Below, piece by piece: positions 1 to 64,000 of a stretch of 64,000 nucleotides of DNA. Under the pieces are notes generated by a model. The model ran no database searches. It had not been told where the DNA came from and saw nothing but the letters and a program-made list of their open reading frames with translations. Within the stretch, counting starts at the first letter, position 1; the number at the start of each line of letters is the position of its first letter. The translations under genes and the position numbers were made by a program. Origin of the DNA: Glaciecola nitratireducens FR1064 (lineage in GTDB: Bacteria > Pseudomonadota > Gammaproteobacteria > Enterobacterales > Alteromonadaceae); NCBI RefSeq assembly GCF_000226565.1, contig NC_016041.1:310001-374000 (forward strand), written 5' to 3'.

Positions 1-1303
1 TGCCTTCAAATACTTTCGGTGGGTCTAAGCAAATATCGCAGTTGCCACATTGTTCTTCACGATAGTCTGAAAAGTAGTTCAGCAACACTTGCCTTCTGCA
101 GGTTTGCGCTTCGGCAAACGACTCCATGGCTTCAAATTTGTGCATTTCAATATCATAGCGGTCGGCTGCGGTGCCGGTAGAAATCCATTGCTTAATTCTA
201 GCAGCGTCACGTTCGTCAAACAGTAAAAGCGCTTCAGCGGGCATACCGTCGCGACCGGCACGACCGGTTTCTTGATAATACGACTCAACGCTTCTAGGAA
301 CATCATGATGCACCACAAAGCGTACGTTGGATTTATTGATCCCCATGCCAAATGCAACGGTTGCAACCACTACCTGTAAATCGTCTTTCAGAAACTGGGT
401 TTGCACAAATTCGCGAGTGGCTGTGTCATGACCTGCATGATAGGCGTCACATTTAATGCCAGCACTTTGTAAGCGCTGGGTCAGGTCGTCTACTTTTGCT
501 CGGCTATTACAATAAACAATGCCCGCAGCACCTTCCTGTTGCTTCACGAATGTAACAACCTGCTCAAAGCCCTTATATTTGGCAAGCAAGTTGTATCTAA
601 TATTGGGGCGGTCGAAGCCGCCTTTGAAGACAAAAGGATTGTCTAACTGCAGTTGATGCTGAATATCAACTTGCGTGGCGTGATCCGCGGTTGCAGTGAG
701 CGCAATAAAAGGAACGTTGTCAAAATGCGACTTCAAACGACCAAGCTGTCGATAGTCTTGTCTAAAATCGTGACCCCAATGTGAAACGCAGTGGGCTTCA
801 TCAACTGCAATTAAACTCACGTTAACGCGCTGCAGTGAATTTAAGAAATACGACTGTAAAAGTCTTTCAGGTGCAACGTACAGCAAATCTAACTCGCCGT
901 TATAAAGCTGTTCAGTTATTTTTTGGGACTGTTCGGCGTCTTGCGATGAATTTAAGTAGGCTGCATTGACGCCTTGAGCGGTCAACTGTTGAACCTGATC
1001 TTGCATTAACGAGATTAGCGGAGACACGACAATGGTGATGCCTTCAAGCACTAATGCAGGCACCTGGTAACACAAGGATTTTCCGCCGCCGGTAGGCAGT
1101 AGAATTAACGTATCTTGCCCATTCAATACTTTGTCGATGACTTCCATTTGCCCTGGGCGAAACTCAGAGTAACCAAAGGTATCTTTTAATATTTTAGCGC
1201 ATTGTTGGTTATGCTGACCTTCAGCCGATTTAGCCGTTGTCAGATCAGTTCCCGAGTTATCAGCGTCGGATACAGCATCAGGTTTTTCTGCAATTAGGCT
1301 CAA
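1..1303 (-). CDS. recQ: ATP-dependent DNA helicase RecQ (partial, 3' end outside window)
   Basis: 3'-5' SF2 DNA helicase that acts in recombination and stalled-fork repair. About 434 codons are present. The N-terminal part reads FGYSEFRPGQMEV followed by the Walker A stretch LILLPTGGGKS, the RecQ signature. The last visible residues, CGNCDICLDPP, belong to the zinc-binding RecQ-Ct region, so what is missing is the rest of RecQ-Ct/winged helix and the HRDC domain. The start is taken as TTG at 1303. A TAA lies in frame two codons upstream and no ATG occurs before the conserved core. This gives an N-terminal tail of about 25 poorly conserved residues (SLIAEKPDAVSDADNSGTD...). The gene is divergent from the toxin-antitoxin pair. 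No LexA box is seen upstream. Identity is very secure; the start codon is less so. Confidence 0.95.
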   Translation of the reverse strand, partial: MSLIAEKPDAVSDADNSGTDLTTAKSAEGQHNQQCAKILKDTFGYSEFRPGQMEVIDKVLNGQDTLILLPTGGGKSLCYQVPALVLEGITIVVSPLISLMQDQVQQLTAQGVNAAYLNSSQDAEQSQKITEQLYNGELDLLYVAPERLLQSYFLNSLQRVNVSLIAVDEAHCVSHWGHDFRQDYRQLGRLKSHFDNVPFIALTATADHATQVDIQHQLQLDNPFVFKGGFDRPNIRYNLLAKYKGFEQVVTFVKQQEGAAGIVYCNSRAKVDDLTQRLQSAGIKCDAYHAGHDTATREFVQTQFLKDDLQVVVATVAFGMGINKSNVRFVVHHDVPRSVESYYQETGRAGRDGMPAEALLLFDERDAARIKQWISTGTAADRYDIEMHKFEAMESFAEAQTCRRQVLLNYFSDYREEQCGNCDICLDPPKVFEG

Positions 1304-1397
1304 TGTTTATCTCAGTCTACTTCAATTTTTGCATTTTACGCGTTTTTGACTCTGAATTCATGCTGTACTGGCAGACTATTTTACGACTGCTGGGTAT

Positions 1398-1440
1398 TTG
1401 CACAATTTAAAAACTGTAGTAATGTAGTTACATGTACATA
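1398..1440 (+). promoter_or_regulatory. Possible promoter/operator of the toxin-antitoxin pair
   Basis: A TTGCAC hexamer at 1398-1403 is followed 16 bp later by a weak TAATGT hexamer at 1420-1425. Just downstream lies the perfect 8-bp palindrome TACATGTA at 1429-1436, inside a stretch of repeated TGTA/TACA words. Phd/YefM antitoxins usually bind short palindromes directly before their own gene, so this is the obvious candidate operator. The assignment rests on position and symmetry only. Confidence 0.3.
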
Positions 1441-1455
1441 ATATGAGCAAGCAAA

Positions 1456-1701
1456 ATGAGCATAGATACTTTTACGAGCCGTCAATTCAATCAAGACCCA
1501 AGTTCTGTAAAGCGAGCAGCCAAAAAAGGCCCAGTGAAAATTACTGAGCGAGGTGTGGTTGCTTACATGATGATGAGCATTGAGGAATATTTAGAAATAA
1601 GCGGTAAAACCAGCACCATATGCGACTTGTTAAGTGCGCCGAACACGGTCGATATTGAATTGTCGGTGCCTAAATTTAAAACTACCGGTCACTCAGAATA
1701 A
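1456..1701 (+). CDS. Type II antitoxin, Phd/YefM-like
   Basis: An 81-residue protein. Its N-terminal half (TFTSRQFNQDPSSVKRAAKK, then GPVKITERGVVAYMMMSIEEY) has the Phd/YefM pattern: a DNA-binding segment that recognises the operator, with the 'G-V-I-T-x-R-G...V/L-L-S-x-E-x-Y' signature. The C-terminal tail of about 30 residues is divergent, as expected for the part that neutralises the toxin. The stop is 9 bp before the PIN toxin start, the usual antitoxin-first order. It probably represses its own operon together with the toxin. The start ATG at 1456 is preceded by a weak GAGCAAGC ribosome site. Family assignment is from sequence pattern only. Confidence 0.85.
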   Translation: MSIDTFTSRQFNQDPSSVKRAAKKGPVKITERGVVAYMMMSIEEYLEISGKTSTICDLLSAPNTVDIELSVPKFKTTGHSE

Positions 1702-1710
1702 GGGGGCAGC

Positions 1711-2124
1711 ATGTATTTACTCGATACCAGCGTTTTGTCGGCATTAAGAAATCCCAAAGAGGATGACGCAAAGCTCGTTGAATGGGCAGCTCAACAACAG
1801 GTTTTTAATTTATATATTTCATCCATTAGCGTGTTGGAATTGAAGCTCGCTATTTTGCAAAAAAGAAAAACCAATGCCAGTGAAGGTGAAGCACTAAATA
1901 CTTGGCTACAAAAGCAAGTATTACAAGGTTTTAAAGGCCGCATTGTTGCATTTGATGGTGAAATGGCAGAGTATTGCGCCGCACTGCATGTACCGAATCC
2001 TAAGTCGGAACGGGATGCCATGATTGCAGCAACGTGTATCGTAAACAATATGAGTTTAGTGACACGTAATCCTTCAGACTACAAACATATAAAGATACAC
2101 ACTATTAATCCATGGGAAGCCTAG
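1711..2124 (+). CDS. Type II toxin, PIN-domain ribonuclease (VapC/FitB-like)
   Basis: A 137-residue PIN-domain protein, the usual size for VapC/FitB toxins. The acidic metal-binding residues expected of the family are visible: D5 in MYLLDTSVLS, E43 in SVLELKLAIL, D102 in ERDAMIAAT, and the TRNPSDY motif with D123 near the end. These residues hold Mg2+/Mn2+ for RNA cleavage (tRNA or rRNA in characterised VapCs). The C-terminal NPWEA matches the common FitB-like ending. A GGGGG-rich ribosome site (AAGGGGGCAGC) directly precedes the ATG. It forms a two-gene operon with the antitoxin, and all key residues are intact, so the toxin looks functional. The RNA target cannot be read from sequence. Confidence 0.9.
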   Translation: MYLLDTSVLSALRNPKEDDAKLVEWAAQQQVFNLYISSISVLELKLAILQKRKTNASEGEALNTWLQKQVLQGFKGRIVAFDGEMAEYCAALHVPNPKSERDAMIAATCIVNNMSLVTRNPSDYKHIKIHTINPWEA

Positions 2125-2170
2125 TTTTTTAGTCGAAACATCATCAAAATTTACATTAAATGAGAGTCCA

Positions 2171-3091
2171 TTGAGTCAATCAAATTCAGTTCGTTCAGGT
2201 GTTATCTTCGCCATTTTTGCCTACACTATTTGGGGGATTGCTCCTTTATACTTTAAGGCACTCGCAGCCGTCCCGCCGATCGAAATATTAGTACATCGCG
2301 TGGTTTGGTCAGTGGTGTTGCTGACGTTTTTGATCGTTGGCTTGCGACATCTCGGCAAAGTAAAAACCGCAATGAAAAACAAGCGCGTGCTAATTACGCT
2401 GATGGTGGCCAGCACGCTGTTGGCCTGCAATTGGTTTTTGTATATTTGGGCTGTGAATAACGACTATATCCTTGAAGCGAGTTTAGGCTATTACATCAAC
2501 CCTTTGATTAATGTTTTTTTAGGTCGATTATTCTTAGGTGAAACTCTACGAATGACCCAAAAAGTGGCGGTTGGTATTGCTGTACTCGGTGTCTTGATTA
2601 TGATTTTCAACTTCGGTTATCTACCGTGGATTGCGCTCACGCTCGCAGTAAGTTTCAGCATATATGGATTGCTGCGTAAACAAGTTTCCGTTGATTCATT
2701 GCCAGGCTTATTTATTGAAACTTTGTTTCTTTTGCCGGCTGCTATTATCTATTGGATCTTCTTCGCAACACAAGCCTCCAATCTCAGCACTAATGACACC
2801 TCACTTAACGTTCTCCTATTGTTAGCTGGCGTAGTGACGACAGCCCCACTACTTTGCTTTACGGCAGCAGCTAGACGCATCCGGTATTCAACCTTAGGCT
2901 TTTTTCAATATATTGGACCGTCATTAATGTTCTTCTTGGCGGTGACGCTTTACAACGAACCTCTGAGCACTGGACGTTTAGTCACTTTCTGTTTTGTTTG
3001 GACCGCGTTAGCGTTGTTTACATTTGATTCGTTTAAGCATTATCGGAAAGAGAAGAAGGAAAAGAAACTGGCAGCTTTGCGTCCCGAGTAG
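2171..3091 (+). CDS. rarD: EamA-family transporter RarD
   Basis: A 306-residue inner-membrane protein with about ten hydrophobic segments and two EamA repeats (DMT superfamily). The N-terminus (GVIFAIFAYTIWGIAPLYFKAL) and the ACNWFLYIWAVNNDYILEASLGYYINPL region are characteristic of RarD, the 'chloramphenicol-sensitive protein' family. The transported substrate is not established for this family. The start is a TTG at 2171 with GAGAG four bases upstream; an ATG at 2160 is out of frame. The C-terminus is a lysine-rich cytoplasmic tail (HYRKEKKEKKLAALRPE). The gene stands alone between the toxin-antitoxin pair and a 359-bp gene-free gap. Confidence 0.92.
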   Translation: MSQSNSVRSGVIFAIFAYTIWGIAPLYFKALAAVPPIEILVHRVVWSVVLLTFLIVGLRHLGKVKTAMKNKRVLITLMVASTLLACNWFLYIWAVNNDYILEASLGYYINPLINVFLGRLFLGETLRMTQKVAVGIAVLGVLIMIFNFGYLPWIALTLAVSFSIYGLLRKQVSVDSLPGLFIETLFLLPAAIIYWIFFATQASNLSTNDTSLNVLLLLAGVVTTAPLLCFTAAARRIRYSTLGFFQYIGPSLMFFLAVTLYNEPLSTGRLVTFCFVWTALALFTFDSFKHYRKEKKEKKLAALRPE

Positions 3092-3450
3092 ATGCTGCCT
3101 AAGTTTTAAGCAAAACCGATTAGTGCGACTATACTTTTACTGTCGGCCGTATCAATTTTTGTGATATGAAATAAAGTTTCATATAAGCAGAAAGTAAATA
3201 ATGCTCGAATGTAAATAAAACTTTCCACTCGTAAATCCAGTGTTGCTAAACCGATCGGGCCCTTTATTACAAATAATTAACTTGCATTGAAGGCCTGCAT
3301 CTATTTATTTGATTTTACTTTGCTTTTTCTTCCTTAATTGACCCTACTTATTTTATGTGTTCTTATTCTGCGCGATCTACCATTTACAATATTATAAAAA
3401 ATAAGATCACTTAGGACTTAATCACACATTCGCATAATGGAGTTGCTTAA
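3092..3450. other. Gene-free region upstream of the TonB-dependent receptor
   Basis: An AT-rich 359-bp gap. It contains a perfect 8-bp hairpin (ATATGAAA/TTTCATAT, 3164-3184, 5-base loop), which could end rarD transcripts but lacks a T-run. It also contains the ribosome site GGAG (3439-3442) of the receptor gene. A TTGACC hexamer near 3338 with AT-rich downstream sequence could be a promoter, but no convincing -10 partner is seen. No riboswitch, Fur-box palindrome or small ORF was recognised. The long leader suggests that receptor expression is regulated. Confidence 0.5.
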
Positions 3451-6414
3451 ATGCAAAAATTAAATAAAACCACATTGGCTGTCGCCGTGGCTATTTGCCT
3501 CGGAACGTCAATGCCGACACTTGCTAAAAACGTTGCTGGTACACTCACAACACAATCAGGTGTTTCGGTAACAGATGTCAAAGTTACTATTGAAAACACG
3601 CAAACAGGCCTAGTTCGCGAAGCTGTTTCTAATGACGGCGATTTTCGTTTTCCTTTATTACCGGCCGGCACATACAAGTTAACTGCTGAGAAATCAGGTT
3701 ATAAAACAACAACGCAAGAAAACATAAATGTTGGCCTAAGCGGCACAGTAAGTGTTGATTTAATCTTACAAGACGACAATGTAGAAACAATTCAGGTAGT
3801 CGGTACTGCAATTTCTGCGGTTGATTTAACAAGCACTTCTACTGGTATTCGCGTAGACAGCTTTACGCTTGATAAAGTACCGGTACCTCGCGATTTAACA
3901 GGTGTTGCGTTACTTACTCCAGGCGCTACGCAAGGCGATACAGCGTTTGGTAACGTGGCTTCTATCGGTGGTGCTTCAGCCGCTGAAAATGCTTATTACA
4001 TTAACGGTTTGAATATTACTAACTTCAGAACAGGTGTGGGCTCAAGTAACCCTCCTTTCGAAATGTATGACAGCTTCGAAGTTAAAACCGGCGGTTACTC
4101 TGCAGAGTTCGGTCGTGTAACTGGTTCAGTTATCAACGCAAAAACAAAAAGCGGAACGAACGAGTTTAAATGGGGTGTTAACGTATTCTGGGAGCCGGAT
4201 GCGCTTCGTGAAGATAGACCTTCTGTTAGACGTCCAGGTAGCGATCTTTTCTTAATCGACAATACCAAAGACGAAAACGAATTTGCTGAAATGAATATTT
4301 GGGCGAGTGGCGCAATCATTGAAGATAAATTGTTTTTCTATGGCTTGTATAATCCGCGTTCAGACGTTTTTGATTTCAACGGAAGTCAAACACAGAGTGG
4401 CGACGATATAATTCAACAAATTAATAAACAAGAAGATACTGACGCTTTTTGGGCGACAACTATCGATTGGTTTATTAACGATTCTAACATCTTGAAAGTA
4501 ACAGCATTCTCTGATGAAAGTGAACTAGTGACTTCAAACTATCAGTCAGTTAATGGCGCTCCAGCGGTCGACACTAACGGTGTACGTATTCCGGATGCAA
4601 CGGGCGTTATCAAAGAAGGTGGTATTAACTACATCGTTGAATACACCAGTGTTATCAACGATTACTTCTCGTTATCAGCGCTTTACGGTGTGAACGAAAC
4701 TGATCGCACAACATCGAGTGATTTGGATGCTAACCCAGCTGTTTACAGACGTTTCGACAGCAACGGCGCTTTCGTTAAAAGTGGTAACTTTGCTAACTTC
4801 TCTGTAGCCGTGGGCGACGATAAGCGCGAAGTAATCCGTCTTGACGGTGATTTGTACTTAGACGACCACTCAATCAGATTCGGTATCGATTCTGAAACAT
4901 TGACCGCTAATGCAAATACAATTAACTCTGGTGGCGCGTACTACTTAATTTATATAGATGACGAAACCGATCCAGCTAATCCTGAGCCTTACCAAGTTAG
5001 ACGCCGCACATACAGCGCTGGTGGTGAGTTTGAGTCAAACAACTTCGCTTACTACATTCAAGATGAATGGCAAGCAACTGATAACCTAGTTATCAATATG
5101 GGCTTGCGTAACGATTCTTTTGAAAACAAAAATGGCGCAGGTGACTCGTTTGTTAAATTGGACAACAACTGGGCATTGCGCCTAGGTGCTGCTTACGATA
5201 TCAACGGCGATGGCGATTCGAAAGTATGGTTCAGCTACGGTCGTTACTTCTTGCCAGTTGCTGCAAACACCAACATTCGTTTGTCGGGCGCAGAAACGTA
5301 TATTCAAGAATATAAAACGTTTACTGGTCTTGCTGATGCTGCATTAGATATTCCAAATTTTGATGGCACTCAAACCCAAGCAACGCAAGTATTTGCTGAC
5401 GGCGACGTACCTTCTCCTGATGAAATTGTTGACACAAGTTTAGACGCAATGTACTCAGACGAATTCATTTTAGGCTATAAATTTAAATTGAATGATGAGT
5501 GGAGCATGGCAGTTCAAGGGACCTATCGTGAGCTAGCAACAACTATCGAAGATGTTGCAATCGATTTTGGTTTAAACAAATATCTTGAAAGAGAATTTGG
5601 TGCTTCTTGTACAGAATGTTCAGGTTTCCATTACTACGTGTTAACTAACCCGGGTACTGATTTAACCATCACTACAGATCCTGATGCGAATACTGATGGC
5701 CCATTGCCGTTAGCTACGTATACAATTCCTGCGTCTGATTTGAACTACCCAGAGTCTATTCGTAAGTACGCAGCAGTTGACGTTAACGTCACTAAAGCAT
5801 GGGATGGCAAGTGGTTCTTAGATGCAACCTATACTTGGTCACACAGCTGGGGTAATAACGAAGGTTATATCCGTTCTGATAACGGCCAAGATGATGCTGG
5901 TTTAACCACATTATTTGACCAACCAGGACTACTAGATGGCGCCAACGGTAACCTTCCGAATGACCGCCGTCACAGCTTAAAAGTGTTCGGTTCTTACGCG
6001 TTTACTGAAGACTTCAACTTGGGTATGAACCTACGTTGGTCATCAGGTCGTCCTAAGAATGCTTTTGGTTATCACCCAACCGACGCATTTGCTCGTGAAT
6101 ACCAGTCTGAGTCGTTCTTTGCACAAGGTGTGCCTAGTCCTCGTGGTTCACGCGGCACTACGTCAAGCGTTCTGTCAATTGACTTAACAGCAAGCTATGA
6201 CATCGCTATTAACGAAGATTATGACCTTACGTTAAGAGCGGATGTTTTCAACCTGCTAAACACAGATACCATTACTGAAGTTAATGAAATCTATGATGAC
6301 GAAGCAGCTGATACTGCATTGGGTGTGATTCCAGACATCAACCCTAACTACGGTAAGCCTACAGCTTGGCAAACACCTAGATCTGTTCGCTTCAGTGCAT
6401 CACTTAGATTCTAA
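3451..6414 (+). CDS. TonB-dependent outer-membrane receptor, Oar/carboxypeptidase-regulatory-domain type
   Basis: A 987-residue outer-membrane beta-barrel receptor. Order of parts: signal peptide about 1-25 (cleavage near MPTLA/KNVAG); a carboxypeptidase-regulatory-like Ig fold about 27-110 (DVKVTIENTQTG, FRFPLLPAGTYKLTAEKSGY); a TonB-box-like ETIQVVG near 115; a plug domain with YYINGLNITN and FGRVTGSVINAKTKSGTNEF; then the barrel, ending in the aromatic-terminated strand SVRFSASLRF. This is the Oar/OmpA-related TonB-receptor subgroup common in Alteromonadales. Its ligand is unknown and may be a peptide, glycan or other large nutrient. It is closed by a strong terminator (6453-6486), and the next gene, a TPR-sulfotransferase, is a frequent neighbour of such receptors (recollection, not searched). 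Confidence 0.93.
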   Translation: MQKLNKTTLAVAVAICLGTSMPTLAKNVAGTLTTQSGVSVTDVKVTIENTQTGLVREAVSNDGDFRFPLLPAGTYKLTAEKSGYKTTTQENINVGLSGTVSVDLILQDDNVETIQVVGTAISAVDLTSTSTGIRVDSFTLDKVPVPRDLTGVALLTPGATQGDTAFGNVASIGGASAAENAYYINGLNITNFRTGVGSSNPPFEMYDSFEVKTGGYSAEFGRVTGSVINAKTKSGTNEFKWGVNVFWEPDALREDRPSVRRPGSDLFLIDNTKDENEFAEMNIWASGAIIEDKLFFYGLYNPRSDVFDFNGSQTQSGDDIIQQINKQEDTDAFWATTIDWFINDSNILKVTAFSDESELVTSNYQSVNGAPAVDTNGVRIPDATGVIKEGGINYIVEYTSVINDYFSLSALYGVNETDRTTSSDLDANPAVYRRFDSNGAFVKSGNFANFSVAVGDDKREVIRLDGDLYLDDHSIRFGIDSETLTANANTINSGGAYYLIYIDDETDPANPEPYQVRRRTYSAGGEFESNNFAYYIQDEWQATDNLVINMGLRNDSFENKNGAGDSFVKLDNNWALRLGAAYDINGDGDSKVWFSYGRYFLPVAANTNIRLSGAETYIQEYKTFTGLADAALDIPNFDGTQTQATQVFADGDVPSPDEIVDTSLDAMYSDEFILGYKFKLNDEWSMAVQGTYRELATTIEDVAIDFGLNKYLEREFGASCTECSGFHYYVLTNPGTDLTITTDPDANTDGPLPLATYTIPASDLNYPESIRKYAAVDVNVTKAWDGKWFLDATYTWSHSWGNNEGYIRSDNGQDDAGLTTLFDQPGLLDGANGNLPNDRRHSLKVFGSYAFTEDFNLGMNLRWSSGRPKNAFGYHPTDAFAREYQSESFFAQGVPSPRGSRGTTSSVLSIDLTASYDIAINEDYDLTLRADVFNLLNTDTITEVNEIYDDEAADTALGVIPDINPNYGKPTAWQTPRSVRFSASLRF

Positions 6415-6452
6415 GTAAACACTTTAGCAACATTCCAATTTAGGAATAACAT

Positions 6453-6486
6453 GCCGCTCATTGAGGTTCAATGAGCGGCTTTTTTT
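6453..6486 (+). terminator. Rho-independent terminator of the TonB receptor gene
   Basis: A perfect 12-bp stem GCCGCTCATTGA/TCAATGAGCGGC with a 3-base loop (GGT), followed by seven T residues. It lies 38 bp after the receptor stop codon. It separates the receptor from the following sulfotransferase, although partial read-through is possible. Confidence 0.93.
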
Positions 6487-6618
6487 CGCCTTTTGTTTAT
6501 CACAGGTTATGTGGTTGACGTTCCTTTCTCCGTTTTAATATCAAGTCCTTTGGCTTGCTTGACAGCAGCAGAGCTTTCTATAGACTTTGTCGTTTTGAAG
6601 GCACCAAGAGTCATATTT

Positions 6619-8235
6619 ATGGATGAAAACACCGTCAATACTAGTTTTAATATTGGTACCTCTAAAACGGGGAGCGACGTTACATCTACTTTAGCTCGTG
6701 CTTTTGAAGCGTTTGAATTGAAAAACTTTAATTTGGTCATAGAGCTTGCCCAAGCGCTGTTAAGAACCGATAGAAATACCCCTCAGGCTCATTACTTAAT
6801 TGGTAGAGTGACGATCGAAACTCAACAGTTAAATATCGCAGTAAAAGCCCTAGAGGCTGCCGTTCAGCTTGATGCGTCGCAATCAGAATATTGGGCTTTT
6901 TTGGCCATTGTTTATAATCAAAGCGGTAATTCGGTGAAGGCTGAAAAAGCAGCCATGACGGCATACAAAATAGGAAGTGATAAAGCGCATGTTTTGTATC
7001 CTATCGCACACGTACTGAGTGTTTTAGGCTACGTGAAAGATGCAAATATATGTCTCCAAAAAGCCATTCAACATGCGCCGACCAACCCAATTTACTACCG
7101 CGCGTTGGGTATCAGTTTACTTGAAAGCGGCGACTTTCAAGGCGCGCAGCAGGCGCTCAGAAAGTCAGTCGCTCTTGACCCAAATGATGCGGAATCTTGG
7201 TGGACGCTGTCGTCACTGGTTAAGGCTAACGACAACGCTATGGCCGAGCAATTACTTGAGATCATGAAATCGACGACAGCATTTCCAAGGCAGCATGCTT
7301 TTTTAGCTTATGCGGCGGGTAAGCTTTTCGAAGATACTGAGTGCTGGGGTGAAGCATTTTCGGCATTTGAGCAGGGCGCTGCGGCAAAACGTCAAACGCT
7401 GAATTATGAAGCATCGCGATCGAAGCTAACTTTTACTGCGCTTAAAACAGTGTGCACAGCCAGTTGGCTTGAAGCGGGAAGTGATGTATCTAATGAGTCA
7501 GCGCCCATTTTTATTATTGGTCAGCCTCGCACCGGCACAACGCTCGTCGACCGAATCGCTTCTAGCCACAGCTTAGTGCACTCAGCGGGTGAACCCGTTC
7601 AGTTTGCTATGTCACTTCGGGCGCTAACCGGCGTGCGCACTAATGACTTTATTTCAGCGGAATTAATTCACAAAGCGGTCAATCTTTCTGGGTCGGAACT
7701 CGCAAAATCCTATCTAGCTGGATTAGCTAGTCTGAGAGGAGATACACCTTACTTTACTGATAAATTCCCAATGAATTTTATGTTAGTCGGCTTTATCGCA
7801 AAAGCCTTTCCAAAGGCTAAAATCATTCACGTTACCCGAGGTCCTGCAGACAGCTGTTTTGCGGTTTTCAAACAGCTGTTTGAGGATGTTTATCCGCATA
7901 GCTATGACCAGTGTGAAATGGCTGAGCACTTTGTTATGTACCGCAATTTGATGGAACACTGGCATAGCATTATGCCCGGCCGAATTTTGGATGTTGCCTA
8001 TGAAAATGTTGTTTCGCAAAATGATATAGAAGCACGCAGGCTGATCGAATATTTAGATCTTGACTGGGAAGACGCTTGTATCAACTTCGAGAAAAACAAC
8101 GCCGCCGTTGTAACTGCAAGTGCCGCACAGGTGCGCGAAAAAGTACACGGTCGCTCAATTGGACGCTGGAAAAAATATGAAAAACAGCTCACTCCAATGC
8201 TCGATATTCTGAAAGCTGCCGGTCTAGCTCCGTAG
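6619..8235 (+). CDS. TPR-repeat sulfotransferase
   Basis: A 538-residue, apparently cytoplasmic protein. Residues about 15-260 are tetratricopeptide-type helical repeats (for example LIGRVTIETQQLNIAVKALE, and ALGISLLESGDFQGAQQALR). The C-terminal half is a PAPS-dependent sulfotransferase domain (Sulfotransfer_3 type). The 5'-phosphosulfate loop GQPRTGTT is at residues 301-308. The 3'-phosphate-binding strand/helix IIHVTRGPADSC carries R407 and S412. The start is set at ATG 6619 (AAGAG upstream). An upstream TTG in the same frame at 6493 would begin next to the receptor terminator and add an unrelated hydrophobic stretch. The TPR part presumably selects a protein or peptide acceptor. The acceptor, perhaps an outer-membrane or secreted product linked to the receptor upstream, is not identifiable. 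Confidence 0.9.
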   Translation: MDENTVNTSFNIGTSKTGSDVTSTLARAFEAFELKNFNLVIELAQALLRTDRNTPQAHYLIGRVTIETQQLNIAVKALEAAVQLDASQSEYWAFLAIVYNQSGNSVKAEKAAMTAYKIGSDKAHVLYPIAHVLSVLGYVKDANICLQKAIQHAPTNPIYYRALGISLLESGDFQGAQQALRKSVALDPNDAESWWTLSSLVKANDNAMAEQLLEIMKSTTAFPRQHAFLAYAAGKLFEDTECWGEAFSAFEQGAAAKRQTLNYEASRSKLTFTALKTVCTASWLEAGSDVSNESAPIFIIGQPRTGTTLVDRIASSHSLVHSAGEPVQFAMSLRALTGVRTNDFISAELIHKAVNLSGSELAKSYLAGLASLRGDTPYFTDKFPMNFMLVGFIAKAFPKAKIIHVTRGPADSCFAVFKQLFEDVYPHSYDQCEMAEHFVMYRNLMEHWHSIMPGRILDVAYENVVSQNDIEARRLIEYLDLDWEDACINFEKNNAAVVTASAAQVREKVHGRSIGRWKKYEKQLTPMLDILKAAGLAP

Positions 8236-8362
8236 CTTCCAAATAAACGGGACGAGTGAACTTTGTTTTGTTGCCGTATAGATTTTGTCATGACCCGCCT
8301 GAACGCTTTTTTCGTATGGTTTTTATATAGTATAGTTTTTGTTAAACGTGACGGGAAATTCC

Positions 8363-9187
8363 ATGCCTGAAGGCCCAGAAATACGCTTAGCCGCTGATCA
8401 AATTGCTAAAGTAATTGAAAATCAAATCATAGAAGACATTGAGGTTGGCTTAGCGCACCTGCATTCACCTGCCCAAAAGTTGAAAGGCGAAAAAGTGGAA
8501 GAGGTAGAAACACGTGGAAAAGCAATGTTAATTCATTTTTGTAACGGGCTGTCAGTGTATTCCCACAATCAACTTTACGGTGTTTGGAAAGTTGTTAAAC
8601 GCGGCACGTTGCCCAAAACCAAACGTTCTTTGCGTCTTGCCCTGCACACCAAAAGCAACAGCGCTTTGCTTTACAGTGCATCTGATATTGCAGTTTACGA
8701 GCGTCACGATTTAGTTCAGCATCCATTTTTAAGTAAAATTGGCCCCGATATTCTAAACAAGGATTTGAAATGGGAAAGCGTTGCAGAGCGTTTGCTGGAT
8801 AAGCGGTTTCGCAACAGAAGCTTGTCAATCTTGTACCTAGATCAGCATTTTATAGCTGGGATAGGCAACTATTTACGTACGGAAATACTTTATGCCGCGG
8901 GTATTCACCCTGACTTCAAACCAAAGCAGTTGAGCCCACAGCAGCTAGAGAGTCTGGCAAGACAGACGCTAATTATAGGAAAGCGCGCGTATGCTACAAA
9001 AGGCCATACTGTACCAAAAGCGCTTGGTGAAAAGTTAGCGAAAACCAAAGGTAGTTACGAGAGCGTTCGATTTATGGCTTTCAATCGCGAGGGCCTGCCC
9101 TGTAGAGATTGCGTGACGCCTATTGTGAAAGCGCAACGTAACGGGCGCCGGATTTATTGGTGTGACCTTTGCCAATTGACGCCTTAA
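8363..9187 (+). CDS. nei: Endonuclease VIII (formamidopyrimidine-DNA glycosylase family)
   Basis: A 274-residue bifunctional DNA glycosylase/AP lyase that removes oxidised pyrimidines. The start is ATG 8363, because the enzyme must begin MPEGPEI: Pro2 is the Schiff-base nucleophile and Glu3 the acid. A GGGA ribosome site lies 6 bp upstream. Other marks are the helix-two-turn-helix IAGIGNYLRTEILYAAGIHP region and a C-terminal zinc finger with C247, C250, C267 and C270 (CRDC...WCDLC). Length matches E. coli Nei (263) rather than a truncated form. Some residues that normally follow Glu6 differ from MutM, supporting Nei over Fpg. The gene stands between the sulfotransferase and the S9 peptidase with no obvious functional tie to either. 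Confidence 0.92.
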   Translation: MPEGPEIRLAADQIAKVIENQIIEDIEVGLAHLHSPAQKLKGEKVEEVETRGKAMLIHFCNGLSVYSHNQLYGVWKVVKRGTLPKTKRSLRLALHTKSNSALLYSASDIAVYERHDLVQHPFLSKIGPDILNKDLKWESVAERLLDKRFRNRSLSILYLDQHFIAGIGNYLRTEILYAAGIHPDFKPKQLSPQQLESLARQTLIIGKRAYATKGHTVPKALGEKLAKTKGSYESVRFMAFNREGLPCRDCVTPIVKAQRNGRRIYWCDLCQLTP

Positions 9188-9327
9188 GAAAATATGTTGC
9201 ACCTCGGTTATTAGAAGAACAGTGAAGGTCTTCTTTTGTTGCTAGGCCATTTAAAATTGAGTAATCTACGACGCAATGGAATGAGGGGTAAGTGCCTCAA
9301 AAACAAATATTAAAAAGGAATTTCCAC

Positions 9328-11265
9328 ATGCAGTACATGTGCTTCGCTATTTTATTTTTATTCCTAAGTTCTGCGTCAGTCGATGCTCAAACTCATTCAA
9401 AAGCGCCGTTAGAGGCCTTATCGATGGTCCCCTTCGTTGAATCGCCAACTATATCACCTAATGGACAGTTGATCGCTGCGATCACGCCTGACGGCAACGC
9501 GCAGTCTGTTGTGGTTACACCTTATGGAACGCTTGATTTCGGGCGGGTGGTAAAGCTCAAAGACGCTGATGATAGAATTGAATCGATCAGATGGATAAAC
9601 GATGAACGGCTGCTGGTTTACACTAGCTACTCGAAAACGGTGCTCGCTCAAAAAGTGCGCTTCTATCGCCTTTACAGCTTAAATAAAGACGGTTCTGACT
9701 TGCGCACATTAGAGGTGGCAAAAATACTGCGCAATGAATTTTATTCAGGTATTAATGTGTTATCGATGTTGAATAAGGATCCTGAACATATCTTGGTATC
9801 CGCATATACGGACAAAGACAACAATGACCCAGCCGTATTTAAAGTAAACGTATATTCTGGAAAATTTGATAAGGAAATTAGTGCTGTATCTGGCGTAAGT
9901 ACTTGGTTAGCCGATGTTAATGGCAATGTACAAGTTGGAATGAAGCGCAAATATAACAGCAGTTCGAAGCAGGTAGATGTTTCCATTATTTACCGTAAAG
10001 ATACTAAAACTGAGGATTGGGACACAATCTATCAATATGAGGCAGGTATAGGTTCCTTCCTTAATATTATATCCGTTATCGATGATAACACCTTAGCGGT
10101 ATCGACTGATTTTGGTGAAAATCAGGTAGTGCTGCGTGAGTTCGACCTACGCTCAAAAACATTCGGCAAGGTAATTTTTAAGGTTGAAGGTTACGATCTC
10201 GATTCTGCTATCACTAAAGATGGAAAGCTTGTCGGCTATAGCTACGTCGACGACTTTTATCGCATCAAGTATTTTGACGAGGAGTTAGCGCAGCGCCAGG
10301 CGTTGATGCAGTCCACGTTTAAAGGCTTTGAAACATTTGTAATAAGCGCGAGTAAAGACAAGCAAAGATTAATTGTTGGTCTTGCTTCAACCGACAAACC
10401 GGTCAGGTATTATTTAGTCGACTTGGCAGCGCAAAAAGCCTCGGCATGGTTATCACAGTATCCAGCACTGGAAGGCTTAAGTTTACCCGGTAAAACCAAG
10501 ATTGCTATTACTACCAAAGGCGGTACAGCACTTAGTGGATATTTTACTTCAGGTGCTAAAGCTGAGAAGTCGCCCTTGATTGTATTACCTCACGGCGGCC
10601 CGCGTGCGCGCGACACTCAGTATTTCGACATTTGGGTGCAATTACTTGCGCGCAGAGGTTTTGCAGTGCTCCAAGTCAACTTCAGAGGCTCCGAAGGTTT
10701 CGGCAATGCTTTTGAAACTGCTGGCTATAAGCAGTGGGGTAAATTGATGCAGCAAGACGTTTATGAAGCAATGGATTTTGTAGGTAAAAACGCACTTGCC
10801 GATACTAGCAACGCCTGTATTGTGGGCGCTAGCTATGGCGGATATGTTGCATTAACCGCTGGCTTTCAGGAGCCCGATCGCTTTAAGTGTGTGGTGAGTG
10901 TCAACGGGATTGCCGACATTCCTGAAATGCTTCGTAAAGATGGCGCTTGGGGAGGCAACTCGAAAGCCACACTTAGACAATTAATAGGTGATGTTGACGT
11001 AGACACTGAGTTGGCCGATTTAAACGCAAATTCAGCCATTAACTATGTCGCAAAATTTACTGCGCCAGTATTATTGATACACAGTGAAAGTGATACTCGA
11101 GTGAGCTATACGCAAGGCAAAGCTTTTTATGAGGCGCTTGAAGAGGCAGATAAAAAAGCAGAATATATACTGCTGAAAGATGGTACTCACTTTATTGACT
11201 CGCCTGAAAACAGAGAAATAGCGTTTACCGCCATTGACAAATTTGTAGGCCGCTACCTTAAATAG
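9328..11265 (+). CDS. Secreted S9-family (prolyl oligopeptidase-like) peptidase
   Basis: A 645-residue exported serine peptidase. The start is ATG 9328: AAAGGAA lies 7 bp upstream, and translation then opens with a clean signal peptide (MQYMCFAILFLFLSSASVDA/QT). A GTG at 9292 would put 12 residues in front of it. The N-terminal half is a beta-propeller of the S9 type. The C-terminal alpha/beta hydrolase has the triad S502 (GASYGGY), D589 (SESDTRVSY) and H621 (DGTHF). Related enzymes release dipeptides or cut proline-containing peptides in the periplasm. With a TonB receptor and a sulfotransferase upstream it could process an imported or modified peptide, but that is only context. It converges with the RraA-like gene 41 bp away. 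Confidence 0.93.
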   Translation: MQYMCFAILFLFLSSASVDAQTHSKAPLEALSMVPFVESPTISPNGQLIAAITPDGNAQSVVVTPYGTLDFGRVVKLKDADDRIESIRWINDERLLVYTSYSKTVLAQKVRFYRLYSLNKDGSDLRTLEVAKILRNEFYSGINVLSMLNKDPEHILVSAYTDKDNNDPAVFKVNVYSGKFDKEISAVSGVSTWLADVNGNVQVGMKRKYNSSSKQVDVSIIYRKDTKTEDWDTIYQYEAGIGSFLNIISVIDDNTLAVSTDFGENQVVLREFDLRSKTFGKVIFKVEGYDLDSAITKDGKLVGYSYVDDFYRIKYFDEELAQRQALMQSTFKGFETFVISASKDKQRLIVGLASTDKPVRYYLVDLAAQKASAWLSQYPALEGLSLPGKTKIAITTKGGTALSGYFTSGAKAEKSPLIVLPHGGPRARDTQYFDIWVQLLARRGFAVLQVNFRGSEGFGNAFETAGYKQWGKLMQQDVYEAMDFVGKNALADTSNACIVGASYGGYVALTAGFQEPDRFKCVVSVNGIADIPEMLRKDGAWGGNSKATLRQLIGDVDVDTELADLNANSAINYVAKFTAPVLLIHSESDTRVSYTQGKAFYEALEEADKKAEYILLKDGTHFIDSPENREIAFTAIDKFVGRYLK

Positions 11266-11306
11266 TCGAATATCTGCACGCTAAGGGCAGAGTTCTTTCT
11301 GGAAAA

Positions 11307-11927
11307 CTATCGAGTCAACTTGAGCAGAATATCCTTCACATTTTGTTCATGCTTGCTCTGCCACTGCAGTAGGGTTTGCCCTGCATCAGCATCACGTCTT
11401 TTAATCGCTGTCGCTAGAGCATCTTGTGCCTGTAATTGTGGAATAACCGCAACACCGTCGTTATCAGCTACAATAATATCGCCGGTATGCACGTTGACTC
11501 CGCCGCACACTACAGGTCGATTCAGGGGTATATAAACTTTCTTTGCGCCGGGCTTAGGGCAAGTTCCAAGGGCATGGACTGGAAATTCGATATCCACAAC
11601 CTCGTCAATATCCCGAATAACGCCATCGATGACAAAACCAGCGATACCTCGCGATTTTGCAATAGCACACACGTTTCCGCCGCTTACCGCATACTCATCA
11701 TTGGCTTGTACTACAATAATATCGCCAGGTTCAGCAGCATAAATAGCAGCGTGAAGCATTAGGTTGTCGCCATGGCCGCACTGCGCGGTAAAAGCTCTAC
11801 CTGCGATGCGCGGCATGTTTGCCCAGAGAGGATGAATAGCATAGTGCATAAACTGATGGCGAGGTAAGGCGTCAGCTAAATCGCATGAAGATACTTGCGC
11901 AAAATCGTTATAAGTTGGATGAGTCAT
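11307..11927 (-). CDS. RraA-like protein (4-hydroxy-4-methyl-2-oxoglutarate aldolase/dimethylmenaquinone methyltransferase family)
   Basis: A 206-residue protein of the RraA/HMG-aldolase fold. Conserved blocks are GHGDNLMLHAAIYAAEPGDI, DGVIRD (the Arg-Asp pair that binds oxo-acid and metal in HMG aldolases), and GDIIVADNDGVAVIP. These match the metabolic aldolase/decarboxylase branch better than the ribonuclease E inhibitor, which is encoded separately at 47857-48342. The substrate could be a 4-hydroxy-4-methyl-2-oxoglutarate-like compound, but no aromatic-degradation genes are nearby. It is often misnamed as a demethylmenaquinone methyltransferase. It converges with the S9 peptidase. Confidence 0.82.
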   Translation of the reverse strand: MTHPTYNDFAQVSSCDLADALPRHQFMHYAIHPLWANMPRIAGRAFTAQCGHGDNLMLHAAIYAAEPGDIIVVQANDEYAVSGGNVCAIAKSRGIAGFVIDGVIRDIDEVVDIEFPVHALGTCPKPGAKKVYIPLNRPVVCGGVNVHTGDIIVADNDGVAVIPQLQAQDALATAIKRRDADAGQTLLQWQSKHEQNVKDILLKLTR

Positions 11928-12038
11928 ACCGAATTTTCTTTAATTTGAAAGCATGAGTTTGAATCTACCACATGGGCGCCAACTTATACTAGTTGGGCTT
12001 TTCAAGCTTCGAATTAGAAGAGACGATAAATATTACAT

Positions 12039-12278
12039 TTAGCCAGGATGAGTCAGCGCGGATTGTATTACGGAAGCATGCTCAGCAAGGTCGTGTCCTA
12101 AGTCAGTTAAGTAGCCTCCATCTGGAGCGTTAACAATTCCCTTTTTATATAAACGCTCTGCTGCTGCAACCATACTTGGGTCGGCATCGTTGTGTACTTT
12201 AAGCCCTTGCATTAAGCTTTTATTAGGGAATTTGAGGATAAGATTGAGTTCTTCGGTAAGCTCTTTATTGAAAGGCAT
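12039..12278 (-). CDS. TIGR02647-type small protein of unknown function
   Basis: A 79-residue protein. The pattern FNKELTEELN, then GLKVHNDADPSMVAAAERLY and NAPDGGYLTDLGHDLAEHA, matches my recollection of the gammaproteobacterial family TIGR02647, found near housekeeping genes. The layout (a helix, a short linker, a helix, GGYLTDLG) resembles a small winged-helix-like fold, but no DNA-binding function is established. The ribosome site on the minus strand is AAAGAGAAG shortly before the ATG. It is a single-gene unit. Confidence 0.75.
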   Translation of the reverse strand: MPFNKELTEELNLILKFPNKSLMQGLKVHNDADPSMVAAAERLYKKGIVNAPDGGYLTDLGHDLAEHASVIQSALTHPG

Positions 12279-12360
12279 AGGCTTCTCTTTTTAAGTTAAA
12301 GTTCGACTAGGAAACTAATTGTCGTAAGCATATATCTGAAACAAAAAAATTACAAAGGAT

Positions 12361-12388
12361 GATCAATAAATTTACATCTTTATTGATC
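12361..12388. repeat. Perfect hairpin between two minus-strand genes
   Basis: A perfect 10-bp inverted repeat GATCAATAAA/TTTATTGATC with an 8-base loop. It lies 70 bp past the stop codon of the 2OG-oxygenase-like gene (minus strand) and upstream of the TIGR02647 gene. There is no strong T-run directly after the stem on either strand, so it may be a weak terminator, an mRNA-stability hairpin or a binding site. Confidence 0.5.
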
Positions 12389-12457
12389 TTTAGATAATAC
12401 TAATCGGGTCAGAGGTCATTTGCGTGAACATAATACGGGTTTGAATCTCAAAATGAA

Positions 12458-13252
12458 TTAGGCAACATAACGCACGCCTATTCGATAACCTTTAGTAGCG
12501 CATATACGCTCGTAACTGCTATGCATTTCTGTTGCGTTATCTAACATCGATAATTCACCGACCCCATAAGGCCTATCCCATCGCTGCTCAATGATAAGCT
12601 CTCCGATTAAGCCCTCTATGTTCATCTTTCTAAATATTTCAAATGATTGATGTATGCCTTTCGTTTTATTGGGGTCAATAAGGCCCTCTCTGACGGCTTG
12701 TAAATAACCGACAGCCGAAGCGATAAACAATGTAGATGATTCACGGGGGAACCTTTGTTCTTCGTCAAAAGGGTCTCGCGTGTAAATTGAAAATCGTGTG
12801 GGCATACTCACATTTCGATCAATATGGAAATTCAGATGGGGGAAGCTATTGCGTTGATACACTTCTCTTAATTGAGCTGAAAAGTAGGCGTTTTTAAAGG
12901 TAACGGGCCCCACTTTTTGCAATAACTCCTTAATGCTGGGTTTTAAAATTTGGTCTTCTTCATGCACGTCGAGTTGCGTGGGTGTCTTAAACTCAATTTC
13001 AACACCGTAATTATCATAAACAAGAGGCAGTTCTGCGCGTCTGCAATAATCGTCAATATTCCCATTAATAATATCGGCAAAGTAGTTAGCCACCTTGTGC
13101 TTATACTCTGGGATCACAACCTTCGCTTCATAATCCACATTCTGACAGCTTCCTGAAAATGTTTTTTTATGTGTTTTTAGAAGCATATCCAACCATCTTC
13201 TATCAAAGTGCATAGCTAGCATAAGATCATCTTCTATATAGGTTGATTTCAA
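12458..13252 (-). CDS. Putative Fe(II)/2-oxoglutarate-dependent oxygenase-like protein
   Basis: A 264-residue soluble protein that I do not recognise at family level. It has features of a TauD/TfdA-like double-stranded beta-helix oxygenase: an H-x-D motif (H143, D145 in HLNFHIDRNVSM), a distal histidine H244 in GELSMLDNATEMHSSY (compare the usual 'G-D-x-x-x-x-D-N-x-x-x-x-H'), and arginines R257/R261 near the C-terminus (GYRIGVRYVA) that could bind the 2-oxoglutarate carboxylate. The middle contains RFSIYTRDPFDEE and an RFPRESS loop. The gene is divergent from the Cys-rich gene at 13339, with an 86-bp shared promoter region. The substrate is unknown. The alternative is a non-catalytic hypothetical protein. 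Confidence 0.5.
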   Translation of the reverse strand: MKSTYIEDDLMLAMHFDRRWLDMLLKTHKKTFSGSCQNVDYEAKVVIPEYKHKVANYFADIINGNIDDYCRRAELPLVYDNYGVEIEFKTPTQLDVHEEDQILKPSIKELLQKVGPVTFKNAYFSAQLREVYQRNSFPHLNFHIDRNVSMPTRFSIYTRDPFDEEQRFPRESSTLFIASAVGYLQAVREGLIDPNKTKGIHQSFEIFRKMNIEGLIGELIIEQRWDRPYGVGELSMLDNATEMHSSYERICATKGYRIGVRYVA

Positions 13253-13338
13253 TCAATTGAAAACTATTTGTTTGTGTAATACTGTATACTGACAGAGCCG
13301 ATAATTGCAACTAGGCTACATTCATCGAAGACAATATT

Positions 13339-13935
13339 ATGAAAATTCGCGAGCCTAACAATCAGTTCTTTGATTTAGAACAAGTAAAACGAGATCTACA
13401 AAAATTTATTATTCAAGATGAACCATCGGTATCGCCTCCATGCGTAGGTTGTCAACAGCATATTCCGGATATTTGTTCACCCAAATGCCCAGAAGCGGCA
13501 AAATCCTTATCAGTTGATCCTATTCAGTACCCGATTGAACGCAGTGTTGTCGCCCTTGTTTTTGAGTTAAACGCGATTCGACTATTTGAAACTTGCTGGT
13601 CTTGCGAGGGCCACATTCGTGAGGGGGAGAGTCAGATATGGAAAATTCCACAAGTCTGTTTTTATTCTCAATCATCGATTTATGCTAAACTTTTATCAAC
13701 ACATTTGTCTAAATTGTTTATACAAAAAAAGCTCAAATACAACTGGCTTTTGTGCTTATCTGATATATCGCAATCTATTCATCCTGCATACAATATCCAA
13801 CCTGATTTAACCAACCAATTTGAGCCCAGCTTAGGCTTACTGCAAAATGACATCAGAACAATCGGAAGTGACCTGCAGCGGCACCTAAAAGCGGAAGCAC
13901 AATCCCTGTTAAATACAATAGCAGCTATGCAGTAG
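13339..13935 (+). CDS. Cysteine-rich hypothetical protein, probably metal-binding
   Basis: A 198-residue protein. The N-terminal part has two cysteine pairs in CVGCQQHIPDICSPKCPEA (C35, C38, C46, C50 with H41). A second site, TCWSCEGH, has C86, C89 and H92. Further cysteines are C107 and C139. This spacing suggests one or two zinc sites or an iron-sulfur site. The SCEGH word recurs in several uncharacterised families. There is no signal peptide, so it is probably cytoplasmic. The C-terminal 40 residues are predicted helical. The start ATG follows an AT-rich leader without a strong ribosome site. It is divergently paired with the oxygenase-like gene, which hints at shared regulation. No function is assigned. 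Confidence 0.65.
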   Translation: MKIREPNNQFFDLEQVKRDLQKFIIQDEPSVSPPCVGCQQHIPDICSPKCPEAAKSLSVDPIQYPIERSVVALVFELNAIRLFETCWSCEGHIREGESQIWKIPQVCFYSQSSIYAKLLSTHLSKLFIQKKLKYNWLLCLSDISQSIHPAYNIQPDLTNQFEPSLGLLQNDIRTIGSDLQRHLKAEAQSLLNTIAAMQ

Positions 13936-14080
13936 CGCACAGACTCTAAACATCTACTTGCACGCACATATCAGTAGCGATGGCGAATACGGTCAATCTA
14001 CCAACGCCAGTCGTTTTTTGCCTCGCATTGTTATTTCGTGCCGAGGCCATTCAGTGTGGCGAGAATGCTTAATGCTCAAA

Positions 14081-17000
14081 CTAGGGAGTAATTGGATCAA
14101 CGGTCTCCTTACCTAACTCATCTGGCGCATGATCGGATGCTAAAACCAGATACACGCTTGGCAGCACGAGTAAGGTGAACATGGTTCCTACCAGCATTCC
14201 GGCAACCAATATTATACCGATGCTGTTTCTTGCTTCAGCCCCAGCACCCGTCACAAGTACTAAGGGAAAGTGGCCAAGTACTGTAGCCGCCGTTGTCATT
14301 AATACAGGGCGTAGCCTGGTTTGTGCCGCTAATTGTATGGCGTCCAATTTAGCCAGCCCCTTTTTTTGCATCTGGTTTGCAAATTCCACAATCAATATCC
14401 CATTCTTGGCTATCAATCCTACCAAGGTGATAAAGCCTACCTGAGAATAAATATTAATAGTGGTGAAATCTAAAAATGCGAACATCATTGCACCGGCAAG
14501 CGCTAACGGTACGCTACCAAGTAATACAACAAGCGGGTCTCTAAAGCTATTAAACTGAACGGCAAGCACTAAGAAAACAAATACCAGTGCCACTAACAAA
14601 ACGCCTTCCAAGGTATTACCTTCAAGCCTAATTTGGCGTGACTCACCCGCATAATCAATACTGTACTCTAGCGGTAGGAGTTCTGCCGCTGCGTCCTCTA
14701 AAGCACGTAAACCTTGCTCTTTGGTAGTCCCGGGAATAACTTCACCGTATATTCTAAAGGCATTCTTTTGTTGAAACTTACTCAATACCCGCGGCGCAGT
14801 TTCGGTCACTAGGTTTGCAATGGAGCGAACTGGAACTAAGTCTCCCGCTGGCGTGCGAATTTGTAAATCGAGGATCGCATCCGGGTTTGCCCTGCCTTGG
14901 TCGTCAATCATCGGGATGACACGGTAAGCGCGACCATCTTGGTTATAGCGATTAACAAAGTTGCCAGACAAGAGCACCTCTAACTGCCGACTCACGCTGC
15001 TTAAGTCCATACCTAAGTCGGCGATACGCTCTCTGTTTAAGTTGAAGCGCGCTTGAGGTAAATCGATTTTTAAGTCGGTGTCAGCAAACAGAAACTTCTG
15101 ACTTTCAACTGCCGCTTGCACCATTTTATTCGCATTCACCTTCATCTCTTCATATGAATCAGTGCTGAGCACAACTAATTCAACAGAAAAGTTACCGGAT
15201 GTTGGTAGGGCGGAATCTAATACCGGAAATGCTTTTAGTCCTGTGACCGATGACAATGAGGCAAAGGCTTTCCAAAACATGTCTTGCACACTTTGTTCTC
15301 GTTCACTGGAGTCGACAAAATCGACGCCGCTAAATGCACCGATAGGATTCACTATTTGCCACATGAATTTAGCACCTTCAAGCTCTTTCATGGTATCTAC
15401 AATACTGTCCATATTGTTCATGGTGTATTCTAAAGATGCTTCTGGCGATGATTCAACTATCACGTTGATACTCGATTGATCTTCCGTTGGTGCAAGCTCC
15501 TTTAATGAGAATAAATAGAACGGTACGGATAATAACGATAGGAATATTGCAATGGTAAGCACCTGCGCCTTCCACTCTATTGTGCGCACGAGTACTTTCC
15601 CGTAGGTCGTCTGCAGGCGTTCGAAAAAGCCATTTACCTTTCGCGTCATTTTACCTTCCTTGCCGCCTTCAGGGGACGCATAGGCACTCATAATAGGGGA
15701 AAGTGTAATGGCAACAAAACCTGAAATTAAAACGGCGATAGCGAGCGTAAACGCGAACTCTTTGAACAAAGCTCCGGTAAGACCAGACAGCAATCCAATG
15801 GGCGCATAAACGGCAGCGAGCGTGATCGTCATACTGATTATTGGCGCTAGCAGCTGCCTCGAACTTGCCAGCGCAGCTTGCATTCTAGTCATGCCTTGAC
15901 GCATGTGTCGCGCTACGTTTTCAACCACCACAATAGCGTCGTCGACCACTAAGCCAACTGACAAAACGATCGCGAGAACAGTCAAAAGATTGAGGGTAAA
16001 GCCCATTAACGTCATCGCTGCGATAGCGCCCAAAATAGAAATAGGGATAGTAATGAGAGGCACTAGAGCCGTTCTAAAAGAGCCCATCATTGCAACGACA
16101 ACCAAGCCAACTAACAGCACGGTTTCTGCTAAAGTGATAAATATTTCACGCAGGGCGTTGCGCATATAAATAGTGCCATCGTAACCGTCGGTAATGCTCA
16201 AGCCTTGAGGAAGCGTTGGGTTAACCGTTTCTAACATTTCATACAGTCGGTCGCCAATTTCGATTTCGTTGGCGCCCGGTAATGGCCATACTGAGATGTA
16301 CAACACCGTGTTTTTATCTAAACGAGAACTGACCTGTCCTTCTTCTTCGCCTAACTTTACCTCGGCAATGTCTTTAATTCTTATCTGTGCACCATCTACT
16401 TGGCGGATGACTAGGTTTTCAAACTCTTTAGGACTAGTGAGGGAGGTGTCTGTTAGCAGACCAACTCGCTGCTGCGGGTTTTCACTGCGGCCCACTGTGG
16501 CAACAAGATTGTTTGCGCGCAATGCTTGCGAAACATCGTCGGCCGCCACGTCAAGCGCCGCCATTTTCTCTGCATTTAGCCAAATGCGCATGGCAGGAGA
16601 ACGTCCACCTTCGAGACCAACACGCTGCACACCAGGAATGGTCGACAAACTTGGCACAACGCGTCGTGAAAGGTAATCAGTTACCTCGAGGCGCGACATT
16701 CCTGCGGTTTCTTCATCAAAGTTAACGGTTAGATAGAAAACCGCAAAGGGTCGATCGGCTCTTACAACTTGAACGGATGGGTCTTCAGCACCTGCGGGTA
16801 ATTCAAACCGAATTTGATCAAGTCGCGACGAGAGCTCCGCCAGTGCTCGCGTGCTGTCCACTCCAAGGCGCAACCACAGCGTAACAGTACTCACGCCAGG
16901 AGTGGTATTTGAATCAACGTAATCAACCCCGGGAACCGACGCTGCTGCGCGCTCTATTGGCTCAGTAATAAAACCCTGAATAACCTCTGCGGATGCACCA

Positions 17001-17185
17001 ACGTATGGCGTGACTATTTGCAGTGATGCGCTTTCGATTTTAGGAAATTGTAGGATTGGCAATTCAATAGCAGCGCGAATGCCCACTAGGCATAACGCCA
17101 GAGACATTACGATAGCTAGTACAGGGCGCTTGCAAAAAACGTCCATGATGCTAGGTTTGCCAAGGTCGGGTTTTTGATTATCCAT
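14081..17185 (-). CDS. RND efflux pump inner-membrane permease (HAE1/AcrB-like)
   Basis: A 1034-residue proton-driven RND transporter. The first membrane helix follows FCKRPVLAIVMSLALCLVG, then comes the ELPILQFPKIESASLQIVTP porter-domain start. TM4 carries the proton-relay pair D415-D416 in LVVDDAIVVVENVARHMRQG. Two homologous halves, each with a large periplasmic loop, give the usual 12-helix layout. The gene is translated just after its adaptor (5-bp gap), so the two form an operon. There is no outer-membrane TolC-type gene here, so an unlinked channel must be used. Substrates are probably drugs, dyes or lipophilic compounds. Confidence 0.95.
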   Translation of the reverse strand: MDNQKPDLGKPSIMDVFCKRPVLAIVMSLALCLVGIRAAIELPILQFPKIESASLQIVTPYVGASAEVIQGFITEPIERAAASVPGVDYVDSNTTPGVSTVTLWLRLGVDSTRALAELSSRLDQIRFELPAGAEDPSVQVVRADRPFAVFYLTVNFDEETAGMSRLEVTDYLSRRVVPSLSTIPGVQRVGLEGGRSPAMRIWLNAEKMAALDVAADDVSQALRANNLVATVGRSENPQQRVGLLTDTSLTSPKEFENLVIRQVDGAQIRIKDIAEVKLGEEEGQVSSRLDKNTVLYISVWPLPGANEIEIGDRLYEMLETVNPTLPQGLSITDGYDGTIYMRNALREIFITLAETVLLVGLVVVAMMGSFRTALVPLITIPISILGAIAAMTLMGFTLNLLTVLAIVLSVGLVVDDAIVVVENVARHMRQGMTRMQAALASSRQLLAPIISMTITLAAVYAPIGLLSGLTGALFKEFAFTLAIAVLISGFVAITLSPIMSAYASPEGGKEGKMTRKVNGFFERLQTTYGKVLVRTIEWKAQVLTIAIFLSLLSVPFYLFSLKELAPTEDQSSINVIVESSPEASLEYTMNNMDSIVDTMKELEGAKFMWQIVNPIGAFSGVDFVDSSEREQSVQDMFWKAFASLSSVTGLKAFPVLDSALPTSGNFSVELVVLSTDSYEEMKVNANKMVQAAVESQKFLFADTDLKIDLPQARFNLNRERIADLGMDLSSVSRQLEVLLSGNFVNRYNQDGRAYRVIPMIDDQGRANPDAILDLQIRTPAGDLVPVRSIANLVTETAPRVLSKFQQKNAFRIYGEVIPGTTKEQGLRALEDAAAELLPLEYSIDYAGESRQIRLEGNTLEGVLLVALVFVFLVLAVQFNSFRDPLVVLLGSVPLALAGAMMFAFLDFTTINIYSQVGFITLVGLIAKNGILIVEFANQMQKKGLAKLDAIQLAAQTRLRPVLMTTAATVLGHFPLVLVTGAGAEARNSIGIILVAGMLVGTMFTLLVLPSVYLVLASDHAPDELGKETVDPITP

Positions 17186-17190
17186 GATGG

Positions 17191-18285
17191 TTATTTGCTC
17201 TGTTCGTCGGTGTAAACTAGTAGACCTTCTCGCAGTTTGAACGAGCCCTGTGTGGCAACTACATCGTTTATTTCCAAACCATTGCTCATGGCAAGATCAA
17301 GAATACTGCTTTCGTCCTCTTTGGCGAGAACGTAGACAACTTGTCGACTGGCGCGCCAGTTGTCTTTATCGTCTTTGTTTAGCTTAAAAACATAAGTACC
17401 AAAAGCATCGTAGCGAATTGCTTTGGATGAGAGCCTGACCACTTCTTTAGATGCTGACACTGGCAGTGACACGGAAACAATAGAGCCTGGTTTTAACTTC
17501 ACTTGGTCGCTAGTGACTTCGGCGCGCGCCTTCATATTTCTTGAACGAGTTGATATTTCCTGATCAATTGCAGCAACACTGGCCTTTGCATCATGCAGAC
17601 CTAAAATATCTGAAGTTACGCTCACTGGTGTCCCCACCGCTAAGTTGGAATACGCTTGTGGAATATTGAAGTCGACCCAAACCGTGTTTGAGTTGCTGAC
17701 TAATTTGGTGATCAGTGTGTTGGCAGACATAAAGGCGCCCTCTTCGAGCTGATGCAACCCTGCTTGTCCGTCGAATGGAGCGACAATTGTCTTTTTCGCA
17801 ATGACCGCTTCGAGTGACCGTTTTCTGGCTTTCGATACGGCTAATTGTGCTTTAGCTCGGTCAACTTGATCGCGACTTGAAGCGCGCTGCTCTAAAAGCT
17901 TTTCGAATCTGCTGACGTCAAGCTGAGCAATGTTTATTTCTGCCTCAATTGCGTCGAGCTGGGCAAGCTCGTCATCAACCTGCATTGTCATTAGCACATC
18001 GCCTTTTTTAACGCTCCCTCCTGATGCAAAGCCGATAAAGGTAACGATGCCTTCGAGTTCGTTGCGGATTTCGATACTACGAGTCGCTAATACTGAGCCT
18101 GTGAGTTTTAAGTGAGGTTGCCAGCTTGACGTTTCGACACGCTGAATTTTTACCGTCTCACTGGGTTCTGGAAACGAGTTACCGAAAGCAATGGCGGCCA
18201 TTACTTGATTAAACTTAACAAAGCCAAGCAAGCCGACTACGACGAAACAAAATACGAGAGTTATTAACCAGCGACGCCAATGCAT
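17191..18285 (-). CDS. RND efflux periplasmic adaptor (membrane fusion protein)
   Basis: A 364-residue adaptor that joins the pump to an outer-membrane channel. It has an N-terminal membrane anchor (LITLVFCFVVVGLLGFVKF), a lipoyl half-motif (ELEGIVTFIGFASGGSVKKG), a helical hairpin about 105-160 (IEAEINIAQLDVSRFEKLLE...), the second lipoyl half (IVAPFDGQAGLHQLEEGAFM), and a beta-barrel plus membrane-proximal domain to the C-terminus. The anchor is an uncleaved helix; there is no lipobox. First gene of the operon; the minus-strand leader holds AGGAGCATCAG before the ATG. Confidence 0.93.
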   Translation of the reverse strand: MHWRRWLITLVFCFVVVGLLGFVKFNQVMAAIAFGNSFPEPSETVKIQRVETSSWQPHLKLTGSVLATRSIEIRNELEGIVTFIGFASGGSVKKGDVLMTMQVDDELAQLDAIEAEINIAQLDVSRFEKLLEQRASSRDQVDRAKAQLAVSKARKRSLEAVIAKKTIVAPFDGQAGLHQLEEGAFMSANTLITKLVSNSNTVWVDFNIPQAYSNLAVGTPVSVTSDILGLHDAKASVAAIDQEISTRSRNMKARAEVTSDQVKLKPGSIVSVSLPVSASKEVVRLSSKAIRYDAFGTYVFKLNKDDKDNWRASRQVVYVLAKEDESSILDLAMSNGLEINDVVATQGSFKLREGLLVYTDEQSK

Positions 18286-18477
18286 CTGATGCTCCTAAGC
18301 ATGTAATCAAAATAAACGGGAGGGCTCTTTATCAACGCTATCTCCAAATGCCTCTAAGGGTGTTTCCTCTATAGAAAGCTTTATAAACAGAATAGCGTAT
18401 ATAGGAAATCCGTTATTACTAGTACAGCGGGAGCTGGGGATTAGTTCATGGATTAAGTAATTGTCTTCGAAAATATT

Positions 18478-18512
18478 AAAAAGCGCTCAGCATTGTAAAA
18501 TGATGAGCGCTT
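18478..18512 (-). terminator. Terminator of the DUF1707/LiaF-like gene
   Basis: On the minus strand an AAGCGCTCA...TGAGCGCTT stem (9 bp, extended by a further 3 bp after one mismatch) is followed by CTTTTTAA. It starts 24 bp after the stop codon of the gene at 18537-19193. Confidence 0.8.
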
Positions 18513-18536
18513 AAAATGTTCTAGTTGAACTAAAAG

Positions 18537-19193
18537 TTAGCCTTTTGAGTTGGTTTCAAACATTGTTTTCATTTTATTGGCGAAAGCGACAAAGTTTTCT
18601 TTCATGGTGGTTTTAATCTTAATGTTCAGTTCGGATAAGAAAACAAATCCCTCAATGGTAATTGTCGGAGCATGCGAGGACGCAACAGAGGGGGCTTTGT
18701 TCCGTGAGCTACCGAGTATACAAAAAGCCTTCGATAATACGTTTACATTTTCTGGAACATAAATTTTATCACTACCTAGGATGCTGATGACTTTGACTGT
18801 AACCTTTGGGCTTGTGAAGCGTGCGTCGGTAAAGTCAAGGGTAGAGCCGCCTAACAAAGTGAATACTTTGATTTCTTTGGGTACTGTCCACACGCCGCTG
18901 CGGTCGCTTTCGCCCAATATGTTCACCAGTGTTTCAGTATCTTGTGCCGGAGTTTGACTGTAATTTACGGAAAACTGCTGTTCTTTATGCTTCTTCACTG
19001 TATCGTCTGGTGCAGCATCTAAATCTTGAATTTGGTCGACCATTTCTTGATGCGATGATGTCGCGATAACTGCATCCAGTCTGCGTTCGAACGCTTCATT
19101 AGAAATTATGCCGTGGCTGTAATTATGAATAAGTACGTCAATGACTTCTTCTTTTACTTGCTCGATTGGTCTATCTTCTAATTTTACTGACAT
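18537..19193 (-). CDS. DUF1707 / LiaF-like C-terminal domain protein
   Basis: A 218-residue protein without a membrane segment. Residues about 5-60 are a DUF1707 (SHOCT-like) domain: EEVIDVLIHNYSHGIISNEA followed by FERRLDAVIATSSHQE. Residues about 95-190 match the beta-strand-rich C-terminal domain of LiaF/YvqF 'cell-wall-active antibiotic response' proteins (VWTVPKEIKVFTLLGGSTLD, VTVKVISILGSDKIYVPENV). In Firmicutes such domains sense envelope stress at the membrane. Here the protein lacks transmembrane helices and no two-component genes adjoin it, so its role is open. It lies upstream of the RND operon on the same strand but has its own terminator. Confidence 0.75.
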   Translation of the reverse strand: MSVKLEDRPIEQVKEEVIDVLIHNYSHGIISNEAFERRLDAVIATSSHQEMVDQIQDLDAAPDDTVKKHKEQQFSVNYSQTPAQDTETLVNILGESDRSGVWTVPKEIKVFTLLGGSTLDFTDARFTSPKVTVKVISILGSDKIYVPENVNVLSKAFCILGSSRNKAPSVASSHAPTITIEGFVFLSELNIKIKTTMKENFVAFANKMKTMFETNSKG

Positions 19194-19795
19194 GCTTTTA
19201 TTCCTTTGCTATCACGATGTGTTTTTATAAATTGAAGCGGTCTACCCAGCACTGTGCTTTTTTGCAGACCTCCCTGCCTATGCCAATACCTAAAGCAAAG
19301 CGCATACCAAATATAATTTCTATAAAAAACAATGTTTTAAATAATGTGTGAATTTGTAGTTTAGTCATTCTTGCGAATAATTAGTAAGTTCAACTAAATT
19401 TCACACATATCGCTATTCTGTCGCTGTTAGTAAAGCTAGCGTCAACTTACGTCGTTTGCCTAATACTGTTCGCTTAAGCCCCGTCGTTCTTGCGAAGGCA
19501 AGAATCTCCTTGATGCTACCTCTATCTTTTTAAAATAAAGGATGTTTTGGGAGATCTTTGCCTTCGCAAAGACGACGAGAAGGATACGTTGTTTAGGCGA
19601 ACAGTTTTAGTCGTTCGTCGCAATAAACGTAAATGCATAAATTTGAATTCGTGTTTGTTTAGCCTGTAATCTTTCAACAAGATAGTTTGCGGGTAGTGTA
19701 CAATCTGACGATATCGTTGTTTTAAAATCTGCGCTGAAATTTAACTTTGTTTAATTTCAATAACGCCAAAACCAAACTGAATAATTGAAAACTTA
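19194..19795. other. Gene-free region with a MITE-like repeat
   Basis: A 602-bp AT-rich gap between the divergent DUF1707 and yaeQ genes. Apart from the inverted-repeat element at 19460-19610, it contains only short ORFs with no recognisable product and the likely promoters of both flanking genes. A partial copy of the repeat word, TTCTTGCGAATAAT, occurs near 19370, about 90 bp before the element, and may be a fragment of another copy. Confidence 0.55.
19460..19610. repeat. MITE-like nested inverted repeat of about 150 bp
   Basis: The outer arms are CTAATACTGTTCGC (19460-19473) and its near-complement GGCGAACAGTTTTAG (19596-19610). The inner arms are 28-29 bp (19482-19509 and 19550-19578) and differ at only a few positions. 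Each inner arm is itself a short hairpin centred on TTGCGAAGGCAA. There is no ORF inside. The size, the terminal inverted repeats and the lack of coding capacity fit a miniature inverted-repeat element or a REP/BIME-type repeat. Confidence 0.75.
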
Positions 19796-20338
19796 ATGGC
19801 TCTAAAACCCACTATATACAAATTTACTATTACGCTGGCTGATCTTAACAATCAGCACTATCCCAAATTAAATTTGACTGTTGCCCAGCACCCTTCTGAA
19901 ACGCTAGAGCGCATGATGGTTCGCGTGCTGGTATTTTGTTTGCACTCACACGATGACAGCGAAAACTTATTAGCGTTTACCAAAGGACTAAGTTCGGTTG
20001 AAGAGCCAGACATTTGGCAAAAGACATTAGATGATCAATTATTGACTTGGATTGACGTTGGCGAGCCTAGTTTTGAAAGAATGAAAAAAGCGTGTCGACT
20101 TTCTAAGCATACTTTCGTATATAGCTTTAACACGAAATCGGACGTTTGGTGGAAACAGAATAAGCAGCAATTTGACGCTTTACCTATTCAGTTTTTTGCG
20201 TTTGAATGGGAGCAAATTAAAGCGCTAGCAAAACAAGTTGAAAGGACCACAAACTGGTCCATAACCATCAGCGATGAATCACTTTTTGTGAGTACTAAAA
20301 CAGAACAATTAGAAGCACAATGGCGGGTTTTAGAATAA
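19796..20338 (+). CDS. yaeQ: YaeQ family protein
   Basis: A 180-residue protein with the YaeQ pattern from the first residues: MALKPTIYKFTITLADLNNQ, then HPSETLERMMVRVLVFCLHS, GLSSVEEPDIWQKTLDDQL, and the WIDVGEPSFERMKKACRLSK block. YaeQ has a PD-(D/E)XK nuclease-like fold. E. coli YaeQ was once reported to suppress loss of RfaH function, but its true role is unknown. Length is equal to the E. coli protein. Start ATG 19796, no strong ribosome site. It lies 40 bp before the acyltransferase gene, so they may be co-transcribed. Confidence 0.93.
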   Translation: MALKPTIYKFTITLADLNNQHYPKLNLTVAQHPSETLERMMVRVLVFCLHSHDDSENLLAFTKGLSSVEEPDIWQKTLDDQLLTWIDVGEPSFERMKKACRLSKHTFVYSFNTKSDVWWKQNKQQFDALPIQFFAFEWEQIKALAKQVERTTNWSITISDESLFVSTKTEQLEAQWRVLE

Positions 20339-20378
20339 CCCCATATTGATGTAACACGAACAAGGTAAAGTAAAAGAT

Positions 20379-21542
20379 ATGACGTCTAAATTTGACGAAA
20401 TAAGGCCGTATGACAATGCAGATCTGGCCGACGTTCTAGAAAAACTAGTTAATAATGATGAATTTATTAGCACATTAGTTGCGTTTCGCTTTGCAAAGTG
20501 GCCCAAGTTTACGAAGCCGATATTCGGTTTTTTCATTAAACGATTTATTAGCAAAAAAATAAAAACGACAGCTAGCCTGCGCGGCTTCCAAGTAATGGTC
20601 GAGCCTTATATGCAGCGCATGATCGCTAAAACAACAAAAGCCTTAACGGTGACGGGGATAGACACACTAGACTTGTCAAAGCCTTGTTTGTTTGTGAGTA
20701 ACCATCGCGATATCGCGCTCGACCCTGCATTTATAAATTGGGTGCTTCATATCAACGGGCAAGACACCGTTAGGATCGCTGTGGGTGATAACCTCCTGAG
20801 CAAGGACTGGGTTGCTGACGTACTACGATTGAATAAATGCTTTGTGGTGCAGCGTTCCGTTGAAGGACGCAGAGAAAAACTGGCTGCAGCCAAGTTACTT
20901 AGTGAATACATTCATTATTCCCAGCAACACGACGATCAGCATCTTTGGATCGCGCAACGTGAAGGGCGTGCAAAAGACGGCATTGATGTAACAAACCCTG
21001 CAATTTTGTCAATGTTGTCGTTAAATAAACCAAAGGACATTGATTTTGCTGATTATATTTCCGGCTTGAGAATTGTGCCTGTATCCATTTCTTATGAATT
21101 TGATCCCTGTGATGTAAGCAAGGCAAAAGAGCTGTGCCAAGCAGAAAAAGAAGGGGGTTATGACAAACCTGATAACGAAGATATGCAGAGTATCGTGAAC
21201 GGGATAACGGGTCAAAAAGGCAGAGTAAACGTACATTTCGGGAAATTAGTTAGTACTCAATTTGACAGTGCAAAGGAGGTAGCTGCGTTTTTAGATAAAG
21301 AGATTTTGGCAGGTTATCAAACCTTTTCTACCTCCCGCGTTGCGCTGAATATGTTGGCTGATGCTGAGCCGGATGAATTGTCAAAAGCCGCGCTATCGAA
21401 AATTGCTTCATCTGAAAAAGCAACCGCTAAGGATGAAGCAGCAAGACGTTATTTGGAGTCTCGACTCGCAATACTGAGCATTGAGGAACAACGTAAGCTG
21501 TTGAAGATGTACGCAAATCCACTTATTCGACAACAACAGTAA
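20379..21542 (+). CDS. PlsC-type glycerophospholipid acyltransferase
   Basis: A 387-residue protein. The acyltransferase motif HX4D is present as NHRDIALD in PCLFVSNHRDIALDPAFINW. A second block, WIAQREGRAKDGID, corresponds to the glycerol-3-phosphate-binding E-G motif. The protein is longer than PlsC (about 245) and has an N-terminal helical region (DLADVLEKLVNNDEFISTLV) and a C-terminal extension of about 100 residues, as in the larger '1-acyl-sn-glycerol-3-phosphate acyltransferase' proteins of marine gammaproteobacteria. It probably acts at the cytoplasmic membrane, but the exact acyl acceptor is not known. It is followed 57 bp later by the Cys-rich gene. Confidence 0.85.
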   Translation: MTSKFDEIRPYDNADLADVLEKLVNNDEFISTLVAFRFAKWPKFTKPIFGFFIKRFISKKIKTTASLRGFQVMVEPYMQRMIAKTTKALTVTGIDTLDLSKPCLFVSNHRDIALDPAFINWVLHINGQDTVRIAVGDNLLSKDWVADVLRLNKCFVVQRSVEGRREKLAAAKLLSEYIHYSQQHDDQHLWIAQREGRAKDGIDVTNPAILSMLSLNKPKDIDFADYISGLRIVPVSISYEFDPCDVSKAKELCQAEKEGGYDKPDNEDMQSIVNGITGQKGRVNVHFGKLVSTQFDSAKEVAAFLDKEILAGYQTFSTSRVALNMLADAEPDELSKAALSKIASSEKATAKDEAARRYLESRLAILSIEEQRKLLKMYANPLIRQQQ

Positions 21543-21599
21543 CAAGGTCGCGTATGCTGCGTATGAGTATATCAACTTGACCACTAGGAGCTGCAATAT

Positions 21600-22013
21600 A
21601 TGTCACATTCCGTTTCTGATCCTTTAAGCTGCTGGCAATGCGGCAACATACTTAACAATGTGATTTTACCAGTGTCGCGGCGTGAAGAATGTCCATTCTG
21701 CAGCGCTGATCAACACGTATGCAAAATGTGCAAGGAATTTGATGGCCGAAACACTTGCAGCGAGTCAAGGGCTGAAGACGTTAGGGATAGAGAGAAAGCG
21801 AATTTTTGTGATTACTTTTCACCTTCGGGAGGGGTAAGCGTGAAAACAAGTGGGCAACAAGCTAGGAAGCAAAAAGAAAGTGATGCAAAAGCACAACTTG
21901 CTGCTTTGTTTGGTGAGGAAGCAGAACCAGACGCACAGGTGCTTAACCAGGAAGAAAGTCTAACGCCTGCGGAGTTGGCAGAACGTAAGCTTCGGGAAAT
22001 GCTTGGCGGTTGA
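21600..22013 (+). CDS. Cysteine-rich zinc-ribbon-like hypothetical protein
   Basis: A 137-residue hydrophilic protein. The first 70 residues contain cysteine pairs CWQC, CPFC and CKMC, then single cysteines in NTCSES and FCDYFSP, an arrangement expected for zinc ribbons or treble clefs. The second half is a charged helix rich in Lys, Glu and Ala (KTSGQQARKQKESDAKAQLA) ending LAERKLREMLGG. AGGAG at 21586-21590 is a good ribosome site, though its spacing to the ATG is rather long. It lies between the acyltransferase and selD. I recall similar proteins in Alteromonadales but no known function. Confidence 0.7.
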   Translation: MSHSVSDPLSCWQCGNILNNVILPVSRREECPFCSADQHVCKMCKEFDGRNTCSESRAEDVRDREKANFCDYFSPSGGVSVKTSGQQARKQKESDAKAQLAALFGEEAEPDAQVLNQEESLTPAELAERKLREMLGG

Positions 22014-22161
22014 TTTTTCCTAAAATAGTGTGCTTTTTAAGGCACAAATACATTGTTCGCTCGCTCTATTTACATTGATTAAAAAGGTTTTTAGGCAAAA
22101 ACTATGAACTAAGGGCTTAAACCAAGTACTCTGTAGGTTCTTCCATTAACAACAGTAGCTT

Positions 22162-23208
22162 ATGACATCTAAAATCCGCTTAACTCAATTTAGTCACGGT
22201 GCCGGTTGTGGCTGCAAAATTGCGCCTAATCTTCTGGAACAGTTTCTTAAAACTGATTTTGTTCCTTCGCCAGATCCTAAGCTGCTGGTGGGCAATAGTA
22301 CTAAAGACGACGCTGCAGTTTACGATTTGGGCGATGGTAGTGGCATTATTAGCACCACCGACTTTTTTATGCCCATTGTTGATGACCCTTTCGAATTTGG
22401 TCGAGTTGCCGCGACTAATGCGATCAGTGATGTTTATGCCATGGGTGGAAACCCTTTGATGGCAATTGCCATATTGGGCTGGCCTACAAAAACGCTAGGC
22501 CCTGAAATTGCCCAACAGGTTATTAATGGCGGCCGATACACCTGCCAAGAAGCGGGCATTCAACTTGCCGGCGGTCACTCAATTGATTCACCAGAGCCTA
22601 TTTTCGGACTCGCTGTTACGGGCAGAGTGGCGCTTAGCAATCTCAAGAAAAATTGCTCTGCTAAGTCGGGTGATCTCTTATTCCTCACTAAGCCCATAGG
22701 CGTCGGAATTCTGGCTACCGCGCAGAAACAAGGGAAGCTCAAGCCTGAGCACGACCGCTTGGCTGTCGAAAGTATGATGCGTTTAAATACCGTGGGTGCC
22801 AAACTTGGTGAGCTAAGCGGCGTTAATGCGATGACAGATGTGACCGGTTTTGGTTTACTAGGGCACTTGCTCGAAATGTGTCAAGGTAGCGCTCTCAAAG
22901 CCACAATCAATAGTGCTGCAGTTCCGCTGTTAGATGAGTCTTTGTATCACTATATCCAAGAGGGCTGTGTTCCGAGTGGAAGTCAGCGCAACTGGGACAG
23001 CGTTCGTCAGTACGTTTCTCACATAGATGCTCGACAGCAAACGCTTTTATGTGACCCACAAACGAGTGGGGGATTGCTTATTTCAATCGCTCCTGACTCA
23101 GTTGATGAGGCGATAGCGGTGCTGACAGCTGCCGGTTGTTTTTATCAACCTATTGGTCATATGAGCAGCGCCGCTGAAGCGCAGCACCTGATTGAGGTAA
23201 TAACTTGA
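22162..23208 (+). CDS. selD: Selenide, water dikinase (selenophosphate synthetase)
   Basis: A 348-residue enzyme that makes selenophosphate from selenide and ATP. The N-terminal glycine-rich segment SHGAGCGCK carries catalytic C16 and K19, equivalent to E. coli C17/K20; the position holds Cys, not selenocysteine. The ATP/Mg-binding motifs [24 protein letters not shown] and [14 protein letters not shown] are complete. It overlaps mnmH by 4 bp (TTGA), so the two are translationally coupled. With mnmH next door and no selA/selB in view, the selenophosphate is evidently used for tRNA 2-selenouridine. Confidence 0.97.
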
Positions 23209-24365
23209 ACAAAACTGATTTGCCAACGAGCAATGCTTACCGAGAGTTACTGCTGCAACAAACGCCTATGATTGATGTGCGCGCTCCTGCAGAGTTTGCG
23301 AAAGGTGCATTGCCCTCAGCAGTCAATCTGCCTTTCATTAATGATGAAGAGCGTCATCTTATTGGAATTTGTTATAAAGAAAAAGGCCAGCAGGCGGCGA
23401 TTGATTTAGGCAACGAGTTAGTTAACGGCGATAAGAAAATTCAGCGTGTGGAAGCATGGAAGCAGTTCATAGAACAACATCCTAGTGCTGTTTTGTACTG
23501 TGCTCGTGGTGGTTTGCGCTCTCAAATCAGTCAGCGGTGGTTAGCCGACAGTGGTGCCAAGTGCACACGAATAATGGGCGGTTATAAGTCGTTACGCTCG
23601 TTTTTGCTAGAGTATTTGGACGACTCATGTCGCACCGAACGTTTTACCCTGCTATCTGGCATGACCGGTACGGGCAAAACAGATATTATCAAAACGCTTA
23701 ATACCAGCATCGATCTTGAAGGTCATGCCAATCATAAGGGCTCAAGTTTTGGCCGTCCCTTGAATGAGCAGCCTTCGCAGATTGATTTTGAGAATAAGCT
23801 CACCTTGGCTTTACTTAAGGTGCGTGAAAACTATCCAAAGCAAAGAATCATTCTGGAGGACGAAAGTCGTAATATCGGGGGGCGACATTTGCCCGACGCG
23901 CTCAATGTTGTGATGGCCGCCAGCGATATGGTCGTTATCGAGCTGCCGGTTGAGGAGCGTATTGAAAAACTGTGGCGAGAGTATGTGGTGCAGCGTTATG
24001 AAGAGACTATTGCGTACCATCAAAAGCGTTACCAAAGCACAGGGCAGAGTGACGAAAAAGAGCCAGAAAAAGCGGAACTAAGGGAAGTTGGCGAGCAAGC
24101 CTTTTCAGACTATCTAATAGACAGTTTACTGAGACTAAAAAAGCGCCTTGGCAGTCAGCGTACCAATGAAATAGTAGCAATGATAAGGTCGGCCGTTAAA
24201 TGCCAACACACAGACAACTTTAGCAGTCACCGAGATTGGTTAAGAGCCATTACCGTTGGTTACTATGACCCTATGTACCTTTATCAGCTAGATAAACGCA
24301 AAGATCGCGTCGTATTTAGAGGTGATCAACAAAGCGTTATCCGATGGCTGCGGGAAAACACTTAG
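23205..24365 (+). CDS. mnmH: tRNA 2-selenouridine synthase
   Basis: A 386-residue protein (also called SelU/YbbB) that converts 2-thiouridine to 2-selenouridine at the wobble position of tRNA-Lys, -Glu and -Gln through a geranylated intermediate. It has an N-terminal rhodanese domain with active-site C99 in YCARGGLRS and a P-loop GMTGTGKT at residues 152-159. The start is a TTG inside the selD stop region (TTGA overlap). The stop is only 2 bp from the convergent uvrD stop. Confidence 0.96.
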
Positions 24366-24367
24366 TG

Positions 24368-26539
24368 TTATCCCATCTTGGTTAATTTGGCATAGGCCAG
24401 CATTAGAATTTTAGTGCCTACCGTATCAAAGTTCACGTGAACACGCGCATGTTCGCCCGAACCTTCGTAATTCAGCACAGTGCCTTCGCCAAACTTCTTA
24501 TGTTCAACGCGCTCACCTAACTTAAATCCACTGTCTTGAAACGCAGCATGCGAGGTAGCGCCGCTGAAGCGATTGTGAACAGGCTGTTTTATTTGCGTTC
24601 GAAGCCTAATTTCTTCGATAAAGTCACCGGGTATTTCGCGAATAAAGCGCGATGGTGTGTGATATTTATCTTGGCCGTATAAGCGCCGAGTTTCAGCATA
24701 GGTGATCAGCAGCTTTTGCATGGCGCGTGTCATACCAACGTAACAAAGGCGACGCTCTTCTTCTAATTTACCTGGCTCGTCATTGCTCATCTGACTTGGG
24801 AACATGCCTTCTTCGACGCCGGCCAGTGTAACAAATGGAAACTCGAGACCTTTTGCACTGTGGATAGTCATCATTTGCACTGCATCCTGATTCGCATCCG
24901 CTTGAGCGTCACCTGCTTCTAGTGATGCATGTGCTAAAAATGCAGATAGTGGACTCATTTCTTCGGCTTCCTCGGGCGCTTCATATTGCTTACAGGCAGT
25001 CACTAATTCTTCTAAGTTTTCTACTCGAGCTTTGGCTTTTTCGCCTTTTTCAGCCTGATACATGGCGTATAAACCAGAATGCTTAATAGCGTGATCGGCC
25101 TTTTTCTCGAGAGGCAAATCTTTCACGTCTTGGGTCATTTGTAGGATCATCTCTACAAAACTTTTAAGTGCATTTGCTGCGCGCCCTGAAAGCATGTTTT
25201 GTGCAAGCATTTTACTGCTGGCCTGCCACATCGAAATATCGTTTTCTCGTGCAAATACGCGTAAGTTTGAAAGTGTTTTGTCACCCATGCCGCGGGTTGG
25301 CGTGTTGACTACGCGTTCAAACGCGGCATCATCAATTGGCTGATTAATTAAGCGCAAATAAGCGAGTGCATCCTTAATTTCTTGGCGTTCGAAGAAGCGT
25401 AAGCCGCCATAAATTCGGTAGGCTAAACCTTCATGTAGTAACGCTTCTTCCAGAACTCGAGATTGCGCGTTGTTGCGATATAGGATGGCGCAATCGCTAA
25501 GCGCAGCACCTTGTTCGTAGTAGGTTTTAATTTGCGAAATAATGAAGCGGGCTTCGTCTAAATCGTTAAACCCAGCGTATAGCGCAATTTTTTCGCCCTC
25601 ACTATCTTCGGTCCATAATTCTTTGCCTAAGCGGCCAGGGTTATGGCCAATCACCGCGTTAGCAGCGTTTAGAATGTTGGAGGTCGAACGGTAGTTCTGC
25701 TCAAGTTTGATAGTGTCTGCTGTAGGATAATCGCGCAAGAAGTGCGAGATATTCTGAACGTTCGCGCCGCGCCAGCCATAGATAGACTGGTCGTCATCAC
25801 CCACAATCATCATGTTGTTGTTGTCACATGCAAGCAGTTTTAACCATGCATATTGAATGTTGTTTGTGTCTTGAAATTCGTCTACAAGAACCGCTCGGAA
25901 GCGCTTTTGATAATGTTGTAAAACCTTAGGATTGTTAGCCCAAAGTTCGTGGGCTCTTAACAGTAGTTCTGCAAAATCAATCAGGCCTGAGCGTTGGCAA
26001 GTTTGCTCATAAGCAGCATAAATTTCCTTCATTTTTTGCTGAGTGTGGTCGCCGTGGGTTTCAATATGCTTTGAACGCAAACCTTCGTCTTTATTACCGT
26101 TTATGTACCACTGAATTTGTTTTGGTGGCCAGTGCTTTTCGTCTAAGTTCATCGACTTTAATAAACGTTTGATTAAACGGTACTGATCGTCCGAATCGAG
26201 TATTTGGAAATTTTCAGGTAAACCGGCTTCTTCGTAATGCGAACGCAATAGACGATGAGCTAAGCCATGGAAGGTGCCAATCCACATAGTGTTCATGGGT
26301 TGGCCCATTAAACGTTCAACACGACCACGCATTTCACGCGCGGCTTTATTGGTAAAGGTCACGGCTAAAATACTGTAAGGCGCAACTGACTCCACTTCCA
26401 TTAACCAAGCAATGCGATGCACCAATACTCTGGTTTTACCGCTGCCTGCACCAGCTAATATCAACATGTCTTGCGCGGGCGCTGCAACAGCTTCACGTTG
26501 CTTGTCGTTAAGATCTTCGAGTAGTCGAGTTACGTCCAT
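24368..26539 (-). CDS. uvrD: DNA helicase II (UvrD)
   Basis: A 723-residue SF1A 3'-5' helicase for nucleotide excision and mismatch repair. Walker A AGAGSGKT is at residues 29-36. Other motifs: VTFTNKAAREMRGR (Ia), LVDEFQDTNNIQYAW (II), VGDDDQSIYGWRGA (III), LEQNYRST (IV), MTIHSAKGLEFPFV (V), EEERRLCYVGMTRAM (VI). The C-terminal GERVEHKKFGEGTVLNYEG region matches UvrD's RNA-polymerase-binding Tudor-like end. Length equals E. coli UvrD (720). A LexA box lies 48 bp upstream, so the gene is SOS-controlled. The stop nearly abuts convergent mnmH. Confidence 0.98.
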   Translation of the reverse strand: MDVTRLLEDLNDKQREAVAAPAQDMLILAGAGSGKTRVLVHRIAWLMEVESVAPYSILAVTFTNKAAREMRGRVERLMGQPMNTMWIGTFHGLAHRLLRSHYEEAGLPENFQILDSDDQYRLIKRLLKSMNLDEKHWPPKQIQWYINGNKDEGLRSKHIETHGDHTQQKMKEIYAAYEQTCQRSGLIDFAELLLRAHELWANNPKVLQHYQKRFRAVLVDEFQDTNNIQYAWLKLLACDNNNMMIVGDDDQSIYGWRGANVQNISHFLRDYPTADTIKLEQNYRSTSNILNAANAVIGHNPGRLGKELWTEDSEGEKIALYAGFNDLDEARFIISQIKTYYEQGAALSDCAILYRNNAQSRVLEEALLHEGLAYRIYGGLRFFERQEIKDALAYLRLINQPIDDAAFERVVNTPTRGMGDKTLSNLRVFARENDISMWQASSKMLAQNMLSGRAANALKSFVEMILQMTQDVKDLPLEKKADHAIKHSGLYAMYQAEKGEKAKARVENLEELVTACKQYEAPEEAEEMSPLSAFLAHASLEAGDAQADANQDAVQMMTIHSAKGLEFPFVTLAGVEEGMFPSQMSNDEPGKLEEERRLCYVGMTRAMQKLLITYAETRRLYGQDKYHTPSRFIREIPGDFIEEIRLRTQIKQPVHNRFSGATSHAAFQDSGFKLGERVEHKKFGEGTVLNYEGSGEHARVHVNFDTVGTKILMLAYAKLTKMG

Positions 26540-26587
26540 TAAATTTCTTTTTACTTTGCGTTAGATGCGCGAAGTATAGCAACAAAG

Positions 26588-26603
26588 CTGTGCGTTTATA
26601 CAG
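26588..26603 (-). promoter_or_regulatory. LexA (SOS) box upstream of uvrD
   Basis: CTGTGCGTTTATACAG fits the gammaproteobacterial LexA format CTGT-N8-ACAG exactly, and the core is AT-rich. On the minus strand a TATACT -10-like hexamer (26573-26578) follows 9 bp later, so LexA binding would block the spacer/-35 zone of the uvrD promoter. E. coli uvrD is also LexA-controlled. Confidence 0.88.
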
Positions 26604-26634
26604 TCTTTATGCTTTTATGCTACTCGATATTGTT

Positions 26635-27780
26635 TTAACGGAACCGTAGGTTTTTGTGATTTAGTTGGTTGATCGTCGTTTTGCCCATTAATTTCATGCC
26701 TCGTTCAAGCTCTGCGTGCATTAAGCCTAGTGCTCTTTCAACACCGGGTTGTCCAGCCGCGGCTAATGGATATAGATACATGCGGCCAATACCGACTGCT
26801 TTTGCACCGAGCGATAAGGCTTTAAGCACGTGCGTTCCGCGCTGCACGCCGCTGTCAAACAACACATCAATTTCATCGCCTACCTCGTCCATGATCTCTT
26901 TGAGTTGGTCAAAGGAACTGCGTGAACTGTCAAGCTGTCTGCCGCCGTGATTTGAAATAACAATGCCAGTGCAACCAATTTCGATGGCGCGACGTGCATC
27001 TTCTTTGCTCATGATGCCTTTCAAACAAAATTCACCGTCCCATTCTTTCACCATGGCCTCGACGTCTTTCCAATTCATCGAAGGGTCGAGCATGTCGGTG
27101 AAATAGCCACCAATTGATGTTGCGCCATTGCTCATATCTACGTGATCTTCGAGCTGTGGCAACTTAAAAGATTCATGGGTGACATAGTTGATGCCCCACA
27201 TCGGCTTAATCGCAAACTGCAGCATACCGCTCAACGTCAATTTAAAAGGAATTGAAAAACCTGTGCGAAGATCGCGTTCACGGTTGCCACCGGTAATCGA
27301 ATCGACGGTAAGCATCATCACTTTGACGCCGGCAGCTTTGGCACGCTGCATCATGACCGAGTTCAGCTCTCGGTCTTTATGAAAATAGAATTGATACACC
27401 TGCGGAGTGTTAGTTTGCTTTGCAATTTCTTCAATACTGACAGTGCCTAGGGAGCTTACACCGAACATGGTGCCGTATTTTTCTGCAGCAGCTGCTACCG
27501 CTCGTTCACCTTGGTGGTGAAATAAGCGTTGTAGGGCTGTAGGTGAGCAATAAACCGGCATTGCGAGTTTTTGTCCCATGACGGTGACCGATAAATCAAC
27601 GTCTCTGACCCCTTGTAATACGCTGGGGACTAGGTCGCAGGTGTCGAATGCGGCGGTGTTGCGTCTGTAGGTTGTTTCGTCGTCGGCGCCACCGTCAATG
27701 TAATTGAAGATAGGGCTGGGTAAACGCTTTTTCGCCAAGATACGAAAATCATGAAAATTATGGCAGTGCTTCAAACGCAT
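26635..27780 (-). CDS. lldD: FMN-dependent alpha-hydroxy-acid (L-lactate) dehydrogenase
   Basis: A 381-residue TIM-barrel flavoenzyme of the LldD/glycolate-oxidase family, oxidising L-lactate or a similar 2-hydroxy acid and passing electrons to the quinone pool. Conserved pieces are PIFNYIDGGADDE near residue 25, the FMN segment MLTVDSITGGNRERDLR, and the catalytic ISNHGGRQLDSSRS followed by FDSGVQRGTHVLKALSLGAK. The length matches family members (about 380-400). No lactate permease or regulator is adjacent, so substrate choice is uncertain and the gene symbol is a family-level call. It lies on the same strand upstream of uvrD, separated by the LexA promoter. Confidence 0.85.
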   Translation of the reverse strand: MRLKHCHNFHDFRILAKKRLPSPIFNYIDGGADDETTYRRNTAAFDTCDLVPSVLQGVRDVDLSVTVMGQKLAMPVYCSPTALQRLFHHQGERAVAAAAEKYGTMFGVSSLGTVSIEEIAKQTNTPQVYQFYFHKDRELNSVMMQRAKAAGVKVMMLTVDSITGGNRERDLRTGFSIPFKLTLSGMLQFAIKPMWGINYVTHESFKLPQLEDHVDMSNGATSIGGYFTDMLDPSMNWKDVEAMVKEWDGEFCLKGIMSKEDARRAIEIGCTGIVISNHGGRQLDSSRSSFDQLKEIMDEVGDEIDVLFDSGVQRGTHVLKALSLGAKAVGIGRMYLYPLAAAGQPGVERALGLMHAELERGMKLMGKTTINQLNHKNLRFR

Positions 27781-28080
27781 TTATGTTCTCCTGAAAAGAA
27801 GGCACTTTTGCTCAATCATATACCGCTACTATTGGCATTAATAGCCGAATGTACAATGCGACTTTGGGATGGGGTTCACAGCCGGCACTATCGATAAACA
27901 TTAGCAATAAGTCACTGTTGGTCTAGTATTGAAAGAATGACATTAGTCCAAAGAGGATGAAATATTGCCGCGTTTCATGGTTCAAGGTTACAAACTGCGT
28001 ATATGTGGAAATCAACTAGTGAATTGCACATATTTTTACTCTACAATCCGCGGTCTCTTTTTTAATAGCTCAGGACAAAG
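27781..28080. other. Intergenic region between divergent lldD-like and yegD genes
   Basis: A 300-bp gap that must hold two divergent promoters. A TACAAT hexamer at 28042-28047 is a possible -10 for yegD but has no good -35 partner. AGGA about 8 bp before the yegD ATG is its ribosome site. No long palindrome, repeat or small ORF was recognised. Confidence 0.4.
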
Positions 28081-29580
28081 ATGGCAGCAATAGGCATAGA
28101 TTACGGTACGTCAAATTCAGAGGTGGTATATTTTGATGGGAAGCAGCATCACTTCATCAAACTCGACCCCAATGTTGAACAATCGAATAAAATTCGTTCT
28201 TCCGTTTTTGTGTATTACAAAGATGAACTGCCGCGTCCGCCAGTGTCTGCCATTGAGGCTAAAGTATCGCAAATTCAGCGTGCTATTAATGACCAACTTG
28301 AAAAGGCTAAAAACAGCTACTACGAAGCAAAAGATCCGCGAGAGCAGCGCGTTTTTAGTGAAAAAATTGACGACCTGCGTGCGCAGTACCACAACAAGCC
28401 AGCTTTACAGCGCCAAGCTATCCAACTTTTGCTCAAATATATGACAGTGCAAGACCTGTCTTTACATCAACTTGTCGAAACAGGTGAATTTGCGTTTGGC
28501 GAAGAGGGGTTTAAACGTTACCTCAAAACGCCTGATAAAGGGCGTCTAATTTATTCACCGAAAAACTTTCTTGGCGCGCATCTGGTGCCGGGTCAAAAAG
28601 CGGCATTCGTTGGCATGATTGCTAAACAGTTGGCTTACTTCCGCCAAAGCGCAGAGCAGCAGCTTAATCAAACTGTAGATACTGCAGTCATCGGTCGCCC
28701 TGTTAAGTTTCATGGCACAAGAGGCGAAGAAGGCAATAATCAAGCAATCGACATTATGACGGAAGCGGCTAAAGCGGCAGGTTTTGCGCACGTTGAATTC
28801 TTAGAAGAACCGATTGCAGCTGCCTATAAAATTGAACCCAATTTAGCCAAACCAACCAATGTATTAGTAGTCGATATTGGTGGTGGTACTACCGATATTT
28901 GCTGTATTAAGTTGTCACCCGAAAAGCGCACTAACCTCAATCGTCAGCAGGATGTTATGTCAGTTACAGGCGCGCGAATTGGCGGTATGGAGTGTGATAA
29001 AAACTTAATTGTGAAGTCAATCGCGCCCACAATGGGCCAAGACTTGAAGATGACTAATGGTCTGCCTGTGCCACCCACCTATTTTTCTGATATGTGCGCG
29101 GTAGACGATATTCCCAAGCTCAATAGATTCTTCTCTGATGAATATGGTCTGGATATTGCGCAAACAATGTCAATCATTAAAGAGCCTAAACTTTTAGGGC
29201 GCTTGCTAACGGTGCAAGAAGACAAACTTTCAGCACGCTTGGTTAACTCATCTCGTTTGGCGAAAGAAATGCTTTCTTCTAAAGATGAAATCACCTTGCC
29301 ATTGCATTATATCGAGGCCGATTATGACGTTGACTTGTCGGTCGAAGACTTGAATCGTTCTATGAAATCTTGGTTAAGCCGGGTAAAACGCTTAGTTGTG
29401 GAATGCTTAGAAAACAGCAGTGAAGAACCCGAAATGCTATTCATTACAGGTGGAATGAGCTTGTCGCCAATCGTGCGTAAGCAACTTACTGAAGAGATGT
29501 TGCCTAATTTACCGTTAATAGAAGGGGATGCTTTTAATTCGGTTTGCGAGGGCTTGGCGATTCAGGCTGCTAGGCTATAG
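28081..29580 (+). CDS. yegD: Hsp70-family protein YegD
   Basis: A 499-residue actin-fold ATPase related to DnaK. Phosphate-1 motif GIDYGTSNSEVVYFD is at the N-terminus, phosphate-2 motif VLVVDIGGGTTDICC follows in the middle, and the adenosine motif FITGGMSLSPIVRKQL is near the C-terminus. EEPIAAAYKIE is the usual Hsp70 connecting segment. There is no substrate-binding domain, which marks the YegD subgroup. It is about 50 residues longer than E. coli YegD, with a predicted helical insertion around residues 60-110 (VSQIQRAINDQLEKAKNSYY). The client and role are unknown. Confidence 0.92.
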   Translation: MAAIGIDYGTSNSEVVYFDGKQHHFIKLDPNVEQSNKIRSSVFVYYKDELPRPPVSAIEAKVSQIQRAINDQLEKAKNSYYEAKDPREQRVFSEKIDDLRAQYHNKPALQRQAIQLLLKYMTVQDLSLHQLVETGEFAFGEEGFKRYLKTPDKGRLIYSPKNFLGAHLVPGQKAAFVGMIAKQLAYFRQSAEQQLNQTVDTAVIGRPVKFHGTRGEEGNNQAIDIMTEAAKAAGFAHVEFLEEPIAAAYKIEPNLAKPTNVLVVDIGGGTTDICCIKLSPEKRTNLNRQQDVMSVTGARIGGMECDKNLIVKSIAPTMGQDLKMTNGLPVPPTYFSDMCAVDDIPKLNRFFSDEYGLDIAQTMSIIKEPKLLGRLLTVQEDKLSARLVNSSRLAKEMLSSKDEITLPLHYIEADYDVDLSVEDLNRSMKSWLSRVKRLVVECLENSSEEPEMLFITGGMSLSPIVRKQLTEEMLPNLPLIEGDAFNSVCEGLAIQAARL

Positions 29581-29668
29581 AAGTCGACTTTTATGCCTGC
29601 AGTAAATCGGTTTCTTTATGATCTCTAGCCTCTTATGTGGGGTAATAAAATTACAATCTGTAGAAACA

Positions 29669-29701
29669 CACTACTTTTTTGATTTAAAATCAAAAGTGGT
29701 G
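29669..29701 (+). terminator. Bulged hairpin downstream of yegD
   Basis: CACTACTTTT at 29669-29678 pairs with AAAAGTGGTG at 29692-29701, with an inner GATTT/AAATC extension and a 2-base bulge. No clear T-run follows, so termination is only a guess; it could also affect the mRNA leader of the RND adaptor. Confidence 0.35.
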
Positions 29702-29784
29702 CTCTAGTGGTTTGCGTAAACTTAGCAATTTGAGCTTGAAGTGTTTTGATACTTGAATATTTTTAAAATAATCTTGGAGAAATA

Positions 29785-30861
29785 ATGCGGGCTAGTGCAA
29801 AAGTAATCTTATTTAGTTTGCTACTCACTGTATTTGTTAATACTCATGCTGACGCGCAAAGCTCGCCCGTTGATGTTTCTGTTACTTATCCTTCGGTAAC
29901 TAAAAATTATCAAACCTTATCACTAACGGGGACGATAGAATCGTCTCAAGACGCCTTATTATCGCCCCTTGAATCTGGTGTTGTTGCAGAACTTTTTGTT
30001 GAAGTGGGTGATGAAGTCAAACAAGGCCAAGCTTTGTTAGCCTTAGATAATAAACTTGGGCTATTAGCAGAACGTCAAGCTCAGGCTAACTTAAAAGCTG
30101 CCGAAGTAGCGCTTTCTGAGGCACAACGCTTATACAAAGAAGTCGATACGCTTTCAAAACAACAGCTAGCCGCCAAAACAGTTGTAGAAGAACGCTTAAC
30201 TAATGTCGCGAGAGCCGAAGCCGAGCTCTCTAGGCTGAAAGCTACTCTGGACCTGCAGCAAGAAATCCTTAAAAGACATGTGTTAACCGCGCCATTTTCG
30301 GGTGTGATTTATCAACGGCTGGTAGATGTGGGAGAGTGGATTACGCCTGCAAGCGGTGTGCTAGCCATTGTCTCTCAGCAAGACAAACGCTTGAGCATTG
30401 AGGTGCCGCAAGAATATTACGGTGTTTTTAGTAAGCTTAATTCCCCCATTAAAGTGATGCCCGATAGTCATAATCAATACATTGTAATGGGCAGCATTCA
30501 GCGACTAGTTGGCGTATCTAACAGACAAACGCGATCTTTTACCGCACACATTGCCCTTCCTTCCGATGCGAAAATGCTAATTGGTATGTCTGCTCAGGCA
30601 GAAGTTAACCTACCTGACACAGAGCAAACGGCTTTTTGGTTGCCTGCTTCGGCACTAAAACAGCACCCCGATGGCGGTTGGAGTATTTTCGCTGCCGTAG
30701 ATAATCGTGCCAAACGTGTGATAGTTGAGATTTTAAAAGAGCGCGGTGATTTGGTCTTAGTGACTAATGCGAGTGTTGATCAAGCATACGTAACTACTGG
30801 TGTTGAATTGTTAAGTGACAATGTACAGCTCAATATCAATGAGAATGCACCAGCCTCATGA
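29785..30861 (+). CDS. RND efflux periplasmic adaptor (second system)
   Basis: A 358-residue periplasmic adaptor. It has a cleavable signal peptide (AKVILFSLLLTVFVNTHADA/QS), a first lipoyl half SPLESGVVAELFVEVGDEVK, an alpha-hairpin about 85-160 (LAERQAQANLKAAEVALSEA...), a second lipoyl half VLTAPFSGVIYQRLVDVGEW, then beta-barrel and membrane-proximal domains (IGMSAQAEVNLP, FWLPASALKQHPDG). It overlaps the pump gene by 4 bp (ATGA), so translation is coupled. A GGAG ribosome site sits at 29775. It differs from the other adaptor in the window in having a signal peptide instead of an uncleaved anchor. Confidence 0.92.
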   Translation: MRASAKVILFSLLLTVFVNTHADAQSSPVDVSVTYPSVTKNYQTLSLTGTIESSQDALLSPLESGVVAELFVEVGDEVKQGQALLALDNKLGLLAERQAQANLKAAEVALSEAQRLYKEVDTLSKQQLAAKTVVEERLTNVARAEAELSRLKATLDLQQEILKRHVLTAPFSGVIYQRLVDVGEWITPASGVLAIVSQQDKRLSIEVPQEYYGVFSKLNSPIKVMPDSHNQYIVMGSIQRLVGVSNRQTRSFTAHIALPSDAKMLIGMSAQAEVNLPDTEQTAFWLPASALKQHPDGGWSIFAAVDNRAKRVIVEILKERGDLVLVTNASVDQAYVTTGVELLSDNVQLNINENAPAS

Positions 30862-33800
30862 TTGAGTCAGCCATCAAACGCGGCATTTTGGTTGCAGTAA
30901 TAGTTAGCATCAGCTGTATTTTGGGAATTGTTGCTGCCATCAGTATTCCTGTTCAGATGATCCCAGACCTTGAGGTACGCACAATTTCAGTGCGCACTGG
31001 CTGGCCTGGAGCCACTCCGCAAGATGTTGAAAAAGAAATCCTGATCGAGCAAGAGCGTTATTTACGCAGCGTGACCGGTCTTCAGCGCATGATATCGTTA
31101 GCAGAGATGGGACAGGGGAATATTGAGCTAGAGTTTCCATTTGGCGTTGACGTTAATGAGTCTTTGATCCGCGTAAGTAATGCGCTAAGTCAAGTACCTA
31201 GCTACCCTGAAAATGTTGATCAACCTAGGTTGTTTTCTGATTCGTTTTCTAGCAATGCGTTTATGTATTTTCAGTTGATTCCTGTTGATGGCAACCCGAT
31301 GGAGCTAGACATCGACATGCTGTTCAATTTTGCTGATGAAGTAATTCGACCTCGCATGGAAAGTGTCCCTGGGGTATCGCAAATTGAAATTCGCGGTGGT
31401 TCAGAAAGACAAATTCAAATTAATATTGATGCAGCTAAGCTGGCGCAGCGTGGCATAAGCCTCACTCAAGTTCGAGACGCCATTCGTAGTCGTAATTCTG
31501 ACTCATCGGCTGGTGATATTGAGGACGGGAATAGCCGCTTTTTATTGCGTGTGGTTGGGCGTTTTGAGGAGCTCAGTGAGCTTAGAAACGCCATTATTCA
31601 ACGCAATGGAAACAGCAATGTATATTTAAAAGATGTCGCTACGGTCAAGCTTGACCATTTTGAAAAACGTGAGCTTTCTTATGCGAATGGAGAACGTAAT
31701 TTAGGCGTATCAGTGCGTCGCGAGACGGGTTCTAACGTGATCGAGATTAAGCAACAAATATTGCCGATTGTAGCCGAGCTAAATGAACAGCTTTTAGCAG
31801 CCAACGGCTTGAAAATGGAGCTCTTCAGTGACGACGTAATATACGTATCCAGTTCGCTTAAAAATGTTTGGATCAATCTGCTGTTGGGCGCAGGCTTGGC
31901 AACTTTGGTGATGTTTTACTTTCTGCGTTCCGCCCGCACAACGTTAATCGGCGTGATTGGCATTCCTTTGTGCACCATTGCTGCTTTTATCGCACTCTTA
32001 GCTTTTGGCCGCACGATTAACGTCATATCAATGGCGGGTGTTGCTTTTGCTATCGGGATGACGGTGGACAACACCATCGTAGTGCTAGAATCTATTGTGC
32101 AGTTTAGACGCAAAGGATTAGCTAAGTTAGAAGCAGCCATAGAGGGTGTAAAAGACGTGTGGCCCGCCGTGTTAGCGTCCACAGCGACTACGATTTTAGT
32201 TTTCGCGCCCATTTTATTTATTCAGCAAGAAGCCGGACAGCTCTATTCCGACGTCGCAATCGCGATATCAGGTGCTATTTTAGCTTCCATGTTGGTCGCT
32301 ATTTTCGTTGTTCCCGTTGCAATGGGAAGACTCAATAGTAATGCATCTGAAGAGAAAGGGATGCAGCAGCGCGTGGCGAATCAATGTAAAGCATTAGTGG
32401 AAAAAGTAACTGCCACTGTCTTTAGAGCAAGGGTTGTAGCGGGGTCTTTCATTGTAATAATAATGACAAGCGCTTATTTGTTAATGCCTGCTGCTGAATA
32501 TTTGCCTGAGGGGGAAGAGCCTAAAGCATTCTCGACGATGACAGCGCCTCCTGATTTTAACTTAAGCAAAATGGAACAGATTGGCGACGAGTTGCGCGCG
32601 TATTTTACGCCTTTTGTAGAGGCTGACCCTGACGCTTTTGCCAAGGGTGAAGCCGAAATGCCCTCACTATTATTTTATAACATGCGAGTGAATATCGGCG
32701 GCATTTGGATGGTCAGTATGCCAACCAATCCTGAAGAGGTTGGCGCCATGATGGACATTATTACCAACAAATTTGAGAGCTACGAGGGAATGCGTGCGTT
32801 CTCGTCTAGGGGCTCTATTATTTCTAGCAACGATGGTGGCACTCGAGCTGTAGCAGTAGAAATTGCCGGTAGCGACATCGAACAACTGTACAAAGCCGCC
32901 AATGCAGTATTTAAAAAAGCGGATAGTTATTTCAATAATCCTCAGCTTAACTCTGACCCAAGCTCGCTAACCTTGGAGCAACCTTTCATTGAAATTCGAC
33001 CAAATTGGCAGCGATTGGCCGAGTTGGGAATGAATGCCAGTGACTTTGGGTACTCCGTAGCGGCAGTAAGCGACGGTGCTTTTGTTGATGAATTTCTTTT
33101 AAACGACGACAAAGTTGATATGTTTATGTTTAGCGGCGCAGGCAATCAGCAAACCATCCAGCAGCTTGCTTCGACTCCTATTTTAACGCCAGCGGGAAAT
33201 GTTCTACCGCTTAATTCTTTAGCAACACTGCTCGAAAGTAAAAGCAGCGATTCGGTAAGACGTATAGACGGCGAACGCACGGTGTCGGTATACATTATCC
33301 CTCCGCGCGAAGTGGCGCTTGAAACTGCCGTGAAAACTGTGCGCGAGCAACTTTTACCTGAATTGCGTAGGGAAGGAGCAATTGCGCAAGGTTTAAAGGT
33401 CAGCATTTCAGGTGCTGCAGATCAGTTAGAGGCTACTCAGGAATCTCTTTCACAAAACTTTATTATCGCAGTAGCTCTTTGCTATTTGTTACTGGTCGCG
33501 ATATTCAGTCACTGGGGCTATCCTTTGTTTGTGTTAGCTATGATCCCACTGGGGATGGCAGGTGGTTTACTTGGTTTGATTGCGCTAAATGGGGTTAATG
33601 GATTATTTGGTGGTGGCTATCAGCCATTCGACATGATTACCATGCTGGGCTTCTTAATTTTGTTAGGCACGGTGGTGAATAATCCAATTTTGATAGTAGA
33701 CCAGACCCGACGTAATTTACAGAAAGGCAAAGAACTAAGCGATGCTGTTAAAAGTGCGGTTGAAACCCGACTGCGACCCATCATGATGTCGACCACAACG

Positions 33801-33974
33801 ACTATTTTTGGCTTAGCGCCTTTGGTACTGATCCCTGGAGAGGGCACAGAGCTATATCGTGGAGTGGGGATAATCGTTTTAAGCGGAATATTTGTGTCGA
33901 CTATTTTGAGTCTTACATTTTTACCAGCTTTGTTAGTTGCGGTGTTGACTCAAAGGTCGAAAAAAGCGGCTTGA
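30858..33974 (+). CDS. RND efflux pump permease (second system)
   Basis: A 1038-residue 12-helix RND transporter with the usual two-fold repeat. It opens with IKRGILVAVIVSISCILGIV and porter-domain PVQMIPDLEVRTISVRTGWP. In TM4 the proton-relay pair reads D404-N405 (FAIGMTVDNTIVVLESIVQF), with Asn in place of the second Asp of AcrB-like pumps. The VDN form is seen in other RND subgroups, so the pump is probably active but of a different branch from the HAE1 pump at 14081-17185. TM11-12 are LGFLILLGTVVNNPILIVDQ and GVGIIVLSGIFVSTILSLTF. No outer-membrane channel gene follows; the substrate is unknown. Confidence 0.93.
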   Translation: MIESAIKRGILVAVIVSISCILGIVAAISIPVQMIPDLEVRTISVRTGWPGATPQDVEKEILIEQERYLRSVTGLQRMISLAEMGQGNIELEFPFGVDVNESLIRVSNALSQVPSYPENVDQPRLFSDSFSSNAFMYFQLIPVDGNPMELDIDMLFNFADEVIRPRMESVPGVSQIEIRGGSERQIQINIDAAKLAQRGISLTQVRDAIRSRNSDSSAGDIEDGNSRFLLRVVGRFEELSELRNAIIQRNGNSNVYLKDVATVKLDHFEKRELSYANGERNLGVSVRRETGSNVIEIKQQILPIVAELNEQLLAANGLKMELFSDDVIYVSSSLKNVWINLLLGAGLATLVMFYFLRSARTTLIGVIGIPLCTIAAFIALLAFGRTINVISMAGVAFAIGMTVDNTIVVLESIVQFRRKGLAKLEAAIEGVKDVWPAVLASTATTILVFAPILFIQQEAGQLYSDVAIAISGAILASMLVAIFVVPVAMGRLNSNASEEKGMQQRVANQCKALVEKVTATVFRARVVAGSFIVIIMTSAYLLMPAAEYLPEGEEPKAFSTMTAPPDFNLSKMEQIGDELRAYFTPFVEADPDAFAKGEAEMPSLLFYNMRVNIGGIWMVSMPTNPEEVGAMMDIITNKFESYEGMRAFSSRGSIISSNDGGTRAVAVEIAGSDIEQLYKAANAVFKKADSYFNNPQLNSDPSSLTLEQPFIEIRPNWQRLAELGMNASDFGYSVAAVSDGAFVDEFLLNDDKVDMFMFSGAGNQQTIQQLASTPILTPAGNVLPLNSLATLLESKSSDSVRRIDGERTVSVYIIPPREVALETAVKTVREQLLPELRREGAIAQGLKVSISGAADQLEATQESLSQNFIIAVALCYLLLVAIFSHWGYPLFVLAMIPLGMAGGLLGLIALNGVNGLFGGGYQPFDMITMLGFLILLGTVVNNPILIVDQTRRNLQKGKELSDAVKSAVETRLRPIMMSTTTTIFGLAPLVLIPGEGTELYRGVGIIVLSGIFVSTILSLTFLPALLVAVLTQRSKKAA

Positions 33975-33993
33975 GAAATTATCGAGAGAAATA

Positions 33994-34018
33994 TTAATTA
34001 ACACTGACCCCTTTATTT
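33994..34018. repeat. One-armed relic of the GGGGTCAG palindromic repeat
   Basis: This 25-bp stretch matches the right end of the large palindrome at 41191-41215 at 23 of 25 positions (shared block CTGACCCCTTTATTT). No opposite arm is found within 100 bp upstream. It sits 20 bp after the stop of the RND permease gene. Confidence 0.7.
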
Positions 34019-34087
34019 CTCAGCTTGTAAAGGCGGGACAATGTTTGTATGTTAGTAATTATAAAAACTACATCAGAGCAATCAAGC

Positions 34088-36577
34088 ATGAGACCTCACA
34101 CTCCATATACAAATTCATTTGAAAAACTAGCGTGGCGCAAGTTAACGACGGCGTTTGTCGCATTATTGATTATGCTAACGATATCAACAATGGCTTCTGC
34201 ACAGTGGGTCAATCATTATCCAAAAGTAGATGATTTTGGTCACCAATTGTATTTGGAACAACATGAGTTGCCCATACATACCTTCGGTATTACCGATCCC
34301 GCTCCTTCGCCTGATGGCAAAACAGTTGCTATAGCATCGAAAGGTTGGATTTGGCTGCTTAACCTAGAAAGCGGAGTGGCGAAACGTTTTACTGATTCTG
34401 GCGCGGTTGATTCGCGACCAAGATGGTCTCCGAATGGCAAGCGCTTAACGTTTGTTCGTGATTTTGGTGACGATACCGCAGTCGTTATCAAAGAGTTAGA
34501 TAGCGGTAAAGAAACCGTTATTAATAGCACTGCAATCGACATCGACCCTGAGTTTTCCGCCGACGGACGGTACTTATATTACAGCAGCGGAATTTCTGGA
34601 TCTCTGAATCTATATCAGCGAGAAATTGCCAGTGCAACACAGCAGGAAATTAGCAATTTAAAACAGGTGGAACGCAACGTCAGGCGCTTAGCTAGTGGAC
34701 AAGGGATAGTGTATTTGCATGGTGATGGCGCGCATCGAGTATTAAGACACCGCGACTTTTTAGCCGGTAGCGATGAGATAATTAAAGCTCAGACGCTCAC
34801 ATACCATCTTTCTAGCGATGTACATCCAACTCGTGATTTACTAGTGTACAGCGCACCTATCGATAACGATTACCATCTTTGGACCATGGATATGTCTGAC
34901 CAAAGAGTATCCAAAAGATTAACTACTGGAACTAGCTTTGCGTTAACGCCTGCATTTAGTGCTGATGGCAATCAAATCTATTACGTTCAATTAAGCGATA
35001 ATCGTCAGTTTCAACTTATGCGCATGGGTACCTATGGCAGCAAGCCGGAGGAAGTTCAGGTGACGACTTGGGATTACAAAGCACCCTCTGGCCAGTTAAA
35101 TATCTCTATATTTGATGGGCAGCAGTCTCCTGTGGCTGCCCGCTTATCCATCGTATCGGCTGACGGTCATCCTGTTTCAAATCCAAAGGGCGCAACTTTT
35201 GTTGACCCTCAAACAGGGCGTACCTATTTTTACGTCGACAAATCAATAAGTTTGACCCTACCAACAGGTGAATATGAAGTTCTGGCTGCGCGCGGACCGC
35301 TGACGAATTTAGTATCGCGAACACTGAAGGTTAAAAAATCTAAGACAGAGCAACTCAAAATCGAGCTTGCACCTATATGGGACAGCAGCAGAGCAGGTTA
35401 CTATTCAGCAGATTTTCATGGTCATCTTAATGGTGACGGTCACCAACGCGCGACCCATGAGGACGCCCTGCTGCAAATGCAGGGAGAGGACCTCAATATG
35501 CTTTCACCTATGTCCTGGAACCGATGGGAACGCCTCATCGACAGCGACATTGTGGGTAAACGCACAACGCAAGATGCATATACCGTTGTTCAGGGCCAAG
35601 AGGTACGCTCTCATTTTCATGGGCACATAGGCTTACTTAATGTCACCGAACCCTTTACGCCTTGGTTTTTTGGGCCGAATAACCCGACATTGGGTGACCC
35701 TGATTTGACTAATGCGGATGTGTTCGCCTATGCCAACAAAGTGGGCGCCTTTGCCACGTATGTGCATTCAGTGGGTGATGATGAAGACCCTTTTTCTACT
35801 GAAGGTAACATAAACGGCATTCCTTTAGAGCTTGTATCAGACGGCGTGCTAGAACCTAAGATGGGATTAGAGTTGGTGTGCGCATGGACAAGTCCTCTCG
35901 GTACCTCTGAGCTTTGGTATCGTTTGCTCAACATTGGCCAACCTGTCATTGCTATGTCGGGCACAGATACTTGGGTAGATTTTCATCGCACCCCTGCTGT
36001 GGGCACAGGTCGCGCCTATGTGCGCCCGCTGAACGAAAATAGCGATGCCGACCCCATTCTTGCTGGAGCACTTGCTGGAAGAAGTTTTTTAAGCACGGGG
36101 CCGATGATAGCGTTCTCATTAGATAATGGCGCTAAGCCTGGCGATGTGAGCGACAGCGGTAAGCAAAATTACACATTAAGCCTCGCAAGTACGGTCGCTT
36201 TGGAAAAAGTTGAAATTGTCGTCAACGGAAAGGTTGTACAAACGCTCGCAAGCATAAAGAGTGGTGAAACGAAAAATTATCAAGGCCAAGTAGAATTGCC
36301 TGAGGGCGGGTGGATTGCTGCGCGGGCTTATGCATCAGAGCAGCGAGCAGACAGCTGGCCAAGTATGCATGCAAGGCCGTTTGCGCATTCATCACCCATT
36401 TGGATAAAACAGATAGGTAGCACGACTACAGCGGATAAAGCTAAAGCCGCTGGCGAACTGATTCGTGCAATCGATGCAGCCGAAATACGAGCTAAAAAAG
36501 CCTATGGCGAAAAACCAATGCCGAGACTGTATCAGCGTTTTGATGAGGCTCGTAAAGCATTGTTAAATATGCAATAA
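34088..36577 (+). CDS. Secreted beta-propeller plus CehA/McbA-type metallohydrolase
   Basis: About 829 residues from the chosen start ATG 34088; an in-frame ATG at 34049 would add 13 residues. The chosen start gives a normal signal peptide (LTTAFVALLIMLTISTMASA/QW). Residues about 45-330 are TolB/PD40-like propeller repeats (APSPDGKTVAIASKGWIWLL, PRWSPNGKRLTFVRDFGDDT, PEFSADGRYLYYSSGISGSL). Next comes a short Ig-like segment, then a PHP/CehA-like domain starting ADFHGHLNGDGHQRATHEDA, where clustered His and Asp would bind metal, and VQGQEVRSHFHGHIGLLNVT. The C-terminal tail is helical. CehA/McbA enzymes cleave carbaryl esters, but many relatives have unknown substrates. It lies 113 bp after the RND pump. 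Confidence 0.8.
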   Translation: MRPHTPYTNSFEKLAWRKLTTAFVALLIMLTISTMASAQWVNHYPKVDDFGHQLYLEQHELPIHTFGITDPAPSPDGKTVAIASKGWIWLLNLESGVAKRFTDSGAVDSRPRWSPNGKRLTFVRDFGDDTAVVIKELDSGKETVINSTAIDIDPEFSADGRYLYYSSGISGSLNLYQREIASATQQEISNLKQVERNVRRLASGQGIVYLHGDGAHRVLRHRDFLAGSDEIIKAQTLTYHLSSDVHPTRDLLVYSAPIDNDYHLWTMDMSDQRVSKRLTTGTSFALTPAFSADGNQIYYVQLSDNRQFQLMRMGTYGSKPEEVQVTTWDYKAPSGQLNISIFDGQQSPVAARLSIVSADGHPVSNPKGATFVDPQTGRTYFYVDKSISLTLPTGEYEVLAARGPLTNLVSRTLKVKKSKTEQLKIELAPIWDSSRAGYYSADFHGHLNGDGHQRATHEDALLQMQGEDLNMLSPMSWNRWERLIDSDIVGKRTTQDAYTVVQGQEVRSHFHGHIGLLNVTEPFTPWFFGPNNPTLGDPDLTNADVFAYANKVGAFATYVHSVGDDEDPFSTEGNINGIPLELVSDGVLEPKMGLELVCAWTSPLGTSELWYRLLNIGQPVIAMSGTDTWVDFHRTPAVGTGRAYVRPLNENSDADPILAGALAGRSFLSTGPMIAFSLDNGAKPGDVSDSGKQNYTLSLASTVALEKVEIVVNGKVVQTLASIKSGETKNYQGQVELPEGGWIAARAYASEQRADSWPSMHARPFAHSSPIWIKQIGSTTTADKAKAAGELIRAIDAAEIRAKKAYGEKPMPRLYQRFDEARKALLNMQ

Positions 36578-36877
36578 AGGCGCGGTTGTTTTTCATTCTT
36601 CGCGCCTTTATGAATACTACTATGAGAGCCGATACTTTCTGTTAGTTCAGCAGATCGGTTCTCAATTTTTAAGTCTGCTATAACGCTGTTTTTGGGTTTG
36701 AACTCCATTGATTATCCTGTTCGCTCGTCAGGCATCAAAAGTTTGATAGCTTTTTGCTATCGAACTTACAGGTGTTCCCCTCACACTGGAAATTAGAATG
36801 ATACTTTTTTGTAGGCCTACGGAAGTAATGAAATCAATCACTCCGTTTAGACCAAGATTTAACTAACCTCTTAACTT
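36578..36877. other. Convergent intergenic region with three hairpins
   Basis: A 300-bp gap between the convergent CehA-like and fadH genes. Hairpin 1: TAAAGGCGCG/CGCGCCTTTA at 36575-36610, overlapping the stop codon, with a 16-base loop. Hairpin 2: an 11-bp stem with one wobble at 36623-36664, followed by ATTTTT, the best terminator candidate for the plus strand. Hairpin 3: AGTTTGATAGC with its partner to 36768 and a TTTTT loop. No ORF was recognised. Confidence 0.6.
36623..36670 (+). terminator. Probable terminator of the CehA-like gene
   Basis: TGAGAGCCGAT pairs with ATCGGTTCTCA (one G-T wobble) across a 20-base loop and is followed by ATTTTT. The loop is long, so termination strength is uncertain. 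Confidence 0.55.
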
Positions 36878-38956
<2,079 letters not shown>

Positions 38957-39128
38957 TTAACATAAATATAGAGCTCCTTTCAGAATATTAATGCTTTTTT
39001 TGAGTTCTTTCATATCGCAATAGCTGAACTGTGCAAATTTTACTCTAGACTTTATTAAGGCATCCGATATAAGTTAATGAGAAGTCAAACGACACAGTTC
39101 GAAGAACTAAGCACCAAAGGCCCAAAAT

Positions 39129-41051
39129 ATGACAATTCAACAGAAGTTTTTTTATGCAGTAGCGACGATTGTCGCCTTTTTTGCAGTTGCTTTAGCGGTT
39201 ATTAGTGGTTTTCAAAGCGCCTCACAAACGCAAAAAATGATTAGTTCAGACATTTTGAAACAACAAAAACACATTATTGATGTGTTAGATACCACTGACA
39301 CAATTATGGCTGAGAGAGTGCAAAACAGTATGCGCCTGCTTAAAAAAATGGGCGCTGAATTAGGGCCAGCTAAAATTGACGGTACTGTGTCCGTGAACGG
39401 TGTTTCGGCTAATAATATTTACTTAGGTTCTTCTGGGCAAGGAAACAACTTTACCCTCGTTGACGGCTTAACTGAAATAATGAATGGTACAGCGACTATT
39501 TTTAGCAAAACTGACCAAGATTATATTCGAATAGCAACTAACGTTATTAAAAACGATAAGAGAGCTATTGGAACTAAGCTAAGCCCTACAGGGAAGGCCA
39601 TTGTCAATATTAACAGCGGGAAACCTTACTTTGGTCAAGTTGATATCCTCGGAAACCCGTTTTTGACCGGCTACGCGCCGATGTTTGACAGCAATGGTGA
39701 AACTATCGGAATTTGGTATGTGGGTTATTCAGCTGATTTGCGCTCTATTCAAGATACGATTGCAAATAGTCGCTTATTGGATGAAGGCTTCATTGCCTTG
39801 CTCGATGCTAAAGGCAATATTCGCGCTAACTCGTCGAATTTATCTGAGAGTGAGGTAGAGAAAGCACTCGGCAACACTGATGATTGGCAGCTAACAAAAG
39901 TGAGTTATGATAAATGGGGCTACAGTATTGTATTGGCGGCAAGTAATGCTGAAGTTTCAAGTACAATATGGTCGAGCGTGATTGGCGCAGCTGTGAAACA
40001 GATAATCGCTGGCTTGGTTATTTTAGGGACAATTTTCTTCTTACTTAACAAGATTGTCGGGCAAAGAATTCAAAATTATATCGATACTATTAATGAAGTT
40101 GCGTCTGGTCGGGGTGATTTAAGCGTGCGGTTTGACGAACGTCATACTGATGAGTTTGGTCGCATGGCAAAAGGTTTAAATAGGTTATTTAGTAAAGTTG
40201 AAGATACTATTACAGACGTAAAATCTACCTCTAGCAAACTTATTGACAAAGCACTGGCGTTAAATGAGCTTGCTACCAACGCGCAAGCATCGGTCAAACA
40301 ACTCAGCGAAGAAGTGTCTTCTATGACTCGTTCAGCGAGTATTTTAGAAGAAAAAGCAACTGCTGTTGAACACAATACGGCAAAAGCTGATGAGGCGGCA
40401 ACAACCGCAGACAAAGAAACAAATTTAAGTGTAGAGACACTGAATAAGACAATCATTGACATCAAGGGGCAGGCCGACAATACGCAAAATTCGGTTTTAG
40501 TCATTGAAGAGTTAGCGCGCTCAAGTGAAGAAATCAGCGGCGTAATGGAAGTTATCAGAAATATTGCAGAACAAACGAATTTGCTTGCCTTAAACGCAGC
40601 TATTGAAGCTGCCAGAGCGGGCGAACAAGGAAGAGGATTTGCTGTTGTTGCTGATGAAGTTAGATCGTTAGCGAGCAGAACACAAAAATCAACTGAAGAA
40701 ATTAGAACGATGATTGAGAGGCTACAAGCCGGCAGTAAAGAAGCATCAACAGCAATGGCCACCAATAAAGCATCTGCGCTTGAAACAGTTGAATCCACAT
40801 CGAAAACGGGCGCTGTTTTACAGCAAGCATTAGCGGCAGTTGATCAAATTAAGTCCTTGAATAGTGAAACGGCAATAATGGCAAGCCAGCAGAAAGAAGT
40901 GTCGATGGATATCAAGTTAGGTATCGAAAATGTGAATCGAATCACCGAAGGAAATACGGCGAGCGCTACCAATATGAAGAAAATGAGTGATGAGTTATCC
41001 GCGTTAGTCAGCACTATGAAAGATAAATTGAACAACTACAAAACTACTTAA
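39129..41051 (+). CDS. Methyl-accepting chemotaxis protein with periplasmic Cache domain
   Basis: A 640-residue chemoreceptor. TM1 is about 7-29. A periplasmic region of about 240 residues has Cache-like text (TKTD-type [20 protein letters not shown], then [20 protein letters not shown] and [20 protein letters not shown]), matching the Cache_3/Cache_2 fusion seen in marine receptors. TM2 is near 285-305, followed by HAMP ([20 protein letters not shown]) and the signalling tip [40 protein letters not shown]. There is no C-terminal CheR pentapeptide. The likely ligand is a small organic acid, by analogy only. The large palindromic repeat begins 10 bp after the stop. Confidence 0.93.
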
Positions 41052-41060
41052 ACAAATAAA

Positions 41061-41213
41061 ATAAAGGGGTCAGGGTAAATTAAACCAAGAGGCCAGAGAA
41101 ACCAAGAAACCAAGGGGTCAGAGTACATGAAAAACATTACTGTTTTTCATGTACTCTGACCCCTTGGTTTCTTGGTTTAGGCCCCTTGGTTTAATTTACC
41201 CTGACCCCTTTAT
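41061..41213. repeat. Large GGGGTCAG palindrome (about 76-bp arms)
   Basis: A near-perfect inverted repeat centred on loop TTAC at 41137-41140. From the centre, ATGAAAAACA/TGTTTTTCAT, then GGGGTCAGAGTAC and its complement, then AAACCAAGAAACCAAG and its complement, then a slightly diverged AGGCCAGAG versus GGGCCT- block, and at the outer ends ATAAAGGGGTCAGGGTAAAT with its complement. Each arm contains two GGGGTCAG-type words and one GGCC(A/T) variant, so the arm looks like a stack of related units. It fills the gap between convergent mcp and yigB and could act as a bidirectional terminator. Confidence 0.95.
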
Positions 41214-41216
41214 TTG

Positions 41217-41933
41217 CTATATAAATGCTAAAAGTTCTTCAAGTTGATGAATTTCTACGTGAGGAAGCACTTTAACCGGTTCATTTTTTATTTTCATTGG
41301 TCGGTCGCAAGCGTGCCAAGCGCTTGAAAATCCTGCGTTAATAGCACCCCAAACGTCTTTTTCTAAGTTATCTCCGACATGCAAAATACTGCTTCGGTTA
41401 ACACTAAGGTAATTAGCGGCTTCATCGAACATGTGCGCATGTGGTTTCATTGGGCGCTGGCGACTGGCTTTTAAAACCTGCTGAAAATAGCCATCAAGCC
41501 CTATTTGCTGGGTGTTTACATTGCCATTGGTAATTGCAATCAATGGCATGTGTTGGGACAATTTTTCGAGTAATTGGCATTCAGCTTCACCCACTTTAAA
41601 ATTGCTACGCTCAAAGTAAAACCAGTCGAAACAAACTTTTACAGCGTCTGTTAACTTAGCGCCACTGTAACCAGATTCTTGAAGTCCTTTTGTTAAGATA
41701 ATACGTCGCAAATCACCCATGTCTGAAAACAGTTCCGGATCATCGCGCAGCGCTTGTCGTTTGTATTGTTGCCAATCCTCTTTAGCAAGGTGAGATGCAT
41801 TTGGATACTCCTCGGCAATAAAATTTAACAAACCTTTTTCTGCTTCAACAATCAATGGCCAGTTATCATATAGAGTATCGTCTAAATCGAAAGTCATCGC
41901 TTGAATTTTAGGAGTCGGTTTGTAAATAATCAC
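41217..41933 (-). CDS. yigB: HAD-family phosphatase YigB
   Basis: A 238-residue haloacid-dehalogenase phosphatase. Motif I FDLDDT has nucleophile D16 and D18. Motif II is the AITNGN stretch, and motif [23 protein letters not shown]. In E. coli, YigB dephosphorylates 5-amino-6-(5-phospho-D-ribitylamino)uracil (flavin synthesis) and other sugar phosphates. Its start overlaps the xerC stop by 4 bp (ATGA), as in the E. coli dapF-yigA-xerC-yigB operon. The call is therefore supported by both sequence and synteny. Confidence 0.93.
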
Positions 41934-42850
41934 TTCTTCTTCGCCCTCGGATGTGCTTTATCATAAATTTGAGAAAGGTGCTGAAAATTAAGGTGCGTAT
42001 AGACTTGTGTCGTTGATAGGTTAGCGTGCCCTAGCAACTCCTGAACACCTCGCAAATCGTTACTAGATTCTAATACGTGTGTGGCAAAAGAATGGCGCAA
42101 TGTATGCGGACTTATTTGTTGATACAAGGTTTGTTGCTTAGCCCAATAATCAAGTCTATTTTGAACTTGGCGATTCGAAATTCGGGTTTTGCGCTTGGAT
42201 AAAAAAAGCGCCTTTTCATCACTCGAGGGTAACAATTTATCCCGCTCGCTGAGCCATAAGCCCAGCGCTACCTTGGCTTGACGCCCAAGGGGTAAACGTC
42301 GCTCTTTGTTGCCTTTACCGATCACCCTAACTTCGTCACCGGCTAAAATATCGTTCAACTCAAGGCCCGTTAACTCTGATAAACGCATGCCGCAGCCATA
42401 AAGCAATTCAAACATCGCTTTATCTCTGATTCCTAAAAACTCGGTCGTATCAAAATTCAGTAAACTGCCCATTTCATCCACGTTGAGCTGTTTGGGTAAT
42501 GGCTTTGATTGCTTCAAGGACTGGATGGAGGCAACAGGGTTATTGCTTAAGTATTCTCGCGTTACCATGAACTCACAGAAATTACGCAATACTGTGAGCC
42601 GCAAATTGATGGTGCGTGTTGATAACTTTTCTTTACTGCAGTGCATGAGCATCATCTTGATGTGATCAGCAGTAAGTTCGGCCCAATTGTCGATATTAAG
42701 GTGGTTTAAGGCACTGAGAATTTGACGTTGATAGTTTTTACAGGTGTGTTCAGAAAGCTGACGTTCTACGCGAATATGATGGATAAAATCAATCACCCAA
42801 GAGCTCAATTGAGGAGGGATTTGTTCTTCAATAGCCAAGGAAGCATTCAA
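41930..42850 (-). CDS. xerC: Tyrosine recombinase XerC
   Basis: A 306-residue site-specific recombinase that resolves chromosome dimers at dif with XerD. It has an N-terminal SAM-like core-binding domain ([20 protein letters not shown]). The catalytic residues are all present: R156 ([10 protein letters not shown]), K179 ([10 protein letters not shown]), H249 and R252 ([12 protein letters not shown]), H275 ([10 protein letters not shown]), and nucleophile Y284 (TQVYTHL). Sequence and position between DUF484 and yigB both identify XerC rather than XerD. It lies 72 bp downstream of the DUF484 gene. Confidence 0.97.
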
Positions 42851-42922
42851 AATTGGCTGTTAACAATGCGCGTTTTATAAAAAGGTGTTTTGCATGCAAG
42901 TATTTCACTCACAAACGTTTTA

Positions 42923-43618
42923 TTAATAATGAAGTAAGTCAGGCATTGAGACATTGAGGAACTCCTGAAGCTGTCGTATTAACAACGTGTCCATGTCTGG
43001 GGTAAAGTGTATTGGATCTGCACTACCAATAGCTAATATGCCTAGGTCGCGTTTATCGCCAAGTAACACAAGAGCAACTGATTCGGCAATGGCATCTCCG
43101 AACAAGAGTTGTTTTTCATGCTGGCTTAGGCGTCCAAAAAAGAAGTCGCTGTCTTTGAAGCGTTTTTCCATAAACAAACGCTGCTGAATTTCGGGTAAAG
43201 CAAAAAGCCCTTTAAACGGTTTGATTGCCGCGGCTGACATATCGAGCTCATCCTGCAGCGTTTCTTCAATGGTGTATTGCATTTCTGCGAATTCAGTACA
43301 ACGCAGTAGACGAAGATTTAAGTCGGCATATACGCGATAAATTTCTTCGTTCTGTTTAGCAATAGAGATGAGTTGGCTGAGTTTAAAGCTGAGTTGACGA
43401 ACTTTTTTACGAAGCTGACTGCTCTGTAATTCTACAAGAGAAACGGTGCCTTTTTGCTTATGTGGCACCTGTACTTTTTCAGCGACGTCTGGATTTTTAA
43501 CAAAAAAATCTTTGTTATTAAGAATATACTCGCGTACTTCTGCTTCCGTGATTGCTTCTGAGGGAAAGTCTGGCGCTAGCGCTTGCGCAGTATTTCCTTT
43601 AACACCTGATTTATTCAT
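42923..43618 (-). CDS. DUF484 family protein (YigA-like)
   Basis: A 231-residue cytoplasmic protein. After a variable head, [20 protein letters not shown] and [20 protein letters not shown], then a coiled-coil-like stretch ([20 protein letters not shown]), are typical of DUF484. The C-terminal half has a GAF-like fold ([20 protein letters not shown]). The gene sits between dapF and xerC in many gammaproteobacteria, as here, and overlaps dapF by 4 bp. Its biochemical function is unknown. Confidence 0.92.
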
Positions 43619-44445
43619 AGCGTTATTTGTCCGTCATAAATGTGTTCTGCGGGGCCCGTCATTTTTAATAGACTGTCTTCCCCTTGCCATTTTATAATTA
43701 GTTTACCACCAGGAAGCGTGACATTCACTTCTTTATCTAGCTTGTCTTGCATAATACCGATCGCAACCGCTGCGCAAGCCCCGCTGCCGCAGGCGAGAGT
43801 CTCTCCGCTGCCGCGTTCAAAAACCCGAAGCTTTATCTCGCTACGACTTATTATTTGCATGAAACCAACATTTACGCCTTCTGGGAAGCGTTCATTATTG
43901 CCAATTATTTTGCCAATACCCACAACATCGTGAGTGTCTACGTCATCAACTTCGAGGACGCAATGAGGGTTACCCATCGACACTACACCACAGAAAAAAG
44001 TGTGTTCATTATCACGGATAATGTAGAAGTTTTCTTGTTTATTTGCTTTGAATGGAATGCGCTCTGGCGCAAATACGGGACGCCCCATATTCACCGTTAC
44101 GCTGCCGTCTTTTTCGAGATACAGCACCATGCGACCGGCTTTTGTGCTAACAATTATCTTGTTGCGGTTTATCAAGCCTTTTTGTTTAACAAATTTAGCA
44201 AAGCAGCGAGCCCCATTGCCACATTGAGAAACTTCGCTGCCGTCAGCATTGTAAATTCGGTAATGAAAATCTTGGTCTGGGTCGTAAGGCGGTTCTACAA
44301 TCAGCATCTGATCGAAGCCGATGCCAAAATGGCGGTCGGCAAGCTGCTGGATCTTCTCTTTGGAGAAAAACACATTTTGGGTAACGTTATCAATAACGAC
44401 AAAGTCGTTGCCGAGCCCGTGCATTTTAGAAAAATTTAACAGCAT
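43615..44445 (-). CDS. dapF: Diaminopimelate epimerase
   Basis: A 276-residue cofactor-free epimerase that converts LL-DAP to meso-DAP for lysine and peptidoglycan. The N-terminus [20 protein letters not shown] is diagnostic. The two catalytic cysteines are C75 ([13 protein letters not shown]) and C219 ([16 protein letters not shown]). The length is the same as in E. coli (274). It is 46 bp downstream of lysA and translationally coupled to DUF484. Confidence 0.98.
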
Positions 44446-44491
44446 TTGCGTCTTATAATTATTATTATATTTGTAAGGCTATTGCCCTAGT

Positions 44492-45742
44492 TTACGTAAT
44501 TTTATGCTCGCCTTTCCAGAGATCTTTTAATTTTTCTCTCTCGCGAACCACAATGGTCTCTGTTTTATCGATCATAATCTCAGGAGGCCTACAACGACTA
44601 TTATAGTTGCTAGCCATCACGAAGCCATAAGCACCAGCGCTTCTGACTGCAAGATAATCCCCTGGCACGATTGCCAAGTCGCGATCTTTACCTAAAAAAT
44701 CGCCGGTTTCACAAACAGGACCGACAACATCATACTTTTGCGCCGCAATATCCAGTCGTGGTTGAACTGGAATGATGGCCTGCCATGCACTGTATAATGC
44801 AGGGCGTATTAAATCGTTCATCGCAGCATCGACGATCGCGAAGTTTTTCTCTTCACCTTGTTTTAAAAACTCAACTTCGGTAACTAAGATACCTGCATTT
44901 GCAGCAATCGCTCTGCCGGGCTCCAAAATAAGTTTGAGATGCTCGCGGCCGTGCATTTTTGCAGCCATAGCCGCTGCATATTCATTCGGATGAGGAGGCG
45001 TCTCGTCGTTATAAGGAACGCCTAAACCGCCGCCAACGTCAAGATGTGAAATGTGGATATCGTGCTCAGCCAGCTCGTCTATTAATATTAATAACCGCTC
45101 TAATGCATCAACAAACGGTGTGATATCGGTCAACTGAGAACCAATGTGACAGTCCATTCCTTTAACGTCTAAATGAGGCATTGCAGCAGCGCGTTTGTAA
45201 ACACGCAGCGCATCATCGCGAGCGATACCGAATTTATTGGCTTTCAACCCTGTTGAAATATAAGGGTGCGTTTTTGCATCAACATCCGGATTAATGCGGA
45301 TTGAAATAGGCGCTTTAACATCTATTTCACCCGCTACTTTATTAATTCGGTCAAGCTCTGCGTCGGATTCAACATTAAAACACATGATGTTTTGTTGCAG
45401 CGCAAAACGTATTTCATCCGATGTTTTACCGACACCAGAAAAAACCACTTTTGTTGGATCGCCGCCGGCTTCAATGACACGGCATAGCTCGCCTTTACTG
45501 ACGATGTCAAAGCCTGAACCTAACTTAGCTAAAACTGACAATACACCCAGGTTAGAGTTAGCTTTTACTGCGTAGCAAATAAGATGATCGTGTTTAGCAA
45601 CAGCATTATTGAAAGCATGCCAATGACGTTCAATAGTTGCTCTCGAATAAATGTATACAGGCGTGCCATGTGCCTTTGCAATATCAGCAACTGCGACGTC
45701 TTCCGCAAAAAGTTGCGCATCTTTATAGGTAAAGAAATCCAT
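44492..45742 (-). CDS. lysA: Diaminopimelate decarboxylase
   Basis: A 416-residue PLP enzyme of fold III that makes L-lysine from meso-DAP. PLP lysine K60 is in LICYAVKANSNLGVLSVLAK. The phosphate-binding GGG is in ISHLDVGGGLGVPYNDETPP, the substrate region in ILEPGRAIAANAGILVTEVE, and the active-site cysteine in VVGPVCETGDFLG. It lies 2 bp after the lptM stop and is followed by dapF, so the last two steps from LL-DAP to lysine are in one operon. Its ribosome site AAGAAGG lies within the end of lptM. Confidence 0.98.
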   Translation of the reverse strand: MDFFTYKDAQLFAEDVAVADIAKAHGTPVYIYSRATIERHWHAFNNAVAKHDHLICYAVKANSNLGVLSVLAKLGSGFDIVSKGELCRVIEAGGDPTKVVFSGVGKTSDEIRFALQQNIMCFNVESDAELDRINKVAGEIDVKAPISIRINPDVDAKTHPYISTGLKANKFGIARDDALRVYKRAAAMPHLDVKGMDCHIGSQLTDITPFVDALERLLILIDELAEHDIHISHLDVGGGLGVPYNDETPPHPNEYAAAMAAKMHGREHLKLILEPGRAIAANAGILVTEVEFLKQGEEKNFAIVDAAMNDLIRPALYSAWQAIIPVQPRLDIAAQKYDVVGPVCETGDFLGKDRDLAIVPGDYLAVRSAGAYGFVMASNYNSRCRPPEIMIDKTETIVVREREKLKDLWKGEHKIT

Positions 45743-45744
45743 TG

Positions 45745-45918
45745 TTATTGACCTTCTTTACTGTTGAATTTACTCAGGGGGTCGCTTTCTGTTGAAGGCG
45801 TTTTTTCATTACTCGGCGCTTGCTTCGGAAGGTACAACGGACCACGTTGACCGCAGGCGCATAAAAATAGGGCTAGCGCTATGCAAAGCGCTAATTTTGA
45901 CATTCGATTCATGGACAT
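45745..45918 (-). CDS. lptM: LPS translocon maturation lipoprotein LptM (YifL)
   Basis: A 57-residue lipoprotein read directly from the sequence. It begins MSMNRMSKLALCIALALFLC, and the lipobox LCAC places the lipidated Cys at residue 22. This is followed by the family hallmark CGQRGPLYLPK, then a Ser/Glu-rich tail to DPLSKFNSKEGQ. In E. coli LptM helps LptD oxidise its disulfides and assemble with LptE. A second in-frame ATG at 45912 could be the real start. Immediately upstream of lysA in many gammaproteobacteria, as here (2-bp gap), so part of the same transcript. Confidence 0.93.
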   Translation of the reverse strand: MSMNRMSKLALCIALALFLCACGQRGPLYLPKQAPSNEKTPSTESDPLSKFNSKEGQ

Positions 45919-45992
45919 AAAATAACTTGCTTAATATGCGCTTAACATTGCACTGCAATGGCCTAAAATGCAAACTCTTTCTAGGTCTAGCG

Positions 45993-47117
45993 CTAAATAT
46001 TTACGCGACTTGCGGTGCGGAGTTTTTCACCTACTTCGTCTGGAAATTCAACTTGTTGCCAGAGTTGTCGACATATTGTTGCAGTGTCGGATAAGTCGCC
46101 TGCCATGATCCAGTCAATAAAGCCATTCACGTTATCAGGGAAGCAAATTTTTGTGGAATGGTGATTGTTTAGCCATTCTTCAATGTCGTCTGTATTCAGG
46201 CTAAACAAGGTGTCTGATATGCCTAACTGACGCAACATGAAAGCGTTCGAAAATTGCTCGAATTGCCCCGTTAAGGGCTTCATTAGAAGGGCTTTACCTA
46301 AACTTAAACATTCTGTTGCTAGTTCAAATCCGCCGTTCGCAATCACCTGTTTACACGACGACAGCGCTCCGTGAAAGCCTACCTTTGATGGCGGAAACCA
46401 GTGAATGTTTTTTTCTACAAATGGAAATTCAACATCGGGGTGATAACAATAAAAGCGGTTTTCACTCAGCGCTTGTAGTACTTGTTGAATTTGGCTCGTG
46501 TCCTCGAAAGGCAGATAAACAAGTGTGAAATCTGATTTCTTTGGTCTTCCGTGACGGTCAACATTATTGATTGAAGAGTCTTTCGGGATTGAAGGCGAAA
46601 TCAAAGGCGGCACGAAAGGCGGGATAATCGCTTGGTTATAATGATACCAATGCACACCAAGAGCATACTGGGTTGGTGCAAAATACCGGGTCACCCATTT
46701 ATCAACGATGCTTTGAGCTTCGGTTGGCACTGCATACATAAATGCGGCTTGATGACTGATTGAGAGTGAAGGGACACCTTGATTTTTAGCAGCCCATGCG
46801 GAGATGGGTTCAAAGTCATTTAACACGAGATCATAAGCACTTAGGTCTAGCTTTCGAATATTCCGCATAAATTCGATTAATCTGATATTTTTCACTGTTT
46901 TGAAACGGTGCAGCGAGCCGTTTTCAGTGACAAACGATAACCCACGTCGTGTTTGATAGTCACCGAATATTTCCATGTCGAAGTAAGCGTTAGCATCTCT
47001 ACCTGAAAACAGATAGTCAACCTGCACATCTGTGCGTTGCGCAAACGCTTCAGCCATTAGCCTCGCTCGCGCAATGTGACCATTTCCTGTCCCTTGCACG
47101 CCATATAAAATTTTCAT
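45993..47117 (-). CDS. Glycosyltransferase, MJ1255/VC2487 family
   Basis: A 374-residue GT-B-like glycosyltransferase. MKILYGVQGTGNGHIARARL at the N-terminus and NGGFELATECLSLGKALLMK in the C-terminal nucleotide-sugar domain are the MurG/UGT-like marks of the TIGR00661 family. LVLNDFEPISAWAAKNQGVP lies in the acceptor-side domain. The natural acceptor is unknown. It is followed 9 bp upstream (in transcript order) by the PAP2 gene, suggesting co-transcription and a role in a lipid-linked or envelope sugar. Confidence 0.85.
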   Translation of the reverse strand: MKILYGVQGTGNGHIARARLMAEAFAQRTDVQVDYLFSGRDANAYFDMEIFGDYQTRRGLSFVTENGSLHRFKTVKNIRLIEFMRNIRKLDLSAYDLVLNDFEPISAWAAKNQGVPSLSISHQAAFMYAVPTEAQSIVDKWVTRYFAPTQYALGVHWYHYNQAIIPPFVPPLISPSIPKDSSINNVDRHGRPKKSDFTLVYLPFEDTSQIQQVLQALSENRFYCYHPDVEFPFVEKNIHWFPPSKVGFHGALSSCKQVIANGGFELATECLSLGKALLMKPLTGQFEQFSNAFMLRQLGISDTLFSLNTDDIEEWLNNHHSTKICFPDNVNGFIDWIMAGDLSDTATICRQLWQQVEFPDEVGEKLRTASRVNI

Positions 47118-47126
47118 GCTGTAGCC

Positions 47127-47654
47127 TCAAGCTAAAATGAACATACTAATACTGGCAATACTGATGCCCAGTGCCGCGCCAATGAGAACGTCGGATGGGA
47201 AGTGGACGCCCAATAAAATGCGCGACAGTCCAACTAAACTTGCCCAGCTAAAGGCGAAGATGCTGTATGTAGGGTAAAAACTGCTGATTATTGTTGCCAT
47301 CAGGAAGGCGGCAGCAGTATGACCAGAAGGCAAGCTAAACTTGTCGGAGGGCGTGATGTGAGCAGTGAAATTGATTAAGCTAGCGCTGGGTCGTTTACGT
47401 TTAAAGCATTGTTTTAAAAACAAATAAATCGGGACCTCAAGCGCGTAAGCCATGAGTGCAGTATAAAAGAAAAGTACGCCGTGGCTGTTATCTAAGCAAA
47501 ATAACAAAGCACCCAAAAAAATGTAAAGGTGGCCATCTCCGGTCCTTGAAATCACCCGTATACTTGTAAGGACCGTTAAGCTGCCTGTTGTTGAATACCG
47601 ATTAAACCAATAAAAAAGAGCTGTATCTAACTTTGTAATCCGCTTAAATGTCAT
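47127..47654 (-). CDS. PAP2-family phosphatase, membrane-bound
   Basis: A 175-residue integral membrane acid phosphatase. The three phosphatase motifs are present: KQCFKRKRP (KX6RP), PSGH in FSLPSGHTAA, and SRILLGVHFPSD (SRX5HX3D). Four or five membrane helices are visible. Relatives dephosphorylate phosphatidic acid, phosphatidylglycerol phosphate or undecaprenyl pyrophosphate, and the substrate here cannot be chosen. The start is divergent from rraA. It is translated ahead of the glycosyltransferase with a 9-bp gap. Confidence 0.9.
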   Translation of the reverse strand: MTFKRITKLDTALFYWFNRYSTTGSLTVLTSIRVISRTGDGHLYIFLGALLFCLDNSHGVLFFYTALMAYALEVPIYLFLKQCFKRKRPSASLINFTAHITPSDKFSLPSGHTAAAFLMATIISSFYPTYSIFAFSWASLVGLSRILLGVHFPSDVLIGAALGISIASISMFILA

Positions 47655-47856
47655 GCTTTTCTCACGTTAGCCAAACACTGAACGAAAGATACGATCTCAA
47701 TATGAATAAACGGTGACAATAAGAAGAAACCTATGTGACAAGGCTTGTTGCGCTGATATTGTAGTTTCATCTATGGTCAGAAGTGCTAGTATAACACTAG
47801 ACGTTTATAAGGCATGCCTAAGCAAACGATTTATCAACGATAGTTTGAGGAATATC

Positions 47857-48342
47857 ATGGAATACAATACTTCTGAATTATGTGATTTATTCGCTGATAG
47901 TGTCGATGTACTCGACCCTATTTTTACCAGTTTTGGTGGCCGCTATTCTTATGGTGGTGAGGTGACCACTATTAAATGTTTTGAAGACAAAGGCTTGGTA
48001 GACAGGGTATTGGCAACTCGAGGTGACGGTAAAATATTGCTGATAGACGGCGGCGGTTCAACCAGGCGAGCCCTAATCGATGCATATAACGCACAAATGG
48101 CCGCTGAAAATGGCTGGGAAGGTATTGTTTGTTACGGTAGCGTGCGTGAAATTGACATACTCGAAGATTGCGATATTGGGATCCATGCCTTAAGCGCTAT
48201 TCCTGTGAACTCAGAAAGCAGAGAAGTTGGCGATATTGATATTGCCGTGAATTTTGCGGGAGTCACTTTCCTGCCTGAAGATCACCTGTATGCTGATGGC
48301 ACTGGCATTATCCTCTCGCCAGAAGCATTAGACATCGATTAA
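47857..48342 (+). CDS. rraA: Ribonuclease E activity regulator RraA
   Basis: A 161-residue trimeric inhibitor of RNase E, the same length as E. coli Rra[13 protein letters not shown] opens the protein, followed by [56 protein letters not shown], and the ending [20 protein letters not shown], all close to E. coli. The start is ATG 47857, with GAGG at 47847-47850. A longer in-frame reading from 47713 would add 48 unrelated residues through the promoter region, where a TATAAC hexamer (47790-47795) is a candidate -10. It is a second RraA-fold protein in this window, but this one is the true regulator. Confidence 0.97.
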
Positions 48343-48389
48343 TCTTTCGTACTTTTAAAGCAAAATTTTTCTAAAGCTAATAATTAAAA

Positions 48390-48423
48390 AAAGGGAGCAA
48401 GTTTCAATACCTTGCTCCCTTTC
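48390..48423. terminator. Bidirectional terminator between rraA and the S1/P1 nuclease gene
   Basis: GGGAGCAAG/CTTGCTCCC stem (9 bp) with a 9-base loop, an A-run on the left and TTTCTT on the right. It serves both convergent genes. Confidence 0.88.
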
Positions 48424-48446
48424 TTGTCTCTATAGATGTTGTCTTT

Positions 48447-49223
48447 TTATTTGAACAGGTCGTTCAAATAAGCCGCGATGCGCACACCGCCTTCTTGCAG
48501 TCTCTCGGTTGCGATAGGTATGTGCTGATACAAATAATCCCAGCTAATATTATCTTTTTCTGGATAAATTACATCGCGTATTTCCGCACTTTCAGCAATG
48601 TAAATGAGTGGGTCGCTTGTATTCCATTCAGCCGCTTGCTCAGCTGTTATTTTTTGACTCAACCACTCTGTCCACTCAGTGTAAGACAGTTGACGTCTAT
48701 CAATTAAGCCTGAATCCCAAACGCGGTGTAAGTTTGAGTCTTCCCAGAAAAATTTGACCTTTCTATCGTTACCTCCTTTATCTGTGCCATTTCCCGCGTG
48801 CAGCGGTTGGTGTAAATCGCCGATGATATGCACAATAAAGCGTAAGGCGCGCTGGCGTTCTGCTAGTGGCGCTGTTTTATCTTTCACAATGTTAGAGAAT
48901 TTCGTTAATGCGGTATAGGCATCGCCTTGTTCAGGAGCGCCTACTTCATGATAATGTTTGCCGGCCGGCACCGTTACATAGTGGTATGCACCCGCTTCTT
49001 TCTGCCAAAAGTCGTCAGGGTTTGAGCGATTTTCGTCTGCATAAGTTGATGCCTCAGCAAGGCTTTCATTAGGCAGCAACATTTCAATTGCTGCTTTCGC
49101 CTCAACCGTCAAATACTGCTCCGCTATTGCGCCTGTGACGCGGTGGCCTGTTTGTCCCCAAGCATGCACTTGTTGAACTGAGCTAGCCGCAAGTAGGGCA
49201 GAAGCAATCAATAGTTTTTTCAT
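48447..49223 (-). CDS. Secreted S1/P1-type nuclease
   Basis: A 258-residue zinc phosphodiesterase that degrades single-stranded nucleic acids. A signal peptide (MKKLLIASALLAASSVQQVHA) is cleaved directly before the tryptophan of WGQTGHRVTG, which then becomes the N-terminal zinc ligand as in nuclease P1. Other zinc ligands lie in IVHIIGDLHQPLHAGNG and SNLHRVWDSGLI. Located in the periplasm or outside, it likely scavenges phosphate and nucleosides. It stands alone, converging on rraA. Confidence 0.93.
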   Translation of the reverse strand: MKKLLIASALLAASSVQQVHAWGQTGHRVTGAIAEQYLTVEAKAAIEMLLPNESLAEASTYADENRSNPDDFWQKEAGAYHYVTVPAGKHYHEVGAPEQGDAYTALTKFSNIVKDKTAPLAERQRALRFIVHIIGDLHQPLHAGNGTDKGGNDRKVKFFWEDSNLHRVWDSGLIDRRQLSYTEWTEWLSQKITAEQAAEWNTSDPLIYIAESAEIRDVIYPEKDNISWDYLYQHIPIATERLQEGGVRIAAYLNDLFK

Positions 49224-49330
49224 AGTTTGTCTCTTGTCATGATTTAAAATAAGTCACTAATTTTGTAATTAACCTTAAAGCTTCTGGAGCGTCAAATCGT
49301 GCTTCAGAAATTGCTAGCTAATATTGCTTG

Positions 49331-50707
49331 TTAAATATTATTCGTAAATTTTACAGCTAATGCTGTTAACAGACTTTGATGAATACCGTTAAAACCACCG
49401 TTACTCATGACCAAAATTTGATCTCCTGGTTCCGCCAGTTCCACAACCGCTTCTATAATACGGTCCGTATCTTGGTATAGATGTACGGGAGCAATACTGT
49501 TTGCGACCAAAGCTTGCATCGACCAGTCGACATTCGGAGGCTCAAACAAAAATACCTCACTGGCTTGTTGCCAAGAATTTGCCAATGTGTCTTTATGTAT
49601 TCCCATTTTCATCGTGTTTGAACGCGGTTCGAGAACGGCAATTATTCTCGAATCCCCCACTTTATGTCTGAGCCCCGCTATTGTGGTTTGGATTGCCGTG
49701 GGATGATGAGCAAAGTCGTCGTAAACCGTAATCCCTGCGATCTCTCCTTTCACTTCCATGCGCCTCTTCACATTTTTGAAGCGAGAAAGGGCATTAATAG
49801 CGTCAGCCGTTTGCACACCAGCATGATGCGCAGCCGCAATTGCCATAACAGCATTGCTGACATTATGATCACCGATAAGCTCCCAATTTACGCAACCAAC
49901 CAGCTTATTATGTTGCCATACGTTAAATTGACTGCCGTCGGCATTAATCAGTTCAGCGCGCCAATCACTCGCATCTGAGTCGCCTACTTTTTGAGTTTCA
50001 CTCCAACAGCCTTTATTCAACACATCTTCTAAATTCGTGTCATCGGCAGGGGATATGATTGTGCCATTGGCCGGAACGCAGCGCACTAGGTGATGAAATT
50101 GCTTCTTAATGGCGTCGAGGTTTTCAAAAATATCCGCATGATCAAATTCAAGATTGTTCATGACTAAGGTTTTAGGGCGATAATGTACGAACTTAGAACG
50201 CTTGTCGAAAAATGCCGAGTCGTATTCGTCCGCTTCAATAACGAAGAACGGAGAAACACCGATGCGAGCGGAAATACCAAAATTCTCTGGTACGCCACCA
50301 ATCAAAAACCCGGGATTAAGGCCGACATCTTCAAGTATCCAAGCAATCATGCTGGACGTTGTGGTTTTGCCGTGGGTGCCTGACGCGGCAATTACCCAGC
50401 GATCGTTAAGTAAATTATCTAACAACCACTGCGGACCGCTAGTATACGGTAGATTGCGATTGAGTACGTATTCCACCGCCGGATTTCCGCGCGCCATCGC
50501 ATTGCCAATAATGACCATGTCGGGACAAGGCGTAAATTGTTGAGTGTCAAAGCCCGCAGTCAACTCAATATCGAGTTGCTCCAGTTGTGTACTCATCGGC
50601 GGGTAAACGTTTGTGTCTGAACCCGTTACTGTGTGCCCAAGTGACTTTGCAATAGCAGCAATACCGCCCATAAAACTACCGCAAATGCCCAAAATATGTA
50701 CGTGCAT
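49331..50707 (-). CDS. mpl: UDP-N-acetylmuramate:L-alanyl-gamma-D-glutamyl-meso-diaminopimelate ligase
   Basis: A 458-residue Mur-ligase-family enzyme that recycles murein tripeptide onto UDP-MurNAc. MHVHILGICGSFMGGIAAIA matches the E. coli Mpl N-terminus. ATP-binding WVIAASGTHGKTTTSSMIAW, ADEYDSAFFDKRSKF and DFAHHPTAIQTTIAGL are the Mur-ligase motifs. The start is set at ATG 50707; an in-frame GTG at 50731 would add 8 basic residues. It is divergent from fbp. Confidence 0.97.
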   Translation of the reverse strand: MHVHILGICGSFMGGIAAIAKSLGHTVTGSDTNVYPPMSTQLEQLDIELTAGFDTQQFTPCPDMVIIGNAMARGNPAVEYVLNRNLPYTSGPQWLLDNLLNDRWVIAASGTHGKTTTSSMIAWILEDVGLNPGFLIGGVPENFGISARIGVSPFFVIEADEYDSAFFDKRSKFVHYRPKTLVMNNLEFDHADIFENLDAIKKQFHHLVRCVPANGTIISPADDTNLEDVLNKGCWSETQKVGDSDASDWRAELINADGSQFNVWQHNKLVGCVNWELIGDHNVSNAVMAIAAAHHAGVQTADAINALSRFKNVKRRMEVKGEIAGITVYDDFAHHPTAIQTTIAGLRHKVGDSRIIAVLEPRSNTMKMGIHKDTLANSWQQASEVFLFEPPNVDWSMQALVANSIAPVHLYQDTDRIIEAVVELAEPGDQILVMSNGGFNGIHQSLLTALAVKFTNNI

Positions 50708-50983
50708 GTTTTTATTAATTCGTCTTTTCACTTTACTGCTAACTGTATCAAAACATCGGGAGATGAGGATCTACTTTTTACGATTTATTTTTATTTCGTT
50801 TTTTGATAACAAGCGCCAATGGGCTTTGCTGCATACGTATGCAACAACAAGGTCGCAATTTGAACACTTCCCAGTTACAATTGTTACCCAAGCTATACAA
50901 GGATGAGCATTCTGCATAAAATCGTCAGTGCAATATGCAAGTCTCCATCGTTTTGATCTCACATCTAAGGAACACTTGGTACC

Positions 50984-51952
50984 ATGAAACGCTTAAACTC
51001 TCAGCTTCAACAAGATGGCGCTCCGCTCGAACTTATTCTTTTAATACGTACTATTTTAGCCGGTTGCAAAGAAATTTCTTTCCGCGTCAGTCAAGGTGCT
51101 TTGGCCGGTGTGCTTGGCTCGACCTTGTCTGAAAACGTGCAGGGCGAAACGCAAAAAAAGTTAGACGTTATTTCTAATCAGATATTAAAAGATACGCTGC
51201 GTGAATCAGGTTACGTTAAGGCAATATCTTCGGAAGAAGAGGATACTGTTGTACCTTGTAACCCTGATGGCAATTATCTAGTGAGCTTTGATCCCTTAGA
51301 TGGTTCATCAAACACGGAAATCAATAGTTTGATCGGCACCATATTTTCAATTACGCATGCGCCCCAATGGATGAAGCCAGATGATCCGTCTGCATTCCTT
51401 CAGCCTGGAACGCAAATGGTTGCGGCGGGATATGTATTATATGGTCCATCGACCATGTTGGCGATGACAACAGGTCGCGGCACACACCTGTATACCTTGG
51501 ATAAAACTCACGGTGGCTTTCTGGTCACTGACTCAAACATAAAAGTACCTGAAGACACCGCTGAATTTGCTATCAACGCATCTAATCAACGTCATTGGGA
51601 AGAGCCAATTCAACAATATGTGAAAGATCTTATTGCCGGGTCTGAAGGCCCAAGAGAAAAAGACTACAACATGCGCTGGGTAGCAGCGATGGTTGGCGAT
51701 ATACATCGCGTGCTTTGCCGCGGTGGTATTTTTGCTTATCCTTTCGACAAACGTAATCCTAAAATGCCGGGTAAGTTACGCTTACTTTATGAAGCAAACC
51801 CAATGGCTTTCTTAATGGAACAAGCCGGTGGTTTAGCCGACACAGGTCAGGGCCGCATTATGGAAGTCATGCCGGAAGAAATTCATCAGCGCGTACCTAC
51901 GCTGTTAGGTTCTAAAAACGAAGTGTTGGCTTGCTTGAGCTATTATAAGTAG
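50984..51952 (+). CDS. fbp: Fructose-1,6-bisphosphatase class I
   Basis: A 322-residue gluconeogenic enzyme. The metal/substrate motif [20 protein letters not shown] and the C-terminal [37 protein letters not shown] are conserved. Acidic catalytic residues [10 protein letters not shown] are present. The AAGGAA ribosome site precedes the ATG. Length is as in E. coli Fbp (332). It is 144 bp upstream of ppa but probably has its own transcript. Confidence 0.98.
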
Positions 51953-52058
51953 GCAAAACGCTGCTATTAACTAACATCTAACGCAATTGACCCACCGTTT
52001 AAGCGTCATTAGACCAAACTCTTAGGCGCTTTATGTGGATAGTATGCGGAGATTTTCT

Positions 52059-52064
52059 TATAAT
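52059..52064 (+). promoter_or_regulatory. -10 element of the ppa promoter
   Basis: A consensus TATAAT hexamer lies 32 bp before the ppa ATG. No good -35 hexamer is seen at the usual distance, so only the -10 is claimed. Confidence 0.4.
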
Positions 52065-52096
52065 CGCGGCAATTAATTTATTGATAGGAAATATCC

Positions 52097-52630
52097 ATGA
52101 GCTTAAACGATGTGCCAGTAGGCAAAAACGCACCTGATGAAGTGAATGTCATCATCGAAATACCAGCATACTCTACACCTGTTAAGTACGAAGTAGACAA
52201 AGACACGGGCGCATTATTTGTTGACCGTTTTATGGCAACCTGCATGCAATATCCTGCGAATTACGGCTACGTAAACCTGACATTGTCTGACGATGGTGAC
52301 CCGGTTGACGTACTTGTTATGTCTCCGCATCCTCTTATTGCTGGTTCAGTGATTAAATGTCGCCCAGTTGGCGTATTAAAGATGACTGATGAGTCGGGCG
52401 AAGATGCAAAAATAATCGCTGTGCCTGTTTCAAAGCTAACTAAGATTTATGATGATGTTCACAATATCGAAGATGTTCCTGGTTTGTTGAAAAATCAAAT
52501 TGAGCACTTTTTCGCGCATTATAAAGATTTAGAGCCAAACAAATGGGTGAAGATTGAAGGTTGGGCTGATATCGATGCAGCTAAAGCAGAAATCTCATCT
52601 AGTGTTGAGCGATACAACAAGACGGCGTAA
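52097..52630 (+). CDS. ppa: Inorganic pyrophosphatase
   Basis: A 177-residue family I pyrophosphatase, almost the same length as E. coli Ppa (176). [20 protein letters not shown] opens the conserved core. The metal-binding acidic cluster is in [18 protein letters not shown], and [20 protein letters not shown] and [20 protein letters not shown] are further signatures. It clears pyrophosphate from biosynthetic reactions. An ATAGGAAA ribosome site precedes the ATG. Two terminators follow. Confidence 0.98.
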
Positions 52631-52642
52631 ATGCCGTTTTTT
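52622..52642 (+). terminator. First ppa terminator
   Basis: ACGGC/GCCGT stem overlapping the stop codon, with a six-base loop and a T-run to 52642. Short but with a good T-tail. Confidence 0.65.
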
Positions 52643-52667
52643 GTAAAAGCTAATATACAATCATACT

Positions 52668-52694
52668 AAGCTCGCATTGTGCGGGCTTTTTTTT
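52668..52694 (+). terminator. Second ppa terminator
   Basis: AAGCTCGCA pairs with TGCGGGCTT (one T-G wobble) across loop TTG, followed by eight T residues. Together with the upstream hairpin it isolates ppa from the DUF3299 gene. Confidence 0.85.
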
Positions 52695-52761
52695 GCTCGA
52701 TATTTAAGTGTTAAAGTTTATACTATTTAAACGCGCAAAATATTCCACCAAGGAGAACTTG

Positions 52762-53250
52762 TTGAAAACAAAAATAAACGTTGTTTTATTAATGCTGATC
52801 GGATGCTTATTTACGGCTGTTTCAATGGCGAATATAGACAACGAACCGAAAGAACTATATTGGGAAGATATGGTGCCAAAAGGCTATGTTGTACCGCCGA
52901 GCGCAATTGATCATAACGGCAATATGACCCAACTGGAGCCGGATGCACCGCTGCTTCAATCGTTGAATGGTCAGTTTGTTAAAATTCCAGGTTTTGTGGT
53001 TCCACTCGAAGGTGACGCCGATAATATTACTGAGTTTTTACTGGTTCCGTATTTTGGCGCTTGCATTCATGTACCGCCTCCACCATCAAATCAGATAGTT
53101 TATGTTAAATTTTCTGAAGGTGTGCCGATAACCAACTTATACGACGCTGTTTGGGTAACAGGTATCTTGTCTACCGATGGTTGGAAGGGCGATATCGCGA
53201 CCGTTGGCTACACGCTGAAAGGCCAAGCTGTAACTGAGTTCGAAGGCTAG
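52762..53250 (+). CDS. DUF3299 domain exported protein
   Basis: About 162 residues. The start is TTG 52762: AGGAG at 52751-52755 sits 6 bp upstream and the reading opens with a signal peptide (MKTKINVVLLMLIGCLFTAV...SMA/NI). The in-frame GTG at 52708 has no ribosome site and overlaps the T-run zone of the ppa terminator region. The mature part has WEDMVPKGYVVPP and the DUF3299 core KIPGFVVPLEGDADNITEFL, then LVPYFGACIHVPPPPSNQIV. Members are periplasmic or lipoproteins of unknown function, sometimes near transporter genes. No clear partner lies here. Confidence 0.82.
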   Translation: MKTKINVVLLMLIGCLFTAVSMANIDNEPKELYWEDMVPKGYVVPPSAIDHNGNMTQLEPDAPLLQSLNGQFVKIPGFVVPLEGDADNITEFLLVPYFGACIHVPPPPSNQIVYVKFSEGVPITNLYDAVWVTGILSTDGWKGDIATVGYTLKGQAVTEFEG

Positions 53251-53308
53251 GCGCACACGTTATTTTTGCACGAACTAGTGCGTAATCACATTATAAGTTG
53301 GGTAAAGT

Positions 53309-54928
53309 ATGAATTTTTTGGCGAAACTATCAATTGCTCAAAAGCTGTTTTTAATTCCAATTATTGGAACACTTAGCTTTGGTATCTACATAGGCATAAG
53401 CACATATACCGCATATGCCAATGTGGCTCTTCTTGATGATGCTCGGACAAAGCAGACGCCAGCCCTGTTAAAGTCAAGGGAAGCACTGAATTCAATGGAG
53501 GGCGTAAAAGAAACGCTTAGTGCCGCTGTGACCACAGGTGATGAAGATAGTTTGATTAAGGCCGAGACGCTTGCCACCAGAACGTCTGACAATCTAAAGT
53601 TCATCATCCAGCTCGATAACAACATGGCGAAAGACGTCAGCCCAATCTTAAAAGCCTTCGATTCTTATTTTAAAACGGCTTACGATGTCAGTAAGTCAAT
53701 GGTTGATAATACAGCCGACTTTTCAAAGTTACAGACTGCGTTGCAAGACATGAACGCTTCTTACGACAGAGCAAATGCTGATTTAAAAGCGTTTAGTGGA
53801 CAGCGCGAAGTGTCTTTTGAAAATGCCATCAGTAGTGCTAATGAATCTGCAAAGTCGCTCATTAAAATCGGTATTTTCATGGGGCTAGCAACCATGGTTA
53901 TCTTGTTTTTAACAGCCCTTCCTATTGTGAACAACTTGCGTAAAAGCATTGTAGATGTTGTTAGTTCGTTGAAAGATATGGCGCAAGGCGACGGCGATTT
54001 AACCATCCGAATTAAAACGGATAACGCCGATGAAATTGGCGATTTGGTTCACTGGTTTAATCAATTTATTGAAAAGCTGCAGGGAGTTGTGAGGGATATT
54101 GGTAACTCAAGTAAGCCTTTATCAAACTTAGCTGAAAACTTAAATCAAGTGTCAAATCAAGCGCGCGTTACCATTTCGTCACAGCAAATGGCTGCGGCGG
54201 ATGCTAAATCAGCTGTTGATGAAATGACGAATAGCGTAGGTGCTGTTGCAACGAGTGCTAACGAAGCAGCTAATGCAGCTGGCGAAGCATCGACCGCGGC
54301 GGACGATGGTCAACGAGTCGTGAACCAAACGGTAGCTAGTATTCAAAGTTTGGCCGCTAGAGTAGAAGAAACCGCAGTAGTTATTAAGAAGCTAGAGCAA
54401 GACTCAAATCAGGTTGGCGTAGTATTAGACGTGATTAAAGGCATTGCAGAACAAACTAATTTGTTGGCTTTGAATGCTGCCATTGAAGCAGCTCGAGCAG
54501 GCGAACAAGGCCGTGGATTTGCGGTTGTTGCTGATGAAGTAAGGACATTGGCCTCACGCACCCAAAAGTCGACAGAAGAGATTCAAGCAACCATTGAACA
54601 ACTCCAAAGTGCAGCGCGCTCTGCAGTTTCAGTCATGGCGAAGGGGACAGAGCAGGCTGCGGTTAGTGTTGATGAAGCAAATAAAGCGGGTGCAAGTTTG
54701 AATGCAATTACGGAGACCATTAGTCGCATAACACGCATGAATGACCAAATTGCTAATTCCACTGGCGAGCAACAAAAAGTAGCGGATATGATTTCGTCCA
54801 ATGTTGATGAAATTAATGCACGCACAGAGGATACGACGTCCAGTTCTGAACAGTTAACTTTGGTTAGCTCTGAGCTAGAGCAGCTATCAAAAGACTTTAA
54901 CCGTATTATGCAGCAGTTTAAGTACTAA
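53309..54928 (+). CDS. Methyl-accepting chemotaxis protein with four-helix-bundle-like sensor
   Basis: A 539-residue chemoreceptor. TM1 is about 12-32 ([18 protein letters not shown]). A helical periplasmic domain of about 150 residues follows (no Cache text). TM2 is about 188-210 ([20 protein letters not shown]), then HAMP ([20 protein letters not shown]). The signalling tip reads [20 protein letters not shown] and [20 protein letters not shown], almost identical to the other receptor in the window. There is no CheR pentapeptide. Ligand unknown. It precedes a histidine kinase gene by 117 bp. Confidence 0.92.
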
Positions 54929-55045
54929 AGAAAAAAGCTTTTCCGCTCAGGTAGCCAAGCTAGTTAAGTTTTTTTGATTTTGCAAACTCGATGAGCATGA
55001 TGTTCGAAATATTTTTTTTCAAGAAAGCCCTTAGAGATTGAAACA

Positions 55046-56707
55046 TTGGAAACTGTATTAACTAACACAAGCAAAGTTGAAGCCATTTTACAGGAAACCG
55101 GCTTCAAGGTTCTCATTGTTTTTTGCATTCTCATTGCGTTGGTTATCATAGCAGCAGCGCCTCAAAACCCCATTTTCGCTTGGGCTTTCCCAATTTTTTG
55201 GTTTTTACTTTCAATCATTGGATTGTATAAGAAGAAATACAGCAATGTTTGCGCAAAAATTTGGGTGGTCTTAACTGTTCCTTCTACGCTTGTCCTTGTA
55301 TTGCTCAATGGTATTTTTCCAGCCACTTTAATATCGCTGACAACCATTTTTCCTGTGATGTTAACTAAAGGATACTGGCGAACTATCTCAATATTTGTAA
55401 TCGCAAGCTCTACATTATTAGTACCACTCTCACCAGTCGAATATGATCCTGGAATTTGGTTGCGATTGTCTGTCACTAATGTGTTTATTGGTATCACGGT
55501 ATTTCTATTGGCATCGTTTTTAGAGAAAGCGTTAGTAGATAGTTTGGACAAGTCCGATGCGTTAAATGAAGCATTAGAAGGTGAGCGAAAGGCTAATCAT
55601 GCACAGTCTGTTTTTTTAGCCACGATGTCACACGAAATTCGCACGCCAATGAATGGCATCATCGGTTTAGCTGATATTATTCTGTCATCGACTATCACGG
55701 AGGAACAGCGACCTAAGCTTGAAAGGATAAAACGGGCAGGCTCTACCTTAAACACTATTTTGAACGACATACTTGACCATACAAAGCTTGCTGCAGGCAA
55801 GCTTGTCATTGAAAGCGTGCCGATAAGCCTCCGTGAAATAATTAATGAAACGACACTTTTTTTTCAAACGTTAGCGGCTAATAAAGATATACAATTAGCA
55901 GCAAAGGTCGATAAATCTGTAGATTTTTCGCTCATGGGCGATCCGACGAGGATCACTCAAATTCTTAATAACTTAGTAAGTAATGCCATCAAATTCACCC
56001 CAAAAAATGGTCTGGTCAATATTTCGCTTAAGGTGATTGAGGACAGTGCAGCAGCTCAAACCTTAGAGTTTTGTGTAGAGGATACAGGTATTGGTATTTC
56101 AGATGAAAGTTTGAAAGATATTTTTTCGCCATTTGTTCAAGCGAATAGGTCGACGACGCGCGAATATGGCGGAACTGGCCTCGGACTGCAAATATCGAAA
56201 AGCTTGCTTGATAATTTAGGCGGTGAAATATGGCTTGAGAGCAAAGAGAATATTGGCAGCCAGTTTTATTTTCGGCTGTGCTTAGAAAAAAGCGAGCAGT
56301 TACCTATCAATATGTATAACGATGAGCAAAGAGAAATGCCGCAGTTCACCGGCAAAGTATTGGTTGTAGAAGATAATGAAATTAATCAGATTGTCGCATA
56401 CGAAATTTTAACGTCGTTCGGACTTGATGTAGCGTTGGCAAATGATGGAAAGCATGGCATTGAAGTAACGAAGGATTGTTGCTTTGATATTATATTCATG
56501 GATTTACAGATGCCAAACGTAGATGGCTTCGAGGCGACCAAAGCAATACGTCTAAGAGACAAAGTCACGCCAATTATTGCGCTCAGTGCCTCAGTGCTGC
56601 AGGAAGATGTTGCCAATGCGCGTCGTGTTGGTATGAATGCTCATATTGGCAAGCCGATTGATCGCAAAGAATTGATTACGGTCTTACAGCGATTCATCAA
56701 GACATAA
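55046..56707 (+). CDS. Hybrid sensor histidine kinase with receiver domain
   Basis: A 553-residue membrane-bound hybrid kinase. About five hydrophobic segments span residues 20-165 with no obvious extracellular domain, so the sensor is probably membrane-embedded. The HisKA domain has H196 in ATMSHEIRTPMNGI. ATPase boxes are NLVSNAIKFTP (N), VEDTGIGIS (G1) and YGGTGLGLQISKSL (G2). The C-terminal receiver has VLVVEDNEIN and phospho-acceptor D486 in IIFMDLQMPN, then KPIDRKEL. It starts at TTG 55046 (AGAG upstream). No Hpt or response regulator is adjacent, so the phosphate acceptor lies elsewhere. Confidence 0.92.
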   Translation: METVLTNTSKVEAILQETGFKVLIVFCILIALVIIAAAPQNPIFAWAFPIFWFLLSIIGLYKKKYSNVCAKIWVVLTVPSTLVLVLLNGIFPATLISLTTIFPVMLTKGYWRTISIFVIASSTLLVPLSPVEYDPGIWLRLSVTNVFIGITVFLLASFLEKALVDSLDKSDALNEALEGERKANHAQSVFLATMSHEIRTPMNGIIGLADIILSSTITEEQRPKLERIKRAGSTLNTILNDILDHTKLAAGKLVIESVPISLREIINETTLFFQTLAANKDIQLAAKVDKSVDFSLMGDPTRITQILNNLVSNAIKFTPKNGLVNISLKVIEDSAAAQTLEFCVEDTGIGISDESLKDIFSPFVQANRSTTREYGGTGLGLQISKSLLDNLGGEIWLESKENIGSQFYFRLCLEKSEQLPINMYNDEQREMPQFTGKVLVVEDNEINQIVAYEILTSFGLDVALANDGKHGIEVTKDCCFDIIFMDLQMPNVDGFEATKAIRLRDKVTPIIALSASVLQEDVANARRVGMNAHIGKPIDRKELITVLQRFIKT

Positions 56708-56763
56708 AAATCTAGTTTAGGTATACTCTGCGCCCGTAAATTATCACCTATTGAGCAGTACAA

Positions 56764-57135
56764 ATGAGCGTAATCATTAACCTAATTCGCAACTTACTTG
56801 GTGGCATCATTGCTTTTTTTGATGTTATTACCCGCGGTAGCAAGTTAAAGCGCACAAAAGAAAACCAGCAACAGCTTGAAAAAGAGTTACAGGAGTTTAC
56901 GCTGTATCAATTTTTTGCCTGTCCGTTTTGTATTAAGACTCGCCGTGCAATGTATAAAATGAATTTGCCGATAGTTAAACGCAATGTATCGAAGGGCTCG
57001 CCTTATCGCGATGAGCTGCTTCAAGGCGGTGGAAAGGTTCAAACACCTTGCTTGCGCATTGAGTCAGCTACAGGAACTACTTGGTTGTATGAGTCTTCCG
57101 AGATTATAGATTATTTGCGCCAACGCTTCGCATAA
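56764..57135 (+). CDS. Membrane-anchored glutaredoxin-like protein
   Basis: A 123-residue protein. A hydrophobic N-terminal segment (VIINLIRNLLGGIIAFFDVI) and a charged linker precede a glutaredoxin fold with active site C53-P-F-C56 in FFACPFCIKTRRAMYK. VQTPCLRI supplies the cis-proline element TP, and YESSEIIDYLRQRF is the C-terminal helix. The dithiol CPFC active site suggests a glutathione-dependent or thioredoxin-like reductase. It converges with the oxygenase gene at 57209. Confidence 0.9.
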   Translation: MSVIINLIRNLLGGIIAFFDVITRGSKLKRTKENQQQLEKELQEFTLYQFFACPFCIKTRRAMYKMNLPIVKRNVSKGSPYRDELLQGGGKVQTPCLRIESATGTTWLYESSEIIDYLRQRFA

Positions 57136-57208
57136 GAGCACCTTGCATCATTCCATGGCACATTAGGCTGAAAGGCACACATAGCCTGCTGCATTTATAG
57201 CTGAGCAA

Positions 57209-57913
57209 TTAACTGCCAGCGAATATATGCTCGGCAGGATTAAATAGCACCCAAGACGTTAGAATGTATTTATCGTTGGAAGTTGGCACATTGCCGCGGT
57301 GAGTATGCGTAAAACCACTGGGGGCAATTACCATTCTGCCAGCTTTCGGCTTAATTTTCTTATCTTGATAGTAAAACTCGGTTTCGCCACCTTCCTCTAC
57401 ATCATTCAAATAAAACATGAACAATAAGTTGCGATGCAGGGCATCAGTTGACCCTTTTTGCGGATAGTTTTCAGAATGCCAATATGGATAACCGCCATCA
57501 CCAGCAGTATATTTTTGTGCGTTAATTTCGCCCATTCTAAACAAGTAATTTACAATTTGCGGTAATCTGGGGAGGGCCTGTTCGTTGAAGTTATCGGCGG
57601 TTAATTTTACTGGCTTACCTGTGTTTATATCTGCCATGGTTAAGCCGATTGGGCCAATTAACGCGAAATAATAAGCTTTGAAGTAGTCGACAAGATGCTT
57701 GCCAGTGACTGCACTGACTTGCGGAGAAATCTCTTTAAATTCTGCATGGCGAGAAATAGAAACATCGGTTGAACGTTTCTTAGAAGTGTCCACACCTCCG
57801 CCTGTTTCACCGGGGGCTAGGTGCTCGCTGGTTTCAAATATATCGATTATTTGCTGACATAACTGGGGCGATAGAGCATTATCAATAACGCTAATAAAAT
57901 CGGTATTCTTCAC
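57209..57913 (-). CDS. 2OG-Fe(II) oxygenase, prolyl 4-hydroxylase-like
   Basis: A 234-residue protein with the prolyl-4-hydroxylase-like double-stranded beta-helix. The first iron motif reads H146-S-E148 in YPYWHSENYP, where most of the family has H-x-D. The distal histidine is H205 in FTHTHRGN (H203 is an alternative), and K215 in NDKYILTSW would bind 2-oxoglutarate. EGGETEFYYQDKKIKPKAGR is the typical beta-strand pair with the GGET word. There is no signal peptide. Some HxE variants are active iron oxygenases, so loss of function cannot be assumed. It follows the thioesterase gene on the same strand. Confidence 0.83.
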   Translation of the reverse strand: MKNTDFISVIDNALSPQLCQQIIDIFETSEHLAPGETGGGVDTSKKRSTDVSISRHAEFKEISPQVSAVTGKHLVDYFKAYYFALIGPIGLTMADINTGKPVKLTADNFNEQALPRLPQIVNYLFRMGEINAQKYTAGDGGYPYWHSENYPQKGSTDALHRNLLFMFYLNDVEEGGETEFYYQDKKIKPKAGRMVIAPSGFTHTHRGNVPTSNDKYILTSWVLFNPAEHIFAGS

Positions 57914-57960
57914 CAGACCTTCCCTTCTTATCTTACTGACTTGAAAATTGTCCGTAAGTC

Positions 57961-58359
57961 TTATTCAAGTTCTATTTTATGTTCTTCAAGCTTGGCGCGA
58001 ATATCGTCAGGGATGCGCACCGACTTTTTACTGGCATAGTCAAAGCGAACAAGCGTTGTTGTTCCCTTGGCTTTTTTTGTATTTGACTGCCATAGCTCTT
58101 GGTAAACGACAAAAGAGCTATTGCCAATGCGGCTCACCCAAGTTTTGACCTCAACAGGACCCGCCAAATAAATCTGCTCTAAGAAATCAACGTTGTAATT
58201 AGCCAAAATAAGCGGCCAATTATTCAGGTCCAAATCAGGTGTAAAGTATTTGAATATTGGTAGGCGAGCAGTTTCAAACCATCCCACTAATACTGTATTA
58301 CTGACATGCTGCAGTGCGTCCGTTTCATAAAAGCGAACATCGAATTCAATACTTAACAC
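57961..58359 (-). CDS. Acyl-CoA thioesterase, 4HBT/YbgC-like
   Basis: A 132-residue hot-dog-fold thioesterase. The catalytic-region signature VRFYETDALQHVSNTVLVGW has an Asp equivalent to that of 4-hydroxybenzoyl-CoA thioesterase. ILANYNVDFLEQIYLAGPVE is the second conserved strand pair. The substrate acyl-CoA is unknown. It is 40 bp downstream of uvrA and precedes the oxygenase gene by 47 bp, all on the minus strand. Confidence 0.88.
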   Translation of the reverse strand: MLSIEFDVRFYETDALQHVSNTVLVGWFETARLPIFKYFTPDLDLNNWPLILANYNVDFLEQIYLAGPVEVKTWVSRIGNSSFVVYQELWQSNTKKAKGTTTLVRFDYASKKSVRIPDDIRAKLEEHKIELE

Positions 58360-58398
58360 CTATTTCTCCTTTCATCTCTTGAGGGGATACCTAAATAG

Positions 58399-61248
58399 TT
58401 ATTGTTTACCCTGTTGCACAGCTAACATTGGCGCTAGGAATTTACCGGTATGCGATGCTTCAACCTTGCAAATGTCCTCTGGCGTTCCTTCAGCAACGAT
58501 AAGACCACCACCAGAACCACCTTCGGGCCCTAGGTCAATTACCCAATCCGCTGTTTTCACAACATCTAAGTTGTGCTCGATGACCACTACCGTGTTGCCA
58601 TGATCACGCAGACGATGCAGTACTTCAAGCAACTGCTTGATGTCGTGGAAATGCAGGCCTGTTGTCGGCTCATCTAAGATATAAAGGGTTTGACCGGTGT
58701 CTCGCTTAGACAATTCTTTGGCAAGCTTAACGCGTTGCGCTTCGCCGCCTGACAGCGTCGTGGCAGACTGACCCAATCGAATATAGGACAGGCCTACATC
58801 CATCAAGGTTTGTAGTTTGCGATTAATTGACGGTATTGCATCAAAGAAATCACGAGCGTCCTCAACGGTCATTTCCAAAATTTCATGAATGTTTTTGTTT
58901 TTGTAACGAATTTCAAGTGTTTCACGATTGTATCGTTTGGCGGCACACACATCGCAAGGGACATAGACGTCAGGTAAAAAGTGCATTTCTACTTTGATCA
59001 ATCCATCGCCCTGACAAGCTTCGCAACGTCCGCCCTTAACGTTAAAGCTAAAGCGCCCAGGTTTATAACCGCGTGAACGCGATTCTTGAGTACCAGCAAA
59101 AATCTCACGAATTGGCGTGAAAATACCTGCGTAAGTTGCAGGGTTAGAACGCGGCGTTCTGCCGATAGGGCTCTGGTCAATATCAACCACCTTATCCATG
59201 TGTTCTAAACCTGTGATTGTCTTGTATGGTGCTGGCTCGTTAGTGGTTGCACGGTTCAATTCGCGCTGTGCAATACGATAAAAAGTATCGTTAATTAGCG
59301 TCGATTTACCTGAACCAGATACCCCTGTAATACAAGTCATTAATCCTTGCGGTATCTTTAAATTAACGGATTGTAAATTATTGCCTGTGGCGCCTGTCAA
59401 CTTCACCCATTTACGATCTTTTGTGCTATTTCGCTTCTTCGGTATGGTAATGAACTCTCTACCCGAAAGGTATTTACCCGTGAGTGAATGTTCACTGTTC
59501 ATGATGTCTTCAAGCTGGCCTTGAGCAATGATTTCACCACCATGCACGCCTGCGCCCGGACCAATATCAACGATATAATCTGCTTCTTTTATTGCGTCCT
59601 CATCGTGTTCAACAACGATAACTGTGTTGCCTAGGTCGCGCAAATGACGAAGCGTTTCGAGCAGCCTAGCATTGTCGCGTTGGTGCAAGCCGATAGATGG
59701 CTCATCTAACACATACATTACACCCACTAAACCGGCACCAATTTGGCTAGCAAGACGGATACGCTGAGCCTCACCGCCTGATAGTGTATCTGCGCTGCGA
59801 GAAAGCGATAGGTAGTTCAAACCGACATTGACTAAGAAGGCCAAGCGGTCTTTTATTTCTTTCAATATTTTATCGGCAATTGCCGCGCGTTGGCCAACAA
59901 GCTCTAAATTTGAGAAGAAACTCAAACACTCGGCAATCGACTTTTCTGCAACTTCTGGCAAGGTTGTGCCTTCGATGAATACATTGCGAGCTTCGAGTCT
60001 TAAACGGGTTCCTGAACATGCAGAGCAAAACTGATTGCTCATATATTTGCCGAGTTCTTCGCGCACGGTATTAGATTCAGTTTCGCGAAAACGACGTTCC
60101 ATATTTGGAATAATGCCTTCGAATGGATGCTTGCGCTCCATGATGTCGCCGCGTTCATTAATGTACTTAAACTTAATTGATGTGCCTTTACTGCCATATA
60201 AGACAAGCTCTTTCGCTGTCTCATCTAACTTCTCAAAGGGCTTATTTAAATCAAACCCGTAATGGTCCGCAACCGACTGCAGCATTTGGAAATAATAGTA
60301 GCTGCGTTTATCCCAACCACGGATTGCGCCTCCACTTAAACTAATTTCGTGGTTACCCACGACTCTATGCGGGTCGAAAAATTGTCTTGTGCCTAGACCA
60401 TCGCAGGTTTGACAAGCGCCAGCTGGATTATTGAATGAGAAAATTCTAGGCTCAAGCTCTGTGATGCTGTAACCACAGTGTGGACATGCGAAGTTGGCTG
60501 AAAACACGATTTCTTCTTTATGTTTTTCAGCATCATCCATATAGGCTACTTTGGCTGAGCCAGCGGAAAGAGTAAGCGCAGTTTCAAAGCTTTCAGCCAA
60601 ACGTAGCTGCAAATCATCACGCACTTTAAAGCGGTCAACGACAACCTCAATGGTGTGTTTCTTGTGCAGGTCTAAGGTAGGTGGATCGGTTAGGTCGCAA
60701 ACTTCACCGTCAATACGAGCTCGGATGAAACCCTGAGCACACAGGCCTTCCAAGGTTTTTACATGCTCGCCCTTGCGATCTTGGACAACAGGCGCGAGCA
60801 GCATGAGCTTGGTGCCTTCAGGCATTTCCAATACTCGGTCAACCATTTGGCTGACAGTTTGTGCATTTAGCGCGACATCATGGTCTGGGCATTTTGGTAC
60901 GCCGACTCTCGCAAACAATAGGCGCAGATAATCGTAGATTTCTGTGATTGTTCCTACGGTTGAACGCGGGTTGTGCGAGGTTGACTTTTGTTCTATCGAT
61001 ATAGCAGGCGATAATCCCGCAATATGGTCAACGTCTGGCTTTTCCATCATTGACAAAAACTGTCTTGCGTATGCAGATAAGGACTCCACGTAGCGACGCT
61101 GCCCTTCTGCGTACAGCGTATCAAACGCCAGCGAAGATTTCCCAGAACCAGACAAACCAGTGATAACAACTAGCTTGTTTCTTGGGAGTTCAATATTGAT
61201 GTTTTTCAGGTTATGGGTGCGAGCCCCGCGAACTTCTATTTTATCCAT
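58399..61248 (-). CDS. uvrA: Excinuclease ABC subunit A
   Basis: A 949-residue ABC-type DNA damage sensor for nucleotide excision repair. It starts [20 protein letters not shown]. First Walker A is [20 protein letters not shown]; the second is [20 protein letters not shown]. Signature motifs are [16 protein letters not shown] and [16 protein letters not shown]. Zinc-finger cysteines are [20 protein letters not shown] with CQTC, and CEACQGDG with CDVC. Length matches E. coli UvrA (940). No CTGT-N8-ACAG box is seen in the 272 bp upstream, unlike many relatives. Confidence 0.98.
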
Positions 61249-61520
61249 ATTGCCTTAGATGAGATGGTGCCAGAACAATCGATTAGTATGACACAAATTT
61301 ACGAGAAAATATTCGTTTGTTACGCTTCTTACATAGAAGGGATCATGCGGTGCATCGCACAGGCGGTCGTAAAGCAGATAATACTGCCGGCCGCTCACTA
61401 GATCAGATAATGATTCATACGGTGATGAGTCAATCAGATTCTTATGCTAATATTGCACGCCTTCGTTATGTTCTGCGCAATGCAGATTGATTATTATCTA
61501 CCAATGGAAATAACAATAAG

Positions 61521-62876
61521 TTGAACCCACAAGAAACACGTGCAGCCATTAGCTTAGCCTTAGTCTACGTTTTGCGTATGCTTGGCTTATTTATGGTTAT
61601 TCCAGTTTTAGCAATTGCGGCTGTAGAGTATCCAGATTATTCACCCCTTTTAGTTGGCTTAGCTATTGGCGGCTACGGATTAACGCAAGCGATACTGCAG
61701 ATCCCCATGGGCGTCTTGTCTGATAAGTGGGGACGAAAGCCTGTTATTTATATGGGGCTTTGTTTCTTTGCGATTGGCAGCCTAATTGCTGCTAATGCAG
61801 ATACCATGACCATGCTCACGGTAGGACGAATTTTGCAAGGTGCGGGCGCGATTGCCGGTGCTGTAATAGCCTTGGCAGCTGACGTCACGCGTGAATCAGA
61901 GCGTGCAAAAGTAATGGCGATTATAGGTGTTTCCATTGGTTTTTCATTTTATGTAGCCTTGTTAACCGGCCCAATAATTGCTGGATACTATGGCATTCAG
62001 GGGATTTTTTGGATTACGGCAATACTGACTCTTTGTTGTCTACCCTTGGTGAAGTTTGGCGTGCCTAATCCTGAAGCAAGCAGCCCATCTGGCGATGCAC
62101 TGCCGCAATTGAGTCAATTAAAAAACCTTGCCAAAGACCCGAGTCTTTGGCGTTTAAATGCAAGCGTGTTGACGGTTCACTTGCTGATCACTTGTTTTTT
62201 CGTGCAAGTTCCGACCTTGCTTACTCAGGCTAGTTTTGGTCTTGATGAACATTGGAAAATTTATACGCCAATTTTGTTCATTTCGATATTGATTTTAGTT
62301 GTTCTAATGAAAGTGTGTAAGCCCCTGCAAACATCAACGTCCTTCATTATATCACTAGCACTAATGGCATCAGGGTTCGGGCTACTGCTGTTACCAGAAG
62401 TGAACTGGCTCATCATTATCGTTGCTGGTACTTTATTTTTTGGCGGCTTCAACTATATGGAGGCGCATATGCCGGTGATGGTTTCGAGCATAGCCCCTGC
62501 TGGCAAAAAAGGCAGCGCGATGGGGATTTATGCTAGTTGCCAATTTTTTGGTGCGTTTCTAGGCGGACTTATATCTGGCTTGCTGACGGGATGGTTGGGT
62601 CCTAAACTCGCTTTAATGGCTTGCTTAGTTTTCATCGCTGTTGCTATGTACATGGCTTTGGGATTGCAACAAGCGACGAAAATTAAAAGAGTCACACTCG
62701 CAATTCAAAACTTAGGCGGTGATAAACTGGCAGCAAATAAAATACAGTTGGAAAGTGATTTTGCTAAACTTGACGGCGTACAGGAAGTATTTGTCGATGT
62801 AGAAAAAAATGCAGTGTATTTAAAAGTCGACAGCAAGGGCTTCGACATAGAAAAAGCTAACGCATTGATTAGCTAG
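61521..62876 (+). CDS. yajR: MFS transporter, YajR-like with C-terminal YAM domain
   Basis: A 451-residue major-facilitator drug/proton antiporter-type protein with 12 membrane helices. The motif A loop between TM2 and TM3 is GVLSDKWGRKPV; TM4 carries RILQGAGAIAGAVIALAADV. After TM12 a soluble domain of about 65 residues (IQNLGGDKLAANKIQLESDF to the end) matches the ferredoxin-like YAM domain of E. coli YajR (454 residues). It lies between uvrA and ssb, where many gammaproteobacteria have an MFS gene. The start is TTG 61521; no in-frame ATG is near. The transported compound is unknown. Confidence 0.9.
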   Translation: MNPQETRAAISLALVYVLRMLGLFMVIPVLAIAAVEYPDYSPLLVGLAIGGYGLTQAILQIPMGVLSDKWGRKPVIYMGLCFFAIGSLIAANADTMTMLTVGRILQGAGAIAGAVIALAADVTRESERAKVMAIIGVSIGFSFYVALLTGPIIAGYYGIQGIFWITAILTLCCLPLVKFGVPNPEASSPSGDALPQLSQLKNLAKDPSLWRLNASVLTVHLLITCFFVQVPTLLTQASFGLDEHWKIYTPILFISILILVVLMKVCKPLQTSTSFIISLALMASGFGLLLLPEVNWLIIIVAGTLFFGGFNYMEAHMPVMVSSIAPAGKKGSAMGIYASCQFFGAFLGGLISGLLTGWLGPKLALMACLVFIAVAMYMALGLQQATKIKRVTLAIQNLGGDKLAANKIQLESDFAKLDGVQEVFVDVEKNAVYLKVDSKGFDIEKANALIS

Positions 62877-62991
62877 GGAAGAATTCAAACAAGGCAAAAC
62901 CTGTACTCGATCCAAAGAATAGATTATCTCAAAATTGGGCGAATTGGGTGTGCAATACATCAAATACAATAGTATATTAGTCACCAGAATA

Positions 62992-63018
62992 TTGACGTCA
63001 TCATTGCGCCTGTATAAT
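62992..63018 (+). promoter_or_regulatory. Probable ssb promoter
   Basis: TTGACG (62992-62997) and a consensus TATAAT (63013-63018), separated by a short 15-bp spacer. The ssb ATG lies 99 bp downstream, preceded by an ACAGGAG ribosome site. No LexA box overlaps it. Confidence 0.5.
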
Positions 63019-63116
63019 GCACAATACTATTATCAATTTGCATATTAGTTTAAGCATCCGGTGCTAATGAATTCGACTATTAAAACAATTTAAAAGTGTA
63101 AAAAACAGGAGTTAGC

Positions 63117-63680
63117 ATGGCCTCTAGAGGTGTGAATAAAGTAATCTTAGTTGGCAATTTAGGCAACGATCCCGAAGTTCGTTACATGCCTAATGGTAAC
63201 GCCGTTGCCAATTTGAGTATCGCCACTAGTGAAAGTTGGAAAGATCAACAGGGTCAACTTCAAGAAAAAACAGAATGGCACAAAGTAACTATGTACCGTC
63301 GTTTGGCAGAAATTGCGGGTGAGTATTTGAAAAAAGGCTCGCAAATTTACTTGGAAGGTAAATTGCAAACTCGCAAATGGCAGGACCAACAAGGTAACGA
63401 TCGTTACACAACAGAAGTCATTGCTGACCAGCTACAGATGTTAGGCGGCCGTAATGAAAGTGGCGGTGGTCAAGGTGGCGGCGGCCAAGGCGGCGGTTAT
63501 CAGCAGTCTCCACAAGGCGGCCAAAATAATCAAGGCGGCTATCAGCAAGGCGGCGGACAGCAGGGCGGTGGATACAAGCCAGCACAGCAGTCACCGCAAA
63601 AGTCTCCTCAGCAGGCACCGCAAAAAGCGCCGCCAATGGCAGAGCCTGACTTTGATTTCGATGATGACATTCCTTTCTAA
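63117..63680 (+). CDS. ssb: Single-stranded DNA-binding protein
   Basis: A 187-residue SSB. Residues about 1-110 form the OB fold ([60 protein letters not shown]). A Gly/Gln-rich flexible linker with repeated GGGQGGG and QQSPQ units follows. The acidic tip [11 protein letters not shown] recruits repair and replication partners. Ribosome site AGGAG. An immediate terminator follows. Its place beside uvrA and an MFS gene is typical. Confidence 0.98.
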
Positions 63681-63705
63681 TTTCTGATCTGAAACAAAAA
63701 TAGCC

Positions 63706-63734
63706 AAAAGCCCAGCACAAGCGCTGGGCTTTTT
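63706..63734 (+). terminator. ssb terminator
   Basis: AGCCCAGC/GCTGGGCT stem flanked by AAA and TTT, six-base loop, T-run to 63734. It starts 26 bp after the stop. Confidence 0.93.
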
Positions 63735-63758
63735 AGTATCTAGAGTGCAGAAACAAAT

Positions 63759-63801
63759 CAAGGGGCCAGAGCTCTTGAAATTCAAGAACTCTGGCCCCTT
63801 G
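63759..63801. repeat. Short GGGGCCAG palindrome downstream of ssb
   Basis: 21-bp arms (63759-63779 and 63781-63801) that differ at one position, around a single central A. The outer half is CAAGGGGCCAGAG and its complement, the same core as CAAGGGGTCAGAG in the large palindrome at 41061-41213; the inner part CTCTTGAA is different. Confidence 0.92.
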
Positions 63802-64000
63802 AAGTTCTTGAGTTTGCAGCAGCAGGGTGGAGGTGCTTGATGTTTTAAATCAGCTTAAAGCTGATGCTTTTACTCATAGTTGCGTCATTTGCGACTTGTC
63901 TACTGTGGATTGAATATGTCGAATTAGGGCTTGGCATATGCAGGCTTTTACCGCAGTTAACTAACTTAAAGACGCCATTCTTTATTGTATTTTGCGTTTT
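63802..64000. other. Gene-free window end
   Basis: No gene is seen in the last 199 bp. A near-perfect 17-base palindrome ATCAGCTT-A-AAGCTGAT lies at 63849-63865. The rest holds no recognised feature and may be the leader of a gene outside the window. Confidence 0.4.

Follow-up and report, generated by a model that had tools for sequence, protein, structure and literature searches.

In Glaciecola nitratireducens, two convergent genes are separated by a giant layered hairpin of 157 bases that fills the space from one stop codon to the other. This palindrome consists of an A-type hairpin (AAATAAAGGGGTCAGGGTAAATTAAA) whose loop holds a B-type hairpin (AAACCAAGGGGTCAGAGTACATGAAA), and both arms carry truncated B-type feet. 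It is probably a compound member of a dispersed family of TIRYT (‘TIRtron’) hairpins. The family itself is, on balance, of the TIRtron kind, composed of inverted repeats that bound subclass 2.1 HUH/Y1 tyrosine-transposase genes and also lie scattered as non-autonomous hairpins. The class is already known; the layered form and the series of in-place states are new. It is unsettled how REP-like palindromes originate and whether they are moved by subclass 2.1 Y1 proteins. In the family and order to which this marine gammaproteobacterium belongs, hairpins bearing GGGGTCAG are tied to genes of the subclass 2.1 type. The simple and layered states at orthologous sites make the growth of long bacterial palindromes directly testable.

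Within the window, the whole stretch of 64,000 nucleotides that was analyzed, the palindrome covers positions 41059-41215. The original prediction of a giant nested palindrome is borne out, with these limits replacing 41061-41213. The left arm (41059-41136, 78 nt) and the right arm (41141-41215, 75 nt) are separated by the loop TTAC (41137-41140). Around this loop, the inner stem pairs 41099-41136 with 41141-41178 (38 bp, 100% complementary), and the outer stem pairs 41059-41094 with 41180-41215 (36 bp, 97% complementary). The sole diverged block of the arms is GGCCAGAG on the left versus GGCCT on the right. The two stems are the longest inverted repeats of the window, the runner-up being 28 nt at 86%, and the calculated DNA fold of the palindrome is −82.1 kcal/mol compared to −18.1 ± 3.0 for 200 shuffles (z = −21). 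Positions 38000-44000 have no match in Rfam. Elsewhere in the window, an inverted repeat at 19482-19577 (28 nt, 86%, spacer of 40 nt) is unrelated to the hairpin family.

The units named in the original prediction are all present, and they are better parsed as an A-type outer unit, a truncated B-type unit, a AAACCAAG foot, and a full B-type arm. The features of the locus, together with two further family members in the window, are as follows.

33994..34018, minus strand: solitary A-type arm of the same family
39129..41051, plus strand: methyl-accepting chemotaxis protein gene (Cache_3-Cache_2, HAMP, MCPsignal), which stops 7 nt before the palindrome
41059..41084, plus strand: outer A-type arm, left, AAATAAAGGGGTCAGGGTAAATTAAA; A-type hairpins also lie at genome positions 2741966 and 48842
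41082..41098, plus strand: truncated B-type unit, left, AAACCAAGAGGCCAGAG, its AAA common with the A arm
41099..41106, plus strand: extra B-type foot, left, AAACCAAG
41107..41136, plus strand: complete B-type arm, left, AAACCAAGGGGTCAGAGTACATGAAAAACA; a simple B-type hairpin lies at genome positions 3826431-3826480
41137..41140, no strand: loop TTAC
41141..41170, minus strand: complete B-type arm, right
41171..41178, minus strand: extra B-type foot, right, CTTGGTTT
41179..41192, minus strand: truncated B-type unit, right, AGGCCCCTTGGTTT, with a breakpoint unlike that of the left one
41190..41215, minus strand: outer A-type arm, right, TTTAATTTACCCTGACCCCTTTATTT
41217..41933, minus strand: HAD-family hydrolase gene, convergent, its end 1 nt beyond the palindrome
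63758..63802, no strand: second, simple family member, a TCAAGGGGCCAGAGCTCTTGAA hairpin

From outside to inside, the left arm reads AAATAAAGGGGTCAGGGTAAATT-AAACCAAGAGGCCAGAG-AAACCAAG-AAACCAAGGGGTCAGAGTACATGAAAAACA, and the right arm, reverse-complemented, reads AAATAAAGGGGTCAGGGTAAATT-AAACCAAGGGGCCT-AAACCAAG-AAACCAAGGGGTCAGAGTACATGAAAAACA. Given this order, complete A arms enclose a B-type hairpin with a repeated foot.

The palindrome belongs to a family that is dispersed over the 4,134,229-base genome. The exact unit GGGGTCAGRGTA is found at the focal locus only, whereas the looser arm AAGGGGNCAGNNTNNNTNAA, with one mismatch allowed, has 62 genome matches versus 2 for a reversed control pattern. 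The exact search is misleading as a family test and, applied strictly, would wrongly reject the family, since its members have diverged. The prediction of many copies in the genome thus survives for the arms and fails for the exact unit. A blastn search with the whole palindrome also recovers related hairpins elsewhere in the genome. Three arm types are distinguished: A, with AAATAAAGGGGTCAGGGTGAATTAAA and its relatives; B, with AAACCAAGGGGCCAGAGTACATGAAA; and C, with AAATCAAGGGGTCAGGTTACTTGAAA and AAACCAAGGGGCCAGGTACCTTGAAT. Twenty-eight of the 32 clusters, in a catalogue built from pattern and blastn searches that may miss diverged copies, lie between predicted genes (8 of those convergent), three are inside long ORFs, and one is unassignable. 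Across the 12 remaining genomes of the genus, AAGGGGNCAGNNTNNNTNAA arm matches number 1-14 versus 0-5 for controls, and by these counts the hairpin family is one expanded in the host lineage. Two members have unusual arrangements. A family palindrome in L071 (1501-1547, genome 4015701-4015747) is oppositely arranged, with GGGG towards the tip, and lies in frame within an ORF of 455 codons, looking like an insertion into coding sequence. At L138 (genome 2745390-2745512), four family arms of the same orientation form a short tandem array with no hairpins.

A single Y1_Tnp gene is present in the genome, and its product of 254 aa carries NHVH and YIEMNP motifs. This gene has imperfectly matched C-type arms on both sides, and 5 of the 62 arms are within about 1 kb of it. 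The flanks are neither of the focal A type nor of the B type, and no A- or B-type ends occur at the one Y1 gene of the host genome. The expectation of a Y1/RAYT transposase gene therefore held in that a Y1 gene sits among family copies, here and likewise in relatives, but not for the focal arm types. A Pfam scan of the protein returns Y1_Tnp only (E 0.001), a scan that a diverged, short form of the C-terminal helix-turn-helix domain of TIRYT proteins (Bac_DnaA_C / HTH) could escape, and the protein has weak similarity to E. coli TnpAREP, whose structure is solved (4er8). Among relatives, flanking inverted repeats clearly above shuffled flanks, mostly containing GGGGTCAG, accompany 28 of 42 long Y1 loci, which were drawn from a ranked list and are not a random sample. 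The proteins encoded there have NHVH and YIELNP motifs. Examples of the flanking repeats are ATCAAGGGGTCAGAGTTGTTGAAA (L207) and TCAATGGGGTCAGAGTCGTTGATT (L199), and the Y1 gene of L126, with A-like flanks GGGGTCAGGGTTAAATTAAA, is adjoined by ATAAAAGGGGTCAGGGTTAAATTAAAT, a sequence resembling the focal A arm. For control IS200-type genes, limited to five loci, the motif is on either side in one. At L216 (G006), a long Y1 gene lies between a different inverted repeat beginning AATGGAGTCGTAGTACATTTTCC, apparently a diverged TIR type.

The known class most like the family was described by Di Nocera et al. (2013), who named tyrosine transposase genes flanked by GGGGWSAS terminal inverted repeats TIRYT and found the TIR families to be moderately abundant in some genomes, singly, as dimers, or in clusters (PMC3733652). 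Quentin et al. (2018) placed most TIRYT genes in TnpAY1 subclass 2.1, which are TIR-flanked with no REP-like sequences, and called for further analysis (PMC6006769). The reference proteins of this subclass have NHVH, a YIELNP-like Y motif, and a length of about 238 aa, with which the host protein agrees. GGGGTCAG is present in both the A and the B arms of the focal palindrome, fitting GGGGWSAS, and the repeats likewise bound Y1 genes in inverted orientation and occur as moderately abundant dispersed copies. Departures from the class are also evident. Many genome copies read GGGGCCAG, which is off consensus at W; the nested stems are layered and reach up to 76 bp in the host genome; and arm types unlike in sequence coexist, the focal types having no cognate Y1 gene in the genome.

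Layering is a recurrent property of the hairpins. Among 51 hairpins, some of which are orthologous and not independent, 31 of the 102 sides bear additional feet beyond the main arm, versus 2.9 expected and a maximum of 9 in 300 shuffles. The anticipated recurrence of nested forms is accordingly confirmed. L160 is a second nest in which a B-type core is enclosed by an A-type foot, a partial parallel to the focal palindrome. On one arm of L001, L008, L028, and L160, the outer truncated foot reads AAGAGG, not AAGGGG.

Relatives preserve different states of the same hairpins. Five loci with common flanks (L151, L161, L158, L156, and L152) represent one orthologous Alteromonas-group site. The hairpin is simple in L151 and L161, L158 has an extra GACCCCTTGATT of about 12 nt on one arm only, L156 has GACCCCTTGATT on one arm and an unequal AAATCAAG foot on the other, and L152 has one equal foot per arm. 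At a second orthologous site, L157 is simple and L159 has a partial tandem copy. Since simple, one-sided, and two-sided hairpins share a single orthologous site, gain or loss of layers appears to happen in situ and on each arm separately. A gapped full-hairpin pattern, too strict for diverged copies, finds members in 7 genomes among 395 relatives. A single-arm scan of GTDB genomes finds 13 Alteromonadaceae/Gammaproteobacteria loci, the five with common flanks among them, the named ones being in Alteromonas alba and A. oceani; no Y1 gene is detected at these 13 loci by the motif used, and a full B-type hairpin scan of genome contigs gives no match. For the focal site itself, neither an empty nor a simple allele turned up. 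Gene order at that place differs in the nearest relatives, where the HAD gene adjoins an FMN oxidoreductase gene and the chemoreceptor gene is missing, which makes the orthologous site in the genus uninformative. The chemoreceptor gene (39129-41051) is absent at this place in the close relatives G008 and G009, and orthologues 62-68% identical are in other surroundings in G004 and G005.

What kind of sequence the palindrome represents has been weighed against two other readings. The original prediction implied a REP-associated element, a canonical REP/BIME served by a GTAG-recognizing RAYT. Like REPs, BIMEs, and REPINs with RAYT (TnpAREP) genes, the family consists of short extragenic palindromes, often at gene 3′ ends, with mobilization putatively by a domesticated Y1 protein; a Y1 gene is present, and its product matches the NCBIfam model REP_Tyr_transpos weakly (78.4 bits, below the cut-off of 80). 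However, GTAG marks the foot of a REP, whose copies usually number in the hundreds, whereas the family here numbers about 30 loci, and no GTAG was found at the hairpin feet, which read AAATAAAG or AAACCAAG. Lacking GTAG, the family falls outside the canonical REPs. The protein motifs also fit subclass 2.1, reported as TIR-flanked and free of REPs (PMC6006769), so the REP-associated reading is highly improbable and gives way to the TIRYT class. A literature text search for GGGGTCAG returned unrelated papers only, and nothing relevant was found on published nested REP-type hairpins. The other reading is that of an ordinary, long intrinsic bidirectional terminator, with family likeness owing to convergence on an A-tract, a GC stem, and a T-tract. 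Its appeal is that a GC-rich stem with an interrupted T-rich tail sits between convergent stops, that scanning the focal region gives terminator-like matches for both strands (6 versus 0.3 in shuffles), and that at two orthologous 3′ ends the hairpins of several relatives resemble terminators. Convergence is nevertheless quite unlikely, given that dozens of sites, some of them solitary arms without hairpins, show arm similarity over 20-26 nt, that copy number is lineage-specific, that arms flank Y1 genes, and that a terminator needs no 76-bp layered stem. The TIRYT assignment and a terminator role are compatible, and the latter is a plausible present function.

The layers themselves could be built in more than one way. 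In the original prediction, they reflect repeated insertion at the hairpin tip or foot, which fits the B-in-A step, while the layered feet point to in-place remodeling. Taken to its full extent, each layer would be a separate Y1 transposition of a complete hairpin into an older one, preferentially after GGGGTC or GGGGTCAG, with the old tip later lost between direct repeats. Heterotypic nests do exist (the focal palindrome and L160), and at L150, L156, L158, L053, and L133, outer units read by hand often end just past GGGGNC and inner units start at a foot AAAnnAAG. Transposition of every layer is still rather doubtful: no layered site shows the older hairpin's displaced half, foot lengths are unequal between arms, and the one-sided foot of L158 is simplest as a short tandem duplication. 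A more elaborate version, in which the Y1 enzyme targets hairpins themselves, cuts after GGGGTC, and adds a new hairpin on the old stump as a self-targeting, stacking mobile hairpin, is unlikely. Slippage or template switching is the simplest nameable process for the layers. New stems can arise, and existing ones become perfect, through template switching (PMC8794818, PMC7202029). Quasipalindrome correction of this kind lengthens and perfects hairpin arms in place; unlike the family here, it is a general mutational process and not an element, and its action here is putative. The two arms of one hairpin differ by 0.5 mismatches per 16, compared to 4.8 for arms from different loci, a contrast that is partly a selection effect of the hairpin-finding method, and this agrees with template switching and also with hairpins laid down whole. 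The B-in-A step brings unlike arm types together; insertion of a B-type hairpin into the A loop would be its easier explanation, as judged from one locus and the partial parallel of L160.

Remodeling in place with a single B-in-A insertion would give the following history. An A-type hairpin would have stood between the convergent genes, and a B-type hairpin would then have entered its loop, possibly through Y1-mediated single-strand transposition by an enzyme no longer in the genome. Next, either replication slippage or a template switch at the hairpin may have duplicated the B-hairpin foot where it stood, on both arms but with different breakpoints, GGCCAGAG| on the left and GGCC| on the right. 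Arm-to-arm template switching or selection could have kept the stems matched. At present, the palindrome probably serves as a bidirectional transcription terminator or 3′-end hairpin. The convergent stops, the scan matches, and the 3′-end hairpins of relatives suggest that it would end transcription both ways, though dispersed similarity, solitary arms, and transposase linkage set it apart from an intrinsic terminator. The T-runs beside the focal stem are interrupted (TTTATTT and TTGGTTT). At the 3′ ends of hflC and mlaA-like genes, names assigned by sequence inspection only, several relatives of the same genus carry hairpins with a stem and T-run in the positions occupied by A-type hairpins in the host genome.
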